Assembly (NCBI RefSeq): GCF_026240635.1
Contig: NZ_CP110848.1
Coordinates: 2,501-66,500, forward strand
From: Trichothermofontia sichuanensis B231
Lineage (GTDB): Bacteria > Cyanobacteriota > Cyanobacteriia > B231
Direction: 5' to 3'
DNA length: 64,000 nt
Shown here: positions 1-64,000 of the stretch, piece by piece
How positions within the stretch are numbered: the stretch's first letter is position 1
How the letters are laid out: each line of letters starts with the position of its first letter
Translations under genes and position numbers: made by a program
The notes under the pieces: generated by a model
What the model was told of the DNA's origin: nothing
Databases searched by the model: none
What the model saw: only the letters and a program-made list of their open reading frames with translations

Positions 1-2692
<2,692 letters not shown>

Positions 2693-2771
2693 CAACACAT
2701 CGTTAATTTGACTACCAATTCAACCTCTCTCTATGCAGTCTTGATGGTCTCTGTGATTGCCATCAGTGCTT

Positions 2772-2890
2772 TGCTGGTGAGTATGGCGGTGTGGAACCAC
2801 GCCGAACCCATCCCGAACTCGGTGGTGAAACGCATCTGCGGCGACGATAGTTGGAGGGTCGCCTCCCGCTAAAATAGCTCCTCGCCAGCT
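2772..2890 (+). rRNA. rrf: 5S ribosomal RNA
   Basis: A 5S rRNA of about 119 nt lies about 80 nt after the 23S gene. The ends GCTGGTGAG (2773-2781) and CTCGCCAGC (2881-2889) pair to form helix I. The internal CCCATCCCGAACTCGG block and the CGATAG loop E region are typical of cyanobacterial 5S RNA. No tRNA follows it. Confidence 0.95.
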
Positions 2891-2900
2891 TAACTTTCGG

Positions 2901-2941
2901 ATAAAGGCTGTTCCCTTTGTTAAGGGGAGCAGCCTTTATTG
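2901..2941 (+). terminator. rRNA operon terminator hairpin
   Basis: The arms 2901-2916 and 2924-2939 form a 16-bp stem, including a few G-U pairs, around a 7-nt loop. The hairpin starts 11 nt after the 5S gene. The run of T after the stem is short, so efficiency is uncertain, but the position is right for ending the rrn transcript. Confidence 0.8.
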
Positions 2942-3065
2942 ATGTCTGGATTTGTGGGATGGATATCTGGGTTTGATTGCGGCTATTTGCCCTTCAGAGA
3001 CCTTCTGTGGCCAGCATTGAGCGAATCCTTTAGACTTGGGGCAAGTTCGCTGTGAGGGGAGAGAG

Positions 3066-4742
3066 ATGCAATGGCAATGGTTGGCTTGCATGAGATTAAC
3101 GATCTCGGCGGGGATTCGGACGGCGCTCTCTGTGGGAACTATGGCATGTACTGGGCTGGTAGCGATCGCGGGAGCGGGCGAAACGCAAATTCTGGGGTAT
3201 CCAACAAATTATCAGGCTACTAACGAAGCGATTGCTAACGAAGGGATTATTGTTCCAACAGTCCCCATTGTTAATTTTGAGCAACCAACCAGGAGTGGAC
3301 AACCCAAAAGGGTTCCCTCTTTACCAATGGAGGGGGTGAGTCAGGTCAATAATGCTGATCTGGCGTTACCTTCCTCGGCAGTAACACCCTCGGCAGTGGC
3401 ACTGCCCAATGCTTCTGACTGGTTGGTGCCTGCTCCGTTGCCGGTGCCAAGGGTATCTCCGATCGCTGTGCCTGCGCCCCCGCCTGAGCCAGCGATTCCT
3501 AATCCAGCGATTCTTGATTCAGCACTGGAGGCTAACTGTCAACAGGCCCCTGCTGGTGGGGTGTATGTGTGTTCTCCTGTAGCTGATCCAGCGAGTCAGC
3601 CACCGCCGACAACCAGCGCCGACTTTCCGCGTCCCCGTGCCTTGAGTTTTGACTTTGCACCCGGTTTCCCGGTGCCGACGGTGTTGCCCGGTTCAGCGCG
3701 GGCCTCGATCGTGCAAACGCCGACGAAAAGTACAGGATTGGCCGGGATTTTGCGTCTGGCTCATCCTCTCTCGGATACGAGTAATTTAGCTCTGGTTTTG
3801 GAGGGGGGAGAGCATATTTTTGCGTTTGATGCTGGCTTTACCCAACTCAATGCCACTCATCAGGGTTTGGGGGTCAATTTTGCGGCTCAAACTTCCTGGT
3901 CACCCGCTTTTCGGGGGGGCGATCGTGAGGTTGATTTAGCGGGAGGGGATACACCTTGGGTCCAACGCTTGGGTGGGGGGATTGAAACCTACTTTCCAGT
4001 TAGTGCCAAAACCAATGCTGCGTTTGGGGTAGGCTATCAGCAGGTTTCGGTCAGATCGGATGCCTTTGGTAGTGGTGCTGTTGCTAGGGACGAGGTGGGC
4101 AATCGGGTTACGGTGGATGCGGATGGTATTGATGATCTGATGACCCTGAATTTTGCGTTAGTTCGGGATAATCTGCACCAGGTCCAGTTTCCCCGCGAAG
4201 GATCAATGCTGCGGGTGGGAGCCGATCAGGGCTTTACGATCGGGCGGGAAAGTGTTACCTTCACACGCCTAAATGCCCGCTACACCCAGTATGTTCCCGT
4301 CGAATTCTTTGGCTTGCGGCCAGGTCCTAAAACGTTGATTTTTGATGTTCAGGCGGGGACGATTTTGGGCGAGGTGCCGCCCTATGAGGGGTTTAATCTG
4401 GGGGGGATAAGTTCGGTACGGGGCTGGGACGGGGGCGGTATTAGTACGGGGACAAGTTTTGTGCAAGGAGCGGTGGAATATCGCTTTCCCTTGTTTGATT
4501 CAACCCTGTTTGAGCGGGCGTTTCCGATTCGCGGGGCACTTTTTACGGAGTTTGCCAGTGATCTGGGTACGGCGGATGAGGTGATTGGGCAACCGGCGAA
4601 GATACGGGAAAAACCGGGGGAAGGATTTGGCTTCGGTCTTGGCCTGCAAACAGAGACCGCCTGGGGATTGGGGCGCTTGGAATTTGCGCTGACGAATGAG
4701 GGAGATGCGTCAGTCATCGTGACGATCGGCGATCGCTTTTAA
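3066..4742 (+). CDS. Omp85/BamA-family outer-membrane barrel protein lacking POTRA domains
   Basis: The reading frame opens with TTG at 3036, but ATG 3066 follows a strong purine-rich site (GAGGGGAGAG) and starts a hydrophobic signal peptide, so it is the better start (558 aa). After the signal there are about 180 residues rich in Pro, Ala and Val with no predicted POTRA fold. The C-terminal half looks like an Omp85 16-strand barrel: it has the glycine-rich strands, the FPREGSMLR segment and the family RGWDGG-type motif (written VRGWDGGGIS here), and it ends in Phe. Omp85 proteins insert or transport outer-membrane proteins or other cargo. Without POTRA domains this copy may be a specialised pore or assembly partner; that is inference. 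Confidence 0.75.
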   Translation: MQWQWLACMRLTISAGIRTALSVGTMACTGLVAIAGAGETQILGYPTNYQATNEAIANEGIIVPTVPIVNFEQPTRSGQPKRVPSLPMEGVSQVNNADLALPSSAVTPSAVALPNASDWLVPAPLPVPRVSPIAVPAPPPEPAIPNPAILDSALEANCQQAPAGGVYVCSPVADPASQPPPTTSADFPRPRALSFDFAPGFPVPTVLPGSARASIVQTPTKSTGLAGILRLAHPLSDTSNLALVLEGGEHIFAFDAGFTQLNATHQGLGVNFAAQTSWSPAFRGGDREVDLAGGDTPWVQRLGGGIETYFPVSAKTNAAFGVGYQQVSVRSDAFGSGAVARDEVGNRVTVDADGIDDLMTLNFALVRDNLHQVQFPREGSMLRVGADQGFTIGRESVTFTRLNARYTQYVPVEFFGLRPGPKTLIFDVQAGTILGEVPPYEGFNLGGISSVRGWDGGGISTGTSFVQGAVEYRFPLFDSTLFERAFPIRGALFTEFASDLGTADEVIGQPAKIREKPGEGFGFGLGLQTETAWGLGRLEFALTNEGDASVIVTIGDRF

Positions 4743-4861
4743 GGCCACTCCCTGTCATGCTCCGCATCGGTCTCTCCTGAAACTCGACAGCAACCGTTCT
4801 AACCTTTATCGTTAGGCTGGAGAAACCATACGAGAAACTACACAAGGGGGCGATCGCCGGC

Positions 4862-7399
4862 GTGTTCCCAACCCTAAGCCGTCATCGGATGCTGCGCTTC
4901 ATCGGGCTAGTCCTGCTCAGTGGCCTGCTTGTGATCGCCCTTTGGCACCTGTTACCGCGTCCGACGCCACCTCCCCGCCCCTCCAGCTACGCCCTGAGTT
5001 TAACAGCACCTTTCAATCGCCCTGAACATTTTCCCTTGGCGCAAACTCTGGATCCTCCCTACTACCGACCAACTGGGGAATGGGTGGGACGCTTAATTTT
5101 GCCCACGCCCGAACAACAACGCCATTGGGGGGCGGCGGACTGGGTTTGGGTGGAACTGTACCAGGTCCCGGAGTCGGCCCAGGATCTTCAGGGTCGAACC
5201 GTGCGCTTGCAATGGGCAAATCGTCCTGCTCCCCAGGTGTACCGACTGGCGGTGACGACCGATGTGCAATTGACTGAATCTGCCGATCGCAGTGCCCGTT
5301 TGGGTAACGTGATCCCAACGCGTCTCAATGGCCGTCGCCAGGTGGGTCCTCTGCAATCCCTGGCGGGTGCCCGTCCTAATGATGATGTGATCGTCAGTCT
5401 ATCTAGCCTGACCATACGACGGCGGGGGACTGCTGGGGACATTTTCCTGGAAACGGAACGGGAACCAACGCTGGTGACGGGGCGTTTTTATGGTCTGGTG
5501 AAGATTCTCGCAGCCGTCGATCACCCGGATTATCCCGCTCCTACTGATTGTCCGACTGCGCCCACCTGTGGCAGTGAAGTCTTTCGCATCCGTCACTACA
5601 ACCCGACTTCCCGAGACTTTGACGGGCCGGAGGGCTATGTGCGCATTCCTCAGCAACCGCGCGATCGCGACGATCGTTTTCTCTCAACCCCCAACCAATT
5701 GACTGAGTCGCCCCTGGGGAAAGCAGGCTGGTATATCTACGGTGCCCGTGATGCCCAGGGAATGTTTACTGTCGAGGCGTTGCGACCGCGATCACTGTTT
5801 CGCCTGCAACCGGATCAGGTCTTAAATGGACAACGGGCCGGGTTGCAGTATATCCAGCGTGGCAATTGGCACAAGACTCCCCAACGCAAGGGAACTGCCC
5901 AGTCAGTGTTAATCAGTTCTCGATCTGAGCCACCGGAGGCGGCGATCGCCCGCTGGCAGGAAGGCGATCAAGCGCTGGTGATCCACAGCTTTGGTGGCAT
6001 TGGTGGTCGCCAGGGAGAACCCACACCGGGGGCAACGGTTACTGGCCACTTTTCCTATGGACTTGCCCGGGTGGTGCGCGACCCCTTTACCCAGGAACTC
6101 CAGTTCGAGATCAAATACCAGCAGATCTATGCTCACAACCCCAACGGGATTATTTCGGCAACCCACACCTGGGAAAGTTACATGGGTAATCTCCAGCGGG
6201 GGTGGTTGGGCAGTCGTCCTGTGGCCGATATTATCGTGAAGCTGGATGCATTAAACCAACCGCTACGGATTAATGATACCTCCCTGTCCTTGTTGCGGGA
6301 ACTGTTGATCCAGACTCAGGTGATGATGGCTCGCTATCGCACAGGGGATGGCACGGGCGTGGCGACGGTGACCCCGGCGACCTCCTGTGTGCAGGACTCA
6401 AATCAAGCCCTGTATATTGCCCTGACGCGCTTGCGGTCCCAGGTTGAAAGTGATCCGACGTTACTGCAATGGTTAGCGGCCCACCCCAATGTTCCCCAAA
6501 CCCAGCACTTTCAGCAGTTGGTGAGTCTAGCCCGCGCTTTAGTGGATAAGCTGGCTCCCTATGGCACCGTGCGGCCCGATTGGCGACAGAATGCTGAGTC
6601 ACTGGCGGGGGTAAGTGCCCGCAATGGCTTTGTCAGTGATAGCCGTTTGGTGATGGGACTACTCAGTTGGCAATCCATGATGCCGCGTCGGGCGCAGGAT
6701 GAGATTAGCCGAATTTTTCTGATGCAGGGGGCGGATCTATGGTTCCTGCGGCCCAATCAGGTGGGGGGCTGGGACCCGAACATTGAGCCGATCGCTCCAA
6801 CTCTGCTCTTTGGTCGACTCCCCCTGCTGGGAACAGCCCTCGATCGCTTTACCCAAGCCTGGATTCGGCCTATAACGCCGCTCATGTGGACAGTTGCGGC
6901 GGTGGGTCTGCTGCTCTACGGGGCGATCGCGTTACCACTGGGTTGGCGATCAGGGTTTCTGGCCCGGCAGCCAGTGCCGTTTACGGTGCGAGGCTGGTTA
7001 TTACGGGCGATTGCTCTTTTTTTCCTCCCAGCATTGGGAGAGGAAATTGTATTCCGGATTTGCCTGATCCCTAATATTACCGAAGGGGTGCCAATGGTGT
7101 CCTGGCTAGCTTGGGCGGCGTTCAGTTTAGGCTTATTTGTTGCCTATCATCCCCTCGCGGCTTGCTCGATCTACAAAGCCGGCTATCCCACTTTTTTGAG
7201 TCCTGCCTTTCTCCTGCTCGCTACTTGGCTAGGGGTCATCTGTACCCTTATCTATGGAGTGACCGGATCACTTTGGCTGCCGGTCTGGGTCCATTGGTTA
7301 GTAGTCGTAGTGTGGATCTTGGGGTTAGGCGGGGCACAGAAGTTGACCGACGGTGCCCTCAGGGGCAAACTGGCTTGCTCCCAGAACTGGGGGTGGTGA
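4862..7399 (+). CDS. Large CPBP-family (Rce1/Abi-like) intramembrane protease
   Basis: The frame starts at GTG with an AAGGGGG site about 11 nt upstream; ATG 4889 is an alternative. An N-terminal membrane anchor (about residues 10-28) is followed by about 600 soluble residues of unrecognised fold. The C-terminal 200 residues have several membrane segments. They carry the CPBP motif GEEIVFR near residue 726, with the catalytic Glu pair and Arg, a second-motif His in VAYHP, and a third-motif His in VWVHWL. The Asn that usually follows the last His is replaced by Val. Typical CPBP proteases have 200-500 residues, so this is a large form. The substrate is unknown. It is separated from the next gene by a repeat-rich spacer. 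Confidence 0.7.
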   Translation: MFPTLSRHRMLRFIGLVLLSGLLVIALWHLLPRPTPPPRPSSYALSLTAPFNRPEHFPLAQTLDPPYYRPTGEWVGRLILPTPEQQRHWGAADWVWVELYQVPESAQDLQGRTVRLQWANRPAPQVYRLAVTTDVQLTESADRSARLGNVIPTRLNGRRQVGPLQSLAGARPNDDVIVSLSSLTIRRRGTAGDIFLETEREPTLVTGRFYGLVKILAAVDHPDYPAPTDCPTAPTCGSEVFRIRHYNPTSRDFDGPEGYVRIPQQPRDRDDRFLSTPNQLTESPLGKAGWYIYGARDAQGMFTVEALRPRSLFRLQPDQVLNGQRAGLQYIQRGNWHKTPQRKGTAQSVLISSRSEPPEAAIARWQEGDQALVIHSFGGIGGRQGEPTPGATVTGHFSYGLARVVRDPFTQELQFEIKYQQIYAHNPNGIISATHTWESYMGNLQRGWLGSRPVADIIVKLDALNQPLRINDTSLSLLRELLIQTQVMMARYRTGDGTGVATVTPATSCVQDSNQALYIALTRLRSQVESDPTLLQWLAAHPNVPQTQHFQQLVSLARALVDKLAPYGTVRPDWRQNAESLAGVSARNGFVSDSRLVMGLLSWQSMMPRRAQDEISRIFLMQGADLWFLRPNQVGGWDPNIEPIAPTLLFGRLPLLGTALDRFTQAWIRPITPLMWTVAAVGLLLYGAIALPLGWRSGFLARQPVPFTVRGWLLRAIALFFLPALGEEIVFRICLIPNITEGVPMVSWLAWAAFSLGLFVAYHPLAACSIYKAGYPTFLSPAFLLLATWLGVICTLIYGVTGSLWLPVWVHWLVVVVWILGLGGAQKLTDGALRGKLACSQNWGW

Positions 7400-7834
7400 G
7401 CCAGAAGTGACTGAATTCTTTCGACCTCCAGCATGATCCGTCCTCTTGGCTCTACTCTGGCACAGTCCATCTGGCGAGTATGTATGGTCAATCCAAATAA
7501 GAACGATACAGTTTTTCACTCCCCTCTCCTAGAGTGGGAGAGGGGCTGGGGGTGAGGGTTGCCTTCTCCCCACTTGGGGGAAGAGGGCTGCTGGTCGGAT
7601 CCAGATCCAAACAGATTGGTTGGCCTTGTGGGGACACACTCGGTTTGGCCGAACCTACCCCCAGGTAGTTGACAGAACACCTGGTTGCTACGGGGGGAAG
7701 GCAAGGGGTAGTGGCATCCTGGGAATCCCTCCCGTCGTAAAGTTGGCAAAGACGACTAGACTAGACACTAGACTAGACAATAAATCAGCCCTATGACTGG
7801 TTGCTTGCTATCCCGTTAACGCTGAGGTGTTTGG
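7400..7834. other. Repeat-rich intergenic region
   Basis: No gene is supported here. It holds a palindromic CCCCTCTCC...GGAGAGGGG repeat (about 7520-7550), the related CCTTCTCCCC repeat to about 7590, and a left end that is almost identical to 12784-12830 (see the repeat entry). Just before the helicase there is a short tandem of ACTAGACTAGACA at about 7754-7782. Confidence 0.7.
7487..7560 (+). repeat. Dispersed palindromic repeat, copy 1 of a two-copy subtype
   Basis: The segment beginning TGGTCAATCCAAATAAG and running through GATACAGTTTTT into CCCCTCTCC recurs at 12784-12850 with only a few changes. The shared part includes a hairpin made from the CCCCTCTCC/GGAGAGGGG arms. Confidence 0.75.
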
Positions 7835-10579
7835 GTGAGTTCGGCTGTCTCCGGTGCACAACTTGATCTGGAAGTCCTCTTCCCATTTGCGCTTGACGGT
7901 TTTCAACGCGATGCGATCGCGGCTCTGGAGGCGGGGAAGTCGGTAGTTGTCTGTGCGCCGACAGGGTCGGGAAAAACCTTGATCGGGGAATATGCCATCC
8001 ACCGTGCCCTTTATCAGGGGAAGCGAGTCTTCTACACCACCCCCCTCAAGGCTCTGTCCAATCAGAAGTTCCGGGATTTCCGGGATCAATTTGGCCCCGA
8101 TCGGGTTGGGTTGCTGACCGGGGATGTGTCGATTAACCGGGAGGCCCCGATTTTGGTGATGACGACGGAAATCTTCCGCAATATGCTCTATGGCACACCG
8201 ATCGGGGAGGTGGGCACCTCGCTGCAAGGGGTGGAGACAGTGGTGCTGGATGAATGCCACTATATGAACGATGCCCAGCGGGGCACGGTTTGGGAAGAGT
8301 CGATTATCTACTGCTCACCCGATATTCAACTGGTGGCCCTGTCGGCGACGATCGCTAACAGCAGCCAACTGACGGCCTGGATCGCCCAGGTTCACGGTCC
8401 CACAGAATTGATTTATTCGGACTTTCGGCCAGTCCCGCTCCAGTTTTATTTTTGCAATACGAAGGGGTTGTTTCCCCTGCTCAATGACACGAACCAAGCC
8501 ATCAATCCCCGACTCAAACCGAAGCGATCGGCCAAGGATTCCCGCCAGGCGAATCGGGCCAATACCCCTGAGCTAAGGGCGGTGTTGGAACATCTGCAAG
8601 TACGGCAAATGCTCCCCGCGATTTACTTTATCTTTAGTCGGCGGGGCTGCGATCAGGCGGTGCAGGCGGTGGGGGATCTATCCCTGGTAACCCCGGCAGA
8701 GGCTGCTAACCTGAAGGAACAAATCGATAGTTTCCTCCGGCAAAATCCAGAAGCGGGGCGAGCGGGGCAAGTGGCAGCGCTCTATCGGGGGATTGCCGCC
8801 CACCATGCCGGGATTTTGCCGGCCTGGAAGGGATTAGTGGAAGAGCTATTCCAACAGGGGTTAATCAAGGTTGTCTTTGCTACGGAAACGCTGGCGGCGG
8901 GGATCAATATGCCCGCGCGGACAACCGTCATCTCCAGTCTGTCCAAACGGACCGATCGCGGTCACCGGTTGCTGAGTGCCTCGGAATTTTTGCAAATGGC
9001 GGGGCGAGCCGGACGGCGGGGGATGGATACGGTGGGCTATGTGGTGACGGTGCAGACAGCTTTCGAGGGGGCCAAGGAAGCGGCCTATCTGGCCACCGCC
9101 GGGGCAGATGCGCTCAAGAGCCAGTTTACCCCCAGCTATGGCATGGTCCTGAACCTGCTACAAACCCACAGCTTAGTGGAGGCCCAGGATTTGGTGGAGC
9201 GCAGTTTTGGTCGCTATCTGGTGAATGAAGATTTCCTGCCCCAAAAGCAGGCGATTCATGATCTCACCCAGGAACTGGAACAACTCCAGGCCCAGTTAGC
9301 GGATGTGGATTGGGATTTACTGGCTGAGTACGAAAAGCTGCGGGGCAAGCTGAAGGAAGCCAAACGGTTGTTGAAAAGCCTCCAACTCCAGGCCGAGGAG
9401 GCCCGTACCCGTGATTTGGCCGATGCTCTGGCTTTTGCGGTGGCGGGTACCATCTTGAGTCTCAACCTGCGGGTGATGGGTAAGCACCAAACGCCGGATT
9501 TTATCGCTTTGAATTGTCTGCCGGCGGTGCTGGTCACGAAGGTAGCGGGGTCGGGGCGATCGCCGTACCTGGTGTGTCTAGGGGCGGATAACCGCTGGTA
9601 TGTCGTCGCAATTTCCGAGGTATTGGGGCTGCATGGGGAATTGCCGCGCTTGCAGGCTGTGGATCACCTGACGGTGCCGCCGGCGATGACTCTCAAACCG
9701 GGGTATTCCCACGCCGGTGATGAGGAAACTGCGGCCATGAGTCAGCAAATCCGCCTCGCGATCGCACGGTTGGGTCCGCATCTTTCGTTCTGGGAAACCG
9801 TGCCCGAGTTCAAGGCCCAACAGGATGCGGTGGCAGCACTGTCGGCCCAGGTGGAAGCCCATCCAGTACGGCAATGGCACAATATCGGCACGCTGACCAA
9901 GCGGCGGCAACGGCTACAGAATTTACAGCAGGAAATCCACGATCGTCAAACCAAATTGGAGCGTCAACTCCATCGCTACTGGGAAGAATTTTTGCGCCTG
10001 ATTGCGGTGCTACAACACTTTGACTGTTTAGCGGACAATAAGCCAACACCCTTGGGTGAGTCGGCTGCGGCCATTCGGGGCGATAATGAACTGTGGCTGT
10101 GTCTGGCCCTGCTTTCGGGGTATTTGGAGGACCTCAAACCGCACCAGTTTGCAGCGGTCTGTGCAGCCTTGGTCACCGAATATTCCCGTCCCGATAGCTG
10201 GGTAGCCTACGAACTGTCCAACGAAGTGGAACAGGTGCTGGCTGACCTGTGGCCGTTGCGTAAACAGGTGATTCGGATCCAGGACCGGCACGAGGTGGCT
10301 ATTCCCGTGTTCCCCTATACTTGGCGGGATGTTGAGATCGCCGCGATCGTCGAGCAATGGGCTAATTGTGAAGAGCCTGAAACCCATCCAACCCCTTGGG
10401 CCGACTTCTGCGCCCAAACCAGTCTAGACGAGGGCGATATTGTCCGCATCCTGCGCCGCACCCTCGACTTTCTCTCCCAAATCCCCCACATTCCCCATAT
10501 CCCGGATACCCTACGGATTCGGGCTTATCAAGCGATGCAACAAATGGATCGGTTCCCAGTGAGTGAAGCGATCGAATAA
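7835..10579 (+). CDS. Ski2/Mtr4-like DExH-box RNA helicase
   Basis: This 914-residue superfamily 2 helicase starts at GTG. Motif I is APTGSGKT (about residues 41-48), motif II is DECH (about 143-146), motif III is SAT, and motif VI is QMAGRAGRRGMD (about 387-398). A long helical insertion (about 475-540) resembles the arch or stalk of Ski2-like enzymes, and the C-terminus resembles the DSHCT domain. Members unwind RNA during processing or decay; cyanobacteria and chloroplasts have a homologue (ISE2-like in plants). The exact substrate here is not known. It stands alone on its strand, followed by a repeat region. Confidence 0.88.
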   Translation: MSSAVSGAQLDLEVLFPFALDGFQRDAIAALEAGKSVVVCAPTGSGKTLIGEYAIHRALYQGKRVFYTTPLKALSNQKFRDFRDQFGPDRVGLLTGDVSINREAPILVMTTEIFRNMLYGTPIGEVGTSLQGVETVVLDECHYMNDAQRGTVWEESIIYCSPDIQLVALSATIANSSQLTAWIAQVHGPTELIYSDFRPVPLQFYFCNTKGLFPLLNDTNQAINPRLKPKRSAKDSRQANRANTPELRAVLEHLQVRQMLPAIYFIFSRRGCDQAVQAVGDLSLVTPAEAANLKEQIDSFLRQNPEAGRAGQVAALYRGIAAHHAGILPAWKGLVEELFQQGLIKVVFATETLAAGINMPARTTVISSLSKRTDRGHRLLSASEFLQMAGRAGRRGMDTVGYVVTVQTAFEGAKEAAYLATAGADALKSQFTPSYGMVLNLLQTHSLVEAQDLVERSFGRYLVNEDFLPQKQAIHDLTQELEQLQAQLADVDWDLLAEYEKLRGKLKEAKRLLKSLQLQAEEARTRDLADALAFAVAGTILSLNLRVMGKHQTPDFIALNCLPAVLVTKVAGSGRSPYLVCLGADNRWYVVAISEVLGLHGELPRLQAVDHLTVPPAMTLKPGYSHAGDEETAAMSQQIRLAIARLGPHLSFWETVPEFKAQQDAVAALSAQVEAHPVRQWHNIGTLTKRRQRLQNLQQEIHDRQTKLERQLHRYWEEFLRLIAVLQHFDCLADNKPTPLGESAAAIRGDNELWLCLALLSGYLEDLKPHQFAAVCAALVTEYSRPDSWVAYELSNEVEQVLADLWPLRKQVIRIQDRHEVAIPVFPYTWRDVEIAAIVEQWANCEEPETHPTPWADFCAQTSLDEGDIVRILRRTLDFLSQIPHIPHIPDTLRIRAYQAMQQMDRFPVSEAIE

Positions 10580-10914
10580 ACGATCCAAGTGCTAGGACTC
10601 TCTTGAGTTTATAGCCTTTACCTCAATCATAAAGTACAGTTTTACAGGGGTAGAATGGGTGCAGCCCGCTGGTGTGACCCTCACCCTAGATCCCTCTCCC
10701 AGAGCGGGAGAGGGATCTAGGGTGAGGGTGCTGTTTCAGCCTCAATTGCAATGACTCTAATTACAGAGATTCATTGCCTTGATGCTTAAGGCTCGAACCA
10801 ATTCCTGCTCATCCCTGCACCTCTGAGCTGCATTCCTAATTAGGAGCGTGTAGACTGGATTCACCATTATTTTACGCGTAAAACTAATCACCTTATAACT
10901 GGAAAAGTCACAGG
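10580..10914. other. Repeat-bearing intergenic region with a 14-bp palindrome
   Basis: It contains a dispersed palindromic element from about 10613 (TAGCCTTTACC end) to about 10756 (GCAATGACT end). That element includes a long hairpin built from CCCTAGATCCCTCTCCC and its complement. A perfect 14-bp palindrome, TTTTACGCGTAAAA, lies at 10870-10883, 32 bp before the next gene, and could be a regulatory site for it. Confidence 0.65.
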
Positions 10915-12765
10915 ATGCCCGCACTAAGATCACTAATCGCAGTATGGAAATTAATCAACTCATTCAGGTTTAGATATGTATCCATGCGTTTTTTTATAAT
11001 AATGATACCTGCAATTAGTATGTTGCTAATTATTATTTATAACGGTGTCAATATTCCCTATTATGATGAGTTTTCTAATCCGTTTCGAGTACTGACATTG
11101 GACTATACTCATCAATTAACCTCTGCCGAACTCATTCGTCAATTCAATGACAGTCGCAAGCTAATTTCAAATGCGATATTCATCCTTTTCCTTCGCATAT
11201 TTGGTTACTGGAATATTAAATTCCAACTTTATTTTACCTGGTTTTTAGGTGTTATTATTATTCTGCTGCTATCAAAACTATCGACACGTACTGCTCAAAA
11301 AAATCATCCGAGTTATCAATGGTTATCCTTGTTTATCTTGGTCTCTATGAGTGCATTAATATTTAGCTTTACTACCTACTATCGCTGGCTATGGGGAATT
11401 ACCTTACATCGCATTATTCCAGATTTTTGTATGGTGTTATCGGCTGTTATCTTAACACTTGATTATCGCGCTATTACAAAATCTCTGGCTCTAGCTACCT
11501 GTGCCACGATCGCACTCTTCTCTTTCTCCGGTGGCATTATTGTGGGTTTGATGAATTTAGGATTACTTTTTACAATCCAACAAATTAGGAAAATTCACAT
11601 CTTAACCTATTTAATAATTTGGGGGATATCAATCTTTAATTTCTTTAATGATTATAAAATGAGAGAAAATAGAGCTATTATATCCTCTTCAGGAGCTTGG
11701 TTCCAGTTTTCAGAAAATTTTAGATTTGTCATGAGCTTTTTGGGAAATCCCTTCTCTAATCAATCCCATGAAGCTTTTACAATTGGTCTGTTGATTTTCA
11801 TGCTGTTTAGCTTTGGTATAATTGTAGGACTTTTATGGCCTGATATAGTTGCTCCAATGTCCGCACAAAGTCTACGTCAAAATCTCATCCCTTGGAGCGC
11901 GATCGGAGGCTATGCGATTTTGTGTGGTGTTCTGACTGCATACTTTCGAGCTGATGCCAATCTGGTGTCTCCCCTTGATATTCGCTACATTCTTCATGCA
12001 AACTATTTAACAATAGCCCTTTTAGGTAGTTTATTAGTCTGGAGTACACATCGTGATGCAAAGAACATTGTTTACCCTAGATTTACCAAGAGTAGATTTT
12101 TGGCAAAACTAATCTGGAAAATCCAGTCTTCACCTATTTATATATTCATTGTGGTTTATTTAATCTTGAGTTTTTATTTTATTAAATATAACTTGAAGAC
12201 ATATCCTATTATTCATCAGCACAAATACAAGTTACTATATGGTAAATCTTGTTTGCAATTGAATAGATATTTAGAGGACAAAAGTTGTTTGAGTTCGATT
12301 TTTCCTAATCCGAATATGCCTCAATTTGCAGAGAAAATCGACAAAATTAACAACTTAAAGCTTCTACGGCCTGGTGCTGTCAAGATTAATAGTTATCACC
12401 ACTTTGAGGTAGAAATCGCTGATGCGCCAATGGCTTTGGGACAGTGTGATCAAATACAATACCGTGGTCATAACGCGTGGCAGATAACGGGTTTTGCTCT
12501 GTTACCTTCACTGCGTCCTGCTGATGCGATCGTCGTTGTTGATCCTGAACGCAGTCAAGCTAAAGATACCCTAACTATTGTAGCGATCGGTAAAAGTGGT
12601 TTGACGCGATCGGACCTACAGCAGGCTTTTGGCTCAGACTATCGATATGCAGGTTGGTCCGTAGATCTGGTGGTTCCACCCCAGGCGCTATCCCAACTCA
12701 AATTTTTTGCTTTTGATGCCCAAAAAAATCGTTTTTTTAGAATTGCAGATACCCAATTGCACTAG
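10915..12765 (+). CDS. Polytopic membrane protein of unknown function, AT-rich
   Basis: The 616-residue product has about ten or more hydrophobic segments (from residue 24 to about 430) and a C-terminal soluble domain of about 150-170 residues. The layout resembles membrane proteins of surface polysaccharide synthesis, such as glycosyltransferase-C-like or DUF-type membrane proteins, but no diagnostic motif was recognised. The region encoding the membrane domain is clearly richer in A+T, with ATT/ATA/TTA codons, and poorer in HIP1 than its neighbours. The last 300 bp looks like host sequence with several GATCG sites. This suggests horizontal acquisition of at least the membrane part. Confidence 0.6.
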   Translation: MPALRSLIAVWKLINSFRFRYVSMRFFIIMIPAISMLLIIIYNGVNIPYYDEFSNPFRVLTLDYTHQLTSAELIRQFNDSRKLISNAIFILFLRIFGYWNIKFQLYFTWFLGVIIILLLSKLSTRTAQKNHPSYQWLSLFILVSMSALIFSFTTYYRWLWGITLHRIIPDFCMVLSAVILTLDYRAITKSLALATCATIALFSFSGGIIVGLMNLGLLFTIQQIRKIHILTYLIIWGISIFNFFNDYKMRENRAIISSSGAWFQFSENFRFVMSFLGNPFSNQSHEAFTIGLLIFMLFSFGIIVGLLWPDIVAPMSAQSLRQNLIPWSAIGGYAILCGVLTAYFRADANLVSPLDIRYILHANYLTIALLGSLLVWSTHRDAKNIVYPRFTKSRFLAKLIWKIQSSPIYIFIVVYLILSFYFIKYNLKTYPIIHQHKYKLLYGKSCLQLNRYLEDKSCLSSIFPNPNMPQFAEKIDKINNLKLLRPGAVKINSYHHFEVEIADAPMALGQCDQIQYRGHNAWQITGFALLPSLRPADAIVVVDPERSQAKDTLTIVAIGKSGLTRSDLQQAFGSDYRYAGWSVDLVVPPQALSQLKFFAFDAQKNRFFRIADTQLH

Positions 12766-12783
12766 CTACTGAAAGCGTCATGT

Positions 12784-12893
12784 TATGGTCAATCCAAATA
12801 AGAGCGATACAGTTTTTGACTCCCCTCTCCCGCTCTGGGAGACGGGCTGGGGGTAAGGGGGCTGTTTCAGCCTAAATGGCAATGACTACAGGA
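12784..12893 (+). repeat. Dispersed palindromic repeat, copy 2
   Basis: The left half matches 7487-7540, and the right half (GGCTGTTTCAGCCTAAATGG to GCAATGACTACAG) matches the ends of the elements at 10733, 26371 and, inverted, 29513. It is therefore a composite of a shared right end with a variable left end, as expected of a non-autonomous repeat family. Confidence 0.7.
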
Positions 12894-12970
12894 TTTGCAA
12901 CTAAAGCGATCGTCGACTTCTCATTTTGCTGCATAGTATTTCATAGCTCTACTTTCTAAAGGCAAACCTT

Positions 12971-13186
12971 ATGATTCTCCACTCACTTATTCTCAAGCTG
13001 GCTGTGGCTGGTGCAGGCCCCCACTTCCCCCTTGCTTTTACCCTGGTTTATGTCGTTGGCTTTATTGCCGCTGTCACCATTGGCTCGATCGCTTGGTACA
13101 ACTCAAAGCGTCCGCCTGGCTGGGAAGATCGGAAACGTCCCAATATCGTGCCCAAGGTCAACGTTTCTGAGGAGGACAGTAAATAG
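12971..13186 (+). CDS. Small single-pass thylakoid protein, Psb35-like
   Basis: The 71-residue protein has one membrane segment (about residues 22-41), followed by a basic tryptophan-containing stretch (WYNSKRPPGWEDRKRP) and an acidic tail. This layout matches the cyanobacterial family of Ssl2148/Psb35, which helps stabilise the CP47 module with Hlip proteins. The assignment is from memory of the family and needs an alignment. The frame is compact, starts with ATG and stands alone between a repeat and a convergent gene. Confidence 0.55.
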   Translation: MILHSLILKLAVAGAGPHFPLAFTLVYVVGFIAAVTIGSIAWYNSKRPPGWEDRKRPNIVPKVNVSEEDSK

Positions 13187-13234
13187 AAGGTACCGGGGAG
13201 TAGAGGTTGACTGCTGTCAGGAGCCATATTTAGC

Positions 13235-14908
13235 TCAATGGAGCCAACGGGCACGGTAACCACGGGCATCGATATGGCTCAGGGCAGGGAAGCGGGAATA
13301 GCGACCCAGACCGCCCGGCCACCAGGGATCTAAGGCCCAGTACACTTGGTTACCCGTTAGCCCTTCACAGTAGAAGTCGATCGCATCACCCACAATATGT
13401 CGGCTTTGGGAGGCCCCCCCGACCCTGGCATTAACCGCAGGGGGCCGGTACCAACTGGTGACAATAAAGGGGCGACCAATCCGATCGCGGGCCTGTTGGG
13501 CCAAGCGAGCGATGCGGATAATCGCATCAACCGTCGCTTGATCGGGAGGCATCCGGGTACCGCCGTGGGTTGCCTCAGACCAGGTGAAACTGCCATTAGG
13601 AATAATGGCAGCCGCTAATTGGATATTGTTAGGCGTCCATCGGGGGGGACGGGGTGGCAAGGGGGCTGGCTGGGGCCTAGGCATCACTTCAGGACTATTA
13701 CGGGATGCCTGGGCCATGCGTTTGAGATCCTCCACCAAAGAGGTTATTGTCTGCTCCTGCGTAGACAAGCCCCGCCAGAGTTGGACTAGGCGCACGAGGG
13801 CATCCCGTTGGCTGGCGGTTTCCTGGTATTCCGTGGGAATCCGGCGGATAAACTCCAATAACTGCCGATCGATCTGAATAGCCACACCCGCTAACGTCTC
13901 GCGATCGGGGGTTTTCTGCTGGATCAGCTCAGGGTTGACCCCCAAAGCCTGCAGGGTTGCAGCACGTGAACCCAACTGGTGCCAGAGCCGAAACCCTTCC
14001 GTGAGGGCTTGTCGCTGGTGACCCTGTCCTTGGTAATGCTGAGGGACACGCTGCACAAAAGCAATCAGAGCAGGATCAATTTCCTGGGGATTACTCTGGG
14101 GGGACGCATCGGTAGCCAGAGAGGCGATCGCTGCCTCCCGCGAATCCAGTTGTCGCCAGAGTTGGGTCAGCCGGATCAGGGCTTCGCGATGATAGGGTAA
14201 ACCGGTGTAATTACTGGGAATCCGCTGGACAAATTGCAACAGAGGCGCATCCAGGTGGGACTCGTCTACCCCCGCCGTTGCGGCATGATTAGGTGAAAGC
14301 GTGATTTCAAGAGCAGCGATCGCCGAGTCACGAGTACTCAGGTTCCGCCAGATGCGCACCGCTTCCAAGAGAGCCTCGCGCTGATGGCTCAAGCCCCGGT
14401 AGTGCTGAGGAATGCGATCGACCAAGGTCAAGAGCGCCGTATCCAGATAAGCCAGGTTTTGAGGCAGTTGCGCATCGGAAAAGTCCGTCGCCAGATCCTC
14501 TAGATAAGCTTGTCGAAGGGCTTCAAAATTGGTCGTTTCTAACCGAGCTGAGACCGTATCGGTAGGCAGGGGAGCAAACCCCTGAGCGATCGCCCGTAAA
14601 AAAGCATCGGTATAGCGTCCTTGCTGGGCATCCCACAGGTCCGCCCCTTGCCAGCCCCGTGACACCAGATTATCGGTCAAACTGCGAATCGTATTAGCAG
14701 CAAATTGTACCTGTTCGGGCAGGGTATCGACCTGGCTCAGGGAAATTCGGTTAGCCGGAGAAATCCCTAGGCCCCACTCCCCATCCGAGAGTTTGGGCTG
14801 ACGATGCACGGCATAGAGGGCCGCCAAGATGGGCTTATGGATGCCAACCCGCGCCGCCTCAATCATGTAAAGATTATTGCGATGTTCCGCTGTCAGTTGC
14901 GCCATCAA
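13235..14908 (-). CDS. Peptidase M15-type (YcbK/D-Ala-D-Ala carboxypeptidase-like) protein with internal repeats
   Basis: The C-terminal domain (about residues 425-557) carries the M15 zinc-site pattern SRHIVGDAIDF (SxHxxGxAxD) and a later SHIDARG His. This indicates a peptidoglycan peptidase or binding domain. Residues of about 150-400 contain four copies of a motif of the form LxxFVxRIPxxYxGxxxxREALxxLxxLW. They are spaced about 60-65 residues apart and are probably helical repeats. The N-terminal 110 residues form another helical domain that I do not recognise. No clear signal peptide is present, so the export route is unclear. The gene is convergent with the Psb35-like gene, with a gap of under 50 bp. 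Confidence 0.72.
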   Translation of the reverse strand: MMAQLTAEHRNNLYMIEAARVGIHKPILAALYAVHRQPKLSDGEWGLGISPANRISLSQVDTLPEQVQFAANTIRSLTDNLVSRGWQGADLWDAQQGRYTDAFLRAIAQGFAPLPTDTVSARLETTNFEALRQAYLEDLATDFSDAQLPQNLAYLDTALLTLVDRIPQHYRGLSHQREALLEAVRIWRNLSTRDSAIAALEITLSPNHAATAGVDESHLDAPLLQFVQRIPSNYTGLPYHREALIRLTQLWRQLDSREAAIASLATDASPQSNPQEIDPALIAFVQRVPQHYQGQGHQRQALTEGFRLWHQLGSRAATLQALGVNPELIQQKTPDRETLAGVAIQIDRQLLEFIRRIPTEYQETASQRDALVRLVQLWRGLSTQEQTITSLVEDLKRMAQASRNSPEVMPRPQPAPLPPRPPRWTPNNIQLAAAIIPNGSFTWSEATHGGTRMPPDQATVDAIIRIARLAQQARDRIGRPFIVTSWYRPPAVNARVGGASQSRHIVGDAIDFYCEGLTGNQVYWALDPWWPGGLGRYSRFPALSHIDARGYRARWLH

Positions 14909-15638
14909 TCACCCCCCGCAATCTCGCTACGATAGTAGCCCGAAATCTCAATTCCGTAAAAATCCTGCTGCCAGCACCACCAGCGCTTCACGCCAACCGC
15001 AACCAAAAAAATGGCCCCCAACCAAACGTGAGGGCGGTTTGCTTAAGGAGTGATGAGGTTAAGCTAATACAAATATACTACTGTGCAAGCGATCTGTCAA
15101 ACCTTTAGCCCGGATCGACATCCGCAGGCTGTGCAGCCCCCTAAGATCTTGGCCCTTGGGTCCAGTCTGGCCTGAATCCTTGATCCATAAGGCTTAGAGA
15201 CGGGTTCTGTCTGAAAGAAAAAGGGCATCCGACTGTTTTTTGTATCCCAAAATACAGAATTCGCTTTGTAAAAATTGGTGGAATCTTCAGGTATTCAATC
15301 TCAATCCGCTCCGTGTTTCGACTCGAGCAGAGGCTGTCCGGCTGCTCGAATGCATTCTGGGGTTGAGAGTGGGTCTGCGCTTCCAGATAAGGGGTTGGGT
15401 AACAATCTTTGCCTTGGGGATGTCTGCGCCTGAGCATCTGTCAACCCATCTGGCGGTCTCCTGTGATGTCTTAACACCAAGGTTTCCAATTCATTGAGGA
15501 TTGCCCAGTGATGATGTTTATGCACAAGAAACGGTTCACGAGAAGAGGGAGGAAATTCTCCTCTAGAGAGAATCCAGCGACGGTGTTATCTGCCGGGTAT
15601 AACCGGATGCAACGGTTTGTCAAACAACTCACTCCCTC
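14909..15638. other. 730-bp intergenic region
   Basis: No gene or known RNA is recognised. It separates the divergent M15 gene and the first amt gene and should hold the promoters of both. I found no perfect NtcA site (GTA-N8-TAC) in it by eye. Confidence 0.5.
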
Positions 15639-17060
15639 TTGGCAACCTGTATTCCGTTGGTAGCAATTATCCTGTTGGTGTGGGGAGCCGCAGCCGTTGC
15701 CCAAGACGCTCCCCCCACCCCGGAAGAGAGGCTAGCGACATTGACCGTGGGGCTGGACACAGCCTGGGTAGTGATTGCGGCGGTTCTAGTAATCTTCATG
15801 AATGCCGGTTTCTGCATGTTGGAAACGGGCTTCTGTCGTCAGAAGAATGCGGTCAATATCCTTTCTAAAAACCTGATAGTTTTTGCGCTATCAACAGTTG
15901 CATTCTGGGCGCTTGGATTTGGCTTGATGTTTGGGGATGGCAATCCCTTTGTGGGGACGGTGGGTTTCTTCTTGCAAGGAGCCGATAACAGTCCAGCTAC
16001 AGGCGAGGCCTATGAAGGTGTTTTTAGTTCCCTGAGTTGGACAGGGGTGCCCTTGGCAGCTAAGTTCCTGTTCCAGGTTGCCTTTGCTGGGACAGCGGCG
16101 ACGATCGTCTCCGGGGCAGTGGCCGAGCGGATTAAGTTTGTAGACTTTGTCATTTTTAGCTTGTTGTTGGTTGGGATTTCTTACCCGATTACTGGCCACT
16201 GGGTGTGGGGCGGCGGCTGGTTGGCCAATATGGGCTTTTGGGACTTTGCGGGTTCAACGGTGGTCCATGCCGTGGGGGGCTGGTCCGCGTTGATGGGTGC
16301 GGCTTTCCTGGGGCCACGCTTGGGTAAGTTTAATGAAAATGGTCAGCCGATGGCCTTGCCCGGTCACAACCTGAGTATTGCCACCTTGGGATGTTTGATT
16401 CTGTGGATCGGCTGGTTTGGTTTCAACCCTGGTTCGACAATGGCGGTGGGCGATGGTTCTGCGATCGCCCATATTGCTCTGACCACGAACTTGGCAGCGG
16501 CGGCAGGCGGCATTGCGGCAACCGTGACCTCCTGGGTATTGAGTGAGAAGCCGGACCTGTCGATGATTATTAACGGGATTCTGGCTGGGTTGGTGGCCAT
16601 CACGGCCCCCTGTGCCTGGGTTAACTACTTCCCTGCGGTCATCATTGGCGTGGTGGCGGGTATTTTGGTGGTCTTTTCGGTTTACTTTTTCGATCGCATT
16701 AAGATCGATGATCCGGTCGGGGCTATTTCAGTTCACTTGGTTAATGGTTGCTGGGGAACGTTAGCTGTTGGTATTTTTGCAGATGCCAAGTTTGGGGGAC
16801 CTGCTGCCAGCATCCAGCAAGTTGGGATTCAACTATTGGGGATTGTCTCGGTAGGAGGTCTGACCGTCCTGCTCACTTCTATCTTTTGGCTGGTGATCAA
16901 GGCAATTTTAGGCTTGCGTGTGACACCGGAGGAGGAAGTGGAAGGTCTCGATATTGGCGAACATGGGATGGAAGCTTATGCTGGTTTCTTGAAGGAAGCC
17001 AATGTAACGCCCGCAGGCACCACTTTCGCTGGGGATGTGTCTGAGGGGGCAAGTCTCTAG
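15639..17060 (+). CDS. amt: Ammonium transporter, first of a tandem pair
   Basis: This 473-residue Amt protein has about 11 membrane segments, the conserved [19 protein letters not shown] block, [12 protein letters not shown] and the GFNPGSTMA motif near the pore. It moves ammonium across the cytoplasmic membrane. The frame has no ATG or GTG before the hydrophobic signal-like N-terminus and begins at TTG 15639. A nearby ATG at 15607 in another frame encodes a positively charged start ([11 protein letters not shown]) that would join naturally after a one-base shift. The second amt gene follows after a terminator. Similar tandem amt genes are known in cyanobacteria, where they are usually nitrogen regulated. 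Confidence 0.9.
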
Positions 17061-17137
17061 TTTAAACCGGCGATCGCGGCCTGAACAAGTGGGTAAAACC
17101 TACGGGCTAATCTGCGATCTGCGGGTTAGTTAGCCGA

Positions 17138-17175
17138 GGGGAAGTTGAGCGTTATTGACTCAGCTTCCCCTTAAA
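17138..17175 (+). terminator. Terminator after first amt gene
   Basis: GGGGAAGTTGAG (17138-17149) pairs with CTCAGCTTCCCC (17159-17170), with one G-U pair, around a 9-nt loop. It is followed by TTAAAT. It lies about 75 bp after the stop codon, so the second amt gene probably has its own promoter. Confidence 0.7.
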
Positions 17176-17370
17176 TATTGCTCATGACTGGCACTACTTT
17201 TGGGTTGTTCAGAGTGAGCCGCATGGGTAGCGATCGAGGCCACAAATTTTCTGATCGATTTCACTGATTTGTACGGTTATACACCTTCTGCTTGAGAAGA
17301 GTGAAAGCATAATCAAGTAAACATTGACTTGCCCGTTGCTCCTAGCCGTTTCTTGTGAACTTAAACGCTA

Positions 17371-18921
17371 ATGATGTCAGCTAAATCGAAGCCTGATCGC
17401 CCTATCTGTGCCCCTAGCCCAAACTTACCTTTCCATCCAAAACAATGGAAACAGCGGCGATCGTCGCGACGCCTCCCTGTTCTGGTAGTGATCTGCGTTG
17501 GCCTGTTGCTGTTGTCTTGGAATGTGGCTGCCGTTGCAGTGCAAACGCCACCCTCAGATACAGCGGCTATGTTTGAGGAACTTAGGGTTGCGATCGATAC
17601 CCTCTGGGTGATGATAGCGGGAATGCTGGTCATCTTTATGAATGCGGGCTTTGCCATGCTGGAGACGGGGTTTTGCCGCCAGAAGAATGCGGTGAATGTC
17701 CTGGCGAAGAACCTGATTGTTTTTGCCCTGTCCACGATCGCCTTTTGGGTATGTGGGTTTGGCCTGATGTTTAGTAACAGCAATGGGCTACTGGGGAGTG
17801 GCGGTTTCTTTCTAGCGGGGGCCGATAACAGTCCAGCGACGGGGGATGCCTATCAGGGCATTTTTAGTGCTCTCAACTGGGCGGGCGTTCCCCTCCTGGC
17901 TAAATTTTTCTTCCAACTTGCTTTTGCCGGCACAGCGGCGACGATCGTCTCTGGCGCGGTGGCGGAACGAATCAAGTTTAAGGTGTTTTTGATTTTTAGC
18001 TTCTTGCTAGTGGCGATCGCCTATCCGATCACCGGGCATTGGGTGTGGGGCGGGGGCTGGCTGGCACAGTTAGGATTTTATGACTTTGCCGGGTCAACCG
18101 TGGTCCACTCCGTTGGGGGCTGGGCGGCTTTAATGGGTGCCCTATCCCTGGGGCCCCGGCTGGGTAAATATCGGGAGGATGGTCAACCGAATGCCTTACC
18201 GGCTCACAACATGGCGATTTCGACCTTGGGCTGTTTGATCCTCTGGCTCGGATGGTTTGGCTTCAATCCTGGCTCGACAATGGCCGTCAGTTGGCACATT
18301 GCCCATATTGCCGTAACCACGAATACGGCTGCTGCTTTTGGTGGCATGGCTGCAACCCTCACGGCTTGGGTGGTGTTTGGCAATCCGGATCTCTCCATGA
18401 TTATCAATGGCATTCTGGCTGGCTTGGTAGCAATTACGGCGTCCTGCGCCTTTGTGCCCATTTGGGCCGCTGCCTTAATTGGCGCTGTGGCTGGGATGTT
18501 GGTGGTTTTTTCGGTCCTATTTTTCGAGAAGCAGCAGATCGATGATCCCGTAGGTGCGGTGTCCGTTCACATGGTCAATGGGATATGGGGCACGATCGCG
18601 GTCGGTCTATTTGCCGTTGGCCCTGGGGTTATGGTCGGTGCAGGCATTCTCTACAAGGAGGGTGAAGGTCCCCTGGCGGGATTGTTGATGGGCGGGGGGT
18701 TAGAACAACTGGGCATTCAGTTGGTGGGCGTTTTGTCTGTAGCCCTAGCGATCGCGGCGATCAGTGCCGTTTTTTGGACGCTATTAAAGTTTACCGTGGG
18801 TATTCGGGTGCCCCCTGAGGAGGAACTCCAGGGCTTAGATCTGTATGAACATGGCATTGAAGCCTATTCTGGCTTTCTCAAGGAACCCGATACCCTAACT
18901 ACTGGTGCCTCGAAGCAATAG
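17371..18921 (+). CDS. amt: Ammonium transporter, second of a tandem pair
   Basis: This 516-residue Amt paralogue has a longer N-terminal region. About 45 basic residues precede the signal-like hydrophobic stretch and a [18 protein letters not shown] block. It shares the pore motifs of the upstream gene ([19 protein letters not shown]) and the membrane topology. A loop near residue 425 ([12 protein letters not shown]) is present here but absent from the first copy. The start ATG ATG at 17371 has no strong ribosome site, so a later start remains possible. The pair probably arose by duplication. Confidence 0.92.
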
Positions 18922-19253
18922 GTCTCAAGGGTCAGTTGAGGGGTTGCGGTTTAATGACTATCATGTAAAATACACAGCCACACCTTGGCATTCCGCAAAG
19001 GTATTCAAATAATGTTACGTTGGCGAAAATTCGCCTCAACACCAGACATTTCTAAATATTGTGTGTACAATGGTGCCCGACTAAGTCATATCGAGTCGGT
19101 TTGGGCGCAAGCTAGGCTATTGGGTCGTCAATCTCCAGGCTTAGTGTTAGGGTAGTGTCCTGCATCGCACTATCCAGGCCCTATGGCTCTCATATTCACC
19201 AGAGACCGTCAGCAGGGTTGGCGGATAGGTACCTAGTTTAGAGGTGTGAGAAG
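18922..19253. other. Intergenic region before RTX gene
   Basis: No gene is seen in these 330 bp. The last bases contain a GAGG ribosome-binding site about 8 nt before the ATG at 19254. Nothing else was recognised. Confidence 0.5.
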
Positions 19254-21080
19254 ATGGCGTTTACGATTACGGGTACACCGGGCAACGATAGCATTTTGGG
19301 CACGATCGATTCTGATCGCATCCTGCTTTTGGAGGGCCAGGATACGGCCTACGGGGGCGATGGCAACGACACCATTTCTGGCGATCTGGGTAATGATTTA
19401 ATTTTTGGCGGTCGCAGCGACGATGTGGTCAATGGCGGCCACGGTGAAGATTTTATTTTTGGGGGCAAGGGCAGCGATACGGTTTATGGTGATGAGGGGA
19501 ATGACTTCATCCGGGGTGATCTGGATAATGATTTCCTCTATGGCGGTGTCGGTAACGACTATCTCTATGGCGGCAAGGGGGATGATAACCTCTATGGCGG
19601 CGATGGCAATGATGTCCTCTTTGGCGATCGCGGCAATGATGTTTTAACCGGGGGCACCGGTTCTGATATTTTTGTGATTGGTCCAGATACCGATACGGAT
19701 GTCATTACCGACTTTCAAAATGGCGTCGATGTGATTGGTTTGATTGGCGGCCTCAACTATGAAAACCTAGATATCTATCAAGAAGGCGTGAATACAATCC
19801 TGCGCAATCGCACTACGCAGGCCGTCATCGCCACACTCCAAGGGGTTAATGCCTCCCTCCTCAGTCCCTCCGATTTCACCGCCGTTATCCCCGATCCGCC
19901 CACCCTGCCCGAATCGGTCACCGGTACCAGCACCAATTCTGTGCCCAATGCTGGCGTGATCGAGTTTGAAAGTACTGTCTTCGGCGGAATTGAAGAGAAT
20001 CCCAGTACGGTTGGTTTTCCGGGTCAAGGTCCCCCCTATCCGCTGGCGGTGGCTAGTGTGACCCTTACCCGGCGGGAAAGTTTTGTGGGTGAGGTGAGTG
20101 TGACGGTCTATCCCCAAACAGGGGTATTTCCGAATGCAGCCATTGCTGGCGAAGATTTTATTGCCCAGCCGATCGTCTTTACCTGGCAGGATGGTCAAGG
20201 CGGACCACTCACGCGTTCCTTTCCCATCATTGCCGATAATATTTTTGAAGGATCGCCAGCGGGATTAGATTTAGAAAATGATCCAGGGGGTGTTTCAGTA
20301 CTTATCTCCCCAAGCGGACCGAACCAAGTCAACAATGTCACCTTCTTTAACCGTCTTGGTGAAAATGTGCTGCTGACGATGGGGCCGCCTACGGGGGGTG
20401 CCGTTCTGGGTCCCCAGCGTGAAGCGCGGTTCATTATCATTGATGACGATGCTGATCTCAATAATGGTTTAGGCACCCCAATTCAAGGTACCAATGGGGA
20501 TGACGTCCTCACGGGTACATCGCGCGATGATACTTTAACTGGGTTTGGGGGTAGTGACATTATTGACGGTGGGGCTGGGAGTGATGTTATTGTTGGCGGT
20601 CCCGGCAGCGATCAGCTAACGGGTGGAGGAGGAACAGACTATTTCCAATACAATTCCCCTGCTGATCGCACGGATATTATTACCGACTTTGGCAAGCGGA
20701 TTGCTTCGACTCTTTTTAACGATACACCAACACCTCAAGTGGTTATCCAAGAAGCCGATAAGTTTAGAATTTCGGCGGCAGGGTTTGGTCTTTCACCCGT
20801 TGATCCGGTGCAGGTGGTTAACCTGGTACCTAACCAGCAACTCAACATTCCCGGTGGGCCAACGTTCCTCTATAACTCTACTCCGAGTCCGATCGCCGGG
20901 GTTCCGGGCAATACCTTGGCCTTTGATCCGGATGGTGTGGGTCCCGCACTGCCCATTAGTCTGGCAATTCTGACACCGTTTACAGTTACCTATTCCGTGA
21001 TCCAAAATGGGGCACCAGTGACTGTACAGCAAGACGGAAGACCGGGGACTTTGGCTGCCGAAGACTTTGTTGTTTTCTAG
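19254..21080 (+). CDS. RTX calcium-binding exoprotein
   Basis: The 608-residue protein starts at once with nonapeptide repeats of GGxGxDxxx type (about residues 5-140, around twelve units). A central domain of about 250 residues resembles a Calx-beta-like beta-sandwich, and a second RTX block follows at about residues 415-465. The repeats bind calcium and fold the protein outside the cell. There is no N-terminal signal peptide, which fits type I secretion through a C-terminal signal. No dedicated type I transporter is adjacent; the adaptor gene at 24913 is of RND/MacA type. It is followed by a related exoprotein gene and is probably a surface or secreted protein. Confidence 0.85.
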   Translation: MAFTITGTPGNDSILGTIDSDRILLLEGQDTAYGGDGNDTISGDLGNDLIFGGRSDDVVNGGHGEDFIFGGKGSDTVYGDEGNDFIRGDLDNDFLYGGVGNDYLYGGKGDDNLYGGDGNDVLFGDRGNDVLTGGTGSDIFVIGPDTDTDVITDFQNGVDVIGLIGGLNYENLDIYQEGVNTILRNRTTQAVIATLQGVNASLLSPSDFTAVIPDPPTLPESVTGTSTNSVPNAGVIEFESTVFGGIEENPSTVGFPGQGPPYPLAVASVTLTRRESFVGEVSVTVYPQTGVFPNAAIAGEDFIAQPIVFTWQDGQGGPLTRSFPIIADNIFEGSPAGLDLENDPGGVSVLISPSGPNQVNNVTFFNRLGENVLLTMGPPTGGAVLGPQREARFIIIDDDADLNNGLGTPIQGTNGDDVLTGTSRDDTLTGFGGSDIIDGGAGSDVIVGGPGSDQLTGGGGTDYFQYNSPADRTDIITDFGKRIASTLFNDTPTPQVVIQEADKFRISAAGFGLSPVDPVQVVNLVPNQQLNIPGGPTFLYNSTPSPIAGVPGNTLAFDPDGVGPALPISLAILTPFTVTYSVIQNGAPVTVQQDGRPGTLAAEDFVVF

Positions 21081-21273
21081 CACTTTTTACGGTTGTTGGA
21101 GTGTCTGATTTCAGCAAAGGGATGACCCGCCTTCGGGCTTAGGTAGGCTTGCTGATAGCCAGATTGGTTGCAGTGACATCTGGGCATTACCAGCAATGGT
21201 CGGTGCTTGCTGAATTTGAGTTGCGGGTGTTGAGTGTTAACGAAATCGATTATTTGTGTTGAGGGATGTGGTT

Positions 21274-23682
21274 ATGATGCCTGCGAACTCCGTTGCTACG
21301 TTGGTTCTGGTTGATGCATCGGTTGCGCACTATCAGAGTTTTGCAAGGGGGGTAATTCCAGGCACGGAAGTCCTCACCCTCGATCCGCATCAAGATGGGA
21401 TTGCCCAAATTAGTAAGATTTTGGCCAACTACCCCCAGGCCCAGGATGTGCAGATTGTGTCGCACGGTCGCCCCGGTTGCCTCTATCTGGGTTCCACACG
21501 GCTGGGGGATGATAACTTGTCCCACTATGCTGACCAGATTAAGCAATGGGCGATGGCCTTGCGGGAAGGGGCACGACTGGTGTTCTATGGCTGTCAGGTG
21601 GCGGCAGGGGAGGTCGGTCGTCACTTTGTGAGCGCGATCGCTCAACTGACGCAGACTACCGTTGTGGCTTCAGAAACGATTACTGGGAATCCAGACCGGG
21701 GTGGTAATTGGGAGCTTGAATTCACAACGGCTGCCCTGCCATTGGGTGACCCACCCACCCAAGTTTTTCAACCCGCCTTTCTGGCAACCTATGCTGGTAC
21801 ATTCGCCTATGTCTCGGAAAATCTAACGACCCAAACCCCCTTGATGCTCGCTAATTTGCTGAAAAGTCAGGGGATTACGATCGTCAGTGCTACGACTTTG
21901 ACCACCGCTCCTGTCGCGGCTGGCAAATTTGCCTTTGTGGATGAGCCGTCTCCGGTCGGCATTCAATCGGGGGTAGTTTTGAGCAGTGGTAACATTGCAA
22001 CCGTAGAAGGCCCCAATCAAGCGACCGGTGCGGGTACGGCGCTGGGAACACCGGGTTCTACCGAACTGTCAGCGTTGATCGATAATGCGACGACTAACGA
22101 TGCTGCGTTTTTAGAAATTAAATTTATTCCAGACACCAGTGCCATTGGTCTATCCTTTGTTTTTGCCTCTGAAGAATATACAGAATTTTCTTTCTCACAG
22201 TTTAACGATGTTTTTGCCTTTTTCCTCAATGGCACAAATATTGCTAATCTACCCGGACAAGCCGAGACTGTTCCAGTTTCTATCCGGAATGTCAATCAAT
22301 CCACCAATACTGCTTTCTTTGTCTATAACGATGAACGACCCGGTCCGTTTAATACTGAATTCGATGGATTTACGGTAGTCCTGAGAATCCAGGCAGATGT
22401 TGAAGTGGGGGTAGAAAATACCCTCACGTTTGCGATCGCAGATACCAGTGATTCAATTTTAGATTCGGCTGTTTTTCTGGAAGAAGGAAGTTTATTCGCG
22501 ATCGATCCCAATGCAGCTATTCTCGTGCAGCCAACGGCTGGCCTAGTGACCACTGAAGCAGGCGGTACAGCAAGTTTCAGCGTTTCCCTCGCCACACAGC
22601 CCTTTGCAAATGTCTCATTTGCCCTTAGCAGTTCTGATACTACTGAAGGCGTTATTAACGTCAATACTCTCACCTTTACCCCGACTAATTGGAATGTACC
22701 CCAAACCGTTACGATTACAGGGGTACCTGATGGGATTCCTGATGGGGATGTGTTTTATTCCATCCTGACGGGAACGGCAACGAGTACCGATCGTAATTAC
22801 GATGGGAAAAAACCGGCCAATGTCAGCGTTCTCAATCGTGATATCAACGGTGGACCAAGCCTCGATCCTTCACCTGTACCTATCGCTCCCCTAATTCCCA
22901 ACCCGTTGATCCCGGTGCCGGGGATTCCTGTGTCGCCCTTGATTTTGTTCCCGCCCAACGTGACAGTTCCGGGAGTCGTGACACCACCGACTGGCGCTTC
23001 CGAGCTAATCAACGGAACTGAACAGGCCGATCTCATCCGGGGTGGTGATGGCAACGACACAATCAATGGTTTAGGGGGCAACGACACCCTCCTGGGGAAT
23101 CGAGGTAACGATATCCTCAATGGGGGTGAGGGGGATGACCTAATTCGCGGCGGGAAGGATAATGATGTCCTCAACGGTGGCAATGGTAACGACTTCCTCT
23201 ATGGCGATCGCGGCAATGACCTGGTAAATGGCGAAAATGGCGATGATCTCATCTACGGTGGCAAAGATAATGACACCCTCTTCGGTGGAGCTGGTAACGA
23301 CACCCTCTTTGGCGACTTAGACAGCGACAGCCTCAACGGCGGTGATGGCAACGACACCCTGATCGGTGCGGGCCTGCGGGGTACTCCCCCCGGAGCCGGG
23401 GAACGAGATACCCTGACTGGCGGGGCGGGAGCTGATCTGTTTGTTCTGGGGGACGCCACCCAACTGTACTACCGCGATGGCCTCAATGGCTTTGCCCTGA
23501 TTACTGACTTCAGTAATCTTGACGATCGCATCCAACTTAAGACGGGGATTGATTACCAGATTACCAGTGCCCCCGCCGGTCTACCCACCGGGGCCGCCAT
23601 CTTTGCGGGAACGGATCTGATCGCGATCGTGGCGAATGTAGCCCCCAGCCCCACCCTCGAAGCTCGTTTTAGCCTGGTGTAA
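21274..23682 (+). CDS. DUF4347 / choice-of-anchor L / RTX repeat exoprotein
   Basis: The frame extends up to GTG 21256, but ATG 21274 lies about 8 nt after a GAGGGA site and is the preferred start (802 aa). The order is: a DUF4347 domain (about residues 5-170, with the HGRPG and FYGCQVA motifs); a choice-of-anchor L domain (about 180-390, ending in a FASEEYTEF segment); a beta-sandwich (about 410-510); a proline-rich linker; then about 130 residues of RTX calcium-binding nonapeptides. DUF4347 is common at the N-terminus of giant cyanobacterial adhesins, and this is a compact version. The protein is probably exported by type I secretion and attached to or released from the surface. Its actual ligand is unknown. 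Confidence 0.85.
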   Translation: MMPANSVATLVLVDASVAHYQSFARGVIPGTEVLTLDPHQDGIAQISKILANYPQAQDVQIVSHGRPGCLYLGSTRLGDDNLSHYADQIKQWAMALREGARLVFYGCQVAAGEVGRHFVSAIAQLTQTTVVASETITGNPDRGGNWELEFTTAALPLGDPPTQVFQPAFLATYAGTFAYVSENLTTQTPLMLANLLKSQGITIVSATTLTTAPVAAGKFAFVDEPSPVGIQSGVVLSSGNIATVEGPNQATGAGTALGTPGSTELSALIDNATTNDAAFLEIKFIPDTSAIGLSFVFASEEYTEFSFSQFNDVFAFFLNGTNIANLPGQAETVPVSIRNVNQSTNTAFFVYNDERPGPFNTEFDGFTVVLRIQADVEVGVENTLTFAIADTSDSILDSAVFLEEGSLFAIDPNAAILVQPTAGLVTTEAGGTASFSVSLATQPFANVSFALSSSDTTEGVINVNTLTFTPTNWNVPQTVTITGVPDGIPDGDVFYSILTGTATSTDRNYDGKKPANVSVLNRDINGGPSLDPSPVPIAPLIPNPLIPVPGIPVSPLILFPPNVTVPGVVTPPTGASELINGTEQADLIRGGDGNDTINGLGGNDTLLGNRGNDILNGGEGDDLIRGGKDNDVLNGGNGNDFLYGDRGNDLVNGENGDDLIYGGKDNDTLFGGAGNDTLFGDLDSDSLNGGDGNDTLIGAGLRGTPPGAGERDTLTGGAGADLFVLGDATQLYYRDGLNGFALITDFSNLDDRIQLKTGIDYQITSAPAGLPTGAAIFAGTDLIAIVANVAPSPTLEARFSLV

Positions 23683-23711
23683 ACACCACGGAGACCCAGA
23701 GAACCCGGAGG
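23683..23711 (+). repeat. Short CACCACGGAGAC-type repeat
   Basis: Immediately after the RTX stop codon lies ACCACGGAGACCCAGAG followed by AACCCGGAGG. This belongs to the small dispersed repeats of the form CACGGAGACACAGAGG found in many bacterial genomes. A related unit (ACCACGAAGACACGAAGG) lies inside the chelatase gene at 50220. Confidence 0.55.
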
Positions 23712-23937
23712 TACAGCCTTTACCTAATTTACTCAGGACCCAGTTAAGCTTTGGAGCTTGATCCGACCAGCAGCCCTAATCCCCCAACCCCTTCGCCCCG
23801 TTTGGGAGAAGGGGAGCCAGATTTTTAAGTCCCTCTCCCTCTGTGTCCTCAAGATACAAGGGTGAGGGCTGCACCTGTGGGCTACCCCCAGCCTACCCAG
23901 GTAAAACTGTACTTTATGATTTAGGTAAAGGCTATAA
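23712..23937 (+). repeat. MITE-like composite repeat, copy A
   Basis: The ends are inverted repeats: ACAGCCTTTACCTAA on the left and TTAGGTAAAGGCTATA on the right. The interior holds a CCCAACCCCTTC/GAGAAGGGG hairpin, a CCCTCTCCC block and the conserved AAAACTGTACTTTATGATT. The same order of blocks recurs at 62997-63210. No reading frame is carried, so this is probably a non-autonomous mobile element. Confidence 0.7.
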
Positions 23938-23960
23938 GCGACTAACTGTGCTCAATAACT

Positions 23961-24530
23961 TCATGACGAGTTCCCGGCGCATAAGAGTTGCTCGACGGTT
24001 AGGTTCAATTCAGGCAAGACAGATGATTGAATGCGATCGTTATGCCGGTAGTCTACCGATTCATACAAGCCATCAACCAGCGTCAGGACCCTTACCAGTG
24101 CCCGCATTGGATCAATAATCCAATACTCAGGAATCCCGCGTGCTGCATATTCAGACCGCTTGAAACGATAATCCCGGTCTTCATTGACCTTGCCAGGAGA
24201 TACCACTTCCACTGCGAGCAAAGGGGCTGGCATATCCTCCGTAATTATGCTGCGTCCTGATGCCAACAATACCGTTGCTAGAGCTGGTCCTAGAATCATT
24301 AAATCAGGTATCCTCACCCGACTGGCTACCAGCAGTTCCGTATCCATTCGCCGTAATTGTTCAATCGGAACCAGTTGTAAAAATTGAGCCAGTAGAAAGA
24401 GCGAAATCAAAAGATTTTGTGGGCTTTCAGTCGGCATCTCAATGATTTCTCCGTCCACAAACTCTCGCCGCCCTTCAAAGTCATCGTTGAGAGCTAAATA
24501 GTCTGTCAAGGTCAATTTTGTGGTAACCAT
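23961..24530 (-). CDS. Uma2-family (DUF820) restriction-endonuclease-fold protein
   Basis: This 189-residue protein has the Uma2 signature: a short N-terminal FEGRREFVDGEI segment, the RIPDLMIL strand with the catalytic-type Asp, and LAVEVVSPGKVNEDRDYRFKRSEYAARGIPEYWIID with the Glu and Lys of the PD-(D/E)xK-like fold. Cyanobacteria carry dozens of these genes, whose role is unproven and possibly linked to mobile elements. The gene appears intact, in contrast to the broken relative at 53450-54127. Its end lies about 25 bp from the MITE-like repeat. Confidence 0.85.
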   Translation of the reverse strand: MVTTKLTLTDYLALNDDFEGRREFVDGEIIEMPTESPQNLLISLFLLAQFLQLVPIEQLRRMDTELLVASRVRIPDLMILGPALATVLLASGRSIITEDMPAPLLAVEVVSPGKVNEDRDYRFKRSEYAARGIPEYWIIDPMRALVRVLTLVDGLYESVDYRHNDRIQSSVLPELNLTVEQLLCAGNSS

Positions 24531-24912
24531 CTCTCCCCCTCCCCTGGCCTGATCCTAAGTATACGCAACCCTGTTTGGTCTGAAGTGCAGTAGACAACTC
24601 AAAACCAGGGGTGACTAAGCAGAAGGCGGGGGCACATTGTTACTGATGCTACCCAGGCCTGGAATCAGCCCCTAGCGGTAAAAGTTAAGGAACCGTTACC
24701 TAAGCAGTACCCGTTTCTGCAAGCGGGGCAGATCCTGTTCACCTCTCTCCATCTGGTGCCGCTGTGCTGAATCATCAGCCAGAGTTTGTAACAAAATGTT
24801 TAAGATAGAAGCAGATCGCGATCGCGCTCTGAACCGCTAGGGACGTTTTCACGTCAAAACGGCCAGGGATGCAGCGACCAATCGCTTCTGTTTCCGCAAT
24901 CTGGCTTCATCT
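24531..24912. other. Divergent intergenic region
   Basis: No gene is visible in this 380 bp between the divergent Uma2 and HlyD-family genes. It should contain both promoters. No recognised RNA or repeat is present. Confidence 0.5.
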
Positions 24913-26241
24913 ATGGCACTGGCATTCTTGGGTAAATCGAAACTAGCCCCACCTTGGGGAGCCGCGATCGCCACGCTCTTGGTGTTAACGACTGCTGCTG
25001 TGGGTGTGGGTGTTTGGCAGCGCACCCGGCCCCAGGAAACCCTTGTCAACCTTACAGTGCCCGTCACCGCCAAGGACTTAACCCTCCGGATTACCGCCAG
25101 TGGCACGATCGTTCCTATGCAGACCGTCAACCTCAGCCCCAAAACGGCGGGACGATTGGTGGAACTCTACGTCGAACAGGGCGATCGGGTTCAGCAGGGC
25201 CAGATTATCGCCCGCATGAGTAATGAAGATCTCCAGGCCCAACGGCTTCAAGCTGAGGCCAACCTCAAACGCGCCCAGGCGAATTTGGCCGAACTGCGGG
25301 CGGGGAGTCGCACCGAAGAAATTGCCCAGGCCCGTGCCAACCTGGAGCGCACCCAGGCCCAGGTGCAAGCCGCCCAAGCCCGCTTAGATTTAGCCGCCGA
25401 ACGGGTCGCCCGGAACCAGACATTATTTGACGACGGCGCGATCGCCCGCGATCGCCTCGATGAAGCCATCAGCGAAGCTGACAGTGCCCGCGCCAACCTT
25501 GCCCAGGCCCAGGCCCAGGTCCGGGAAGCCCAACAACACCTCACCCAATTGCAAAATGGCCCACGATCGGAGCAAATTGCCCAGGGAGTGGCCCAAGTGC
25601 GTGAAGCCGAGGGTCGCTTGAAAGCCATCACTGTGCAACTGGATGACACGATCATTCGCGCCCCCTTCGCCGGGATTATCACCCAACGCTACGCCGAACC
25701 GGGGTCCTTCGTCACCCCCACCACCTCCGCTTCGACCACCGCTTCTGCGACTTCAACCTCGATCGTCGCCCTCGCCAATGGCCTGGAAGTGCTGGCCAAA
25801 GTGCCGGAGGTGGATATCGGTCAAATCCGCTTAAACCAAACCGTAGAAATTGTCGCCGATGCCTATCCCGATCGCGTCTTCAAGGGGCGCGTGCGCCTGA
25901 TTGCCCCAGAGGCGATCGTTGAGCAGAATGTGACCTCATTCCAGGTGCGGATCGTGCTAGATAGTGGCCGGGAGGTGTTGCGATCGGGCATGAATGTAGA
26001 CGTTACCTTCCTGGGGGATCAAGTGCGAGATGCGCTGGTGGTGCCCACCGTGGCGATCGTCACCCGTGAAGGGCAAACCGGTGTCTTAGTTCCTGGTCCC
26101 AAGGACAAACCCAAATTCGTACCCGTCACCATTGGCCCCACGATCGGCAATCAAACCCAAATTCTGTCAGGCATTCAGGCCGGCGATCGCATTTTTGTAG
26201 ATTTACCCGATGAGTTCAAACGGCAAGAATCCCAAAATTAA
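24913..26241 (+). CDS. HlyD/MacA-type periplasmic adaptor (membrane fusion) protein
   Basis: The 442-residue protein starts with one membrane anchor (about residues 15-35). A split lipoyl or barrel-sandwich domain follows (motif TAGRLVELYVEQGDRVQQGQ, about 76-95). A long Ala/Gln-rich coiled-coil hairpin spans about 100-245, then come the second half of the lipoyl domain and the beta-barrel and membrane-proximal domains. Such adaptors join an inner-membrane pump to an outer-membrane channel in RND or MacAB-type efflux. No pump gene is adjacent; a MacB-like ATPase lies at 39107, too far to be in the same operon. The substrate is unknown. Confidence 0.88.
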   Translation: MALAFLGKSKLAPPWGAAIATLLVLTTAAVGVGVWQRTRPQETLVNLTVPVTAKDLTLRITASGTIVPMQTVNLSPKTAGRLVELYVEQGDRVQQGQIIARMSNEDLQAQRLQAEANLKRAQANLAELRAGSRTEEIAQARANLERTQAQVQAAQARLDLAAERVARNQTLFDDGAIARDRLDEAISEADSARANLAQAQAQVREAQQHLTQLQNGPRSEQIAQGVAQVREAEGRLKAITVQLDDTIIRAPFAGIITQRYAEPGSFVTPTTSASTTASATSTSIVALANGLEVLAKVPEVDIGQIRLNQTVEIVADAYPDRVFKGRVRLIAPEAIVEQNVTSFQVRIVLDSGREVLRSGMNVDVTFLGDQVRDALVVPTVAIVTREGQTGVLVPGPKDKPKFVPVTIGPTIGNQTQILSGIQAGDRIFVDLPDEFKRQESQN

Positions 26242-26286
26242 GGGCCGAACTGGCCAATGATAGGGATGATAGGGATGCTGTCTGGA

Positions 26287-26430
26287 GAACTATAGTTATT
26301 TTAGTTGTTTCAGATTAGAAAGAGATGTCTAAGCCCCTCTCCCCCTGTGGGAGAGGAGAGGGTGAGGGTGGTGTTTCAGTCTAAATTGCAATGACTACAA
26401 GTAGGTACTGAGTACATTAGGTAAAGGCTA
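26287..26430 (+). repeat. Dispersed palindromic repeat, TATAGTTATTT subtype
   Basis: From ACTATAGTTATTTTAG to GCAATGACTACAAG this segment matches the reverse complement of 29513-29622 across its length, including the AGATGTCTAAGCCCCTCTCCC part. The following GTACATTAGGTAAAGGCTATA is the end of another repeat type (compare 23937), so two elements may abut. Confidence 0.7.
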
Positions 26431-26522
26431 TATCAGGAACGCAAACAATACATCGAGGTGAGGGTGATTAACCAGAAAATCATACTCAAATTTGCTTCTT
26501 CCTTTTTGCTTACCCCCAACTT

Positions 26523-27563
26523 TCAGGCTGGTTTCGAGTATTGATTCATATACCGAGCCAGTTGTTTAGTCTTGAGACCCACCTCGATCGCATTCAACAC
26601 ACGGATCATGCCAGTTGTGTTAATCATTTCGGGGGTGATATTGGCCCGCTGCGCCGCTTGCATGGCTTTTTCCGTTAGGGCATGACTGGCATAACCGGTC
26701 ACAATTAAAACCAGATCGGCAGAGTGGATATGATTTTCTAGCTGCTCCGCCATCTGGAGGCCGTCCTGGGCCGTACACCAGAGCAATTCCACCTTGGAAG
26801 ACCGTAAACGGTTGCGGACGGCAGTTGCCAACCGATCGTGGCCACCAAAAATCACAACCTTGCCTTCTAACACATCGTAGGGATTGGGGGGCTTTTCTGA
26901 AGGTCGATGGCGTACACGAGGCTGCACATTGGGGGGACGCTCAACCCGAGATCGGTTTTCGAGCGCTTTGTTATAGATGAAGTTCAGGGTCTGCTCATGA
27001 CTGCCCCGGAGTTTGGCCACAGGTCCCTCTTCACTATGGGAATTGATCTGGGCCATCAGCGCCTCAACCACTTCTTCCAGCGCACCGATCGCCTTTAAAT
27101 CCTGGACATAACCCTTAACCGCGATCGCGGCATCCGTAGCGCTATAGAAGTCCGTCTGCTCCGCAATCATTTCTAGCAGGTCGGCCCGTAAACTTTTTTG
27201 CCAACGGCTAATTTGCTCGCTCTCTCGCCCTTCTAGGAGGCGTTCTTCACTGAGGATCAGCTGGCGATCGGCGATTTCGGCTGCCAGGATGGGGGCTTCT
27301 GCCAACTGTCGCCGCAACTCCGCTGCCTGAGCCTCTAGCTTTTGACGCATGGGGGTATCCGGACACCCTTCTTCCTGATAGCGTGCCAACATCATCTCAA
27401 TTTTTTCCAAAAGTGGGTTCAGACGTTGTTGGATTTCTTCGGTCGCTTTCTGAACATAAGCATCCCGTTGCTGTTGCAAGCGTTGTTCCTGGAGTTCTGC
27501 CTCTGCGGCGGAGAGCAGATCCTGTACAGAGGTCTCTAAGTTATCAAGTTCGGCAATATCCAT
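26523..27563 (-). CDS. DUF2325 domain protein with N-terminal coiled coil
   Basis: The 346-residue protein has a Glu/Gln-rich coiled coil (about residues 10-130) and a helical middle part. The C-terminal Rossmann-like DUF2325 domain (about 228-335) begins VVIFGGHDRLATAVRN and contains DLVLIVTGYASH. The domain is widespread in bacteria and its biochemical role is unproven. The gene stands alone, with ATG at 27563. Confidence in the domain is good; function is unknown. Confidence 0.75.
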   Translation of the reverse strand: MDIAELDNLETSVQDLLSAAEAELQEQRLQQQRDAYVQKATEEIQQRLNPLLEKIEMMLARYQEEGCPDTPMRQKLEAQAAELRRQLAEAPILAAEIADRQLILSEERLLEGRESEQISRWQKSLRADLLEMIAEQTDFYSATDAAIAVKGYVQDLKAIGALEEVVEALMAQINSHSEEGPVAKLRGSHEQTLNFIYNKALENRSRVERPPNVQPRVRHRPSEKPPNPYDVLEGKVVIFGGHDRLATAVRNRLRSSKVELLWCTAQDGLQMAEQLENHIHSADLVLIVTGYASHALTEKAMQAAQRANITPEMINTTGMIRVLNAIEVGLKTKQLARYMNQYSKPA

Positions 27564-28172
27564 AAGAAGTCATGGGTAGATTTTGGACAATTTTGGACAC
27601 TAAGTTTGGACACAGAGAGTCAGTATCCGTAGCACCCCAGCCCCCCCATGGCGATCGGCCAACCCGTCTTAGCCCGCCATCCCCGGTCGCCGTATCCGAG
27701 AAAATACGGATTTGGCTTCCGAGTAATCACGCAATAGAGCGATGGAGATAGAGCTTGACGGCTGGAAAATGGCATGGGTGGTACGGTCTGCGCCTAGGAA
27801 TACAGAGATTGAGTTTCAGTATATAGCGATCGCCCGTCCAGTTTGAGCCGAGGGGTAAGGGCACACCGCTCTTACGGGTCTCACCCCCAACTTGGTATTT
27901 CCAGTCTGAGTTGCTATATCTTACAGGGTAGCGCTTATGAGGCATAACCGTCTCTTGGGCAGGATAATGCAAGATCAGAACTGTTGACCGGACAGTCCAT
28001 TATTGGCTAAAAGATTGGGGAACAATTGTCTCATGAAAGGCAGCATTTTCCTCACGGGGATTGTCCTGAAGATACTATCGTCCTGAAGGGCTGGGTGATG
28101 GTCAGATATCCTGCTTCAAAGCGTTAATTGGACAGTTTTCATCAACTAGATAGTTTAGAGCGGTGAAGATAT
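27564..28172. other. 609-bp intergenic region with a possible small palindromic repeat
   Basis: No gene is supported. Between about 27818 and 27922 there is a segment with inverted ends (GTATATAGC at the left, GCTATATC at the right) and an internal TAAGGGCACACCG/CTCTTACGGG hairpin, which resembles other small non-autonomous repeats. The last part contains a duplicated GTCCTGAAG motif at about 28063 and 28081. The promoter of the aldo/keto reductase gene should be near 28130-28160. Confidence 0.45.
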
Positions 28173-29354
28173 ATGCGATATCGACGGTTTGGCCGAACGG
28201 AATTATCGATGCCCGTCTTTTCCTGTGGTGGTATGCGCTATCAGTTCAAATGGCAGGATATCCCAAAAGCGCAAATACCTGCGGATAATCAAAGTAATTT
28301 AGAGGCCACAATCGAGCGATCACTGGCGGTAGGGATTAACCATATTGAAACGGCACGGGGATATGGAACCTCTGAGATTCAATTAGGGGAGATTCTGCCT
28401 CGTTTTCCTAGGGAAAAATTAATTGTTCAGACGAAGGTTTCACCCAAACCGACGGCTCAGGAATTTCGCCAGACCGTTGAGCAATCCCTTAAAAATCTCA
28501 ATCTGGAGTATGTTGATCTGTTAGGATTTCATGGTATCAATACGCCTGAATTGCTGGAGGATGTGCTGCGACCAGGCGGCTGTTTGGCAGTTGGCCGCCA
28601 GCTTCAGCGGGAAGGCCGGGTGCGGTTTCTGGGATTTTCCACCCACGGCCCTACGGATTTAATTGTGACGGCGATCGCGACGGGGGAGTTTGATTATGTC
28701 AATTTGCATTGGTACTATATTTTCCAAAATAATTGGCCTGCGATCGTCGCCGCTCAACAGCAGGATATGGGGGTTTTTATTATCAGTCCTGCGGATAAAG
28801 GGGGCAAACTCTATGAGCCTCCCCAGCGGCTACGGGAGCTATGTGCACCGTTAACTCCGATGCAATTTAATGCGCTGTTTTGCCTAAGTCATCCCCAGGT
28901 CCATACCCTCAGTATTGGGGCAGCGTGTCCTGGAGATTTTGATGAACATTTACAAGTTTTGCCTCTGCTTGATCAGGCTGATGAAATTTTAGCGCCCATT
29001 TTACAACGTTTAGAAGCTGCCGCGATCGCCCGCTTGGGAGAAGAGTGGTATCGCACCTGGCACATTGGTTTACCCAGCTATGACCAGACCCCCGGTGGCA
29101 TCAATATCCCAACTATCCTCTGGTTACGCAATTTAGCGATCGCCTATGACTTAGTCGAGTATGGCAAAATGCGCTACAACCTTCTCGGTAATGGTGGCCA
29201 TTGGTTCCCCGGTAATCGAGCCGATCGCGTCCAGGAATTCGACTTACGATCGTGTTTGGTGCATAGCCCCCATGCTGATAAAATTCCTGCCCTCTTAGTC
29301 GATGCCCATGCTCGCTTAGGGGGAACCACCGTGCAACGCCTATCCCAGTCCTGA
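28173..29354 (+). CDS. Aldo/keto reductase family protein
   Basis: The 393-residue protein has an N-terminal TIM-barrel aldo/keto reductase (MRYRRFGRTELSMPVFSCGG). The catalytic Tyr is in GYGTSE, the Lys in VQTKVSPK, and the His in LGFHGIN. The usual Asp of the tetrad is Glu here (HIETARGYG). The C-terminal extension (about residues 290-393) lacks the CxxCxxC cluster seen in some relatives. Members reduce carbonyls with NADPH; the substrate is unknown. No operon partner is evident. Confidence 0.85.
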   Translation: MRYRRFGRTELSMPVFSCGGMRYQFKWQDIPKAQIPADNQSNLEATIERSLAVGINHIETARGYGTSEIQLGEILPRFPREKLIVQTKVSPKPTAQEFRQTVEQSLKNLNLEYVDLLGFHGINTPELLEDVLRPGGCLAVGRQLQREGRVRFLGFSTHGPTDLIVTAIATGEFDYVNLHWYYIFQNNWPAIVAAQQQDMGVFIISPADKGGKLYEPPQRLRELCAPLTPMQFNALFCLSHPQVHTLSIGAACPGDFDEHLQVLPLLDQADEILAPILQRLEAAAIARLGEEWYRTWHIGLPSYDQTPGGINIPTILWLRNLAIAYDLVEYGKMRYNLLGNGGHWFPGNRADRVQEFDLRSCLVHSPHADKIPALLVDAHARLGGTTVQRLSQS

Positions 29355-29701
29355 GGAGCAGTCAGGGGGCTACCTACAACTAAAACGTCACTAACCCTTA
29401 ACCAAGTCTGCGTATGGCAACGATAAGGACGAGCCAAACTTGGCGACTGGTTGACTGACCAATCTTTCCCCCTACGTGAGGAGTGAGGAGTGAGAAAAGA
29501 GAACAGAGATATCGTCATTGCCATTTAGGCTGAAACAGCACCCTCACCCCCAACTCCTCTCCCAGAGCGGGAGAGGGGCTTAGACATCTCTTCCTAATCT
29601 GAAATAACTATAGTCACTCAGTTGCCCTCACTTCTCTATCCTCACGCCTCGTCTCCCCTCGCCATGATCTAGTCTACGGAGAAAAAGTTAAGAAATCATG
29701 A
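29355..29701. other. Convergent intergenic region with an inverted copy of a dispersed repeat
   Basis: No gene is present. The segment 29513-29622 is the reverse-complement copy of the element at 26287-26400: CATTTAGGCTGAAACAGC on one side, and CTTAGACATCTCTTCC then TCTGAAATAACTATAGT on the other. Confidence 0.65.
29513..29622 (-). repeat. Dispersed palindromic repeat, inverted copy
   Basis: It matches 26287-26400 in reverse orientation, including both ends (TGACTATAGTTATTTCAG and GGCAATGACG). The interior forms a hairpin from CTCTCCCAGAGCGGGAGAGG. Confidence 0.75.
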
Positions 29702-31408
29702 CTAAATCTCCGTATGGTGGCGGTGGGCGATTTGCCAACTGAGCAAAATCACGGGGAATAACCCCACGAGAATGATTGTCAGGGCGGGGGCTGCGGCTTC
29801 GGCGAGACGTTCATCCGATGCCAGATTGTAGACCCGGACGGCCAGGGTATCGAAATTAAACGGGCGAATAATCAGGGTGGCGGGGAGTTCCTTGATGACA
29901 TCGACGAACACCAGCAAGGCTGCCGTCAACAAGCCGCCCCGCAGGAGGGGGAAATGCACCTGGAGGAGGGTACGCAGAGGGGAATAGCCCAGCGAGCGAG
30001 CGGCATCATCCAGGCTCGGTTTAATTTTGATCAGGCTGGCTTCGATCGTATGCAGGGAAACGGCCAGGAACCGCACCAGATAGGCAAATACCAGGGCAGT
30101 GATCGTGCCACTCAGTAATAATCCGGTGGAGATCCCAAAAACCGATCGCAGGGTGGCCACGATCGCATTATCCAGGCGACCCAGGGGCACTAAAATGCCC
30201 ACCGCAATCACAGAACCGGGCACGGCATAGCCCATTGCGGCCACCGATACTGCCCCCTGCATGAGGGGGTTACCCACGAGCCGCCGCCCGTAGGCCAGGA
30301 TCAGGGCCAAGAGCACGGCCAACAGGGCCGTGACGATCGCCAGGACCAAACTATTGCGGGCAAACACCCAAAACTGACGCTGGCCGAACGACCCCAAGTT
30401 GCCCAGCGTCATCTGGAGTAAGACCGCTGCGGGTAACACAAAGCCCAACAGCACTGGTAGACTGCATACGCCAATCGCCGCCACCGCCCGCAGGCCCTGG
30501 AGTGGGTAGGGGGGCACCGTCGGCGCCTGTCCGCCTTTTTGGTAAAAGCGTCCCTGCTGCCGCGATCGCTGCTCCCACAGGATCAGGGCTAGGATGAATA
30601 GCATCAAAACCGCTGCCAGTTGGGTGGCGGCCACCCGTTCCCCCAGCCCAAACCAGGTCCGGTAGATGCCGGTCGTGAAGGTATCTACCCCAAAATACTG
30701 CACCGTACCGAAGTCATTCAGGGTTTCCATCAGGGCCAGGGCCACTCCCGCTGCGATCGCCGGTCGAGCCAGGGGTAATGCCACGCGTCCAAAACTCTGC
30801 CACGGTCCACAGCCTAGGGTCCGACTGGCTTCGATCGTCGTCAGCGATTGCTCCAGGAAAGCAACCCGTGCCGGAAGATACACATAGGGATACAGCACCA
30901 AAGTCAGCAGTGCGATCGCTCCCCCCAGCGATCGAATATTCGGAAACCAATAGTCGCCATAGCCCCAGCCGGTCCACTGGCGCAGGGCCGTTTGCACCGG
31001 GCCAGCAAAATCGAGCAAATCCGTATAGGTATAGGCCAACAGATATGCGGGGGCAGCAAGGGGCAATACCAGCAGCCATTCTAACCAGCGCGAGGCCGGA
31101 AATCGGCACAGGGTCACCAACCAGGCTGTCCCCACCCCAATCACCAGCACCCCTAGGCCCACCCCCAGCATCAACCAACCGGAGTTAAGGAGATAGCGGG
31201 GCAAAACTGTAGTCGCCAAGTGCTGCCAGATGGTGCGGGAATCGCGGAACAGGCTACTCAGGACAAACAGGACCGGCAGGGCCAAGAGCAGGGCCAACGC
31301 CAAGACCCCGATCGTCCAGGGATCAGCTTGGGGCAATGGGGCGCGATCGGGCCACCCTTTCCGGAGATATTGCAAAAAACTTGTAACTTGACGTGGCAAC
31401 ACGGGCAT
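29702..31408 (-). CDS. ABC transporter permease, ferric-iron type (FutB/FbpB-like)
   Basis: The frame runs up to TTG 31414, but ATG 31408 is likely the start (568 aa). The protein has about 12 membrane segments in two fused permease halves. Each half has an EAA loop that contacts the ATPase: EASRTLGCGPWQSFGRVALP in the first, and EASLIKIKPSLDDAARSLGY in the second. Such two-domain permeases serve iron(III) uptake, and some serve other anions or thiamine. The matching ATPase is divergent at 31738. No substrate-binding gene (futA-like) lies in this window, so the cargo is inferred. Confidence 0.85.
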   Translation of the reverse strand: MPVLPRQVTSFLQYLRKGWPDRAPLPQADPWTIGVLALALLLALPVLFVLSSLFRDSRTIWQHLATTVLPRYLLNSGWLMLGVGLGVLVIGVGTAWLVTLCRFPASRWLEWLLVLPLAAPAYLLAYTYTDLLDFAGPVQTALRQWTGWGYGDYWFPNIRSLGGAIALLTLVLYPYVYLPARVAFLEQSLTTIEASRTLGCGPWQSFGRVALPLARPAIAAGVALALMETLNDFGTVQYFGVDTFTTGIYRTWFGLGERVAATQLAAVLMLFILALILWEQRSRQQGRFYQKGGQAPTVPPYPLQGLRAVAAIGVCSLPVLLGFVLPAAVLLQMTLGNLGSFGQRQFWVFARNSLVLAIVTALLAVLLALILAYGRRLVGNPLMQGAVSVAAMGYAVPGSVIAVGILVPLGRLDNAIVATLRSVFGISTGLLLSGTITALVFAYLVRFLAVSLHTIEASLIKIKPSLDDAARSLGYSPLRTLLQVHFPLLRGGLLTAALLVFVDVIKELPATLIIRPFNFDTLAVRVYNLASDERLAEAAAPALTIILVGLFPVILLSWQIAHRHHTEI

Positions 31409-31428
31409 ACTCAAGGCTAAGAGGACAC

Positions 31429-31471
31429 TTAATCTTTCAGTTAATCTTTTAAGATTAAAGCTTAAGATTAA
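31429..31471. promoter_or_regulatory. Four-copy TTAATCTT/AAGATTAA operator candidate
   Basis: TTAATCTT occurs at 31429-31436 and 31441-31448, and its complement AAGATTAA at 31451-31458 and 31464-31471. The four sites are symmetric about 31450. They begin about 20 bp upstream of the permease start codon, within the divergent region shared with the ATPase. The sequence is not a classical Fur box, so the binding protein is unknown. Confidence 0.55.
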
Positions 31472-31670
31472 AACCCAAGCTTATTGAGAACTAATCTCAC
31501 TAAGTACCTTATGATGATCAAGGGAAGCAGCACAAGCCCATCTGACTCCCCAGATAGCCTCCTCCCAGCCAACGCCCTCGGTCGGCAATCTTGGCTGAGA
31601 GCACTCGGTAGACCCCCCAATGGGCGGTCTGAGTTTTGAGGATGTCGGATGTGAAGTCCCGACTTGAGAT

Positions 31671-31706
31671 CCCGATTTGAAACCCGATTTGAAACCCGAT
31701 TTGAAA
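31671..31706 (+). repeat. Three tandem 12-bp repeats
   Basis: CCCGATTTGAAA is repeated exactly three times at 31671-31682, 31683-31694 and 31695-31706, about 30-45 bp before the ATPase gene. It could be a regulatory iteron or simple slippage. Confidence 0.7.
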
Positions 31707-31737
31707 TTTAACCGTTATTACCGTCATTAGGAACGAT

Positions 31738-32886
31738 TTGATTACCCCTATGGTCCAAGAAACCGCCATCCTGCAACTGAGCAGTGTGACCCGCCAATTT
31801 ACCCCCGATCAACCGGCTGCGGTCGATCAGGTCTCCCTGACGCTCCACCCTGGCGAAATTTTGGGTCTGTTAGGCCCATCTGGTTGTGGGAAGACCACCC
31901 TCCTGCGGCTGATTGCGGGGTTTGAGGTGCCCCAAGCCGGCCAAATTCGCCTGGCGGGGAAAACCGTCGCTGGCCCACAAGCGTGGGTAGCTCCAGAGCA
32001 TCGGGATGTGGGGATGGTGTTTCAGGACTATGCTCTGTTTCCGCACCTGAGCGTGGCTGAAAATGTGGCCTTTGGCCTGCGGCAATGGACTCGTCGCGGA
32101 CGCGCCCGTTACCGTCCCGCTGAAATTCAGCAACGGGTCCGCGAGACCCTGGCCCTAGTGGGGTTAGAGCATTTGGAACGGCGGTATCCCCACACCCTAT
32201 CGGGGGGGCAACAGCAGCGGGTGGCCCTCGCCCGTGCCCTAGCACCCCAACCCCAGTTGATTTTACTCGACGAACCCTTGAGTAACCTGGATGTACAGGT
32301 GCGCCTGCGCCTGCGGCAGGAAGTGCGGGCAATCCTCAAAGCGACAGGTATTGCGGGTGTCTTTGTCACCCATGATCAGGAGGAGGCATTGGCCATTTCC
32401 GATCGCGTGGCGATTATGCAACACGGCCAAATTGAGCAATGTGGCACGCCAGAGGAAATCTATCGCCTGCCGGCTTCCCGCTTTGTGGCGGAATTTGTGA
32501 CCCAGGCTAATTTCCTCAGTGCCCAGCGTCAAGGCCGTGTTTGGCAAACGGAAGCTGGAACCTTTGAAACCCCCGAAGGACTCTCCCCGAATCCCGAAGT
32601 GTGTGCCCAGGCTTGGGCGGAAATCACTGCCGCTGAGTTAATGATCCGTCAGGAGGATTTAAAAATCATTCCCGATGAATCCGGACAGGTCGTGGTGTGC
32701 GATCGTCAATTTTTGGGCCGGGAGCATTGCTATTGTCTGCAAACCCCGTCGGGGAAAAAGCTCTATGCCCGCACGATCGCTGGACCCTTATTACCGGCAG
32801 GAACACGGGTGCGTCTAGCCTGTAATCACAATCAACTACAAATTTTCCCCCTGGCAACTCCTCAGCGAACACTGGCGCTGGCCTAA
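31738..32886 (+). CDS. ABC transporter ATP-binding protein, ferric-iron type (FutC/FbpC-like)
   Basis: The 382-residue ATPase has Walker A GPSGCGKTT, the signature LSGGQQQR, Walker B LILLDEP and switch His in VTHDQEEA. A C-terminal TOBE-like domain of about 120 residues may sense the cargo or a regulator. The frame starts at TTG 31738; ATG 31750 is an alternative. An AGGAA site sits 4 nt before the TTG and 16 nt before the ATG, so the start is unresolved. It energises the permease encoded divergently. Confidence 0.88.
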   Translation: MITPMVQETAILQLSSVTRQFTPDQPAAVDQVSLTLHPGEILGLLGPSGCGKTTLLRLIAGFEVPQAGQIRLAGKTVAGPQAWVAPEHRDVGMVFQDYALFPHLSVAENVAFGLRQWTRRGRARYRPAEIQQRVRETLALVGLEHLERRYPHTLSGGQQQRVALARALAPQPQLILLDEPLSNLDVQVRLRLRQEVRAILKATGIAGVFVTHDQEEALAISDRVAIMQHGQIEQCGTPEEIYRLPASRFVAEFVTQANFLSAQRQGRVWQTEAGTFETPEGLSPNPEVCAQAWAEITAAELMIRQEDLKIIPDESGQVVVCDRQFLGREHCYCLQTPSGKKLYARTIAGPLLPAGTRVRLACNHNQLQIFPLATPQRTLALA

Positions 32887-33159
32887 ATTTAGGTACAAGA
32901 GACTTAGGAGGGAGGATAGAGAAGTAAGAAGTGCCGGCAACTGAGCGACTCTCTCCGTTCTCTTTCCTCACTCCTCACCCCCCACACGAGGGGCAAAGAT
33001 TTGTCAGTCAACCAGACATCTACCCCTTTCTTTACGAATTAATGGTGCAATCCTGATGCGGACTGGCCTCTTTTTAGGCAGTAGCCTAAAAAGAATGACA
33101 TCGGCATTATTCCTGAAATTTAGGCCTATGGAATCTGGCCATTAGCGACCTAGTAGTTG
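32887..33159. other. Left part of the long spacer before nifJ
   Basis: No gene is visible. It contains a possible hairpin, GGCCTCTTTTTAGGC followed by GCCTAAAAAGAATG, near 33064-33097. This may end the ATPase transcript. Confidence 0.4.
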
Positions 33160-33323
33160 GGTGCATCTCACTTGTGCGACCCTAACCCTAACCCTCTCCC
33201 AGCACTGGAGAGGGATTTAGGGTGAGGGTTTCCTTCTCCCCATCCCCCCGCAAACGGCGGGTTAGGGGGCTGGGAGAAGGGGTTGGGGGATGAGGGCCGC
33301 ATATTGCCCAACTGAGATGCTCG
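33160..33323. mobile_element. 164-bp MITE-like element with 10-bp target duplication
   Basis: The segment is flanked by exact 10-bp direct repeats CTAGTAGTTG (33150-33159 and 33324-33333). Its ends, GGTGCATCTCACTTGTGC and the complement of GCCCAACTGAGATGCTCG, match at 14 of 18 positions. The interior holds CCCTCTCCC/GGAGAGGG and CCTTCTCCCC/GGGAGAAGGGG hairpins like those of the other dispersed repeats. No reading frame is carried, so it would need a transposase in trans. Confidence 0.75.
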
Positions 33324-33333
33324 CTAGTAGTTG

Positions 33334-34159
33334 AGAGTAAAAGGCAGACATTACCCCCACCTCAAAAAGCTCAAAAATGCTGTTCTAAACAGATTTGATT
33401 TTAGCGAGCAAGTACCCAGGAGTACCGGGGAAAAGATACTCCACCTTACGTCCACCTTACGTCCACCTTACGTCCAACTGTTTAGCTATCAAACAGCCTA
33501 GCGGCTTCCGTCGCTTACCTATTCCTCTTGACTGTGAATCCAGTTTGCATAAACTTGATTATATTTTTGTAAATCCTTGTTAAGAGTATTCATTGTTTTT
33601 CTCCTTGTCGCCGGGAATACAGAACGGGACAGGTGTTAAGAAAAACTGAGGTTTTGCCCCATTATCAATCTTGTCCTTGATGATCAATACCGTGGGATAT
33701 TGAATGGGGATTTGTGTAGAGAAAAATCATCGTAAAGCTTAACAAGTCAGGAACGAGACTTGTAAGGTTTTCTTAATAAACTAGGTCTGGGAATTAGATC
33801 TGAGAAAGCGAGTTCCCGCCAAGACAGGTGCAGAGATGGCGGTCAGGCTAATAGCTGGTGCTTGTGCTGCTTGTAGATAGGGGTCTGTCAATCCTGTTTA
33901 AACCTCTTCCCTAGTCTTTAAAGGTCTGTTAGACTCTCCCATTTGGAAGGTCTGTCAGATGCTCTAATCGGACTGATTCTTGATTTTAATTTTAGGCACA
34001 ATTTTAATTTTAGGCACAATGGTGCTGGCTTATGGAATCACTATTTGAACCACGCTTTCCTTTCAGATGTGCTTTTTCCCGATGTGCTTTAGTAAGCGTC
34101 CATCAAAAAGAGTTTTCCCTGAATTTTGACGCCTATCCTCAAGGTTTGAGGTAACGATT
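33334..34159. other. nifJ upstream region with short tandem repeats
   Basis: No gene is supported. It contains three 11-bp tandem copies of TCCACCTTACG (33440-33472) and two exact 18-bp tandem copies of ATTTTAATTTTAGGCACA (33983-34000 and 34001-34018). Several AGGTCTGT(C/T)AG-like motifs occur between 33880 and 33965. It is AT-rich near 33700-34090 and probably holds the nifJ promoter and a long leader. Confidence 0.5.
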
Positions 34160-37100
34160 ATGAGTACGAAAGCTGTAGCCACGATCGATGGGAATGAAGC
34201 GGTTGCCCGTGTCGCCTATCCCTTGAACGAAGTCATTGCGATTTACCCGATTACGCCAGCCTCCCCAATGGGCGAGTGGGCCGATGCTTGGATGTCGGAA
34301 GGCCGCCCCAATTTGTGGGGTACGATTCCCACTGTCGTGGAGATGCAGAGTGAAGGTGGGGCCGCGGGGGCGGTTCACGGTGCCCTGCAAGCGGGAACCT
34401 TAACAACGACGTTTACGGCATCCCAGGGCTTGTTGTTAATGATCCCGAATCTTTACAAAATTGCTGGGGAACTGACCTGTGGTGTGATCCATGTAGCGGC
34501 ACGATCGCTGGCAGCCCAGGCCCTCTCAATTTTTGGCGATCATCAGGATGTGATGGCCGTGCGATCGACGGGGTTTGCCCTGCTCAGTTCTGCCTCGGTT
34601 CAGGAAGCCCACGACTTTGCCCTGATTGCCCAGGCGGCAACGCTGGAAGCACGGGTACCCTTTATCCACTTCTTTGATGGGTTCCGCACCTCCCACGAAG
34701 TGCAAAAGGTGACGCTGCTCGACGATGACGATCTGCGGGCATTGATTCGCGAGGACTTAATCCTGGCCCATCGTTCCCGGGCATTGACGCCCGATCGCCC
34801 GGTGCTGCGTGGGACTGCCCAAAACCCCGATGTCTATTTCCAAGCGCGGGAAACCGTGAATCCTTTCTATGCTGCCTGTCCCGAAATTGTGCAGCGGGTA
34901 ATGGATCAATTTGCCGCCCGGACCGGACGCCAGTATCGCCTCTATGAATACCACGGGGCACCGGATGCAGAGCGGGTAATTATTCTCATGGGGTCGGGTT
35001 GTGAAACGGTCCATGAAACCGTGGATTACCTAAGCGCTCAGGGGGAAAAGGTGGGGGTGCTGAAGGTGCGCCTCTATCGGCCCTGGGATGTTCAAGCGTT
35101 TCTGGCGGCATTGCCTGCGAGTGTACAAGCGATCGCCGTCCTCGATCGCACCAAGGAGCCGGGAGCCAGTGGCGAGCCGCTTTATCTAGATGTGGTCACG
35201 GCCCTGATGGAAGGGTGGACCGGGGCGATGCCCAAGGTCGTAGGCGGACGCTATGGTCTCTCCTCGAAGGAATTCAACCCGGCGATGGTGAAGGCGGTGT
35301 TCGATAACCTGAGTCAGGCGACCCCGAAGAACCACTTTACCGTTGGCATTGAGGATGATGTCAGCCACACCTCCCTAGCCGTTGATCCCCACTTCTCCAC
35401 GGAACCGGAATCCGTTGTCCGGGCGATGTTCTATGGCCTGGGGGCCGATGGTACCGTTGGGGCGAACAAGAACTCGATCAAGATCATCGGCGAAGAAACC
35501 GACAACTACGCCCAGGGCTATTTTGTCTACGACTCGAAGAAATCGGGATCAATCACCGTCTCCCACCTGCGCTTTGGGCCACAACCGATTCGCTCGACCT
35601 ATTTGATTTCCCAGGCGAATTTTATTGGCTGTCACCAGTGGCATTTCCTGGAAAAGCTGGATGTGCTTAAGGAAGCGGTGACCGGCGCCACCTTCCTGCT
35701 CAACAGTCCCTATGGTCCCGATGAGGTTTGGGATCACCTGCCGATCGAAGTTCAGGAGCAAATTATTCGCAAGCAACTCTCGGTTTACGTGATCGATGCC
35801 AACAAGGTGGCTCGCGAGAGTGGCATGGGTGGTCGGATTAACACGATCATGCAGGTGTGTTTCTTTGCCCTAGCTAAGGTGTTGCCCCGTGACGAGGCGA
35901 TCGCCCAAATTAAAAAGGCAATCGAAAAGACCTACGGCAAGAAGGGCACCGAAATTGTCCGGATGAACCTACAGGCCGTCGATAACACCCTGGCCAATCT
36001 CTTTGAAGTCAAAGTCCCCAGCCAGATCACCAGTACCCAGCATCGGCATCCCCCGATTCCGGATACAGCGCCAGCGTTTGTGCGCGAGGTGTTGGGGAAA
36101 ATGGCGGCACGGGAAGGCGATACCTTGCCCGTCAGTGCCCTGCCAGTGGACGGTACCTATCCCACCGGCACGTCGAAGTGGGAAAAACGCAATATCGCCC
36201 AGGAAATCCCGGTTTGGGACCCGGATGTGTGTGTCCAGTGCGGCAAGTGCATAATGGTTTGTCCACATGGTGTGATCCGGGGCAAAGCCTACGACGCGGC
36301 AGCCTTGGCCCAAGCCCCCGCGACTTTTAAGGCGACGGCAGTCAAGGATAAGGAATTTGCCGGTCAGCAGTTTACGATTCAGGTCGCGCCGGAAGATTGC
36401 ACGGGGTGTGGCATCTGCGTCGATGTCTGTCCGGCCAAGAATAAATCCATGCCCTCCCGCAAGGCAATCAACATGGAACCCCAATTACCGCTGCGCGACC
36501 AAGAGCGCCAGAATTGGGACTTCTTCCTGAGCCTGCCCAACCCCGATCGCCGTCATTTGCACCTCGATCGCATTCGGCAACAACAATGGCAGGAACCCCT
36601 CTTTGAATTCTCCGGGGCCTGTGCCGGGTGTGGCGAAACGCCCTACATCAAGCTGGCGACCCAATTGTTTGGCGATCGCATGATTGTCGCCAACGCCACG
36701 GGTTGCTCCTCGATCTATGGGGGCAATTTACCAACCACACCGTGGACCCAAAACGCCGAGGGGCGCGGTCCGGCCTGGTCCAATAGCCTCTTTGAGGACA
36801 ATGCCGAATTTGGATTGGGATTCCGGCTCGCGATCGACAAGCAGGCCCAATTTGCGGGGGAACTGCTGCAACGCTTAGCAGGCCAAATTGGCGATTCCCT
36901 GGTCACAGCGATCCTGAGCAATACCCAGAAGTCGGAAGCAGACATTTGGGAGCAACGGGAACGGGTGGCGCAACTGAAGCAAATCTTGCAAGGGTTGAAC
37001 ACACCGGAAGCCCAACAACTCCTGAACTTGGCCGATTACCTAGTGCGCAAGAGTGTTTGGATTATCGGCGGCGATGGTTGGGCCTACGACATTGGCTATG

Positions 37101-37789
37101 GTGGCTTGGATCACGTCTTGGCTAGTGGCCGTAATGTCAATGTGCTAGTGATGGATACCGAAGTCTACTCCAACACCGGCGGTCAATCCTCCAAGGCCAC
37201 GCCACGGGGAGCCGTTGCCAAGTTCGCCGCTGGGGGTAAGCCCTTACCGAAGAAGGATCTGGGCCTGATTGCCATGACCTACGGCAACATCTACGTCGCC
37301 AGTGTGGCAATGGGGGCACGAGATGAGCACACGCTGCGGGTGTTCCTGGAAGCGGAAGCCTACGACGGTCCCTCCTTGATCATTGCCTATAGCCACTGCA
37401 TCGCCCACGGTATCAACATGACCACCGCCATGAGCCATCAAAAGGATCTGGTGGAAAGCGGGCGCTGGTTGCTCTATCGCTATAACCCCGATCTGCTTAA
37501 AGAAGGCAAGAACCCCTTGCAACTGGATTCGCGGGCACCCAAGCAACCCGTGGCCCAGTCCATGTACAACGAAAACCGCTTTAAGATGCTCACCAAGAGC
37601 AAACCTGCGGATGCCAAGCGGCTGCTTCAGGAAGCCCAGGCGGATGTGAACCTGCGCTGGCAGATGTACCAATACCTGGCGGCGCGGCCAGTGGCAACCA
37701 GTAATGGCAATGGCCACGGTAATGGTCACGCTCCAGCGGCAACGGAGACCTTGGAAAAGGCCGGCTCGTCACCGCCAATGCCGGTCTAG
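34160..37789 (+). CDS. nifJ: Pyruvate:ferredoxin (flavodoxin) oxidoreductase
   Basis: The 1209-residue enzyme is full length. It oxidises pyruvate with CoA to acetyl-CoA, passing electrons to ferredoxin or flavodoxin. It has the N-terminal pyruvate-binding domain (YPITPASPMGEWAD), two 4Fe-4S motifs (CVQCGKCIMVCPHG near residue 691 and CTGCGICVDVCPAKN near 747), and the C-terminal thiamine-diphosphate domain (CAGCGETPYIKL near 819, ATGCSS, and the GDGWAYDIGYGGLDH segment). ATG 34160 follows a GAGG site. The last 30 residues are low complexity (NGNGHGNGH). In cyanobacteria it serves fermentation, nitrogen fixation or photomixotrophic growth. The next gene is its usual neighbour. Confidence 0.97.
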   Translation: MSTKAVATIDGNEAVARVAYPLNEVIAIYPITPASPMGEWADAWMSEGRPNLWGTIPTVVEMQSEGGAAGAVHGALQAGTLTTTFTASQGLLLMIPNLYKIAGELTCGVIHVAARSLAAQALSIFGDHQDVMAVRSTGFALLSSASVQEAHDFALIAQAATLEARVPFIHFFDGFRTSHEVQKVTLLDDDDLRALIREDLILAHRSRALTPDRPVLRGTAQNPDVYFQARETVNPFYAACPEIVQRVMDQFAARTGRQYRLYEYHGAPDAERVIILMGSGCETVHETVDYLSAQGEKVGVLKVRLYRPWDVQAFLAALPASVQAIAVLDRTKEPGASGEPLYLDVVTALMEGWTGAMPKVVGGRYGLSSKEFNPAMVKAVFDNLSQATPKNHFTVGIEDDVSHTSLAVDPHFSTEPESVVRAMFYGLGADGTVGANKNSIKIIGEETDNYAQGYFVYDSKKSGSITVSHLRFGPQPIRSTYLISQANFIGCHQWHFLEKLDVLKEAVTGATFLLNSPYGPDEVWDHLPIEVQEQIIRKQLSVYVIDANKVARESGMGGRINTIMQVCFFALAKVLPRDEAIAQIKKAIEKTYGKKGTEIVRMNLQAVDNTLANLFEVKVPSQITSTQHRHPPIPDTAPAFVREVLGKMAAREGDTLPVSALPVDGTYPTGTSKWEKRNIAQEIPVWDPDVCVQCGKCIMVCPHGVIRGKAYDAAALAQAPATFKATAVKDKEFAGQQFTIQVAPEDCTGCGICVDVCPAKNKSMPSRKAINMEPQLPLRDQERQNWDFFLSLPNPDRRHLHLDRIRQQQWQEPLFEFSGACAGCGETPYIKLATQLFGDRMIVANATGCSSIYGGNLPTTPWTQNAEGRGPAWSNSLFEDNAEFGLGFRLAIDKQAQFAGELLQRLAGQIGDSLVTAILSNTQKSEADIWEQRERVAQLKQILQGLNTPEAQQLLNLADYLVRKSVWIIGGDGWAYDIGYGGLDHVLASGRNVNVLVMDTEVYSNTGGQSSKATPRGAVAKFAAGGKPLPKKDLGLIAMTYGNIYVASVAMGARDEHTLRVFLEAEAYDGPSLIIAYSHCIAHGINMTTAMSHQKDLVESGRWLLYRYNPDLLKEGKNPLQLDSRAPKQPVAQSMYNENRFKMLTKSKPADAKRLLQEAQADVNLRWQMYQYLAARPVATSNGNGHGNGHAPAATETLEKAGSSPPMPV

Positions 37790-37791
37790 TG

Positions 37792-37860
37792 GTAGGGGCG
37801 GGTTTACCCAAAGGTGTCTTTCTGAGCGCGAGGGTCACAATAGCCCGCCCTAACCCATTT
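37792..37860 (+). repeat. GTAGGGGCGGGTTT-type palindromic repeat
   Basis: Directly after nifJ, GGTAGGGGCGGGTTTACCC is followed about 45 bp on by GCCCGCCCTAACCC, an inverted end. A related unit occurs in frame in the chelatase gene near 51077. Confidence 0.5.
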
Positions 37861-37921
37861 CAAACGCTTCACCCGTTCCCCTGGATTTGATTGGTGACTG
37901 ATTGGTGACAAGGAGAACACA

Positions 37922-38968
37922 ATGGTTGATTTAACCACGACCTATTTGGGCCTGAATCTACGATCGCCCCTGGTGCCCTCAGCCGCGGCTCCCCTGACGG
38001 AAGATTTGGACAATATCAAGCGGTTAGAAGATGCAGGGGCAGGCGCAATCGTTTTGCATTCACTGTTCGAGGAGCAGCTATTACGGGAAAAATTTGAACT
38101 ACACCATCACCTGACCTATGGGACTGATAGTTTTGCCGAATCGTTGACCTATTTCCCCGAACCCGAGGAATTCCACGTCGGGCCGGAGCTGTATCTAGAG
38201 CATATTCGCGCGGCTAAGGCAGCCGTTGCAATCCCCATTATTGCCAGTTTGAATGGGTTTTCCCGTGGGGGTTGGGTGGAATATGGCCGGTTGATGGAGG
38301 AAGCCGGAGCCGATGCGATCGAACTCAATGTCTATTATGTCCCTACTAACCCAGATATGCCGGGATCAGTAGTAGAGCAGAATTATATCGACATTTTGCG
38401 AGAGGTGAAGGCTGAGGTGAGCATCCCGGTTGCCATTAAGCTCAGTCCCTATTTCAGCAATATGGCGAATATGGCCAAACGCCTGGATGAAGCTGGGGCA
38501 AATGCACTCGTATTATTCAACCGGTTCTACCAGCCGGATATTGATATTGACAATCTGGAAGTCTATCCGCACTTGCTCCTGAGTTCGCCCCAGGATATGC
38601 GCTTACCCATGCGTTGGATTGCGATTCTCTATGGCCGCATTCGTCCAGATTTGGCTGCAACCAGTGGCGTGCAAAAAGGCCATGATGCCATCAAGTTACT
38701 GATGGCGGGGGCGAAGATTACCCAGATCTGTTCTGTGCTGTTGCGGCATGGAATTCCCCACCTACAAGTGTTGGAGCAAGAAATGCGTCATTGGATGGAG
38801 GAGAATGAATACGAATCAGTCCGGCAAATGCAGGGCAGTATGAGCCAGATCAATTGCCCGGATGAAAGTGCGTTTGAGCGGGCACAGTATATGAAGGCGA
38901 TCCAAACCTATCATCCCCACTGGGAAAATTCGTTGGTAAATCTCATGGCCCCCTCGATAACAACCTAG
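37922..38968 (+). CDS. Dihydroorotate dehydrogenase-like flavoprotein
   Basis: The 348-residue TIM-barrel protein starts VDLTTTYLGLNLRSPLVPSA and has the FMN-binding barrel pattern (IKLSPYFSN, ALVLFNRFYQ). AGGAG lies 6 nt before the ATG. Although related to PyrD, this subfamily usually sits next to nifJ in cyanobacteria and is probably not the pyrimidine enzyme. A redox role with NifJ is inferred from context. The 130-bp gap and same strand suggest co-transcription. Confidence 0.85.
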   Translation: MVDLTTTYLGLNLRSPLVPSAAAPLTEDLDNIKRLEDAGAGAIVLHSLFEEQLLREKFELHHHLTYGTDSFAESLTYFPEPEEFHVGPELYLEHIRAAKAAVAIPIIASLNGFSRGGWVEYGRLMEEAGADAIELNVYYVPTNPDMPGSVVEQNYIDILREVKAEVSIPVAIKLSPYFSNMANMAKRLDEAGANALVLFNRFYQPDIDIDNLEVYPHLLLSSPQDMRLPMRWIAILYGRIRPDLAATSGVQKGHDAIKLLMAGAKITQICSVLLRHGIPHLQVLEQEMRHWMEENEYESVRQMQGSMSQINCPDESAFERAQYMKAIQTYHPHWENSLVNLMAPSITT

Positions 38969-39106
38969 GGAGAACGGGAGGCGATCGCTAATCGCTGCAA
39001 ACACGGTCAGATCAGTGTGGGGCACAAACGGCACAATAGAAGGGGGAGATATCCAGGGTGTCCCCTGGCAAGACCCGCCCTCCCCAGTTGTTTTCCCCAG
39101 GATCGT

Positions 39107-39949
39107 ATGGACTTGCGTTCTGATCTCACCCCAGCTTCCCCACCTGACCAATCTCCGCCTGCTGACTGGCCACCTCTGGATTATGCCCGTTCGCGCAGCC
39201 GGCGGGAACGGCGCAGCGTTGCCACCGGCGAAGCAGCGACGCCGGTAACCGTGCGGCTGGAGGATATCACCAAAATCTATGGCGCTGGTGACACGGAAGT
39301 GCGTGCGCTGGATGGAATTTCCCTCACGATTGCGCAGGGGAGTTACTGCGCCATTATGGGATCATCGGGATCGGGCAAATCTACGGCGATGAATGTGATT
39401 GGTTGCCTCGATCGCCCGACCAGTGGTCGGTACTACCTCGATGGCCTTGACGTTTCCCAGCTTGCGGATAATGAGCTGGCTCAAATTCGGAACCGCAAGC
39501 TTGGTTTTGTGTTCCAGCAATACCACCTTTTGCCCCAACTCAGTGCGCTGGATAATGTGATATTACCGATGGTCTATGCCAATGTGCCCCAGCGGGAACG
39601 GCGGGAACGGGCGATCGCAGCGTTGGAGCGGGTGGGGTTAGGCAATCGTCTGTATAATCGTCCCAATCAACTCTCTGGGGGTCAGCAGCAACGGGTGTCG
39701 ATCGCCCGCGCCATTGTCAACCAGCCGGTGCTCCTCCTCGCCGATGAACCCACGGGGGCACTGGATTCCAAAACCACGGCAGAAGTGCTGGATCTGTTTC
39801 GCGAATTAAACGAGAGTGGGATTACCTTAGTGGTGGTTACCCACGAGCCGGATGTGGGTCGCACTGCTGATCGCATCATCTGGTTCCGTGATGGCCGCGT
39901 GTTGCATGATAATCTAACCCCCGACGCGATCGATGACATGCTGCATTAG
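39107..39949 (+). CDS. MacB/LolD-type ABC transporter ATPase
   Basis: The frame extends to ATG 39017, but ATG 39107 has an AGGA site close upstream and is preferred (280 aa). It has Walker [10 protein letters not shown], the signature LSGGQQQR, Walker [12 protein letters not shown] and the H-loop VTHEPD. Such ATPases drive MacB-, FtsX- or LolCE-type permeases in export of lipoproteins, peptides or drugs. The permease is not adjacent. About 45 residues at the N-terminus are Pro/Ser-rich and not part of the fold. Confidence 0.88.
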
Positions 39950-40045
39950 CTGCATGAATTGCATCCGGGTAGCGTCGTGCTGCCCCCTGATCATCCCTTT
40001 TTTACCCTTTAATATCCTTAACTTGCCCTTAACTTGGCCTCGTCT

Positions 40046-40645
40046 ATGCCCTCCGACTCGAAACGGGATGTTGTCCCCCCTACCCCCGCCCCAAAACCGC
40101 CAACGGGTTGGCAAAAATTCTGGCAAGGTCAACGGGAAAATTTACAAATTCTGGCGATCGCCCTGGCGCTGGCGATCTTGATTCGGGGCTTGGTGGCCGA
40201 ACCTAGGGTCATTCCTTCCGACTCAATGGTTCCTACCCTGCTGGCGGGCGATCGCCTAGTGGTAGAGAAAGTATCCTATCGCCTGCACCCACCCCAAACC
40301 GGCGATATTGTTGTTTTTGAGCCACCTCCCGTTCTGCGTACCCTGGGTTATCGGCCCGATCAAGCCTTCATCAAACGCGTCATTGGTCGGGCGGGGCAAG
40401 TGATCCAGGTCAAAGCCGGTCAAGTTTACGTTGACGGTAACCCACTCGTAGAAAACTATATTGCCGAGCCACCAGACTATACCTGGGGACCCGCGATCGT
40501 ACCGGCCCATCACTTATTTGTCATGGGTGATAACCGTAATAATAGCAACGACTCCCACGTGTGGGGATTCCTCCCAGAGGCGAACGTCATCGGTCGGGCA
40601 TGGCTCCGGTTTTGGCCCTGGCAGCGATGGGGGCGAATCTCGTGA
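40046..40645 (+). CDS. lepB: Signal peptidase I
   Basis: The frame extends to TTG 40034; ATG 40046 is the likely start (199 aa). A membrane anchor (about residues 30-50) precedes the catalytic Ser60 in IPSDSMVPTL and the general-base Lys110 in FIKRVIGRAG. The boxes GDIVVFEPP and MGDNRNNSNDSH are also present. It removes signal peptides from exported proteins on the trans side of the membrane. Cyanobacteria typically have two such enzymes. Confidence 0.93.
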   Translation: MPSDSKRDVVPPTPAPKPPTGWQKFWQGQRENLQILAIALALAILIRGLVAEPRVIPSDSMVPTLLAGDRLVVEKVSYRLHPPQTGDIVVFEPPPVLRTLGYRPDQAFIKRVIGRAGQVIQVKAGQVYVDGNPLVENYIAEPPDYTWGPAIVPAHHLFVMGDNRNNSNDSHVWGFLPEANVIGRAWLRFWPWQRWGRIS

Positions 40646-40673
40646 ATCTCGTGATGGTCAAATCTCAGGGAGA

Positions 40674-41033
40674 CTAGCCACCCAGGGGTGCAAAGGGCAG
40701 GAAGTGATAAATCACACTATTAATGACTCCCAGCAGAATTGCGCCCAATAGGGCACTCCAGAATCCCCAGCGTAGCTGGAAACCAGGCACCAACCACGCG
40801 GCTAACCCAAAAATAATCGCATTGATCACAATCGCGAAGAGACCAAAGGTTAAGAAAGTAATCGGGAAAGCGAGAAAAGCAATAACGGGGCGGACGAGGG
40901 CATTTAAAATGCCAAAAACGACCGCAGAAATCAGGGCTTTACTAAGGCTGGCAATTTCAACCCCCACGGGTAGACGAGAAATAATTAACAGGCTCAGAGT
41001 GGTCACCAGCCAGGCAACTAACAGGCCAGTCAT
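40674..41033 (-). CDS. Phage holin family 4 (PF04020, YvlD-like) membrane protein
   Basis: The 119-residue protein has four hydrophobic segments and the family pattern of short loops with Pro (ALVRPVIAFLAFPITFLTFG). A GGAGA site lies upstream of the ATG. Despite the family name, most members are ordinary bacterial membrane proteins of unknown role. It converges with lepB. Confidence 0.8.
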   Translation of the reverse strand: MTGLLVAWLVTTLSLLIISRLPVGVEIASLSKALISAVVFGILNALVRPVIAFLAFPITFLTFGLFAIVINAIIFGLAAWLVPGFQLRWGFWSALLGAILLGVINSVIYHFLPFAPLGG

Positions 41034-41218
41034 GGCAGTCTCCTGATCGATTGTTTAAGATTATCTAGCTCTATCATACTGGCCCGGGCTAACGACCGAT
41101 GCCCTGATTTCCCGACCGGCGACTGACCTGCAACCTACCCCATTCCGGGATAAGATTAAAGATTTACGGATTGATTAATGCCCACCGAGTCCCGATTGCA
41201 CGCCCATCCATCATCCCC

Positions 41219-42151
41219 ATGCTGTCCCATTCCCAAGTTTTCCGCACAGCCGTTCGTGCCAAGGAATTTTTGATTACGGCTGAGGTGATGCCGCCGAAAG
41301 GGGCCAACCCCGATCGCATGATTGCGATGGCCCAGTGTTTGCGTCAGCGGGTTCATGCTGTCAACGTCACCGATGGTAGTCGGGCAGTGTTGCGGATGTC
41401 CGCCCTGGCAGCAGCGGCGATTTTGCGGCAACAGGGGATTGAGCCGATCTTTCAGTTGGCCTGCCGCGATCGTAATCGCATTGGCCTCCAGGCAGACCTG
41501 CTGGGGGCGCAAGCCTTGGGCATTGGTAACGTGTTGGCCCTCACGGGCGATCCCGTCAAGGCAGGGGACCATCCCGATGCCCGGAGCGTGTTTGACCTAG
41601 AGTCGGTGCGGCTGTTGCAGGTCATCCAGCAATTGAACCAGGGGCTAGACATCAACGGTAATCCCCTCACGGACGGGGCAACCGACCTGTTTGGGGGGGC
41701 CGCCGTTGACCCCCAGTCCCCCAGTTGGTCTGGATTGCAGCGTCGATTTGAACGCAAGCTGGCTGCGGGGGCGCAATTTTTCCAAAGTCAATTAGTGGCT
41801 GATTTCGATCGCTTGGATAAGTTCATGAATACGATCGCCCGTGGGGTTGATAAGCCCATCTTGGCCGGAATCTTCCTGCTGAAATCAGCCAAAAATGCCG
41901 AATTTATTAACCGGAATGTCCCAGGGGTCCATATTCCCCAGCATTTGATCGATCGCCTCGCCGCCGCTAGTAATCCCCTACGTGAAGGCATGAAAATTGC
42001 CGCAGAGCAGGTCCAATACGCTCGCCAACTCTGCCACGGTGTCCACCTGATGGCGGTAAAACGGGAAGAGTTAATCCCAGAAATTCTGGATATGGCAGGT
42101 CTAGCGCCCTTACGTTCCGATCCATCATCGCCAGCCCAGATGGGGCTATAG
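41219..42151 (+). CDS. Methylenetetrahydrofolate reductase-family protein
   Basis: The frame opens at TTG 41171; ATG 41219 starts the conserved part (310 aa). The fold is the MetF/MTHFR barrel: FLITAEVMPPKGANPDRM, VNVTDGSRAVLRMS, QLACRDRNRIGLQADLLGA and LALTGDP. It would reduce methylene-THF to methyl-THF for methionine, or act in a related one-carbon step. It stands alone on the plus strand, after the divergent holin-like gene. Confidence 0.85.
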   Translation: MLSHSQVFRTAVRAKEFLITAEVMPPKGANPDRMIAMAQCLRQRVHAVNVTDGSRAVLRMSALAAAAILRQQGIEPIFQLACRDRNRIGLQADLLGAQALGIGNVLALTGDPVKAGDHPDARSVFDLESVRLLQVIQQLNQGLDINGNPLTDGATDLFGGAAVDPQSPSWSGLQRRFERKLAAGAQFFQSQLVADFDRLDKFMNTIARGVDKPILAGIFLLKSAKNAEFINRNVPGVHIPQHLIDRLAAASNPLREGMKIAAEQVQYARQLCHGVHLMAVKREELIPEILDMAGLAPLRSDPSSPAQMGL

Positions 42152-42200
42152 CGAAATCAGGGTAAGCCAGCGATCGCTAGGGCAGCAGCCAAAAGCATTT

Positions 42201-42238
42201 GATCCTTCGCTTAAACTAGTGATCCTTCGCTTAAACTA
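42201..42238 (+). repeat. Two-copy 18-20-bp tandem repeat
   Basis: GATCCTTCGCTTAAACTA occurs at 42201-42218 and again at 42221-42238, just before the coiled-coil gene. Confidence 0.75.
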
Positions 42239-42270
42239 AAAGTGCTGACAAGGGAGGCAGGGCAGACGCG

Positions 42271-42846
42271 ATGCAACAACCCCTCAATGAAATACGAGAA
42301 ATACGGGAAGATTTAAGCCAACTGGTTGCCATGAGTGGGGATTTGGTGCGGGCATCCCAGCAGCAGACCCGCAATCTAGAGATCCAAACCCAGCAGATTG
42401 GGCTGATGTCAGAAGCGATCACCGAGTCGCGTCTGGCGGGTGAGGCCCAAGGTCAGCGCATGGAACAGGGGTTTGCGGAAATGCGGCTCGGCTTTGATCG
42501 CCTCGATCAAGCCATCGAGGCCCAAGGTCAGCGCATGGAACAGGGGTTTGCGGAAATGCGGCTCGGCTTTGATCGCCTCGATCAAGCCATCGAGGCCCAA
42601 GGTCAGCGCATGGAACAGGGGTTTGCGGAAATGCGGCTCGGCTTTGATCGCCTCGATCAAGCCATCGAGGCCCAAGGTCAGCGCATGGAACAGGGGTTTG
42701 CGGAAATGCGGCTCGGCTTTGATCGCCTCGATCAAACCCTGGATCGCTTAGCTGAAGTAACCCAATCCCAGGGACAGCAGATGCTATCAGTGGTGCAACA
42801 ATTAGCCCAAGTGATCGATCGCCTAGTGACGGCGCGCGATCGCTAA
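42271..42846 (+). CDS. Coiled-coil protein with four identical 25-residue repeats
   Basis: The 191-residue protein is rich in Glu, Gln, Arg and Leu and predicted to be almost wholly helical. Residues 58-157 are four copies of a 25-residue unit (EAQGQRMEQGFAEMRLGFDR...), each encoded by 75 bp. No signal peptide or membrane segment is seen. I do not recognise a function; related cyanobacterial hypothetical proteins with such heptad-like repeats exist. It lies alone between the MTHFR and reductase genes. Confidence 0.6.
   Translation: MQQPLNEIREIREDLSQLVAMSGDLVRASQQQTRNLEIQTQQIGLMSEAITESRLAGEAQGQRMEQGFAEMRLGFDRLDQAIEAQGQRMEQGFAEMRLGFDRLDQAIEAQGQRMEQGFAEMRLGFDRLDQAIEAQGQRMEQGFAEMRLGFDRLDQTLDRLAEVTQSQGQQMLSVVQQLAQVIDRLVTARDR
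42442..42741 (+). repeat. Four tandem 75-bp coding repeats
   Basis: Units begin at 42442, 42517, 42592 and 42667 and are essentially identical in DNA, apart from the last six bases of the fourth copy. The identity at silent positions points to very recent expansion. Several frames on both strands stay open across the array. Confidence 0.95.
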
Positions 42847-43028
42847 CGCTTGGCGACGAGATGGGATCGATGGCCCCAATTGTCGGGAGCGAGTAACTGC
42901 TGTAGGTTAAGTTAGTCCGTGAACACCTCTTCTGCGCTGATTAACAGAGCAGTGGCCTACACGTTGGGCCAAGTCGGTTACCCTGATGTTCCCGTATTGG
43001 TGCTTTTCTCTCATCCTACCTTCTTGGA

Positions 43029-44168
43029 GTGGCTAAGCGTTCTATGTTTGATTGTGTAATCGTTGGGGCTGGCCCAGCCGGTGGCACTGCGGCCTATCAT
43101 TTGGCGAAGCGTGGTCGCTCCGTGGCGGTGCTCGAAAAGGCAACGTTACCCCGCTACAAACCCTGTGGGGGGGGCGTCTCGCCCGCTATCGCCCAGTGGT
43201 TCGACTTTGACTTTTCCCCAGCGGTGTCGCTGAAAACCAATAAGTTGCGTTATACCTGGAAGCTCGGTGATCCGGTGGAAACGGAGGTGAACCTGTCTGA
43301 ACCCATTTGGCTCGTGCGGCGGGATGTGTTTGATCATTTTCTGATCCAACAGGCTCAAGCCCAGGGGGCAGAACTGCGAGATGGGACCGAAGTCACAGGA
43401 ATTTCCTTTCACAGTAACCACTGGCAAGTAAATACGGCCACTGGGCCTGTGCAAGCGCGGTATTTGATTGCAGCCGATGGCGCTAAGGGACCGCTGGCGG
43501 CCTGGTTAGGGTTTAAGCCCCGGAAACCCCGGTTAGCGGCGGCGATCGAAATTAACAACAGTCTTGCAGCGGCGCCAGCCCCCGTTCACTTTGAGTTTGG
43601 GTTGGTCAAAAACGGTTATATCTGGAATTTTCCCAAGGCCGACGGCTATTCGATCGGGGTCGGCACCTTGCGGGGGGGTGAACCCAAGGACTTTACCAAG
43701 GTCCTGCAAGACTACGTTCAGGCGTACAACCTCGATCGCACCACCGGCCAACAGTATGATCATGCCCTGTGCCTCTGGGAAGGTCCCCAAACCCTCCATA
43801 CCCAGCAGGCATTGCTGGCCGGGGAGGCAGCAAGTGTGGCCGATCCCTTTACTGCCGAGGGAATTCGGCCCGCCATGTTTACGGGGGGCAAGGCTGCTGC
43901 CGCGATCGATGCCGCCCTAGGAGGCGATCTGGCAGCTCTGGAGAGATACACCCAGCAGGTCAATGAAGAATGGGGCAGCGAGATGGTATGGGCACAGCGT
44001 CTGGCTGGTATTTTCTATCGCATCCCAGGGGTTATTTACCGCACGGTCGTCAAGCAGGATGGCACCACCCAACGGATGGCGGAAATCCTCTGTGGTGAGA
44101 TCCGCTATAGCGATGTGGCTGAAGGGGCCATCAAACGCTTAACCCGCTTTATCCCTGGCTTTGGCTAA
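43029..44168 (+). CDS. Geranylgeranyl-reductase-family FAD enzyme
   Basis: The 379-residue flavoprotein begins at GTG 43029 or ATG 43044. It has the dinucleotide-binding GAGPAGGTAAYHLAKRG, the KPCGGGVSP motif of the family and the FAD-contact segment GEAASVADPFTAEGI. Relatives reduce geranylgeranyl groups of chlorophyll, tocopherol or archaeal lipids. It is shorter than and different from canonical ChlP, so its substrate is uncertain. The last 20 bp overlap the convergent kinase gene. Confidence 0.82.
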   Translation: MAKRSMFDCVIVGAGPAGGTAAYHLAKRGRSVAVLEKATLPRYKPCGGGVSPAIAQWFDFDFSPAVSLKTNKLRYTWKLGDPVETEVNLSEPIWLVRRDVFDHFLIQQAQAQGAELRDGTEVTGISFHSNHWQVNTATGPVQARYLIAADGAKGPLAAWLGFKPRKPRLAAAIEINNSLAAAPAPVHFEFGLVKNGYIWNFPKADGYSIGVGTLRGGEPKDFTKVLQDYVQAYNLDRTTGQQYDHALCLWEGPQTLHTQQALLAGEAASVADPFTAEGIRPAMFTGGKAAAAIDAALGGDLAALERYTQQVNEEWGSEMVWAQRLAGIFYRIPGVIYRTVVKQDGTTQRMAEILCGEIRYSDVAEGAIKRLTRFIPGFG

Positions 44169-47100
44169 GTTGGAACTGCTGGGGAGCTTGCCAGGGGGAC
44201 AAGGGGCAGTGGAGGGGAAGGGTGATAATGAAGTTGAGGCAGTGGTTGACGTTTTCGACCGTAATCGTCCCCTGTAAATGTTCAACCAATCGTTTGACCA
44301 GGGTTAGCCCTAAGCCCGTCCCCCCATGCTTCCAGGGATCATTGCTGGGAATGCGATAGAACTTATCAAAGATGCGATCGAGTTCCGCTGGGGGTAAATT
44401 AACGCCAGAATTGCTGACCACAATTAATAAATTGCCCATCGCTAGATGGGCATCAATGCGAATCTGTTCGCCAGCAGGAGTGTATTTGCAGGCATTAGTC
44501 AGGAGTTCGGTCAGCACTCGCCCCAGGCAAGAAAAGTCAGTGGTTACGGGTGGAATCTCTTGAGAAACGGTGATCGTTAGCTGTTGTTGATGCTGAGCAG
44601 TCCGCTCTAGAAAAGGTTCAGTAACGTGGTGAATCCAATCTTCCAGGTTAAGCAGAGCTAAATCCAGAGGTTGACTCCCAGCTTCTAGTCGGGATAAATC
44701 CAGCAGATCATTGATCAGGGCAATCTCGCGTTCACACTCATGTTGGAGAATATGAAAATACTGTTCGATCTTTTGATGCTCGCCTTGAAAGTAATTAGCC
44801 TTTCTGAGGAAAACTTCCAACATTTGAATTGACATTTTGATGTTCGCCATGGGCGATCGCAGTTCATGGGAAACGGTACTTAAAAAGTCATCCTTCAGGT
44901 AATTCAGTCGTTCTAATTCCTGGACTTGGGCTTGGGCAGCCTTATAGAGGCGAGCTTGCCGAATCGCGATCGCGCACTGGCTAGCGACCTGTTCCGCGAG
45001 GAACATTTCCAGCGAGTCAAAAATTTCGTCACGGGGTTTGAATAACCAAAGATCCCCTAGGGGACCCTGATCATCGCGCATAGGACAAACAAGCGTAGTG
45101 CAATGATGCTTGCCCTGGCGCACTAAGTCAACAGCTCGCCAACAAAACTGGCAACTTTGGCCCTTGAGTACCTGACGGTAGATTTCAGTGTAATCGGCAA
45201 TGGTTACGATTTTCCCCTGGGCAGGGGGCAGATTGTGGGTGTATTCAAAGGCGATCGTAGAGGTTAGCAACGCTTCGTCATAAATTCCCGCATCACACCC
45301 TTCAATCTGGAGGGTTTTGGTGAGGGCTTCGACCACGGTTTGGAGGATCTGGTTCTCATCAAGGGTATCCCGGACCTTATCCGTAATGTGCTTGAGGAGG
45401 GCTTCAAATTCTAGTGCTCGCTGGAGAGCAAGGGTACGCTCCCGAACCTGGGCCTCCAGGCCCACATTCAGGGTTTGGACTTGCTGATAAAGTTCTGATT
45501 GCTGAATGGCAATGGCTAACTGGGTGGCGATCGTGACGGCCAATTCTACCTCTAGGGCTTGCCAGGCATGGGGTTGCTCTAGCCGACACAGGCTTAAGCT
45601 ACCCCAAACTGGACGGACACCGGCGTCTGGGCCTCCACCAAAATAGAGAGGAACGAGCAGCCAACTGCCGGGGAAACGGGCCGCCAGATCAGTATTGACC
45701 GGATCCGTCAACTGGCGGGAATCATCAATCTGGACAACTTCCCGTTGTTTCAGCCGTTCGGCTAGGGGGTTAGCCGCATCCGCAATTTCCAGCCCAAGGA
45801 GTTCTCCTTGATCATCTAGACGCTGATAACTCGCCACATGTCGCCAAACCTGTTGATCCGGTAGATACTGAACGATGGCTGCCTGATCTACCTGTAAGAG
45901 TTGCGCGATTTCAGTAATCGCCGTGTTAAAAACCTGATCCAGATCCAGCGAATTATGAATCGTTTGAATCACCGAATTAAGTGCCCGTTCCCGTTGGGCT
46001 TGCAGGCGTAGGGCCGCTTCGGCTTGCTTGCGGTCGTGGATATCTTCAAAAACCGCGATCGCATAATCAGCCGTTCCATTCACATCCCGCACCAGCGAAA
46101 CACTCAGGTTTAGCCAGAGCCAGTCCCCATCCTGGCACAGGAAGCGTTTTTCCAGCGAAAACGAAGGAATCTCGCCTGCTAACAACCGTCGCCAATACCG
46201 GTTCAGACGATCGCGCTCAGCCGCCTCAATCAGGGTTAAGAGGCAAAGCCGCGGCCCTTGCTCTGGAGTCTCTAACCAGGCGGCTTCGGGATAGCGCAGC
46301 AACTGGCAGAGCCGTTGATTGACTTGTAAGAAATAGCCCTGCAAATCAATACGAGCAATGCCTACGGCTGCCTGTTCAAAAATAGCGCGCGATCGGGCCT
46401 CGCTGTCCCGCAGGGCCGCCTCGGTGCGTTTGCGTTCAGTAATATCCTCAATAATGCCAATTTCCGATTGCCGTTCCGCCAGTTCATCGTGTACGAGGGA
46501 AACGGTTAAGTAGGCCCAACGGACTTCCCCATCTTTACGGATATACCGCTTCTCTAGGGAGAAAGACTTAATATCCCCCGCAAATAGCTGGCGAGTTAGT
46601 TCCATATCAATGGCCAGATCATCAGGATGGGTCAGGTCTTGCACCGACATCTGCAATAACTCTGCTTTGGTGTAACCGACCAGATCACAAAATCGCTGAT
46701 TAACCTGGAGGTAGTATCCCCGCGCATCGACCTGGGCCATCCCCACTGCTACTTGCTCAAAGATTGCTCGAAACCGGTTTTCACTGGCGCGCAGAGCCAT
46801 CTCAGCCTGTTTGCGTTCAGTCACATCGAGCGTGACCCCATCACCAAGCATCTCGCCAGACTTCAGACGTGTAAAGCGGATCGTATCTTGTAACCACCGC
46901 AGTTGTCCCTGCTGGTTAAAAATCCGATACTCAAAGGTATCCGACTCCAGATTCTCATTCGTATCCTGGCTTCGCTCCTGAACTGCCCGTTGCAGCTTAG
47001 CCAAAAACTGCACCCGATCGTCCGGATGCATGATGTCAAAAAACAAGGCCGAGTTAGCAATAATCTGTTCGGGATCTAAGCCACTGACTTCTCGCTCGCC

Positions 47101-48171
47101 GTCACTGACGTAGAGGAAGGTGACCTGACCCGCTGGATCAACCTGAAATCGGTAAACAGAGCCAGGTAAATTATCGGTAATCAAGGTCAGTAGTTGCTGA
47201 TTTTGATTGAGGATTTGTTCGACCCACTTGCGATCGCTGATATCCGCAATAAATCCCACTAACCGCTGGTGTTCGCTATCGGGAATCGTGGTCAGACAGC
47301 TCCTATCCTCAACCCACAGCCAATATCCCTCATAGTGGCGAACGCGATATTGCTGGCAACGCACTTCCTGACCCAGAAGGTTGGTCGGATTATACAGTTG
47401 CAAGTGTAAATAATCGTCTGGGTGAATACAAGCTACCCAATCTGAGAAGGTTTGGGGGGCAGCCAGGGGCGGATAGCCTAAAATCATCTGGAGGTTGGAT
47501 CCCCACGTCAGGCGATCGCAAGTCAAATCCCATTCATAGAGAATTTGGCCACTGGCTCGTCCAGCCGTTTCGTAGCGATGTTGCCATACCTGAAGTTCAC
47601 GTAGTTGTTGTTGCTGAAGTTTGGCTGCCTGGAGCTGCTCTAGTTTGAGCGATAGGGCGGCGGCGGCACTTTGGAGCAGGGCAACTTCCGTCGCACTCCA
47701 AGGGCGGGCTTCGGAACAATTATCGAAACCGATAAACCCCCAAAACTGACCCCCGACGATCAAGGGGAGTACGAGAATGGACAAAATACCCTGCGGTTCT
47801 AGAACGGCCCGTTCGGATGGAGGGAACTCCGACACCTTGCCCGCGATGATGTCTCCCCGACCCAATACGATTTCCCAGCGGCGAGAAAAGTCGGTGTAGG
47901 GCAGGTGTTGGAGGACAGGGTTATCGATCTGTGGCTCAACACCAACGTTACACCATTCAGCCCGTTGACGCATGATAAGCCGATCGTCACTGTCCCAAAA
48001 GTTTTCAAATATATACACCCGTGAGGCCCCACTGGTTTGCCCCAATCGCTGTAGAGTCTTTTGATAAATGAGAGCAAGCGGATAGTCAGCCAACAGATCC
48101 TGTTGGATTGCAACCAGGGTTTTAAGGTAACGATCGTGTTGATGGGGGGTTGCCAAAACCGTTTCATTCAT
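44149..48171 (-). CDS. Multi-sensor PAS/GAF histidine kinase
   Basis: This 1340-residue soluble kinase has no membrane segment. Order: a GAF domain (about residues 25-180), four PAS domains with PAC segments (about 200-315, 335-455, 465-585 and 590-715), a GAF (about 725-905), a short coiled coil, a further GAF (about 935-1075), HisKA with phospho-acceptor His near residue 1102 (VSHELRSPMANIK), and an HATPase domain (LLTNACKYTP N-box and GTGLGLTLVKRL G-box). No receiver domain is attached and no response-regulator gene is adjacent. The signal is unknown. The middle GAF may bind a small ligand; neither GAF shows an obvious bilin Cys in a GAFxCH-type context. Confidence 0.92.
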   Translation of the reverse strand: MNETVLATPHQHDRYLKTLVAIQQDLLADYPLALIYQKTLQRLGQTSGASRVYIFENFWDSDDRLIMRQRAEWCNVGVEPQIDNPVLQHLPYTDFSRRWEIVLGRGDIIAGKVSEFPPSERAVLEPQGILSILVLPLIVGGQFWGFIGFDNCSEARPWSATEVALLQSAAAALSLKLEQLQAAKLQQQQLRELQVWQHRYETAGRASGQILYEWDLTCDRLTWGSNLQMILGYPPLAAPQTFSDWVACIHPDDYLHLQLYNPTNLLGQEVRCQQYRVRHYEGYWLWVEDRSCLTTIPDSEHQRLVGFIADISDRKWVEQILNQNQQLLTLITDNLPGSVYRFQVDPAGQVTFLYVSDGEREVSGLDPEQIIANSALFFDIMHPDDRVQFLAKLQRAVQERSQDTNENLESDTFEYRIFNQQGQLRWLQDTIRFTRLKSGEMLGDGVTLDVTERKQAEMALRASENRFRAIFEQVAVGMAQVDARGYYLQVNQRFCDLVGYTKAELLQMSVQDLTHPDDLAIDMELTRQLFAGDIKSFSLEKRYIRKDGEVRWAYLTVSLVHDELAERQSEIGIIEDITERKRTEAALRDSEARSRAIFEQAAVGIARIDLQGYFLQVNQRLCQLLRYPEAAWLETPEQGPRLCLLTLIEAAERDRLNRYWRRLLAGEIPSFSLEKRFLCQDGDWLWLNLSVSLVRDVNGTADYAIAVFEDIHDRKQAEAALRLQAQRERALNSVIQTIHNSLDLDQVFNTAITEIAQLLQVDQAAIVQYLPDQQVWRHVASYQRLDDQGELLGLEIADAANPLAERLKQREVVQIDDSRQLTDPVNTDLAARFPGSWLLVPLYFGGGPDAGVRPVWGSLSLCRLEQPHAWQALEVELAVTIATQLAIAIQQSELYQQVQTLNVGLEAQVRERTLALQRALEFEALLKHITDKVRDTLDENQILQTVVEALTKTLQIEGCDAGIYDEALLTSTIAFEYTHNLPPAQGKIVTIADYTEIYRQVLKGQSCQFCWRAVDLVRQGKHHCTTLVCPMRDDQGPLGDLWLFKPRDEIFDSLEMFLAEQVASQCAIAIRQARLYKAAQAQVQELERLNYLKDDFLSTVSHELRSPMANIKMSIQMLEVFLRKANYFQGEHQKIEQYFHILQHECEREIALINDLLDLSRLEAGSQPLDLALLNLEDWIHHVTEPFLERTAQHQQQLTITVSQEIPPVTTDFSCLGRVLTELLTNACKYTPAGEQIRIDAHLAMGNLLIVVSNSGVNLPPAELDRIFDKFYRIPSNDPWKHGGTGLGLTLVKRLVEHLQGTITVENVNHCLNFIITLPLHCPLSPWQAPQQFQLSQSQG

Positions 48172-48544
48172 GCCAAGGGCCAGTCCGTGGTATTACTTAT
48201 GTTATCTAATCCTCCCCTAAAATAAAACCGTACTCAGACGTAAATATCCCACATCCGGCTTGCGGGAATCCTTGAACATTCGCATTAAATCCAGACCCCA
48301 TTCAGGCGCAGAAAACCTTCATCTTTGGGTGCAAGTACTCACTTTTTATGGGTACATCGCTGCCTGCTCTATCCCTGTAGTCCGAGTTAGGCTCGCTATA
48401 CAAAACGCAACCAAAACCCCAGAACCCCTATACAAAAGTGGGGCACTCGATCCCCACCATACTCATGATTGCTGCCTAGCACTCGCTCCAGAGTGCTATC
48501 CTCTCTCCCCCTTGCTGGTGCTTATAGGGGTTGATATTAGTTGA
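48172..48544. other. Intergenic region
   Basis: Nothing but spacer was recognised in these 370 bp. The kinase promoter should lie in the first 100 bp, reading leftwards. Confidence 0.4.
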
Positions 48545-48688
48545 TTAATAGTTGTGAACCTTAGGAATTTCACCATCAAACGGTTGAACTCCAATCGCAG
48601 GATAAGTATCTTCTACGGGCGTAAAAATACGACCGACTGCTTCCATGACGTACTGAATTGCCTGATTGATCTTGTTCCAGAATTTCAT
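48545..48688 (-). CDS. 47-residue conserved-looking small protein
   Basis: A reading frame below common length cutoffs starts at ATG 48688 and has an excellent AGGAGAAA site 5-8 nt upstream. The product begins MKFWNKINQAIQYVMEAVGR, continues with IFTPVEDTYPAIGVQPF and ends in VHNY. The first 23 residues can form an amphipathic helix; the second half is acidic and Pro-rich. Size and layout recall the cyanobacterial AtpTheta/Norf1 ATP-synthase inhibitor family (48 aa in Synechocystis). That link is a guess from size and pattern and is not shown by an alignment. Confidence 0.7.
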   Translation of the reverse strand: MKFWNKINQAIQYVMEAVGRIFTPVEDTYPAIGVQPFDGEIPKVHNY

Positions 48689-49521
48689 AGTTTTCTCCTT
48701 TATTCATCTTAAGGTTGAAGTGTTAAGCCAGTGTTTACCTTGAGAACAGAACTGATAAGCCCTTGAAATACCCAATTCCGACCTCCTTGATTCTCATCAT
48801 AATGAAGGGGTTTTATGACTGTCAAAGGATTCCATGCTTCTTCATAGGTCTTTAAGATCGGTAATAAATACCTATTTAAGTGCCATCGGCAAGGCTGGTC
48901 CTAGGGACATCCCCTGCTTGATGAGGCAGTCTAATCGGGTTATGAATTTTGATAAGTCAAGTTGGGATGATGTCGGTCTCCCGCGCTCGGGTATCCAGGC
49001 AAACAATCGAATTCCCCGTCAACTTTTACCCTGTTTCATTGGGACGAGGGGATACCTAAAATTTGGCGACAGGTTGATCCCAATCCCGTTTGTGGCTGAT
49101 TGCGAGGGTTAGGGCTGCAAGATTGAGGAGGTCAGCATCGACCTAATTTAATCGTGGATGGGAGAATATAGTACCCAGAGACTCTGGGGAACGGAAACCG
49201 CCTGCCAAGTCGGTCTGTCAGGGGTCTACGACCTAGATAAGTGGCGTGGGGCAGGAATGCTCAATCGCGAGGTTGGGAAGCCCGCACTGTACCCGTAGGG
49301 TGAGCGTTGGGAGGGTGAGCGTCGGGAGGATGTCACTTTTAGATGGAGTCAGGCTACCCACCGCTGGGGCCACGCCTGGCTTGGCTGCGGGTCTGCTGCT
49401 CTGGAGGACAAAACGTTCTGCTAATCCTGCTCACTACAATGGAGGTATGGAGGTAGGCCCTGGACTGCCCAGCGGTGCCGGGGTGTGCGATCGGGTTTGG
49501 GAGGGTTGCAGGAGGCAAGTT
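48689..49521. other. Intergenic region upstream of chelatase gene
   Basis: No further gene is supported, although the chelatase frame stays open upstream to 49246. It includes a repeated GGGTGAGCGT(T/C)GGGAGG unit at about 49298-49330. Promoters for the small protein (leftward) and the chelatase (rightward) should lie here. Confidence 0.4.
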
Positions 49522-52500
49522 ATGCCCAGGATCGTGTTGCTGACTGGCTTTGAGTCGTTCAATGTGGACCTCTATCGGCAGGCGGCCCAGTTGGCCCAGT
49601 CCCGTTGCCCACAGTTGGCGATTAGTGTGTTCAGCGATCGCGATCTGGCCCAGGACCCCGATCGTGTTGCGGCGGCGCTTCAGGATGCCCAGGTGTTTTT
49701 CGCTAGTCTGATTTTTGACTATGAGCAGGTGATGTGGCTGCGTGAGCGGGTCCAGGCGATTCCGATTCGGTTGGTGTTTGAGTCGGCGCTGGAGTTGATG
49801 AGTTTGACCCAGTTGGGGAAGTTCGCGATCGGCGATCGACCGAAGGGAATGCCGAAGCCGGTGAAGTTTATTCTGGATAAGTTCAGTACGGGGCGGGAGG
49901 AGGATAAGCTGGCGGGCTATATTAGCTTTTTGAAAACCGGGCCGAAGTTGTTGAAATTTATCCCGGTGCAAAAGGTTCAGGACCTGCGTAATTGGCTAAT
50001 TGTCTATGGCTATTGGAATGCGGGGGGGCCGGAAAATGTCGCGGCGATGTTCTGGCATTTGGCTAAGCATTATCTGCAATTATCGCCCCAGGATTTGGCG
50101 GCGTTGACGGAGATACCGGAACCGGTAACGATTCCGAATATGGGGTTGGTGCATCCGGATTATCAAGGGTATTTTGAGTCGCCCAGGGTTTATTTGGAGT
50201 GGTACAAGGGGGTTAGGTTAACCACGAAGACACGAAGGCACGAAGGGGAGACGAAGGCGGCGGCTCCGGTGGTGGGGATTTTGCTGTATCGCAAGCATGT
50301 GATTACGAAGCAGCCCTATATTCCCCAGTTGATTCGTCATTTTGAGGAGCAGGGGTTCATTCCGGTACCCATTTTTATCAATGGGGTGGAAGGTCATGTG
50401 GCGGTGCGGGATTGGCTGACGACGGATGCGGAACAGGCCCAACGGCAGCAAGGAGTGAATCCAACGCCCTCTCTTTCGCCAGAGGCGGTGAAGGTGGAGG
50501 CGATCGTCTCAACGATTGGCTTTCCCTTGGTGGGGGGTCCGGCGGGGTCGATGGAGGCGGGACGACAGGTGGAGGTGGCAAAACGCATCCTGAGTACGAA
50601 GAATGTGCCCTACATAGTGGCGGCTCCGTTGCTGATTCAGGATATCCAGTCCTGGACGCGGCGGGGGATTGGTGGGCTGCAAAGTGTGGTGCTGTATGCA
50701 TTGCCGGAGTTGGATGGGGCGATCGATACGGTGCCGCTGGGGGGGCTGGTGGGCGATCGCATTTATCTAATTCCGGAACGGTTGCAGCGATTGACGGGGC
50801 GGTTGTGGCAGTGGATTAATCTGCGGCGGACCCCGGTCGCTGAGCGGAAAATCGCGATTGTTCTCTATGGGTTTCCACCGGGCTATGGGGCGACGGGGAC
50901 GGCGGCGTTGCTGAATGTGCCGCGATCGTTGTTGAAGCTATTGCAAGCGTTGAAGGAACAGGGTTATACGGTGGGGGATTTGCCGGATGATGCCGAAACG
51001 TTAATTGAGTGGGTGCGGTTTGCCGATGAGGAGGTGCGGTTGCGCGATCGGGACCTGGCCTCACGACCATTAACCCGTAGGGGCGGGTTGATACCAACAC
51101 CTAGCGGGAAACACTCAATACCCGTAAACCGGCCCTCATCGGACAACGGTTCCTCCCCATCTCCCACCCCAGCGTTGACGACGGTGAAAGTGCCGCAGTT
51201 GGAGCGGTGGTTGGGATATTTGTTGACTAGGCGGATTGAACGGTGTTGGCAATCATTAACGGATTGTGGTATTCGCACATTGGGGGATGAATACTGGCTG
51301 GGTGGGTTGCAGTTGGGGAATGTATGGATTGGGGTGCAGCCGCCGTTGGGGATATCGGGGGACCCGATGCGGTTGATGTTTGAGCGGGATATGACGCCCC
51401 ATCCCCAGTACGCCGCGTTTTATCAATGGTTGCAAAAGGCGTTCGGTGCCCAGGCAGTCATCCATTTCGGGATGCATGGCACGGTGGAATGGTTACCCGG
51501 TGCGCCTCTGGGGAATACGGGCTATTCCTGGCCGGATGTTTTGCTGGGGAATTTGCCTAATCTCTATATCTATGCTGCCAATAATCCTTCCGAATCGATT
51601 CTGGCCAAGCGCCGGGGCTATGGGGTTTTAATCTCCCATAATGTGCCGCCCTATAGTCGCGCTGGTTTGTATAAAGAACTGGTCAATCTCCGGGATCTGA
51701 TTAACGAATATCGCGAAGATCCGGAGAAGAATTTTGCCTTGAAAGAAGCCATTTGTAAAAAGATTTTGGATACGGGTTTGGATGCCGATCGCCCCTTTGC
51801 AGAAGCCCATCGCCTGGGGATTGAATTCACCCCAGAAAATGCCCGGATGTTCAGCGACCAGGTCTTCAATGCCTACCTGGTTGATCTCTATGCCTATCTC
51901 CAGATCCTCGAAGATCGCCTCTTCTCCTCTGGCCTCCACACCCTGGGTGAAGCCCCTGATGCTGAAACCTTAGCGGGCTACCTCCGGGCCTATTTCGGCG
52001 ACGATCTCCCCGCTGCCGTGATCGATATCCTTTGCCGGGACGCGATCGACCTCAAAACCCTGGAAACCCAATACGGACCCGAAACCCCATACCAAGTCCC
52101 CCGCGATCGCCTAGAAACCGCCCTCCAAATCCGCGATCGCCTCGCCCAAACTGGGGAAGAACTCACCAACCTCCTGCGGGGCCTCAACGGCGAATATATC
52201 CCCCCGGCTCCCGGCGGTGACCTCCTGCGCGATGGTCCGGGGGTCCTGCCCACGGGTCGTAATATCCATGCCCTCGATCCCTACCGGATGCCCTCCCCAG
52301 CCGCCTATGAACGGGGCCGCGCGATCGCCCGCCAACTGATCGCCCAACATCTCGAAGAACAGGGCCAGTACCCAGAAACGATCGCCGTGATGCTCTGGGG
52401 CTTGGATGCAATTAAAACTAAGGGAGAATCTCTAGGCATTCTGCTGGAATTGGTAGGAGCCACACCGCTTAAGGAAGGGACCGGACGGATTGTGCGCTAT

Positions 52501-53445
52501 GAACTTATCCCCCTGGCCCAACTCGATCATCCCCGTATTGATGTGTTAGCCAATCTATCGGGAATTTTCCGAGATAGTTTTGCCAATATCCTGGAATTAT
52601 TAGATGATCTGTTCCAACGTGCCGCCCTAGCGGATGAGCCAGAGGACCAGAATTTTATTCGTAAACACGCCCTCGCCATGCAGGCCCAGGGTATTGATAA
52701 TCCAGCCGCCCGCTTGTTCTCCAATCCAGCGGGGGATTTTGGTTCCCTGGTCAACGATCGTGTCGTCAGTTCCAATTGGGAATCGGGAGAAGAATTGGCC
52801 CAAACCTGGGAAAGCCGTAATGCCTTTAGCTATGGCCGTCGGGATACCGGTCAAGCCCGTCCCGCCGTGTTGCAAACCCTGTTGCAAAGTACCGATCGTA
52901 TTGTCCAGGAAATCGATTCCGTTGAATATGGCCTCACCGACATTCAAGAGTATTACGCCAACACCGGTGCCCTCAAACAAGCCGCGGAACAACGCCGCCG
53001 CGCCCAAGGTCGCCGTAGTCCCGTCCACACCAGTTTTGTCGAAAGTTTCTCGAAGGATACGACCCCCAGGAAATTAGAAGACCTCCTGCGCATGGAATAC
53101 CGCACGAAATTGCTCAACCCGAAATGGGCGGAAGCGATGGCCAACCAGGGTTCCGGGGGAGCCTACGAAATTTCTCAACGAATGACAGCACTCATTGGCT
53201 GGGGCGGTACAACGAATTTCCAGGAAGCCTGGGTTTACGATCAAGCCGCAACGACCTATGCCCTTGATCCAGAGATGGCAACCAAATTGCGCAAGGCCAA
53301 TCCCGAAGCCTTCCGCAACATCGTTGGACGGATGTTAGAGGCCCACGGACGCGGGTTCTGGCACCCGCAACCAGAGGTATTGGCGAAGTTGCAATCCCTC
53401 TATGATCTCTCTGATGCCGAAATTGAAGGGGTCGCGATCGAGTAG
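49522..53445 (+). CDS. Magnesium chelatase subunit H (BchH/ChlH paralogue)
   Basis: ATG 49522 has a perfect GGAGG site 6-7 nt upstream, so the extra 92 codons back to 49246 are unlikely to be coding (1307 aa). The CobN/BchH fold is clear: FGMHGTVEWLPG near residue 650, the YAANNPSE motif, and the C-terminal KLLNPKWAEAM and GRMLEAHGRGFWHP segments. The subunit binds protoporphyrin IX and Mg2+ and works with ChlD and ChlI. The start differs from the usual cyanobacterial ChlH, suggesting a second, BchH-like copy. Two in-frame segments (about residues 230-248 and 513-555) look like dispersed DNA repeats turned into protein. The gene ends 4 bp from the convergent Uma2 pseudogene. Confidence 0.85.
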   Translation: MPRIVLLTGFESFNVDLYRQAAQLAQSRCPQLAISVFSDRDLAQDPDRVAAALQDAQVFFASLIFDYEQVMWLRERVQAIPIRLVFESALELMSLTQLGKFAIGDRPKGMPKPVKFILDKFSTGREEDKLAGYISFLKTGPKLLKFIPVQKVQDLRNWLIVYGYWNAGGPENVAAMFWHLAKHYLQLSPQDLAALTEIPEPVTIPNMGLVHPDYQGYFESPRVYLEWYKGVRLTTKTRRHEGETKAAAPVVGILLYRKHVITKQPYIPQLIRHFEEQGFIPVPIFINGVEGHVAVRDWLTTDAEQAQRQQGVNPTPSLSPEAVKVEAIVSTIGFPLVGGPAGSMEAGRQVEVAKRILSTKNVPYIVAAPLLIQDIQSWTRRGIGGLQSVVLYALPELDGAIDTVPLGGLVGDRIYLIPERLQRLTGRLWQWINLRRTPVAERKIAIVLYGFPPGYGATGTAALLNVPRSLLKLLQALKEQGYTVGDLPDDAETLIEWVRFADEEVRLRDRDLASRPLTRRGGLIPTPSGKHSIPVNRPSSDNGSSPSPTPALTTVKVPQLERWLGYLLTRRIERCWQSLTDCGIRTLGDEYWLGGLQLGNVWIGVQPPLGISGDPMRLMFERDMTPHPQYAAFYQWLQKAFGAQAVIHFGMHGTVEWLPGAPLGNTGYSWPDVLLGNLPNLYIYAANNPSESILAKRRGYGVLISHNVPPYSRAGLYKELVNLRDLINEYREDPEKNFALKEAICKKILDTGLDADRPFAEAHRLGIEFTPENARMFSDQVFNAYLVDLYAYLQILEDRLFSSGLHTLGEAPDAETLAGYLRAYFGDDLPAAVIDILCRDAIDLKTLETQYGPETPYQVPRDRLETALQIRDRLAQTGEELTNLLRGLNGEYIPPAPGGDLLRDGPGVLPTGRNIHALDPYRMPSPAAYERGRAIARQLIAQHLEEQGQYPETIAVMLWGLDAIKTKGESLGILLELVGATPLKEGTGRIVRYELIPLAQLDHPRIDVLANLSGIFRDSFANILELLDDLFQRAALADEPEDQNFIRKHALAMQAQGIDNPAARLFSNPAGDFGSLVNDRVVSSNWESGEELAQTWESRNAFSYGRRDTGQARPAVLQTLLQSTDRIVQEIDSVEYGLTDIQEYYANTGALKQAAEQRRRAQGRRSPVHTSFVESFSKDTTPRKLEDLLRMEYRTKLLNPKWAEAMANQGSGGAYEISQRMTALIGWGGTTNFQEAWVYDQAATTYALDPEMATKLRKANPEAFRNIVGRMLEAHGRGFWHPQPEVLAKLQSLYDLSDAEIEGVAIE
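50218..50246 (+). repeat. ACCACGAAGACACGAAGG repeat inside the chelatase gene
   Basis: TTAACCACGAAGACACGAAGG, with a further CACGAAGG unit, is a known type of small dispersed intergenic repeat. Here it encodes the in-frame sequence LTTKTRRHEG between two conserved blocks of the chelatase. Confidence 0.75.
51072..51135 (+). repeat. Palindromic GTAGGGGCGGGTT repeat inside the chelatase gene
   Basis: CGTAGGGGCGGGTTGATACC is followed by CCCGTAAACCGGCCCTC about 40 bp later, giving imperfect inverted ends. It resembles the repeat after nifJ at 37792 and encodes a Pro/Ser/Arg-rich stretch not expected in the enzyme. Confidence 0.55.
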
Positions 53446-53449
53446 GAAT

Positions 53450-54127
53450 CTACACAGATCCCTCGCTATCTGTTATCTCAATATCCTCATAAAGATCAGC
53501 AATTTGGAGCTGGAAGCTAAAAGTATTGAACGACAGAACACTTTCCGGATCATTGTATTCTGAGAGCAGCCATTGATTGGCAGCAGTTTTAATGTAGTGT
53601 TCCACATAAATCCGATATTGATCGATCAGTAGATATTCTGGCTCTTCTGAGTTTATGGTGGGGGCGCTACGCGCCCCCACCATAAACTCAGCATTTGCGA
53701 TCGTTTATTTGTAGCTGCTGATACTGCTTACCCCAAAATCCCAGAAGAACCGATATTCTTGGAAACTGGGTAGGGTGCGGTAAGCAAGGAATTTTTCACC
53801 ACGATCGTAGTCTTGGGTCGCTTTTGACAAAACTTCTGCAATAAAAACGGGATTTGTGACGGTATCAGTGCGTCCCGTTTGCAACATTAAGGGTTTAGCA
53901 ACCACAATGACATCAGGATAAGTATACAGGTTAGCGACAGGAATCCAGAGGCGCTGATCGGTGATAAAGATGCGATAGGGTTGACCTTTGAGAGCGAGTT
54001 TGAGGGCAACTAGAAGGTTACTGGCAATATCGTTATGCAACACAGCATCTATACCCAATGAGTTCTCCCAAGAAGGGATAATCTCATCCGGGTTGAACTC
54101 CGGTACGGTCGGGTCACTCAGGATCAC
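53450..54127 (-). pseudogene. Uma2-family gene interrupted by a small mobile element
   Basis: The 5' part (54127 down to 53760) encodes a Uma2 protein up to LPSFQEY. It then runs into the inserted element, where translation stops at 53705. The 3' part resumes with YLLIDQYRIYVEHY and reads to the stop at 53450. Removing 120 bp (element plus one target copy) restores a continuous frame of about 185 codons, LPSFQEYLLIDQYRIY, typical of Uma2. So it was an intact gene until a recent insertion. The conserved YPDVIVVAKP and YDRGEKFLAY motifs are still present. Confidence 0.88.
53640..53751. mobile_element. 112-bp MITE with terminal inverted repeats and 8-bp target duplication
   Basis: The exact 8-bp direct repeat GATATTCT flanks the element (53632-53639 and 53752-53759). 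The ends GGCTCTTCTGAG and the complement of CCCAGAAGAACC match at 10 of 12 bases. A perfect palindrome with 21-bp arms (53647-53667 and 53671-53691) around a TAC loop fills one side. The element has no gene of its own. Confidence 0.88.
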
Positions 54128-54354
54128 AGAGATCTACCACCCGTCCGCTTTCTTCGTGACTAGAGCCTGCTTTAGGGAACGCACCGCCCGAAGTGCTTAG
54201 GAAATATGTGCAGAACCAGGGGAAATAGTGTGTTCGTTTCGGCGCTGTTGCCTTCCCTGTCCTGCGGAATCGGTCAGGCAACGCACCTCAACTCACGCGC
54301 CTTTCATCCCGACGCTCACCTTTCAGGTAGAGCACGGGGCTTCCCGTCTAAGAG
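54128..54354. other. Spacer between Uma2 pseudogene and chlN
   Basis: No gene or clear terminator is seen in these 227 bp. Both flanking genes are on the minus strand, so it should contain the end of the chl transcript and the Uma2 promoter. Confidence 0.4.
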
Positions 54355-56135
<1,781 letters not shown>

Positions 56136-56209
56136 GACTCCAGACCCCCAAGGCAAAAATGAACACCTGCATCATAATGCGACTCTGAAATCTGGCAATC
56201 CCTGTTTGA

Positions 56210-57073
56210 CTACACCATCATCAGATCCAGTTCTTCTTCAGCGGTCTGCACGGGCTTCTGGGGATTCAGGTAGAAGTCAGACAGAAGCGAGAACAGATCG
56301 CGATCGGGAGCATCGTTAGGGACCACGCCTTCCGGCATCGCCAGCAGTTGGTCAGCAATGTTGAGGTAGTAGTCGCACACATAGGTCAGGGACGGATCAC
56401 TTTCCGCCATCTCGAACAAGGTTTTACCCTTGACGCGGGAGACGCGAATATCTTCGATTAGCGGTAACACTTCCAGCACCGGCATCGGCACCGCTTCCAC
56501 ATATTTGTCAATCAGGTCGCGCTTCGAGGTTCGGTTCCCAATCAACCCCGCTAGCCGCAGGGGATGGGTCCGGGCCTTTTCCCGCACCGAGGCGGCAATC
56601 CGGTTCGCTGCAAATAGGGCATCAAAGCCATTATCCGTAACGATGATGCAGTAGTCGGCATAGTTGAGCGGAGCCGCAAAGCCGCCACACACCACGTCAC
56701 CCAATACGTCAAACAGGATGACATCGTACTCATCAAAAGCATTCAGTTCCTTGAGTAGCTTCACCGTCTCACCAACGACATAGCCACCACACCCAGCACC
56801 CGCCGGGGGACCGCCCGCTTCCACACAGTCCACCCCGCCATAGCCCTTGTAGATCACATCCTCCGGCCAGACATCTTCGTAGTGGTAGTCCTTCTCCTGG
56901 AGGGTATCGATAATCGTGGGGATCAGGAAGCCAGTGAGGGTAAAGGTGCTGTCGTGTTTGGGGTCGCAGCCGATCTGGAGCACTTTCTTGCCCCGTTTGG
57001 CCAGGGCTGCCGAGATATTGCAACTGGTCGTGGACTTACCAATGCCACCTTTGCCATAAACTGCGAGTTTCAC
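56210..57073 (-). CDS. chlL: Light-independent protochlorophyllide reductase iron-sulfur ATP-binding protein
   Basis: The 287-residue NifH-like protein has the P-loop [11 protein letters not shown] near residue 10, and Cys residues in [11 protein letters not shown] and [11 protein letters not shown] that ligate the bridging 4Fe-4S cluster. As the reductase component of DPOR it passes electrons from ferredoxin to ChlNB, using ATP. The start ATG at 57073 follows a GGAGAAG site. DPOR is oxygen sensitive, fitting low-oxygen or dark operation. Confidence 0.98.
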
Positions 57074-57679
57074 GCGGGTCTTCTCCTATCTCAGTATCAA
57101 CGGGTTAAGCGTCTTGGTTAAAAATCCGGGGCCGTCCCTGTTTGCCATTATTAGGCAATCCGATAGTGCGATCGCACCTGTATTGTCCCTTAATTGCATC
57201 CTAAAAGACTGATTAAAGCTTAAAAACAATTCAAAAACTCTTCAACTACTCTAAGGCGAATAAAACCTATTTAGATTTATTTTGTGTTCTTTATTTTATT
57301 AAAAAAATACAAAGTAAAAAATGTCTTGCTCGTCTATGGGCTGATTGAGCAAATGCAGGTGTAACCCTGGGGGCAACGCTCCCCAGATCTCTACTCGCGG
57401 GTGTCATCCCTCGCCCACTGGCACCCAAGCTGACCGCTGTCCTAGGGGGAAACAGTGCATCAGAGGGACTCAGGACTTGAGCGAGCGCCCAGCGATCGTG
57501 CCCTAGGGGGAGACGAAGCCACTCTCCTGCTCTAGAGTCAGGTTGTCAAAGGCGTAGCGGGCTGCCTCTGCACTGGAGAATCAACGCTTACCCGGTTATC
57601 GAAATTATTAAAAATGATAAATTTTGGCCAAGTGCTGATGATTGAGGATGCTCACCCGAACATCAGCGTTAGTGCTGTC
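57074..57679. other. Spacer upstream of chlL, AT-rich part then GC-rich part
   Basis: The 57180-57330 part is clearly AT-rich and probably holds the chlL promoter reading leftwards. The 57360-57600 part is GC-rich, has a CTGGGG...CCCCAG hairpin (57367-57386) and two copies of CCTAGGGGGA(A/G)AC (about 57443 and 57502). An unidentified RNA gene is possible but not shown. Confidence 0.45.
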
Positions 57680-58465
57680 CTATGCGGCTGCCCGCCCCTG
57701 GGGCAAGACATCAATTTGCGACCGCTGGGAGCGATCGCCATAGCCCTGGATGTAGTGCCCCTCAATGTCTTGAAGCGCGTGATTGAGGTTGTCAGCATAG
57801 GGGCCATAGGGGTGTTTGACATACTTCAACCGTAGGGGTTCACCCGCCACTTGCAAAAAGTAGGCAAGTTTCTGGGCTTCCAGCCGCCCTAAGCGATAGC
57901 CGGGGATACCATAGCGATCGAGCAGGGCAATCACTAACGCCCGTCCACGGGTCATCTTCGGACGCTGGGTACTCACCTGAACCGGTGCCGCCGTTGGCGC
58001 ACCCACTGGCTCAAAGATCAGCACCGTAACCGTCGGCAAATCTGCAAAGGTATCAACAATCAGCGGTTTCACCACCGCCCAATCCAGCCCCCCGTTGCCA
58101 CAGCCCAACGGGGGAATCGCGATCGACTGAATCCCCAAGCGCCGCACTTCAGCGACTAATGCCTCCAGGCCAACCTCGATATCCTCCAGCCGTGACTTTC
58201 CCCGCCAATGTCGTTTAGTCGGGAAGTTGATGATATAGCGCGGGTTGAAAAGCGTCCCCGTCGCCACGGTAAACATCCGCCCAGGTTGCACCTCCCCACG
58301 ATCGCAGGCTTGCTTGTATTGCTTAAAGTTCTCTGGAAACGCCTGCTTAAACTGCAACGCAATCCCCTTCCCCATCACACCAACACAGTTAACGGTGTTG
58401 ACCAGGGCTTCCGCTTTCGCCTCCAGGAGATTGCCTTGCCGAAACTCAATCATGATTTTGTTCAT
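57680..58465 (-). CDS. Macrodomain protein, DarG-like antitoxin (orphan, short C-terminus)
   Basis: The 261-residue protein has an N-terminal macrodomain (about residues 1-150) with the ADP-ribose-binding NTVNCVGVMGKGIALQFK and PLGCGNGGLDW motifs. A DarG-type C-terminal domain (about 170-250) contains RLEAQKLAYFLQ and HPYGPYADNL. DarG removes ADP-ribose from DNA and binds the toxin DarT. Full-length DarG proteins have about 340-360 residues, so the end is probably lost. The toxin gene that should precede it is reduced to a stub. Confidence 0.85.
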   Translation of the reverse strand: MNKIMIEFRQGNLLEAKAEALVNTVNCVGVMGKGIALQFKQAFPENFKQYKQACDRGEVQPGRMFTVATGTLFNPRYIINFPTKRHWRGKSRLEDIEVGLEALVAEVRRLGIQSIAIPPLGCGNGGLDWAVVKPLIVDTFADLPTVTVLIFEPVGAPTAAPVQVSTQRPKMTRGRALVIALLDRYGIPGYRLGRLEAQKLAYFLQVAGEPLRLKYVKHPYGPYADNLNHALQDIEGHYIQGYGDRSQRSQIDVLPQGRAAA

Positions 58466-58526
58466 TTGATTGGAGAATAGAACTTAGGTTATTGATATGG
58501 GTGATGTGGTAGAGATGGATGGGCAT
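58446..58526 (-). pseudogene. darT 5' remnant
   Basis: A frame from ATG 58526 encodes MPIHLYHITHINNLSSILQ, which matches the start of DarT DNA ADP-ribosyltransferases (the pattern YHITHxxNLxxIL). It stops after 26 residues because the sequence runs straight into the darG start. Nearly all of darT, including the catalytic Glu, is missing. Confidence 0.78.
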
Positions 58527-58726
58527 GGCTAAGCACACCAGGAAACAGGTAAACCTTAATTTTCCGCTTTTACGCAGCTTCACAACTTCTACTCCCGCCG
58601 CCACATCCGTACCCAAAGTCCGCGACCTCAATCGCCCATTGCTCGGCTGCAACGATGCTGAGCATCTTGCCGGATGTCTGCCTGACTGATTGAGTTGCCT
58701 GCCAAGTTACCTACTGAGTTGCTTTC

Positions 58727-59740
58727 ATGCGAATCGTCTTCTTTGGCACTCCTGCCTTTGCCGTCCCTACCCTGGAACGGCTGCTGCAACATCCTGACTT
58801 TGAAGTTATTGCTGTTGTCACCCAGCCCGATAAGCGACGCGGGCGCGGGGGCCAAGCCTCGGCTTCGCCGGTTAAGCAGGTAGCGATCGCCCACCAACTG
58901 CCCGTGTGGGACCCGCCTCGAATTAAAAAAGCCCCGGACATTCTGGCAGCCCTGAACGACCTGCACGCCGATGTCTTTGTCGTTGTTGCCTACGGCCAAT
59001 TGTTATCCCCCGCTCTGCTGGCCATGCCCCGTCATGGCTGTATCAACATCCACGGCTCCCTCCTGCCCAAATACCGCGGGGCCGCCCCAATCCAGTGGAG
59101 CCTCTACCACGGCGAACCTGAAACCGGGATCACCACGATGTTTATGGACGTGGGTATGGATACGGGACCGATGTTGCTCAAGGCCACTACCCCGATCGCG
59201 CCGCTGGAAAATGCCGTTGATCTGGCAGAACGCTTGGCTCACCTGGGTGCAGACCTTCTTATCGAAACCCTTCTACAATTACAGGCCCAAACCCTAGTGG
59301 CCACCCCCCAGGATGATACCCAGGCTACCTATGCCCCTCTGATTCAAAAAGCAGATTATTGCCTAGATTGGCAGCGATCGGCGATCGCCCTCCACAACCA
59401 AATTCGCGGCTTCTATCCCCACTGTGTGGCGCAATATCGCGGGGAGCGTCTGAAAATCCTGGCAACCGTGCCGATCGCGTCGGCCTACTGGTCCGCCCTA
59501 CCGGCAGCCGCCGCCGAGGCGATCGCGGCGATCGCAACCCACCTACCCGCCGCCGGAACCTCTCCCCCCGGTACTGTGGTCCATCTCTTGAAAGGGCAAG
59601 GACCCATCATTCAAACCGGGGAGGGCAGTCTGCTGCTCCGGCAAGTCCAACCGAGCGGCAAACGTCCCCAATCAGGTTGGGATTTTGTCAACGGTCATCA
59701 CCTGGAAGTCGGCGAGGCTTTGGCAGCCGGATGTCCTTAA
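58727..59740 (+). CDS. fmt: Methionyl-tRNA formyltransferase
   Basis: The 337-residue enzyme transfers a formyl group from 10-formyl-THF to the initiator methionyl-tRNA. It has the formyltransferase core with [16 protein letters not shown] (Asn/His/Asp site region) and [11 protein letters not shown], and the C-terminal OB-like tRNA-binding domain. A short Ala-rich insertion (near residues 258-270) is visible in the C-terminal part. The start ATG follows a weak ribosome site. It stands alone, divergent from the darTG remnant. Confidence 0.96.
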
Positions 59741-59811
59741 ATTTACGGACTGTTAATTGACCGACGCTTAAGGGGCCGAATCGTGCATTGACCCACTGCC
59801 AATGCCAAGGC

Positions 59812-60315
59812 TTAATTAGCCGACTGTTGGGGCCGCACGACTGGATCGGTCGCACTGGGCAACTCAATCAGGGGACTGTCCAAGGCAATGATCAATTCGT
59901 CTGCCTCAGGATCTGGTGAAGTCGCCATCTGGGGTGACAATAACCGTTGCTCTGGCCACAGGCTCAAAATCGCCCCCACCGCCACCGCGGCGATCGCGGC
60001 CCCAGCTACCACCAGCTTACGAGTTGGGCGGCGCTCCACGCGGGCAAAGACTTGTTCTACCAACTGATCTACATTCGTCTCAGTTTGGGGGATGGCCAGG
60101 TTTTGCCAGCCCTGCCGCAGGCCCAGTAGCCGTTGGTAGAGTTGCTTCACCTCAGCATCCGAAGCCAACCAGCCCTCCACTTGCTGGCGCTCAGCCGCCG
60201 TCACTTCGCCATCCAGGTATGCGCTGAGCAATTCAAAGCGATCGTACTCCTGGCAAGACGTATTGCCGGTCCCCGACCGATACGGATTAGCATGAGCGTC
60301 GAAGTTAGAAGTCAT
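59812..60315 (-). CDS. Anti-sigma factor (membrane-anchored, zinc-finger-type N-terminus)
   Basis: The 167-residue protein has an N-terminal helical anti-sigma-like segment (ELLSAYLDGEVTAAERQQVEGWL), one membrane segment (about residues 104-120) and a short outer tail. It lacks the full HxxxCxxC zinc motif. It lies directly downstream of the ECF sigma gene, so it probably sequesters that sigma factor until a signal arrives from outside. In Synechocystis a comparable SigG/SapG pair is known. Confidence 0.75.
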   Translation of the reverse strand: MTSNFDAHANPYRSGTGNTSCQEYDRFELLSAYLDGEVTAAERQQVEGWLASDAEVKQLYQRLLGLRQGWQNLAIPQTETNVDQLVEQVFARVERRPTRKLVVAGAAIAAVAVGAILSLWPEQRLLSPQMATSPDPEADELIIALDSPLIELPSATDPVVRPQQSAN

Positions 60316-60478
60316 TTGCCATCACCGCTCTTTACAATCAATAAATCGCAACATATCCACCCATTGATCTAGCTTACAGATGTCGTTGGGGTTGTCAATC
60401 GGACTGCCTAGGAACTTTAAGCTTCTGCCATGAGGTTCCCGATTATCCCTCGCTAACACCCTGGTTTCACCCCGATGT

Positions 60479-61138
60479 CTAGCCGTCGAGATAGGGCTGT
60501 AACTGTTCCTGTAAGCGTAACCGCGCCCGTGCAATCCGGGACTTTACGGTTCCCAAGGAAACCCCCGTCATATCCGCAATTTCTTCATAGGCCAACCCTT
60601 CGATTTCCCGCAGCACGATCGTCGTGCGAAAGGCTTCGGGCAGGGCGGCGATCGCCGCCCTAAGTTGATCGTAGAACTCCTGGGTCCCCAAGGCTTCATC
60701 GGGACCGGGGCCATCCGCCGCCACTTCCCACTCCATCTCGCCATCGTTGACGTTTAAGGGTGCATCCAGGGACAGGGGCGTCTGGTGCCGTTTGCGCTTG
60801 CGCAGTTCGTCGTAGAACAGGTTCGTCACAATCCGACTCAGCCAACCCCGGAACTTAGTCGGGTCCTGAAGCCGTTTGAGATTGCGATAGACCCGAATCC
60901 AGACCTCCTGGGCCAGATCGGCCCGATCTGGCCAATCAGGCGCGAGGTGGTAGAGCACGCGATCGACATGGGCTTGGTAACGGCGCAATAGCTCACTGAA
61001 GGCTGCCCGCTCCGGGTGCAACCCCGCCTGACACCTCAGGATGAGATCCAAATTTGAGAGCTTTTCCGGTGGTTGCACAGGTACTTGAGGGACAGATGCC
61101 TCAATCGCTGACCAAGATACAGGTAGAGAATAACTCAT
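60479..61138 (-). CDS. sigG: ECF sigma factor, SigG-like
   Basis: The frame reaches ATG 61189, but ATG 61138 (MSYSLPVSWS) is also plausible (219 aa); no strong ribosome site decides. Region 2 (DRADLAQEVWIRVYRNL, GWLSRIVTNLFYDELRKRKR) and region 4 (REIEGLAYEEIADMTGVSLG, TVKSRIARAR) are complete and region 3 is absent, as in ECF (group 3) sigma factors. It is followed by the anti-sigma gene. The name rests on resemblance to cyanobacterial SigG. Confidence 0.85.
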   Translation of the reverse strand: MSYSLPVSWSAIEASVPQVPVQPPEKLSNLDLILRCQAGLHPERAAFSELLRRYQAHVDRVLYHLAPDWPDRADLAQEVWIRVYRNLKRLQDPTKFRGWLSRIVTNLFYDELRKRKRHQTPLSLDAPLNVNDGEMEWEVAADGPGPDEALGTQEFYDQLRAAIAALPEAFRTTIVLREIEGLAYEEIADMTGVSLGTVKSRIARARLRLQEQLQPYLDG

Positions 61139-61346
61139 GGGCGGAGTGAACTTGCGAACATTCTCTCCGTTTTGACGAAATCTTTTCATCCAGGTTCCAC
61201 AGTTGGGTCCGCAGGGCCAAAGCCAAATGGGTCGGGGTCGGGCGCGAGCTGGCCGTCTGAACTGAGTAGGTGGGGGGTAGCACGGTTTTCACATAGAGTT
61301 GCAAGGCCCCGGTGGCGATCGCGGCTAAGATCAATTTTCCCCACAT
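61101..61346 (-). CDS. Small membrane-anchored protein overlapping the sigma gene start
   Basis: ATG 61346 follows a near-perfect GAGGAGG site 7 nt upstream. The 81-residue product begins MWGKLILAAIATGALQLYV, a single membrane segment, followed by a Pro/Ser/Thr-rich stretch and a charged tail. Its last 38 bp overlap the sigma gene if that starts at 61138. Translation coupling with sigG is possible. I do not recognise a family; the strong ribosome site is the main support. Confidence 0.5.
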   Translation of the reverse strand: MWGKLILAAIATGALQLYVKTVLPPTYSVQTASSRPTPTHLALALRTQLWNLDEKISSKRRECSQVHSAHELFSTCILVSD

Positions 61347-61491
61347 GGTTGTTTCCTCCTCAGCAATCAGGTCAAACACTGATCCCACTGAGCATTTGCT
61401 TGCGGGCATTCATAAGCTGCTTCACAGAGATCAGCAAGCTTTCCCGACGCTGGTTGCTAGTGAAGGTTTCCCGGCGTTACCCGCTAGTTGA

Positions 61492-61947
61492 CTAACCCCA
61501 ATGCCTGCATGGCGGTCCAACTGCGGGTGGAATATTGTTCTGGCGTGAGGCTGCGGGGATCGAGCCACGGAATCCCACGGGGACCGACTTCGTGGGCGTC
61601 TGCCTGGAGCGCGGCGGGTCCGGCGGGAACTGACACTGGTAGATCAGGTTCACGGTATGTAATAGACGGGGAGGCGCGTCGGGAGGCGTTGGTGCGGCCA
61701 CTTTGGGATTGGGGAAAAAGCCTTCGGCCACGGTCAGCAGGCGATCGATCGTGAACTCGCTAATACCAATTTCTTCCTGCACCTTGCGCCGTAACGCAGT
61801 CAATAGGGGTTCTTCGGGCTTGACGCCCCCTCCCGGTAAGTCCCAGGTATCGGGTTCCGGCAGGGTCATCTGGTGGATCAGTAAGACGCGATCGGCCTGG
61901 ACAAAGAAGGCTAGGGTTGCTAGACGCAGACGCACGATCGCAGACAT
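61492..61947 (-). CDS. Nudix hydrolase with frameshifted C-terminus
   Basis: The Nudix box reads GGVKPEEPLLTALRRKVQEE. The pattern GX5EX7REUXEEXGU is kept except that the Glu after the Arg is Lys. In the frame shown the last 35 residues (after QFPPDPP) look wrong. Another frame encodes ALQADAHEVGPRGIPWLD and, further on, a QALGLVN end stopping at 61484. A one-base deletion near 61606-61626, or a sequencing error, explains this. The enzyme would cleave nucleoside diphosphate derivatives; substrate unknown. Confidence 0.78.
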   Translation of the reverse strand: MSAIVRLRLATLAFFVQADRVLLIHQMTLPEPDTWDLPGGGVKPEEPLLTALRRKVQEEIGISEFTIDRLLTVAEGFFPNPKVAAPTPPDAPPRLLHTVNLIYQCQFPPDPPRSRQTPTKSVPVGFRGSIPAASRQNNIPPAVGPPCRHWG

Positions 61948-62010
61948 AGATCCTCACCCCAGGGAATGAGTACGAGTTGGCTATGGGATTTGCATAACGG
62001 GATTAGGAAT

Positions 62011-62081
62011 GGGTGACCTGGGATTCGAACCCAGAACCAGCGGATTAAGAGTCCGATGCGCTACCGTTGCGCCAGTCACCC
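62011..62081 (-). tRNA. tRNA-Lys (anticodon CTT)
   Basis: The 71-nt sequence folds as a cloverleaf: acceptor GGGTGAC/GTCACCC, D arm GCGC/GCGC, anticodon loop CTCTTAA, and T arm CTGGG-TTCGAAT-CCCAG. The outermost anticodon-stem pair is T-C, a mismatch. The 3' CCA is not encoded. Confidence 0.92.
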
Positions 62082-62214
62082 GTAGTCTTCATTATATCGG
62101 TACTTGTCCCCGCTAACGCGATCGGTTCTCAACCCAATTCCGGGCAAAACTGGGTACAACAACAGAAGAAGCCCGATTTCGTCAGTCATTACCCTGCTGC
62201 GAGTAAATTTTCCT

Positions 62215-62695
62215 ATGCCTTTAATCTCTTCAGAAAACCTCAGTCCCCCTCTGAAGCAGTCGGCCTTGCAGTCCTTAGCCCAAGGCAATTACGTTGAAGC
62301 GATCGCAACTCCAGCAACAGATTGAGGCCACCCCCGACGATCGCAATCAAGTCATTGAGGACCTGACGGCGATTCCGGCTGATCTGCCCTTCCAGTTGTC
62401 CCCCTTTAAGGTAAGTTAACCGTTCCTGGAGCAGCGTTTATTTGACATTTTGGCGACGATTAATGCCAAATTGCCCAATGCCCAAATTACCCTCACCTCT
62501 AACGCGTCCCCGTTAACCGAATCCCGGCTTAAGCGCCTCCTCTCGATCCAAAACATCAGTTACCTGTGGATTTCCTTCAATGATCATCGCCGGGATGCCT
62601 ATGAAGCCACCATGTCCCTGTCCTCTAGCCCCGCAGCCCCATCTGCGAATGGCCACTCCTGCCCATCCAGAAATGCGAACCAGCAGCATCAGTAA
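62215..62695 (+). pseudogene. Decayed radical SAM-like gene fragment
   Basis: The fragments MPLISSENLSPPLKQSALQS, then LPFQLSPFKVS, then PFLEQRLFDILATINAKLPN and SLWISFNDHR-like YLWISFNDHRRDAYEATM resemble consecutive parts of a radical SAM/SPASM-type protein. They need one frameshift near 62300, and one stop codon (TAA at 62417) where Glu is expected. The match ends after YEATMSL and the rest is missing. Confidence 0.6.
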
Positions 62696-62789
62696 ACCCA
62701 GTCAATAATTGCTGATCAATTCGGGGGAAGACAGCGTAGACTAGAAAAAGTGTCAATTTTTCATTGTTGAGCGATCGAGGGGGTAAGCA

Positions 62790-62969
62790 ATGGCCGTTCC
62801 CAAGAAGAAAACGTCTAAATCAAAGCGGAATATGCGGCGGGCTAGCTGGAAGCGCAAGGCTGAAGCCCACGCCCAACGGGCACTGTCCCTGGGTAAATCC
62901 ATTCTGACTGGACGAGCGACGGGCTTTGTCTACCCACCAGCTGAAGCAGACGCGGAAGATGAGGAATAG
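62790..62969 (+). CDS. rpmF: 50S ribosomal protein L32
   Basis: The 59-residue protein begins [20 protein letters not shown] and ends in an acidic tail. The match to bacterial and plastid L32 is clear over the whole length. ATG 62790 is preceded by GAGGGGG. It was too short for the usual length cutoff. Confidence 0.97.
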
Positions 62970-62996
62970 GTAAGCGCCGGGTGAGCGTCTGCGGAA

Positions 62997-63210
62997 TACA
63001 GCCTTTACCTAATTTACTCAGTACACAATTAAGGTTTGGATCTTGATCCAACCGGCAGCCCTCATCCCCCACCCCCTTCTCCCCACTTGGGAGAAGGAGA
63101 GCCGGATGTCCAAGTCCCTCTCCCGCTCTGGGAGAGGGATTTAGGGTGAGGGCCACACCCGCGGGCTGCCCCCAGCCTACCCCTGTAAAACTGTACTTTA
63201 TGATTGAGGG
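62997..63210 (+). repeat. MITE-like composite repeat, copy B
   Basis: It has the same order of blocks as 23712-23937: ACAGCCTTTACCTAATTTAC, TTGATCC(A/G)ACC, the CTTGGGAGAAGG hairpin, CCCTCTCCC and AAAACTGTACTTTATGATT. The right end lacks the AGGTAAAGGCTATA part seen in copy A, so this copy may be truncated. Confidence 0.7.
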
Positions 63211-63251
63211 AGCAACGCTAGGAGTTTCTGGGCCTTGACGGCGCAGAGATC

Positions 63252-64000
63252 TCAAAGGAGAAACTGCATGACCATTGAGCCGATCGACTGAATCACGCTC
63301 TGGATCTGGCGACGGCGGGCAGCATTACGGGCCGCCTTTTCTAGTTCATGAATCTTATCAACAAAGTTTTGAGCAAGCTCCTGCCCCTGCACCTGTCCCT
63401 GATCTTTAAACAAAGCCGCTGCCATTTCCGAATCCTGTACTGCCCCTCTCACATCACTCATCTGGAAGCGAATAATGCTACGGGCGAGATAGGCGGCTGC
63501 AAATTCCGGATCAGTGGCGATCGCCTGGTTGTAATTATGCAGTGCCGACTGATAGTTCCGTTGGCTAGCATCAATCAACCCCCAGTTATAGAACTGGACC
63601 GGCCCGACGGCTTCCACCGGCAGCGCTTGGGCACCCTTAATGTGGGCGGTGGATAGATCGGTGCCGTGGAGGTTAGCATCGGCCAGAAAAGCTTCGCGCA
63701 GATCAGCGCCCTTCAGATTCGCACCCTGGAGATTTGCACCCTGGAGGTTAGCCCCATAGAGGGAAGCTCCAGTTAGATCGGCCCCACTCAGGTCAGCCCC
63801 GCTCAGATCCGCCCGACTCAGGTTGGCAAAACTTAAATCAGATCCCCTTAACCTGGCCCGCACGAGGTTAGTCAGCGTTAGCCCTGCCCCCTGCAGGTCA
63901 CAGTTCTCGCATACCCGGGTTGAGATGAGGCGGCTGGTATGGCTGGGGTTTTCGGCCCGTACCGGCAGGGTCAGCAGGGTTATCATCAGCAAAGCCGATG
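63252..64000 (-). CDS. Pentapeptide-repeat and TPR protein, N-terminus beyond the window
   Basis: The visible part has a signal-peptide-like hydrophobic stretch ending near VRAENPSH. Then come CENCDLQGAGL, about 14 pentapeptide repeats of the A(D/N)LxG type (about residues 30-120 of the visible protein) and two TPR-like helices (about 130-195). The C-terminus is basic and helical. Such proteins form a right-handed beta-helix and are common periplasmic or thylakoid-lumen proteins in cyanobacteria. The frame continues in from the window end, so the start is not seen. Confidence 0.82.
   Translation of the reverse strand, partial: SALLMITLLTLPVRAENPSHTSRLISTRVCENCDLQGAGLTLTNLVRARLRGSDLSFANLSRADLSGADLSGADLTGASLYGANLQGANLQGANLKGADLREAFLADANLHGTDLSTAHIKGAQALPVEAVGPVQFYNWGLIDASQRNYQSALHNYNQAIATDPEFAAAYLARSIIRFQMSDVRGAVQDSEMAAALFKDQGQVQGQELAQNFVDKIHELEKAARNAARRRQIQSVIQSIGSMVMQFLL

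Follow-up and report, generated by a model that had tools for sequence, protein, structure and literature searches.

A probable ISL3-type MITE that occurs in two loop orientations and interrupts an Uma2 reading frame in Trichothermofontia sichuanensis B231

Introduction

Insertion sequences of the ISL3 family (Pfam DDE_Tnp_ISL3, Zn_ribbon_ISL3, and HTH_Tnp_ISL3) share with the element analyzed here a common end motif, GGCTCTTCTG(A/G)G, as well as subterminal sequence and 8-bp target duplications. Duplications of 8 bp have been reported for ISL3 elements (PMC12554700), and this length has been called classical for the family (PMC7643977). The present element differs from ISL3 elements in that it is a MITE of 112 bp without a transposase gene, and it contains a hairpin that is not seen in an ISL3 copy (L052) of genome G088. 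Nezha, as its title in the reference list of PMC10969869 indicates, is a cyanobacterial MITE too. In Geobacter uraniireducens, one copy of the MITE Chunjie disrupts an operon and 37 more are intergenic (PMC10969869); at 178 to 235 bp, Chunjie is longer and more variable than the 112-bp MITE, and the passage of PMC10969869 that describes it makes no mention of loop inversion. REPINs are likewise described as high-copy, hairpin-forming miniature mobile DNA, but they are associated with RAYT transposases (PMC3116915), whereas the 112-bp MITE has 8-bp duplications and ISL3-like ends.

Both orientations of a short spacer between perfect arms, together with homogenization of the arms, have been described as a repeated occurrence in yeast, at single genic loci compared across strains (PMC8604942), whereas here the two orientations are found in many copies of a mobile element in one chromosome. 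Arm homogenization and spacer inversion are attributed there to template switching at short inverted repeats (PMC8604942), a process also covered in PMC8794818. Here we describe an insert in a 64,000-nt stretch (the window, C1:2501-66500) of the genome of T. sichuanensis B231, which consists of one contig (C1) of 4,436,989 bp.

Results

The locus lies between reading frames that, from their protein sequences, we take to be chlH-like and chlN-like. An initial annotation, made from the letters of the window, had described a 112-bp insert with a perfect 8-bp target-site duplication and ends that are inverted repeats at 10 of 12 positions. Both descriptions held: GATATTCT stands on both sides of the insert (Table 1), and the terminal inverted repeats are imperfect, with 10 of 12 positions matching between GGCTCTTCTGAG and GGTTCTTCTGGG (the reverse complement of CCCAGAAGAACC). 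The 21-bp palindrome described at the same place is indeed perfect but turned out to be two 21-bp arms around a 3-nt loop, TAC, which together make up a 45-bp inverted repeat at element positions 8 to 52. As single-stranded DNA this hairpin folds with a predicted energy of −28.4 kcal/mol (z = −6.9), a value that none of 200 shuffles equaled. Each of the six frames of the 112-bp element contains stops, whichever of the two loop states described below is present, and the element holds no transposase gene; exaptation of the element as in-frame coding sequence, considered as a candidate, is ruled out by these stops.

Table 1. Features of the insert and of the interrupted frame (positions in the window)
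Feature	Position	Strand	Remark
C-side piece of interrupted Uma2 frame	53450..53631	-	
Left target-site duplication GATATTCT	53632..53639	.	exact repeat of 53752-53759
MITE, 112 bp, subfamily A, loop state TAC	53640..53751	+	
Left terminal inverted repeat GGCTCTTCTGAG	53640..53651	+	resembles ISL3 right ends of genomes G088 and G007
Hairpin 5′ arm, 21 bp	53647..53667	+	overlaps left terminal repeat
Loop, 3 nt, TAC	53668..53670	+	GTA in other, otherwise identical copies
Hairpin 3′ arm, 21 bp	53671..53691	+	perfect complement of 5′ arm
Right 48 bp, ISL3-left-end-like	53704..53751	-	resembles transposase 5′ side
Right terminal inverted repeat, GGTTCTTCTGGG on minus strand	53740..53751	-	
Right target-site duplication GATATTCT	53752..53759	.	
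N-side piece of interrupted Uma2 frame	53760..54127	-	usual N-terminus absent or altered

The interrupted minus-strand frame encodes an Uma2 protein (PF05685), and the MITE truncates it through a stop. The insert and one duplication (112 + 8 = 120 bp) equal 40 codons, and their removal restored the Uma2 frame, as had been predicted: the N-side piece by itself scored 57.3 bits over profile positions 31-126, and the joined protein scored 83.7 bits over positions 31-168. Matches to Uma2 at E ≤ 1e−20 were found in 47 of 59 genomes (own genome counted). The comparison with uninterrupted homologues that the initial annotation had proposed agreed with its reading, since the eight best homologue places outside this genome, which are homologues of unproven orthology and synteny, are uninterrupted across the junction, lack the 112-bp insert, and are 66 to 75% identical. 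Even so, restoring the frame does not yield a normal gene of full length. Relative to two of the homologues the N-terminal part is absent or altered here, with the alignment starting only at residue 43 or 20 of the homologue; upstream there is an in-frame stop. Because the usual N-terminus is thus also lacking or altered, the Uma2 gene may have been abnormal before the MITE arrived, and the MITE was not necessarily the first to break it. The earlier statement that the gene was broken by a MITE is therefore correct for the interruption of the frame but incomplete for the gene, whose 5′ end is abnormal too.

A genome search with the whole insert gave 40 full-length matches among the 40 scored of 200 candidates, of which 27 were identical (the window's own copy, 100% over 112 bp, included), 5 were 99% identical, and 8 were 97% identical; a perfect 8-bp duplication flanks 24 of the 27 identical copies. 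The 22-bp left end had 179 matches in the genome with up to 3 mismatches, and the right half of the element had 110, against none for the respective controls (a reversed pattern in the case of the left end). In the stretches examined (67 and then 6 more, besides L001-L032; those before the last six had 138 of the left-end matches with ≤3 mismatches, versus 179 genome-wide), we collected 99 core copies of 112 bp, a set that leaves out copies of other lengths (e.g., 2096484, 111 bp; 3360204, 115 bp), copies outside these stretches, and those in which over 6 positions are non-A/C. Exact 8-bp duplications flank 75 of these 99, and when the flanks of different copies were mispaired as a control, 0 of 9,702 pairs matched.

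Seven diagnostic sites divide the pure copies into subfamilies A (50 copies) and C (34 copies). Outside the loop, 45 of the 50 A copies and 29 of the 34 C copies carry no other change, and the 84 pure copies have ten private changes among them; the exact duplication is missing in 13 of the 84. Three elements (212696, 2545092, and 3503638) are flanked by 7-bp instead of 8-bp repeats. The terminal inverted repeats of subfamily C, GGCTCTCCTGAG and GGCTCTTCTGGG, likewise match at 10 of 12 positions. Short length without a transposase, terminal inverted repeats, duplications of fixed length, and many dispersed copies are the marks of a MITE, and the copy number and target duplications, together with the ISL3-like ends described below, uphold that designation; the other copies in the genome that it called for are abundant. 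The analysis also agrees with the earlier suggestion that the insertion is recent. The window copy belongs to the standard A type and shares its full sequence with 26 others of the 40 scored, which supports an insertion that is recent relative to substitution in its own genome, a relative placement that carries no absolute date. A search of viral contigs with an exact 28-base pattern, and also a plasmid search, gave no match in collections from which records very near the source genome are possibly absent.

The copies lie mostly outside long reading frames. Of the identical copies, 24 have intact duplications; 6 of these fall in frames of at least 100 aa (flanks joined), compared with 76% of 780 points drawn at random from the same loci, and at a limit of at least 80 aa the figures are 12 of 24 and 83%. 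Four of the 6 in-frame copies sit at the last residues of their frames (L011, 181/193; L013, 413/414; L015, 483/493; L020, 237/243), and two are well inside: the window copy and L002 (residue 85/226), both in Uma2 frames. The L011 frame is Uma2 as well. The genome has 68 Uma2 domain matches at E ≤ 1, fragments included. Six of the 99 core copies are no more than 100 bp from one of these matches, against a random mean of 0.96 and with 0 of 300 draws as high, in a test that was run post hoc, after the pattern had been seen. We rejected a targeting preference for Uma2, since insertion tolerance in dispensable genes explains the 6 of 99 equally well.

We then compared the ends of the MITE with those of ISL3 elements. 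A domain search and two protein searches found one ISL3 transposase gene in this genome, at C1:3638791-3639560 (L032:2292-3061), and no intact cognate ISL3 transposase. It holds the ISL3 zinc-ribbon and HTH domains and a DDE_Tnp_ISL3 match limited to profile positions 1-87 of 240, and lies in two overlapping pieces in two frames; its match to a 387-aa relative stops at residue 239. Its left end, GGCTCTTCTGGGTTTTTGGTG, is immediately preceded by a MITE left half, and its other side ends at a MITE copy with its own duplication, TGACTTAT, the right end of the remnant having been lost. The search for an autonomous transposase with the same ends, which had been proposed at the outset, thus did lead to an ISL3 gene, but a dead one, and to no intact element. 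The frame of the remnant shifts at an A-run (L032, ~2775), and L052 of G088 breaks at the same place; read by eye, both seem to continue in the −1 frame, and the gene of G007 (L054) is fused. A programmed frameshift or a common mutation hotspot is a possible cause.

The right 48 bp of the MITE resembled the ISL3 left end of this genome better than any of 1,000 shuffles, and with the terminal 12 bp excluded, 1 of 1,000 shuffles equaled the match of subfamily A and none of 1,000 that of subfamily C. The match of the right end is thus strong. Because the right end of the remnant is lost, the match of the MITE left end rests on the ISL3 copies of two other genomes: against the right ends of G088 and G007, with the terminal repeat excluded, 31 and 5 of 1,000 shuffles were as good (subfamily A). 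The left end is about equally like the ISL3 left end of this genome (30 of 1,000 shuffles), and its likeness to ISL3 right ends elsewhere is less decisive and weak beyond the terminal repeat. The ISL3 copy L052 carries the motifs of both ends and is flanked by an exact duplication of 8 bp, GTAGAGTC; the intact G007 element shares this type of short end and has no matching 8-bp flanks. Ten further ISL3 loci, most of them from cyanobacteria, came from a scan of named genomes; of the nine examined, some have end motifs of the GGCTCT type, though more divergent.

Related copies were found in few other genomes, the nearest of the comparison genomes sharing the class with this one. Matches at E ≤ 0.001 occurred in 4 of 96 genomes (own included; up to 9 candidates scored in each). 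Genome G007 has four full-length 112-bp copies that are 76 to 78% identical and have perfect 9-bp ends; their 8-bp flanking repeats are exact in two cases and have one mismatch in the other two. Out of 242 genomes from the class, three have the exact 35-bp hairpin pattern: this genome (G000) 111 times, G007 6 times, and G088 twice. In a search of four genomes, ISL3 transposases of this branch were found in these three and were absent from G075.

Some copies mix the diagnostic bases of A and C. Exact duplications flank 4 of 14 such copies versus 71 of the 84 pure copies (p = 4.6e−5); copy 1132116, which has a third base at a diagnostic site, is within the 99 and on neither side of this comparison. 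Duplications flank all three copies of the mixed pattern CCCACCC, and several private changes are found in the CACCCCC copies; some of the mixed patterns are probably ancestral, not mosaic. For the copies with mismatched flanks, no exact reciprocal partner was found among the copies examined. There is precedent for taking mismatched direct repeats to indicate that IS copies have recombined (PMC7643977). The counts suggest that later recombination between copies would have produced A/C mosaics without matching duplications, and this loss points to the family as a likely source of rearrangements.

In the 74 copies that are identical outside the loop within their subfamily, the loop is either TAC (50 copies) or its reverse complement, GTA (24 copies). 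Both states occur in both subfamilies (among the copies without other change, 27 TAC and 18 GTA in A, 23 and 6 in C). Point changes would need three hits to convert one state into the other, and these copies show no intermediates; ATA, in two copies, is the one further loop among the 99 core copies. Older copies carry other loops, e.g., TCC, TTA, TGC, and CTA. Among 24 distinct stems, two-sided changes are seen at pairs 11x49 (A-T, G-C, and T-A), 17x43 (T-A and G-C), and 24x36 (G-C and A-T). Thirteen of the 24 have no pairing at the outermost position, 8x52, and one-sided changes occur at other pairs. As the sequences compared are related, the two-sided changes offer support, not proof, for a process that keeps the arms matched.

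Discussion

Taken as a whole, these data are very probably best explained by a non-autonomous ISL3-type MITE that was moved in trans in a recent burst. An ISL3-family DDE transposase would have acted on the MITE ends in trans, giving insertions with 8-bp target duplications, and the copies would then have multiplied, for the most part outside long reading frames. The helper would have been the remnant found here or an intact sister since lost; it may also have been encoded on a replicon missing from the assembly. The dead state of the helper suggests a MITE family outliving its own transposase.

Other identities of the element were weighed against this one. The strong hairpin, the high copy number, and the position of most copies outside long frames would also suit a palindromic repeat, either of generic type or REPIN-like and mobilized by a RAYT (Y1) transposase, instead of a DDE-type MITE. 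REPINs, however, are not known to leave target duplications, and with exact 8-bp duplications at 75 of 99 core copies and a right end that matches an ISL3 end, we consider this identity very improbable. Hairpin stability and the bias against long frames are equally what a conserved regulatory or RNA element, with the hairpin as a terminator or sRNA, might display; yet the target duplications and the interrupted frame show insertion, 92 of the 96 genomes compared, with as many as 9 candidates scored per genome, gave nothing at E ≤ 0.001, and Rfam reported no family at its gathering score over 53400-54200, the best of four subthreshold hits reaching 26.3 bits against a cutoff of 44, so that such an element is hardly to be expected here. 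Transposases of other families can also make 8-bp duplications, and the only ISL3 gene found in this genome is dead, both of which would fit mobilization by a transposase of another family. Against this, the right-end match to ISL3 reaches beyond the terminal repeat, and all three genomes with the hairpin pattern hold this ISL3 branch while G075 does not (in a search of only four genomes); we regard it as unlikely and retain the ISL3-type MITE as the preferred identity.

The element is ordinary in kind, and what is new here is the presence of both loop orientations in otherwise identical copies. No published title or abstract that we found describes an ISL3-derived MITE with a flipping loop, which is weak evidence, as subscription literature is thinly covered in such searches. 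We suggest that the hairpin arose as a fold-back of the element's own left, ISL3-right-end-like end, with a GC-rich tip, and that template switching between the arms during replication would invert the loop and keep the arms largely matched; cruciform processing or recombination between the arms may yield the same flips. A tentative proposal, to which we lean somewhat less than halfway, is that the hairpin of each copy acts as a reversible one-bit recorder, in which in-place template-switch flips outpace point mutations and the same process repairs the arms. The loop polymorphism could instead have come from one flipped master per subfamily that arose once, with both masters then amplified by transposition, and this falls only just short of an even chance. 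In that case the loop counts could stem from two source copies instead of many flips. With no other differences between the copies, the flips cannot be placed on a tree, and in 82 A or C copies the loop state is linked neither to strand (p = 1.0) nor to duplication status (p = 1.0) nor to subfamily (p = 0.23). What speaks against two masters is that, in this genome, at least four backgrounds include both states. Besides A and C, they are seen in a group with a GGTTCT end (CTGGG stem, perfect stems), with GTA at 547051, 1413309, 1425583, and 3541190 and TAC at 1627297, and in group D, with TAC at 2806854, 3168697, and 3713663 and GTA at 3812955; in G007, TGA and TCA loops stand on two TTTAGGG stems (L042 and L050). 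Several inversions would therefore be needed even with two masters, unless recombination spread the states. With about 100 near-identical insertions in both loop states in one chromosome, loop inversion is measurable against substitution, and if the recorder proposal is true, the identical copies are dozens of parallel replicas in one chromosome from which the flip rate relative to the substitution rate could be read.

Several repeats related to the MITE were also noted. Five members of the GGTTCT-end group (C1: 1413309, 1425583, 1627297, 547051, and 3541190) have a hairpin beside a GGTTCT(T/G)CTGGG end, occur in lengths of 88, 98, 111, and 216 bp, and all have exact 8-bp duplications. A second repeat (TATAGTCATTGCAATTTAGGCTGAAACAG.. 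or TATGGTCAATCCAAATAAGAACGATACAG..) lies inside or beside the MITE copies at 3442621, 3541190, 1846000, and 1586063 (C1). At C1:2424458-2424516 (L107), a 59-bp palindrome has MITE left ends on both sides, no right half, and unmatched flanks. In G088, near-identical hairpin cores are found in a different dispersed repeat (L034, L037, L041, L043, and L046; flank like AACCGCCAAGGCGGTTAGGACGGGGACATTT), a pattern that looks as if the hairpin were common to unrelated elements.
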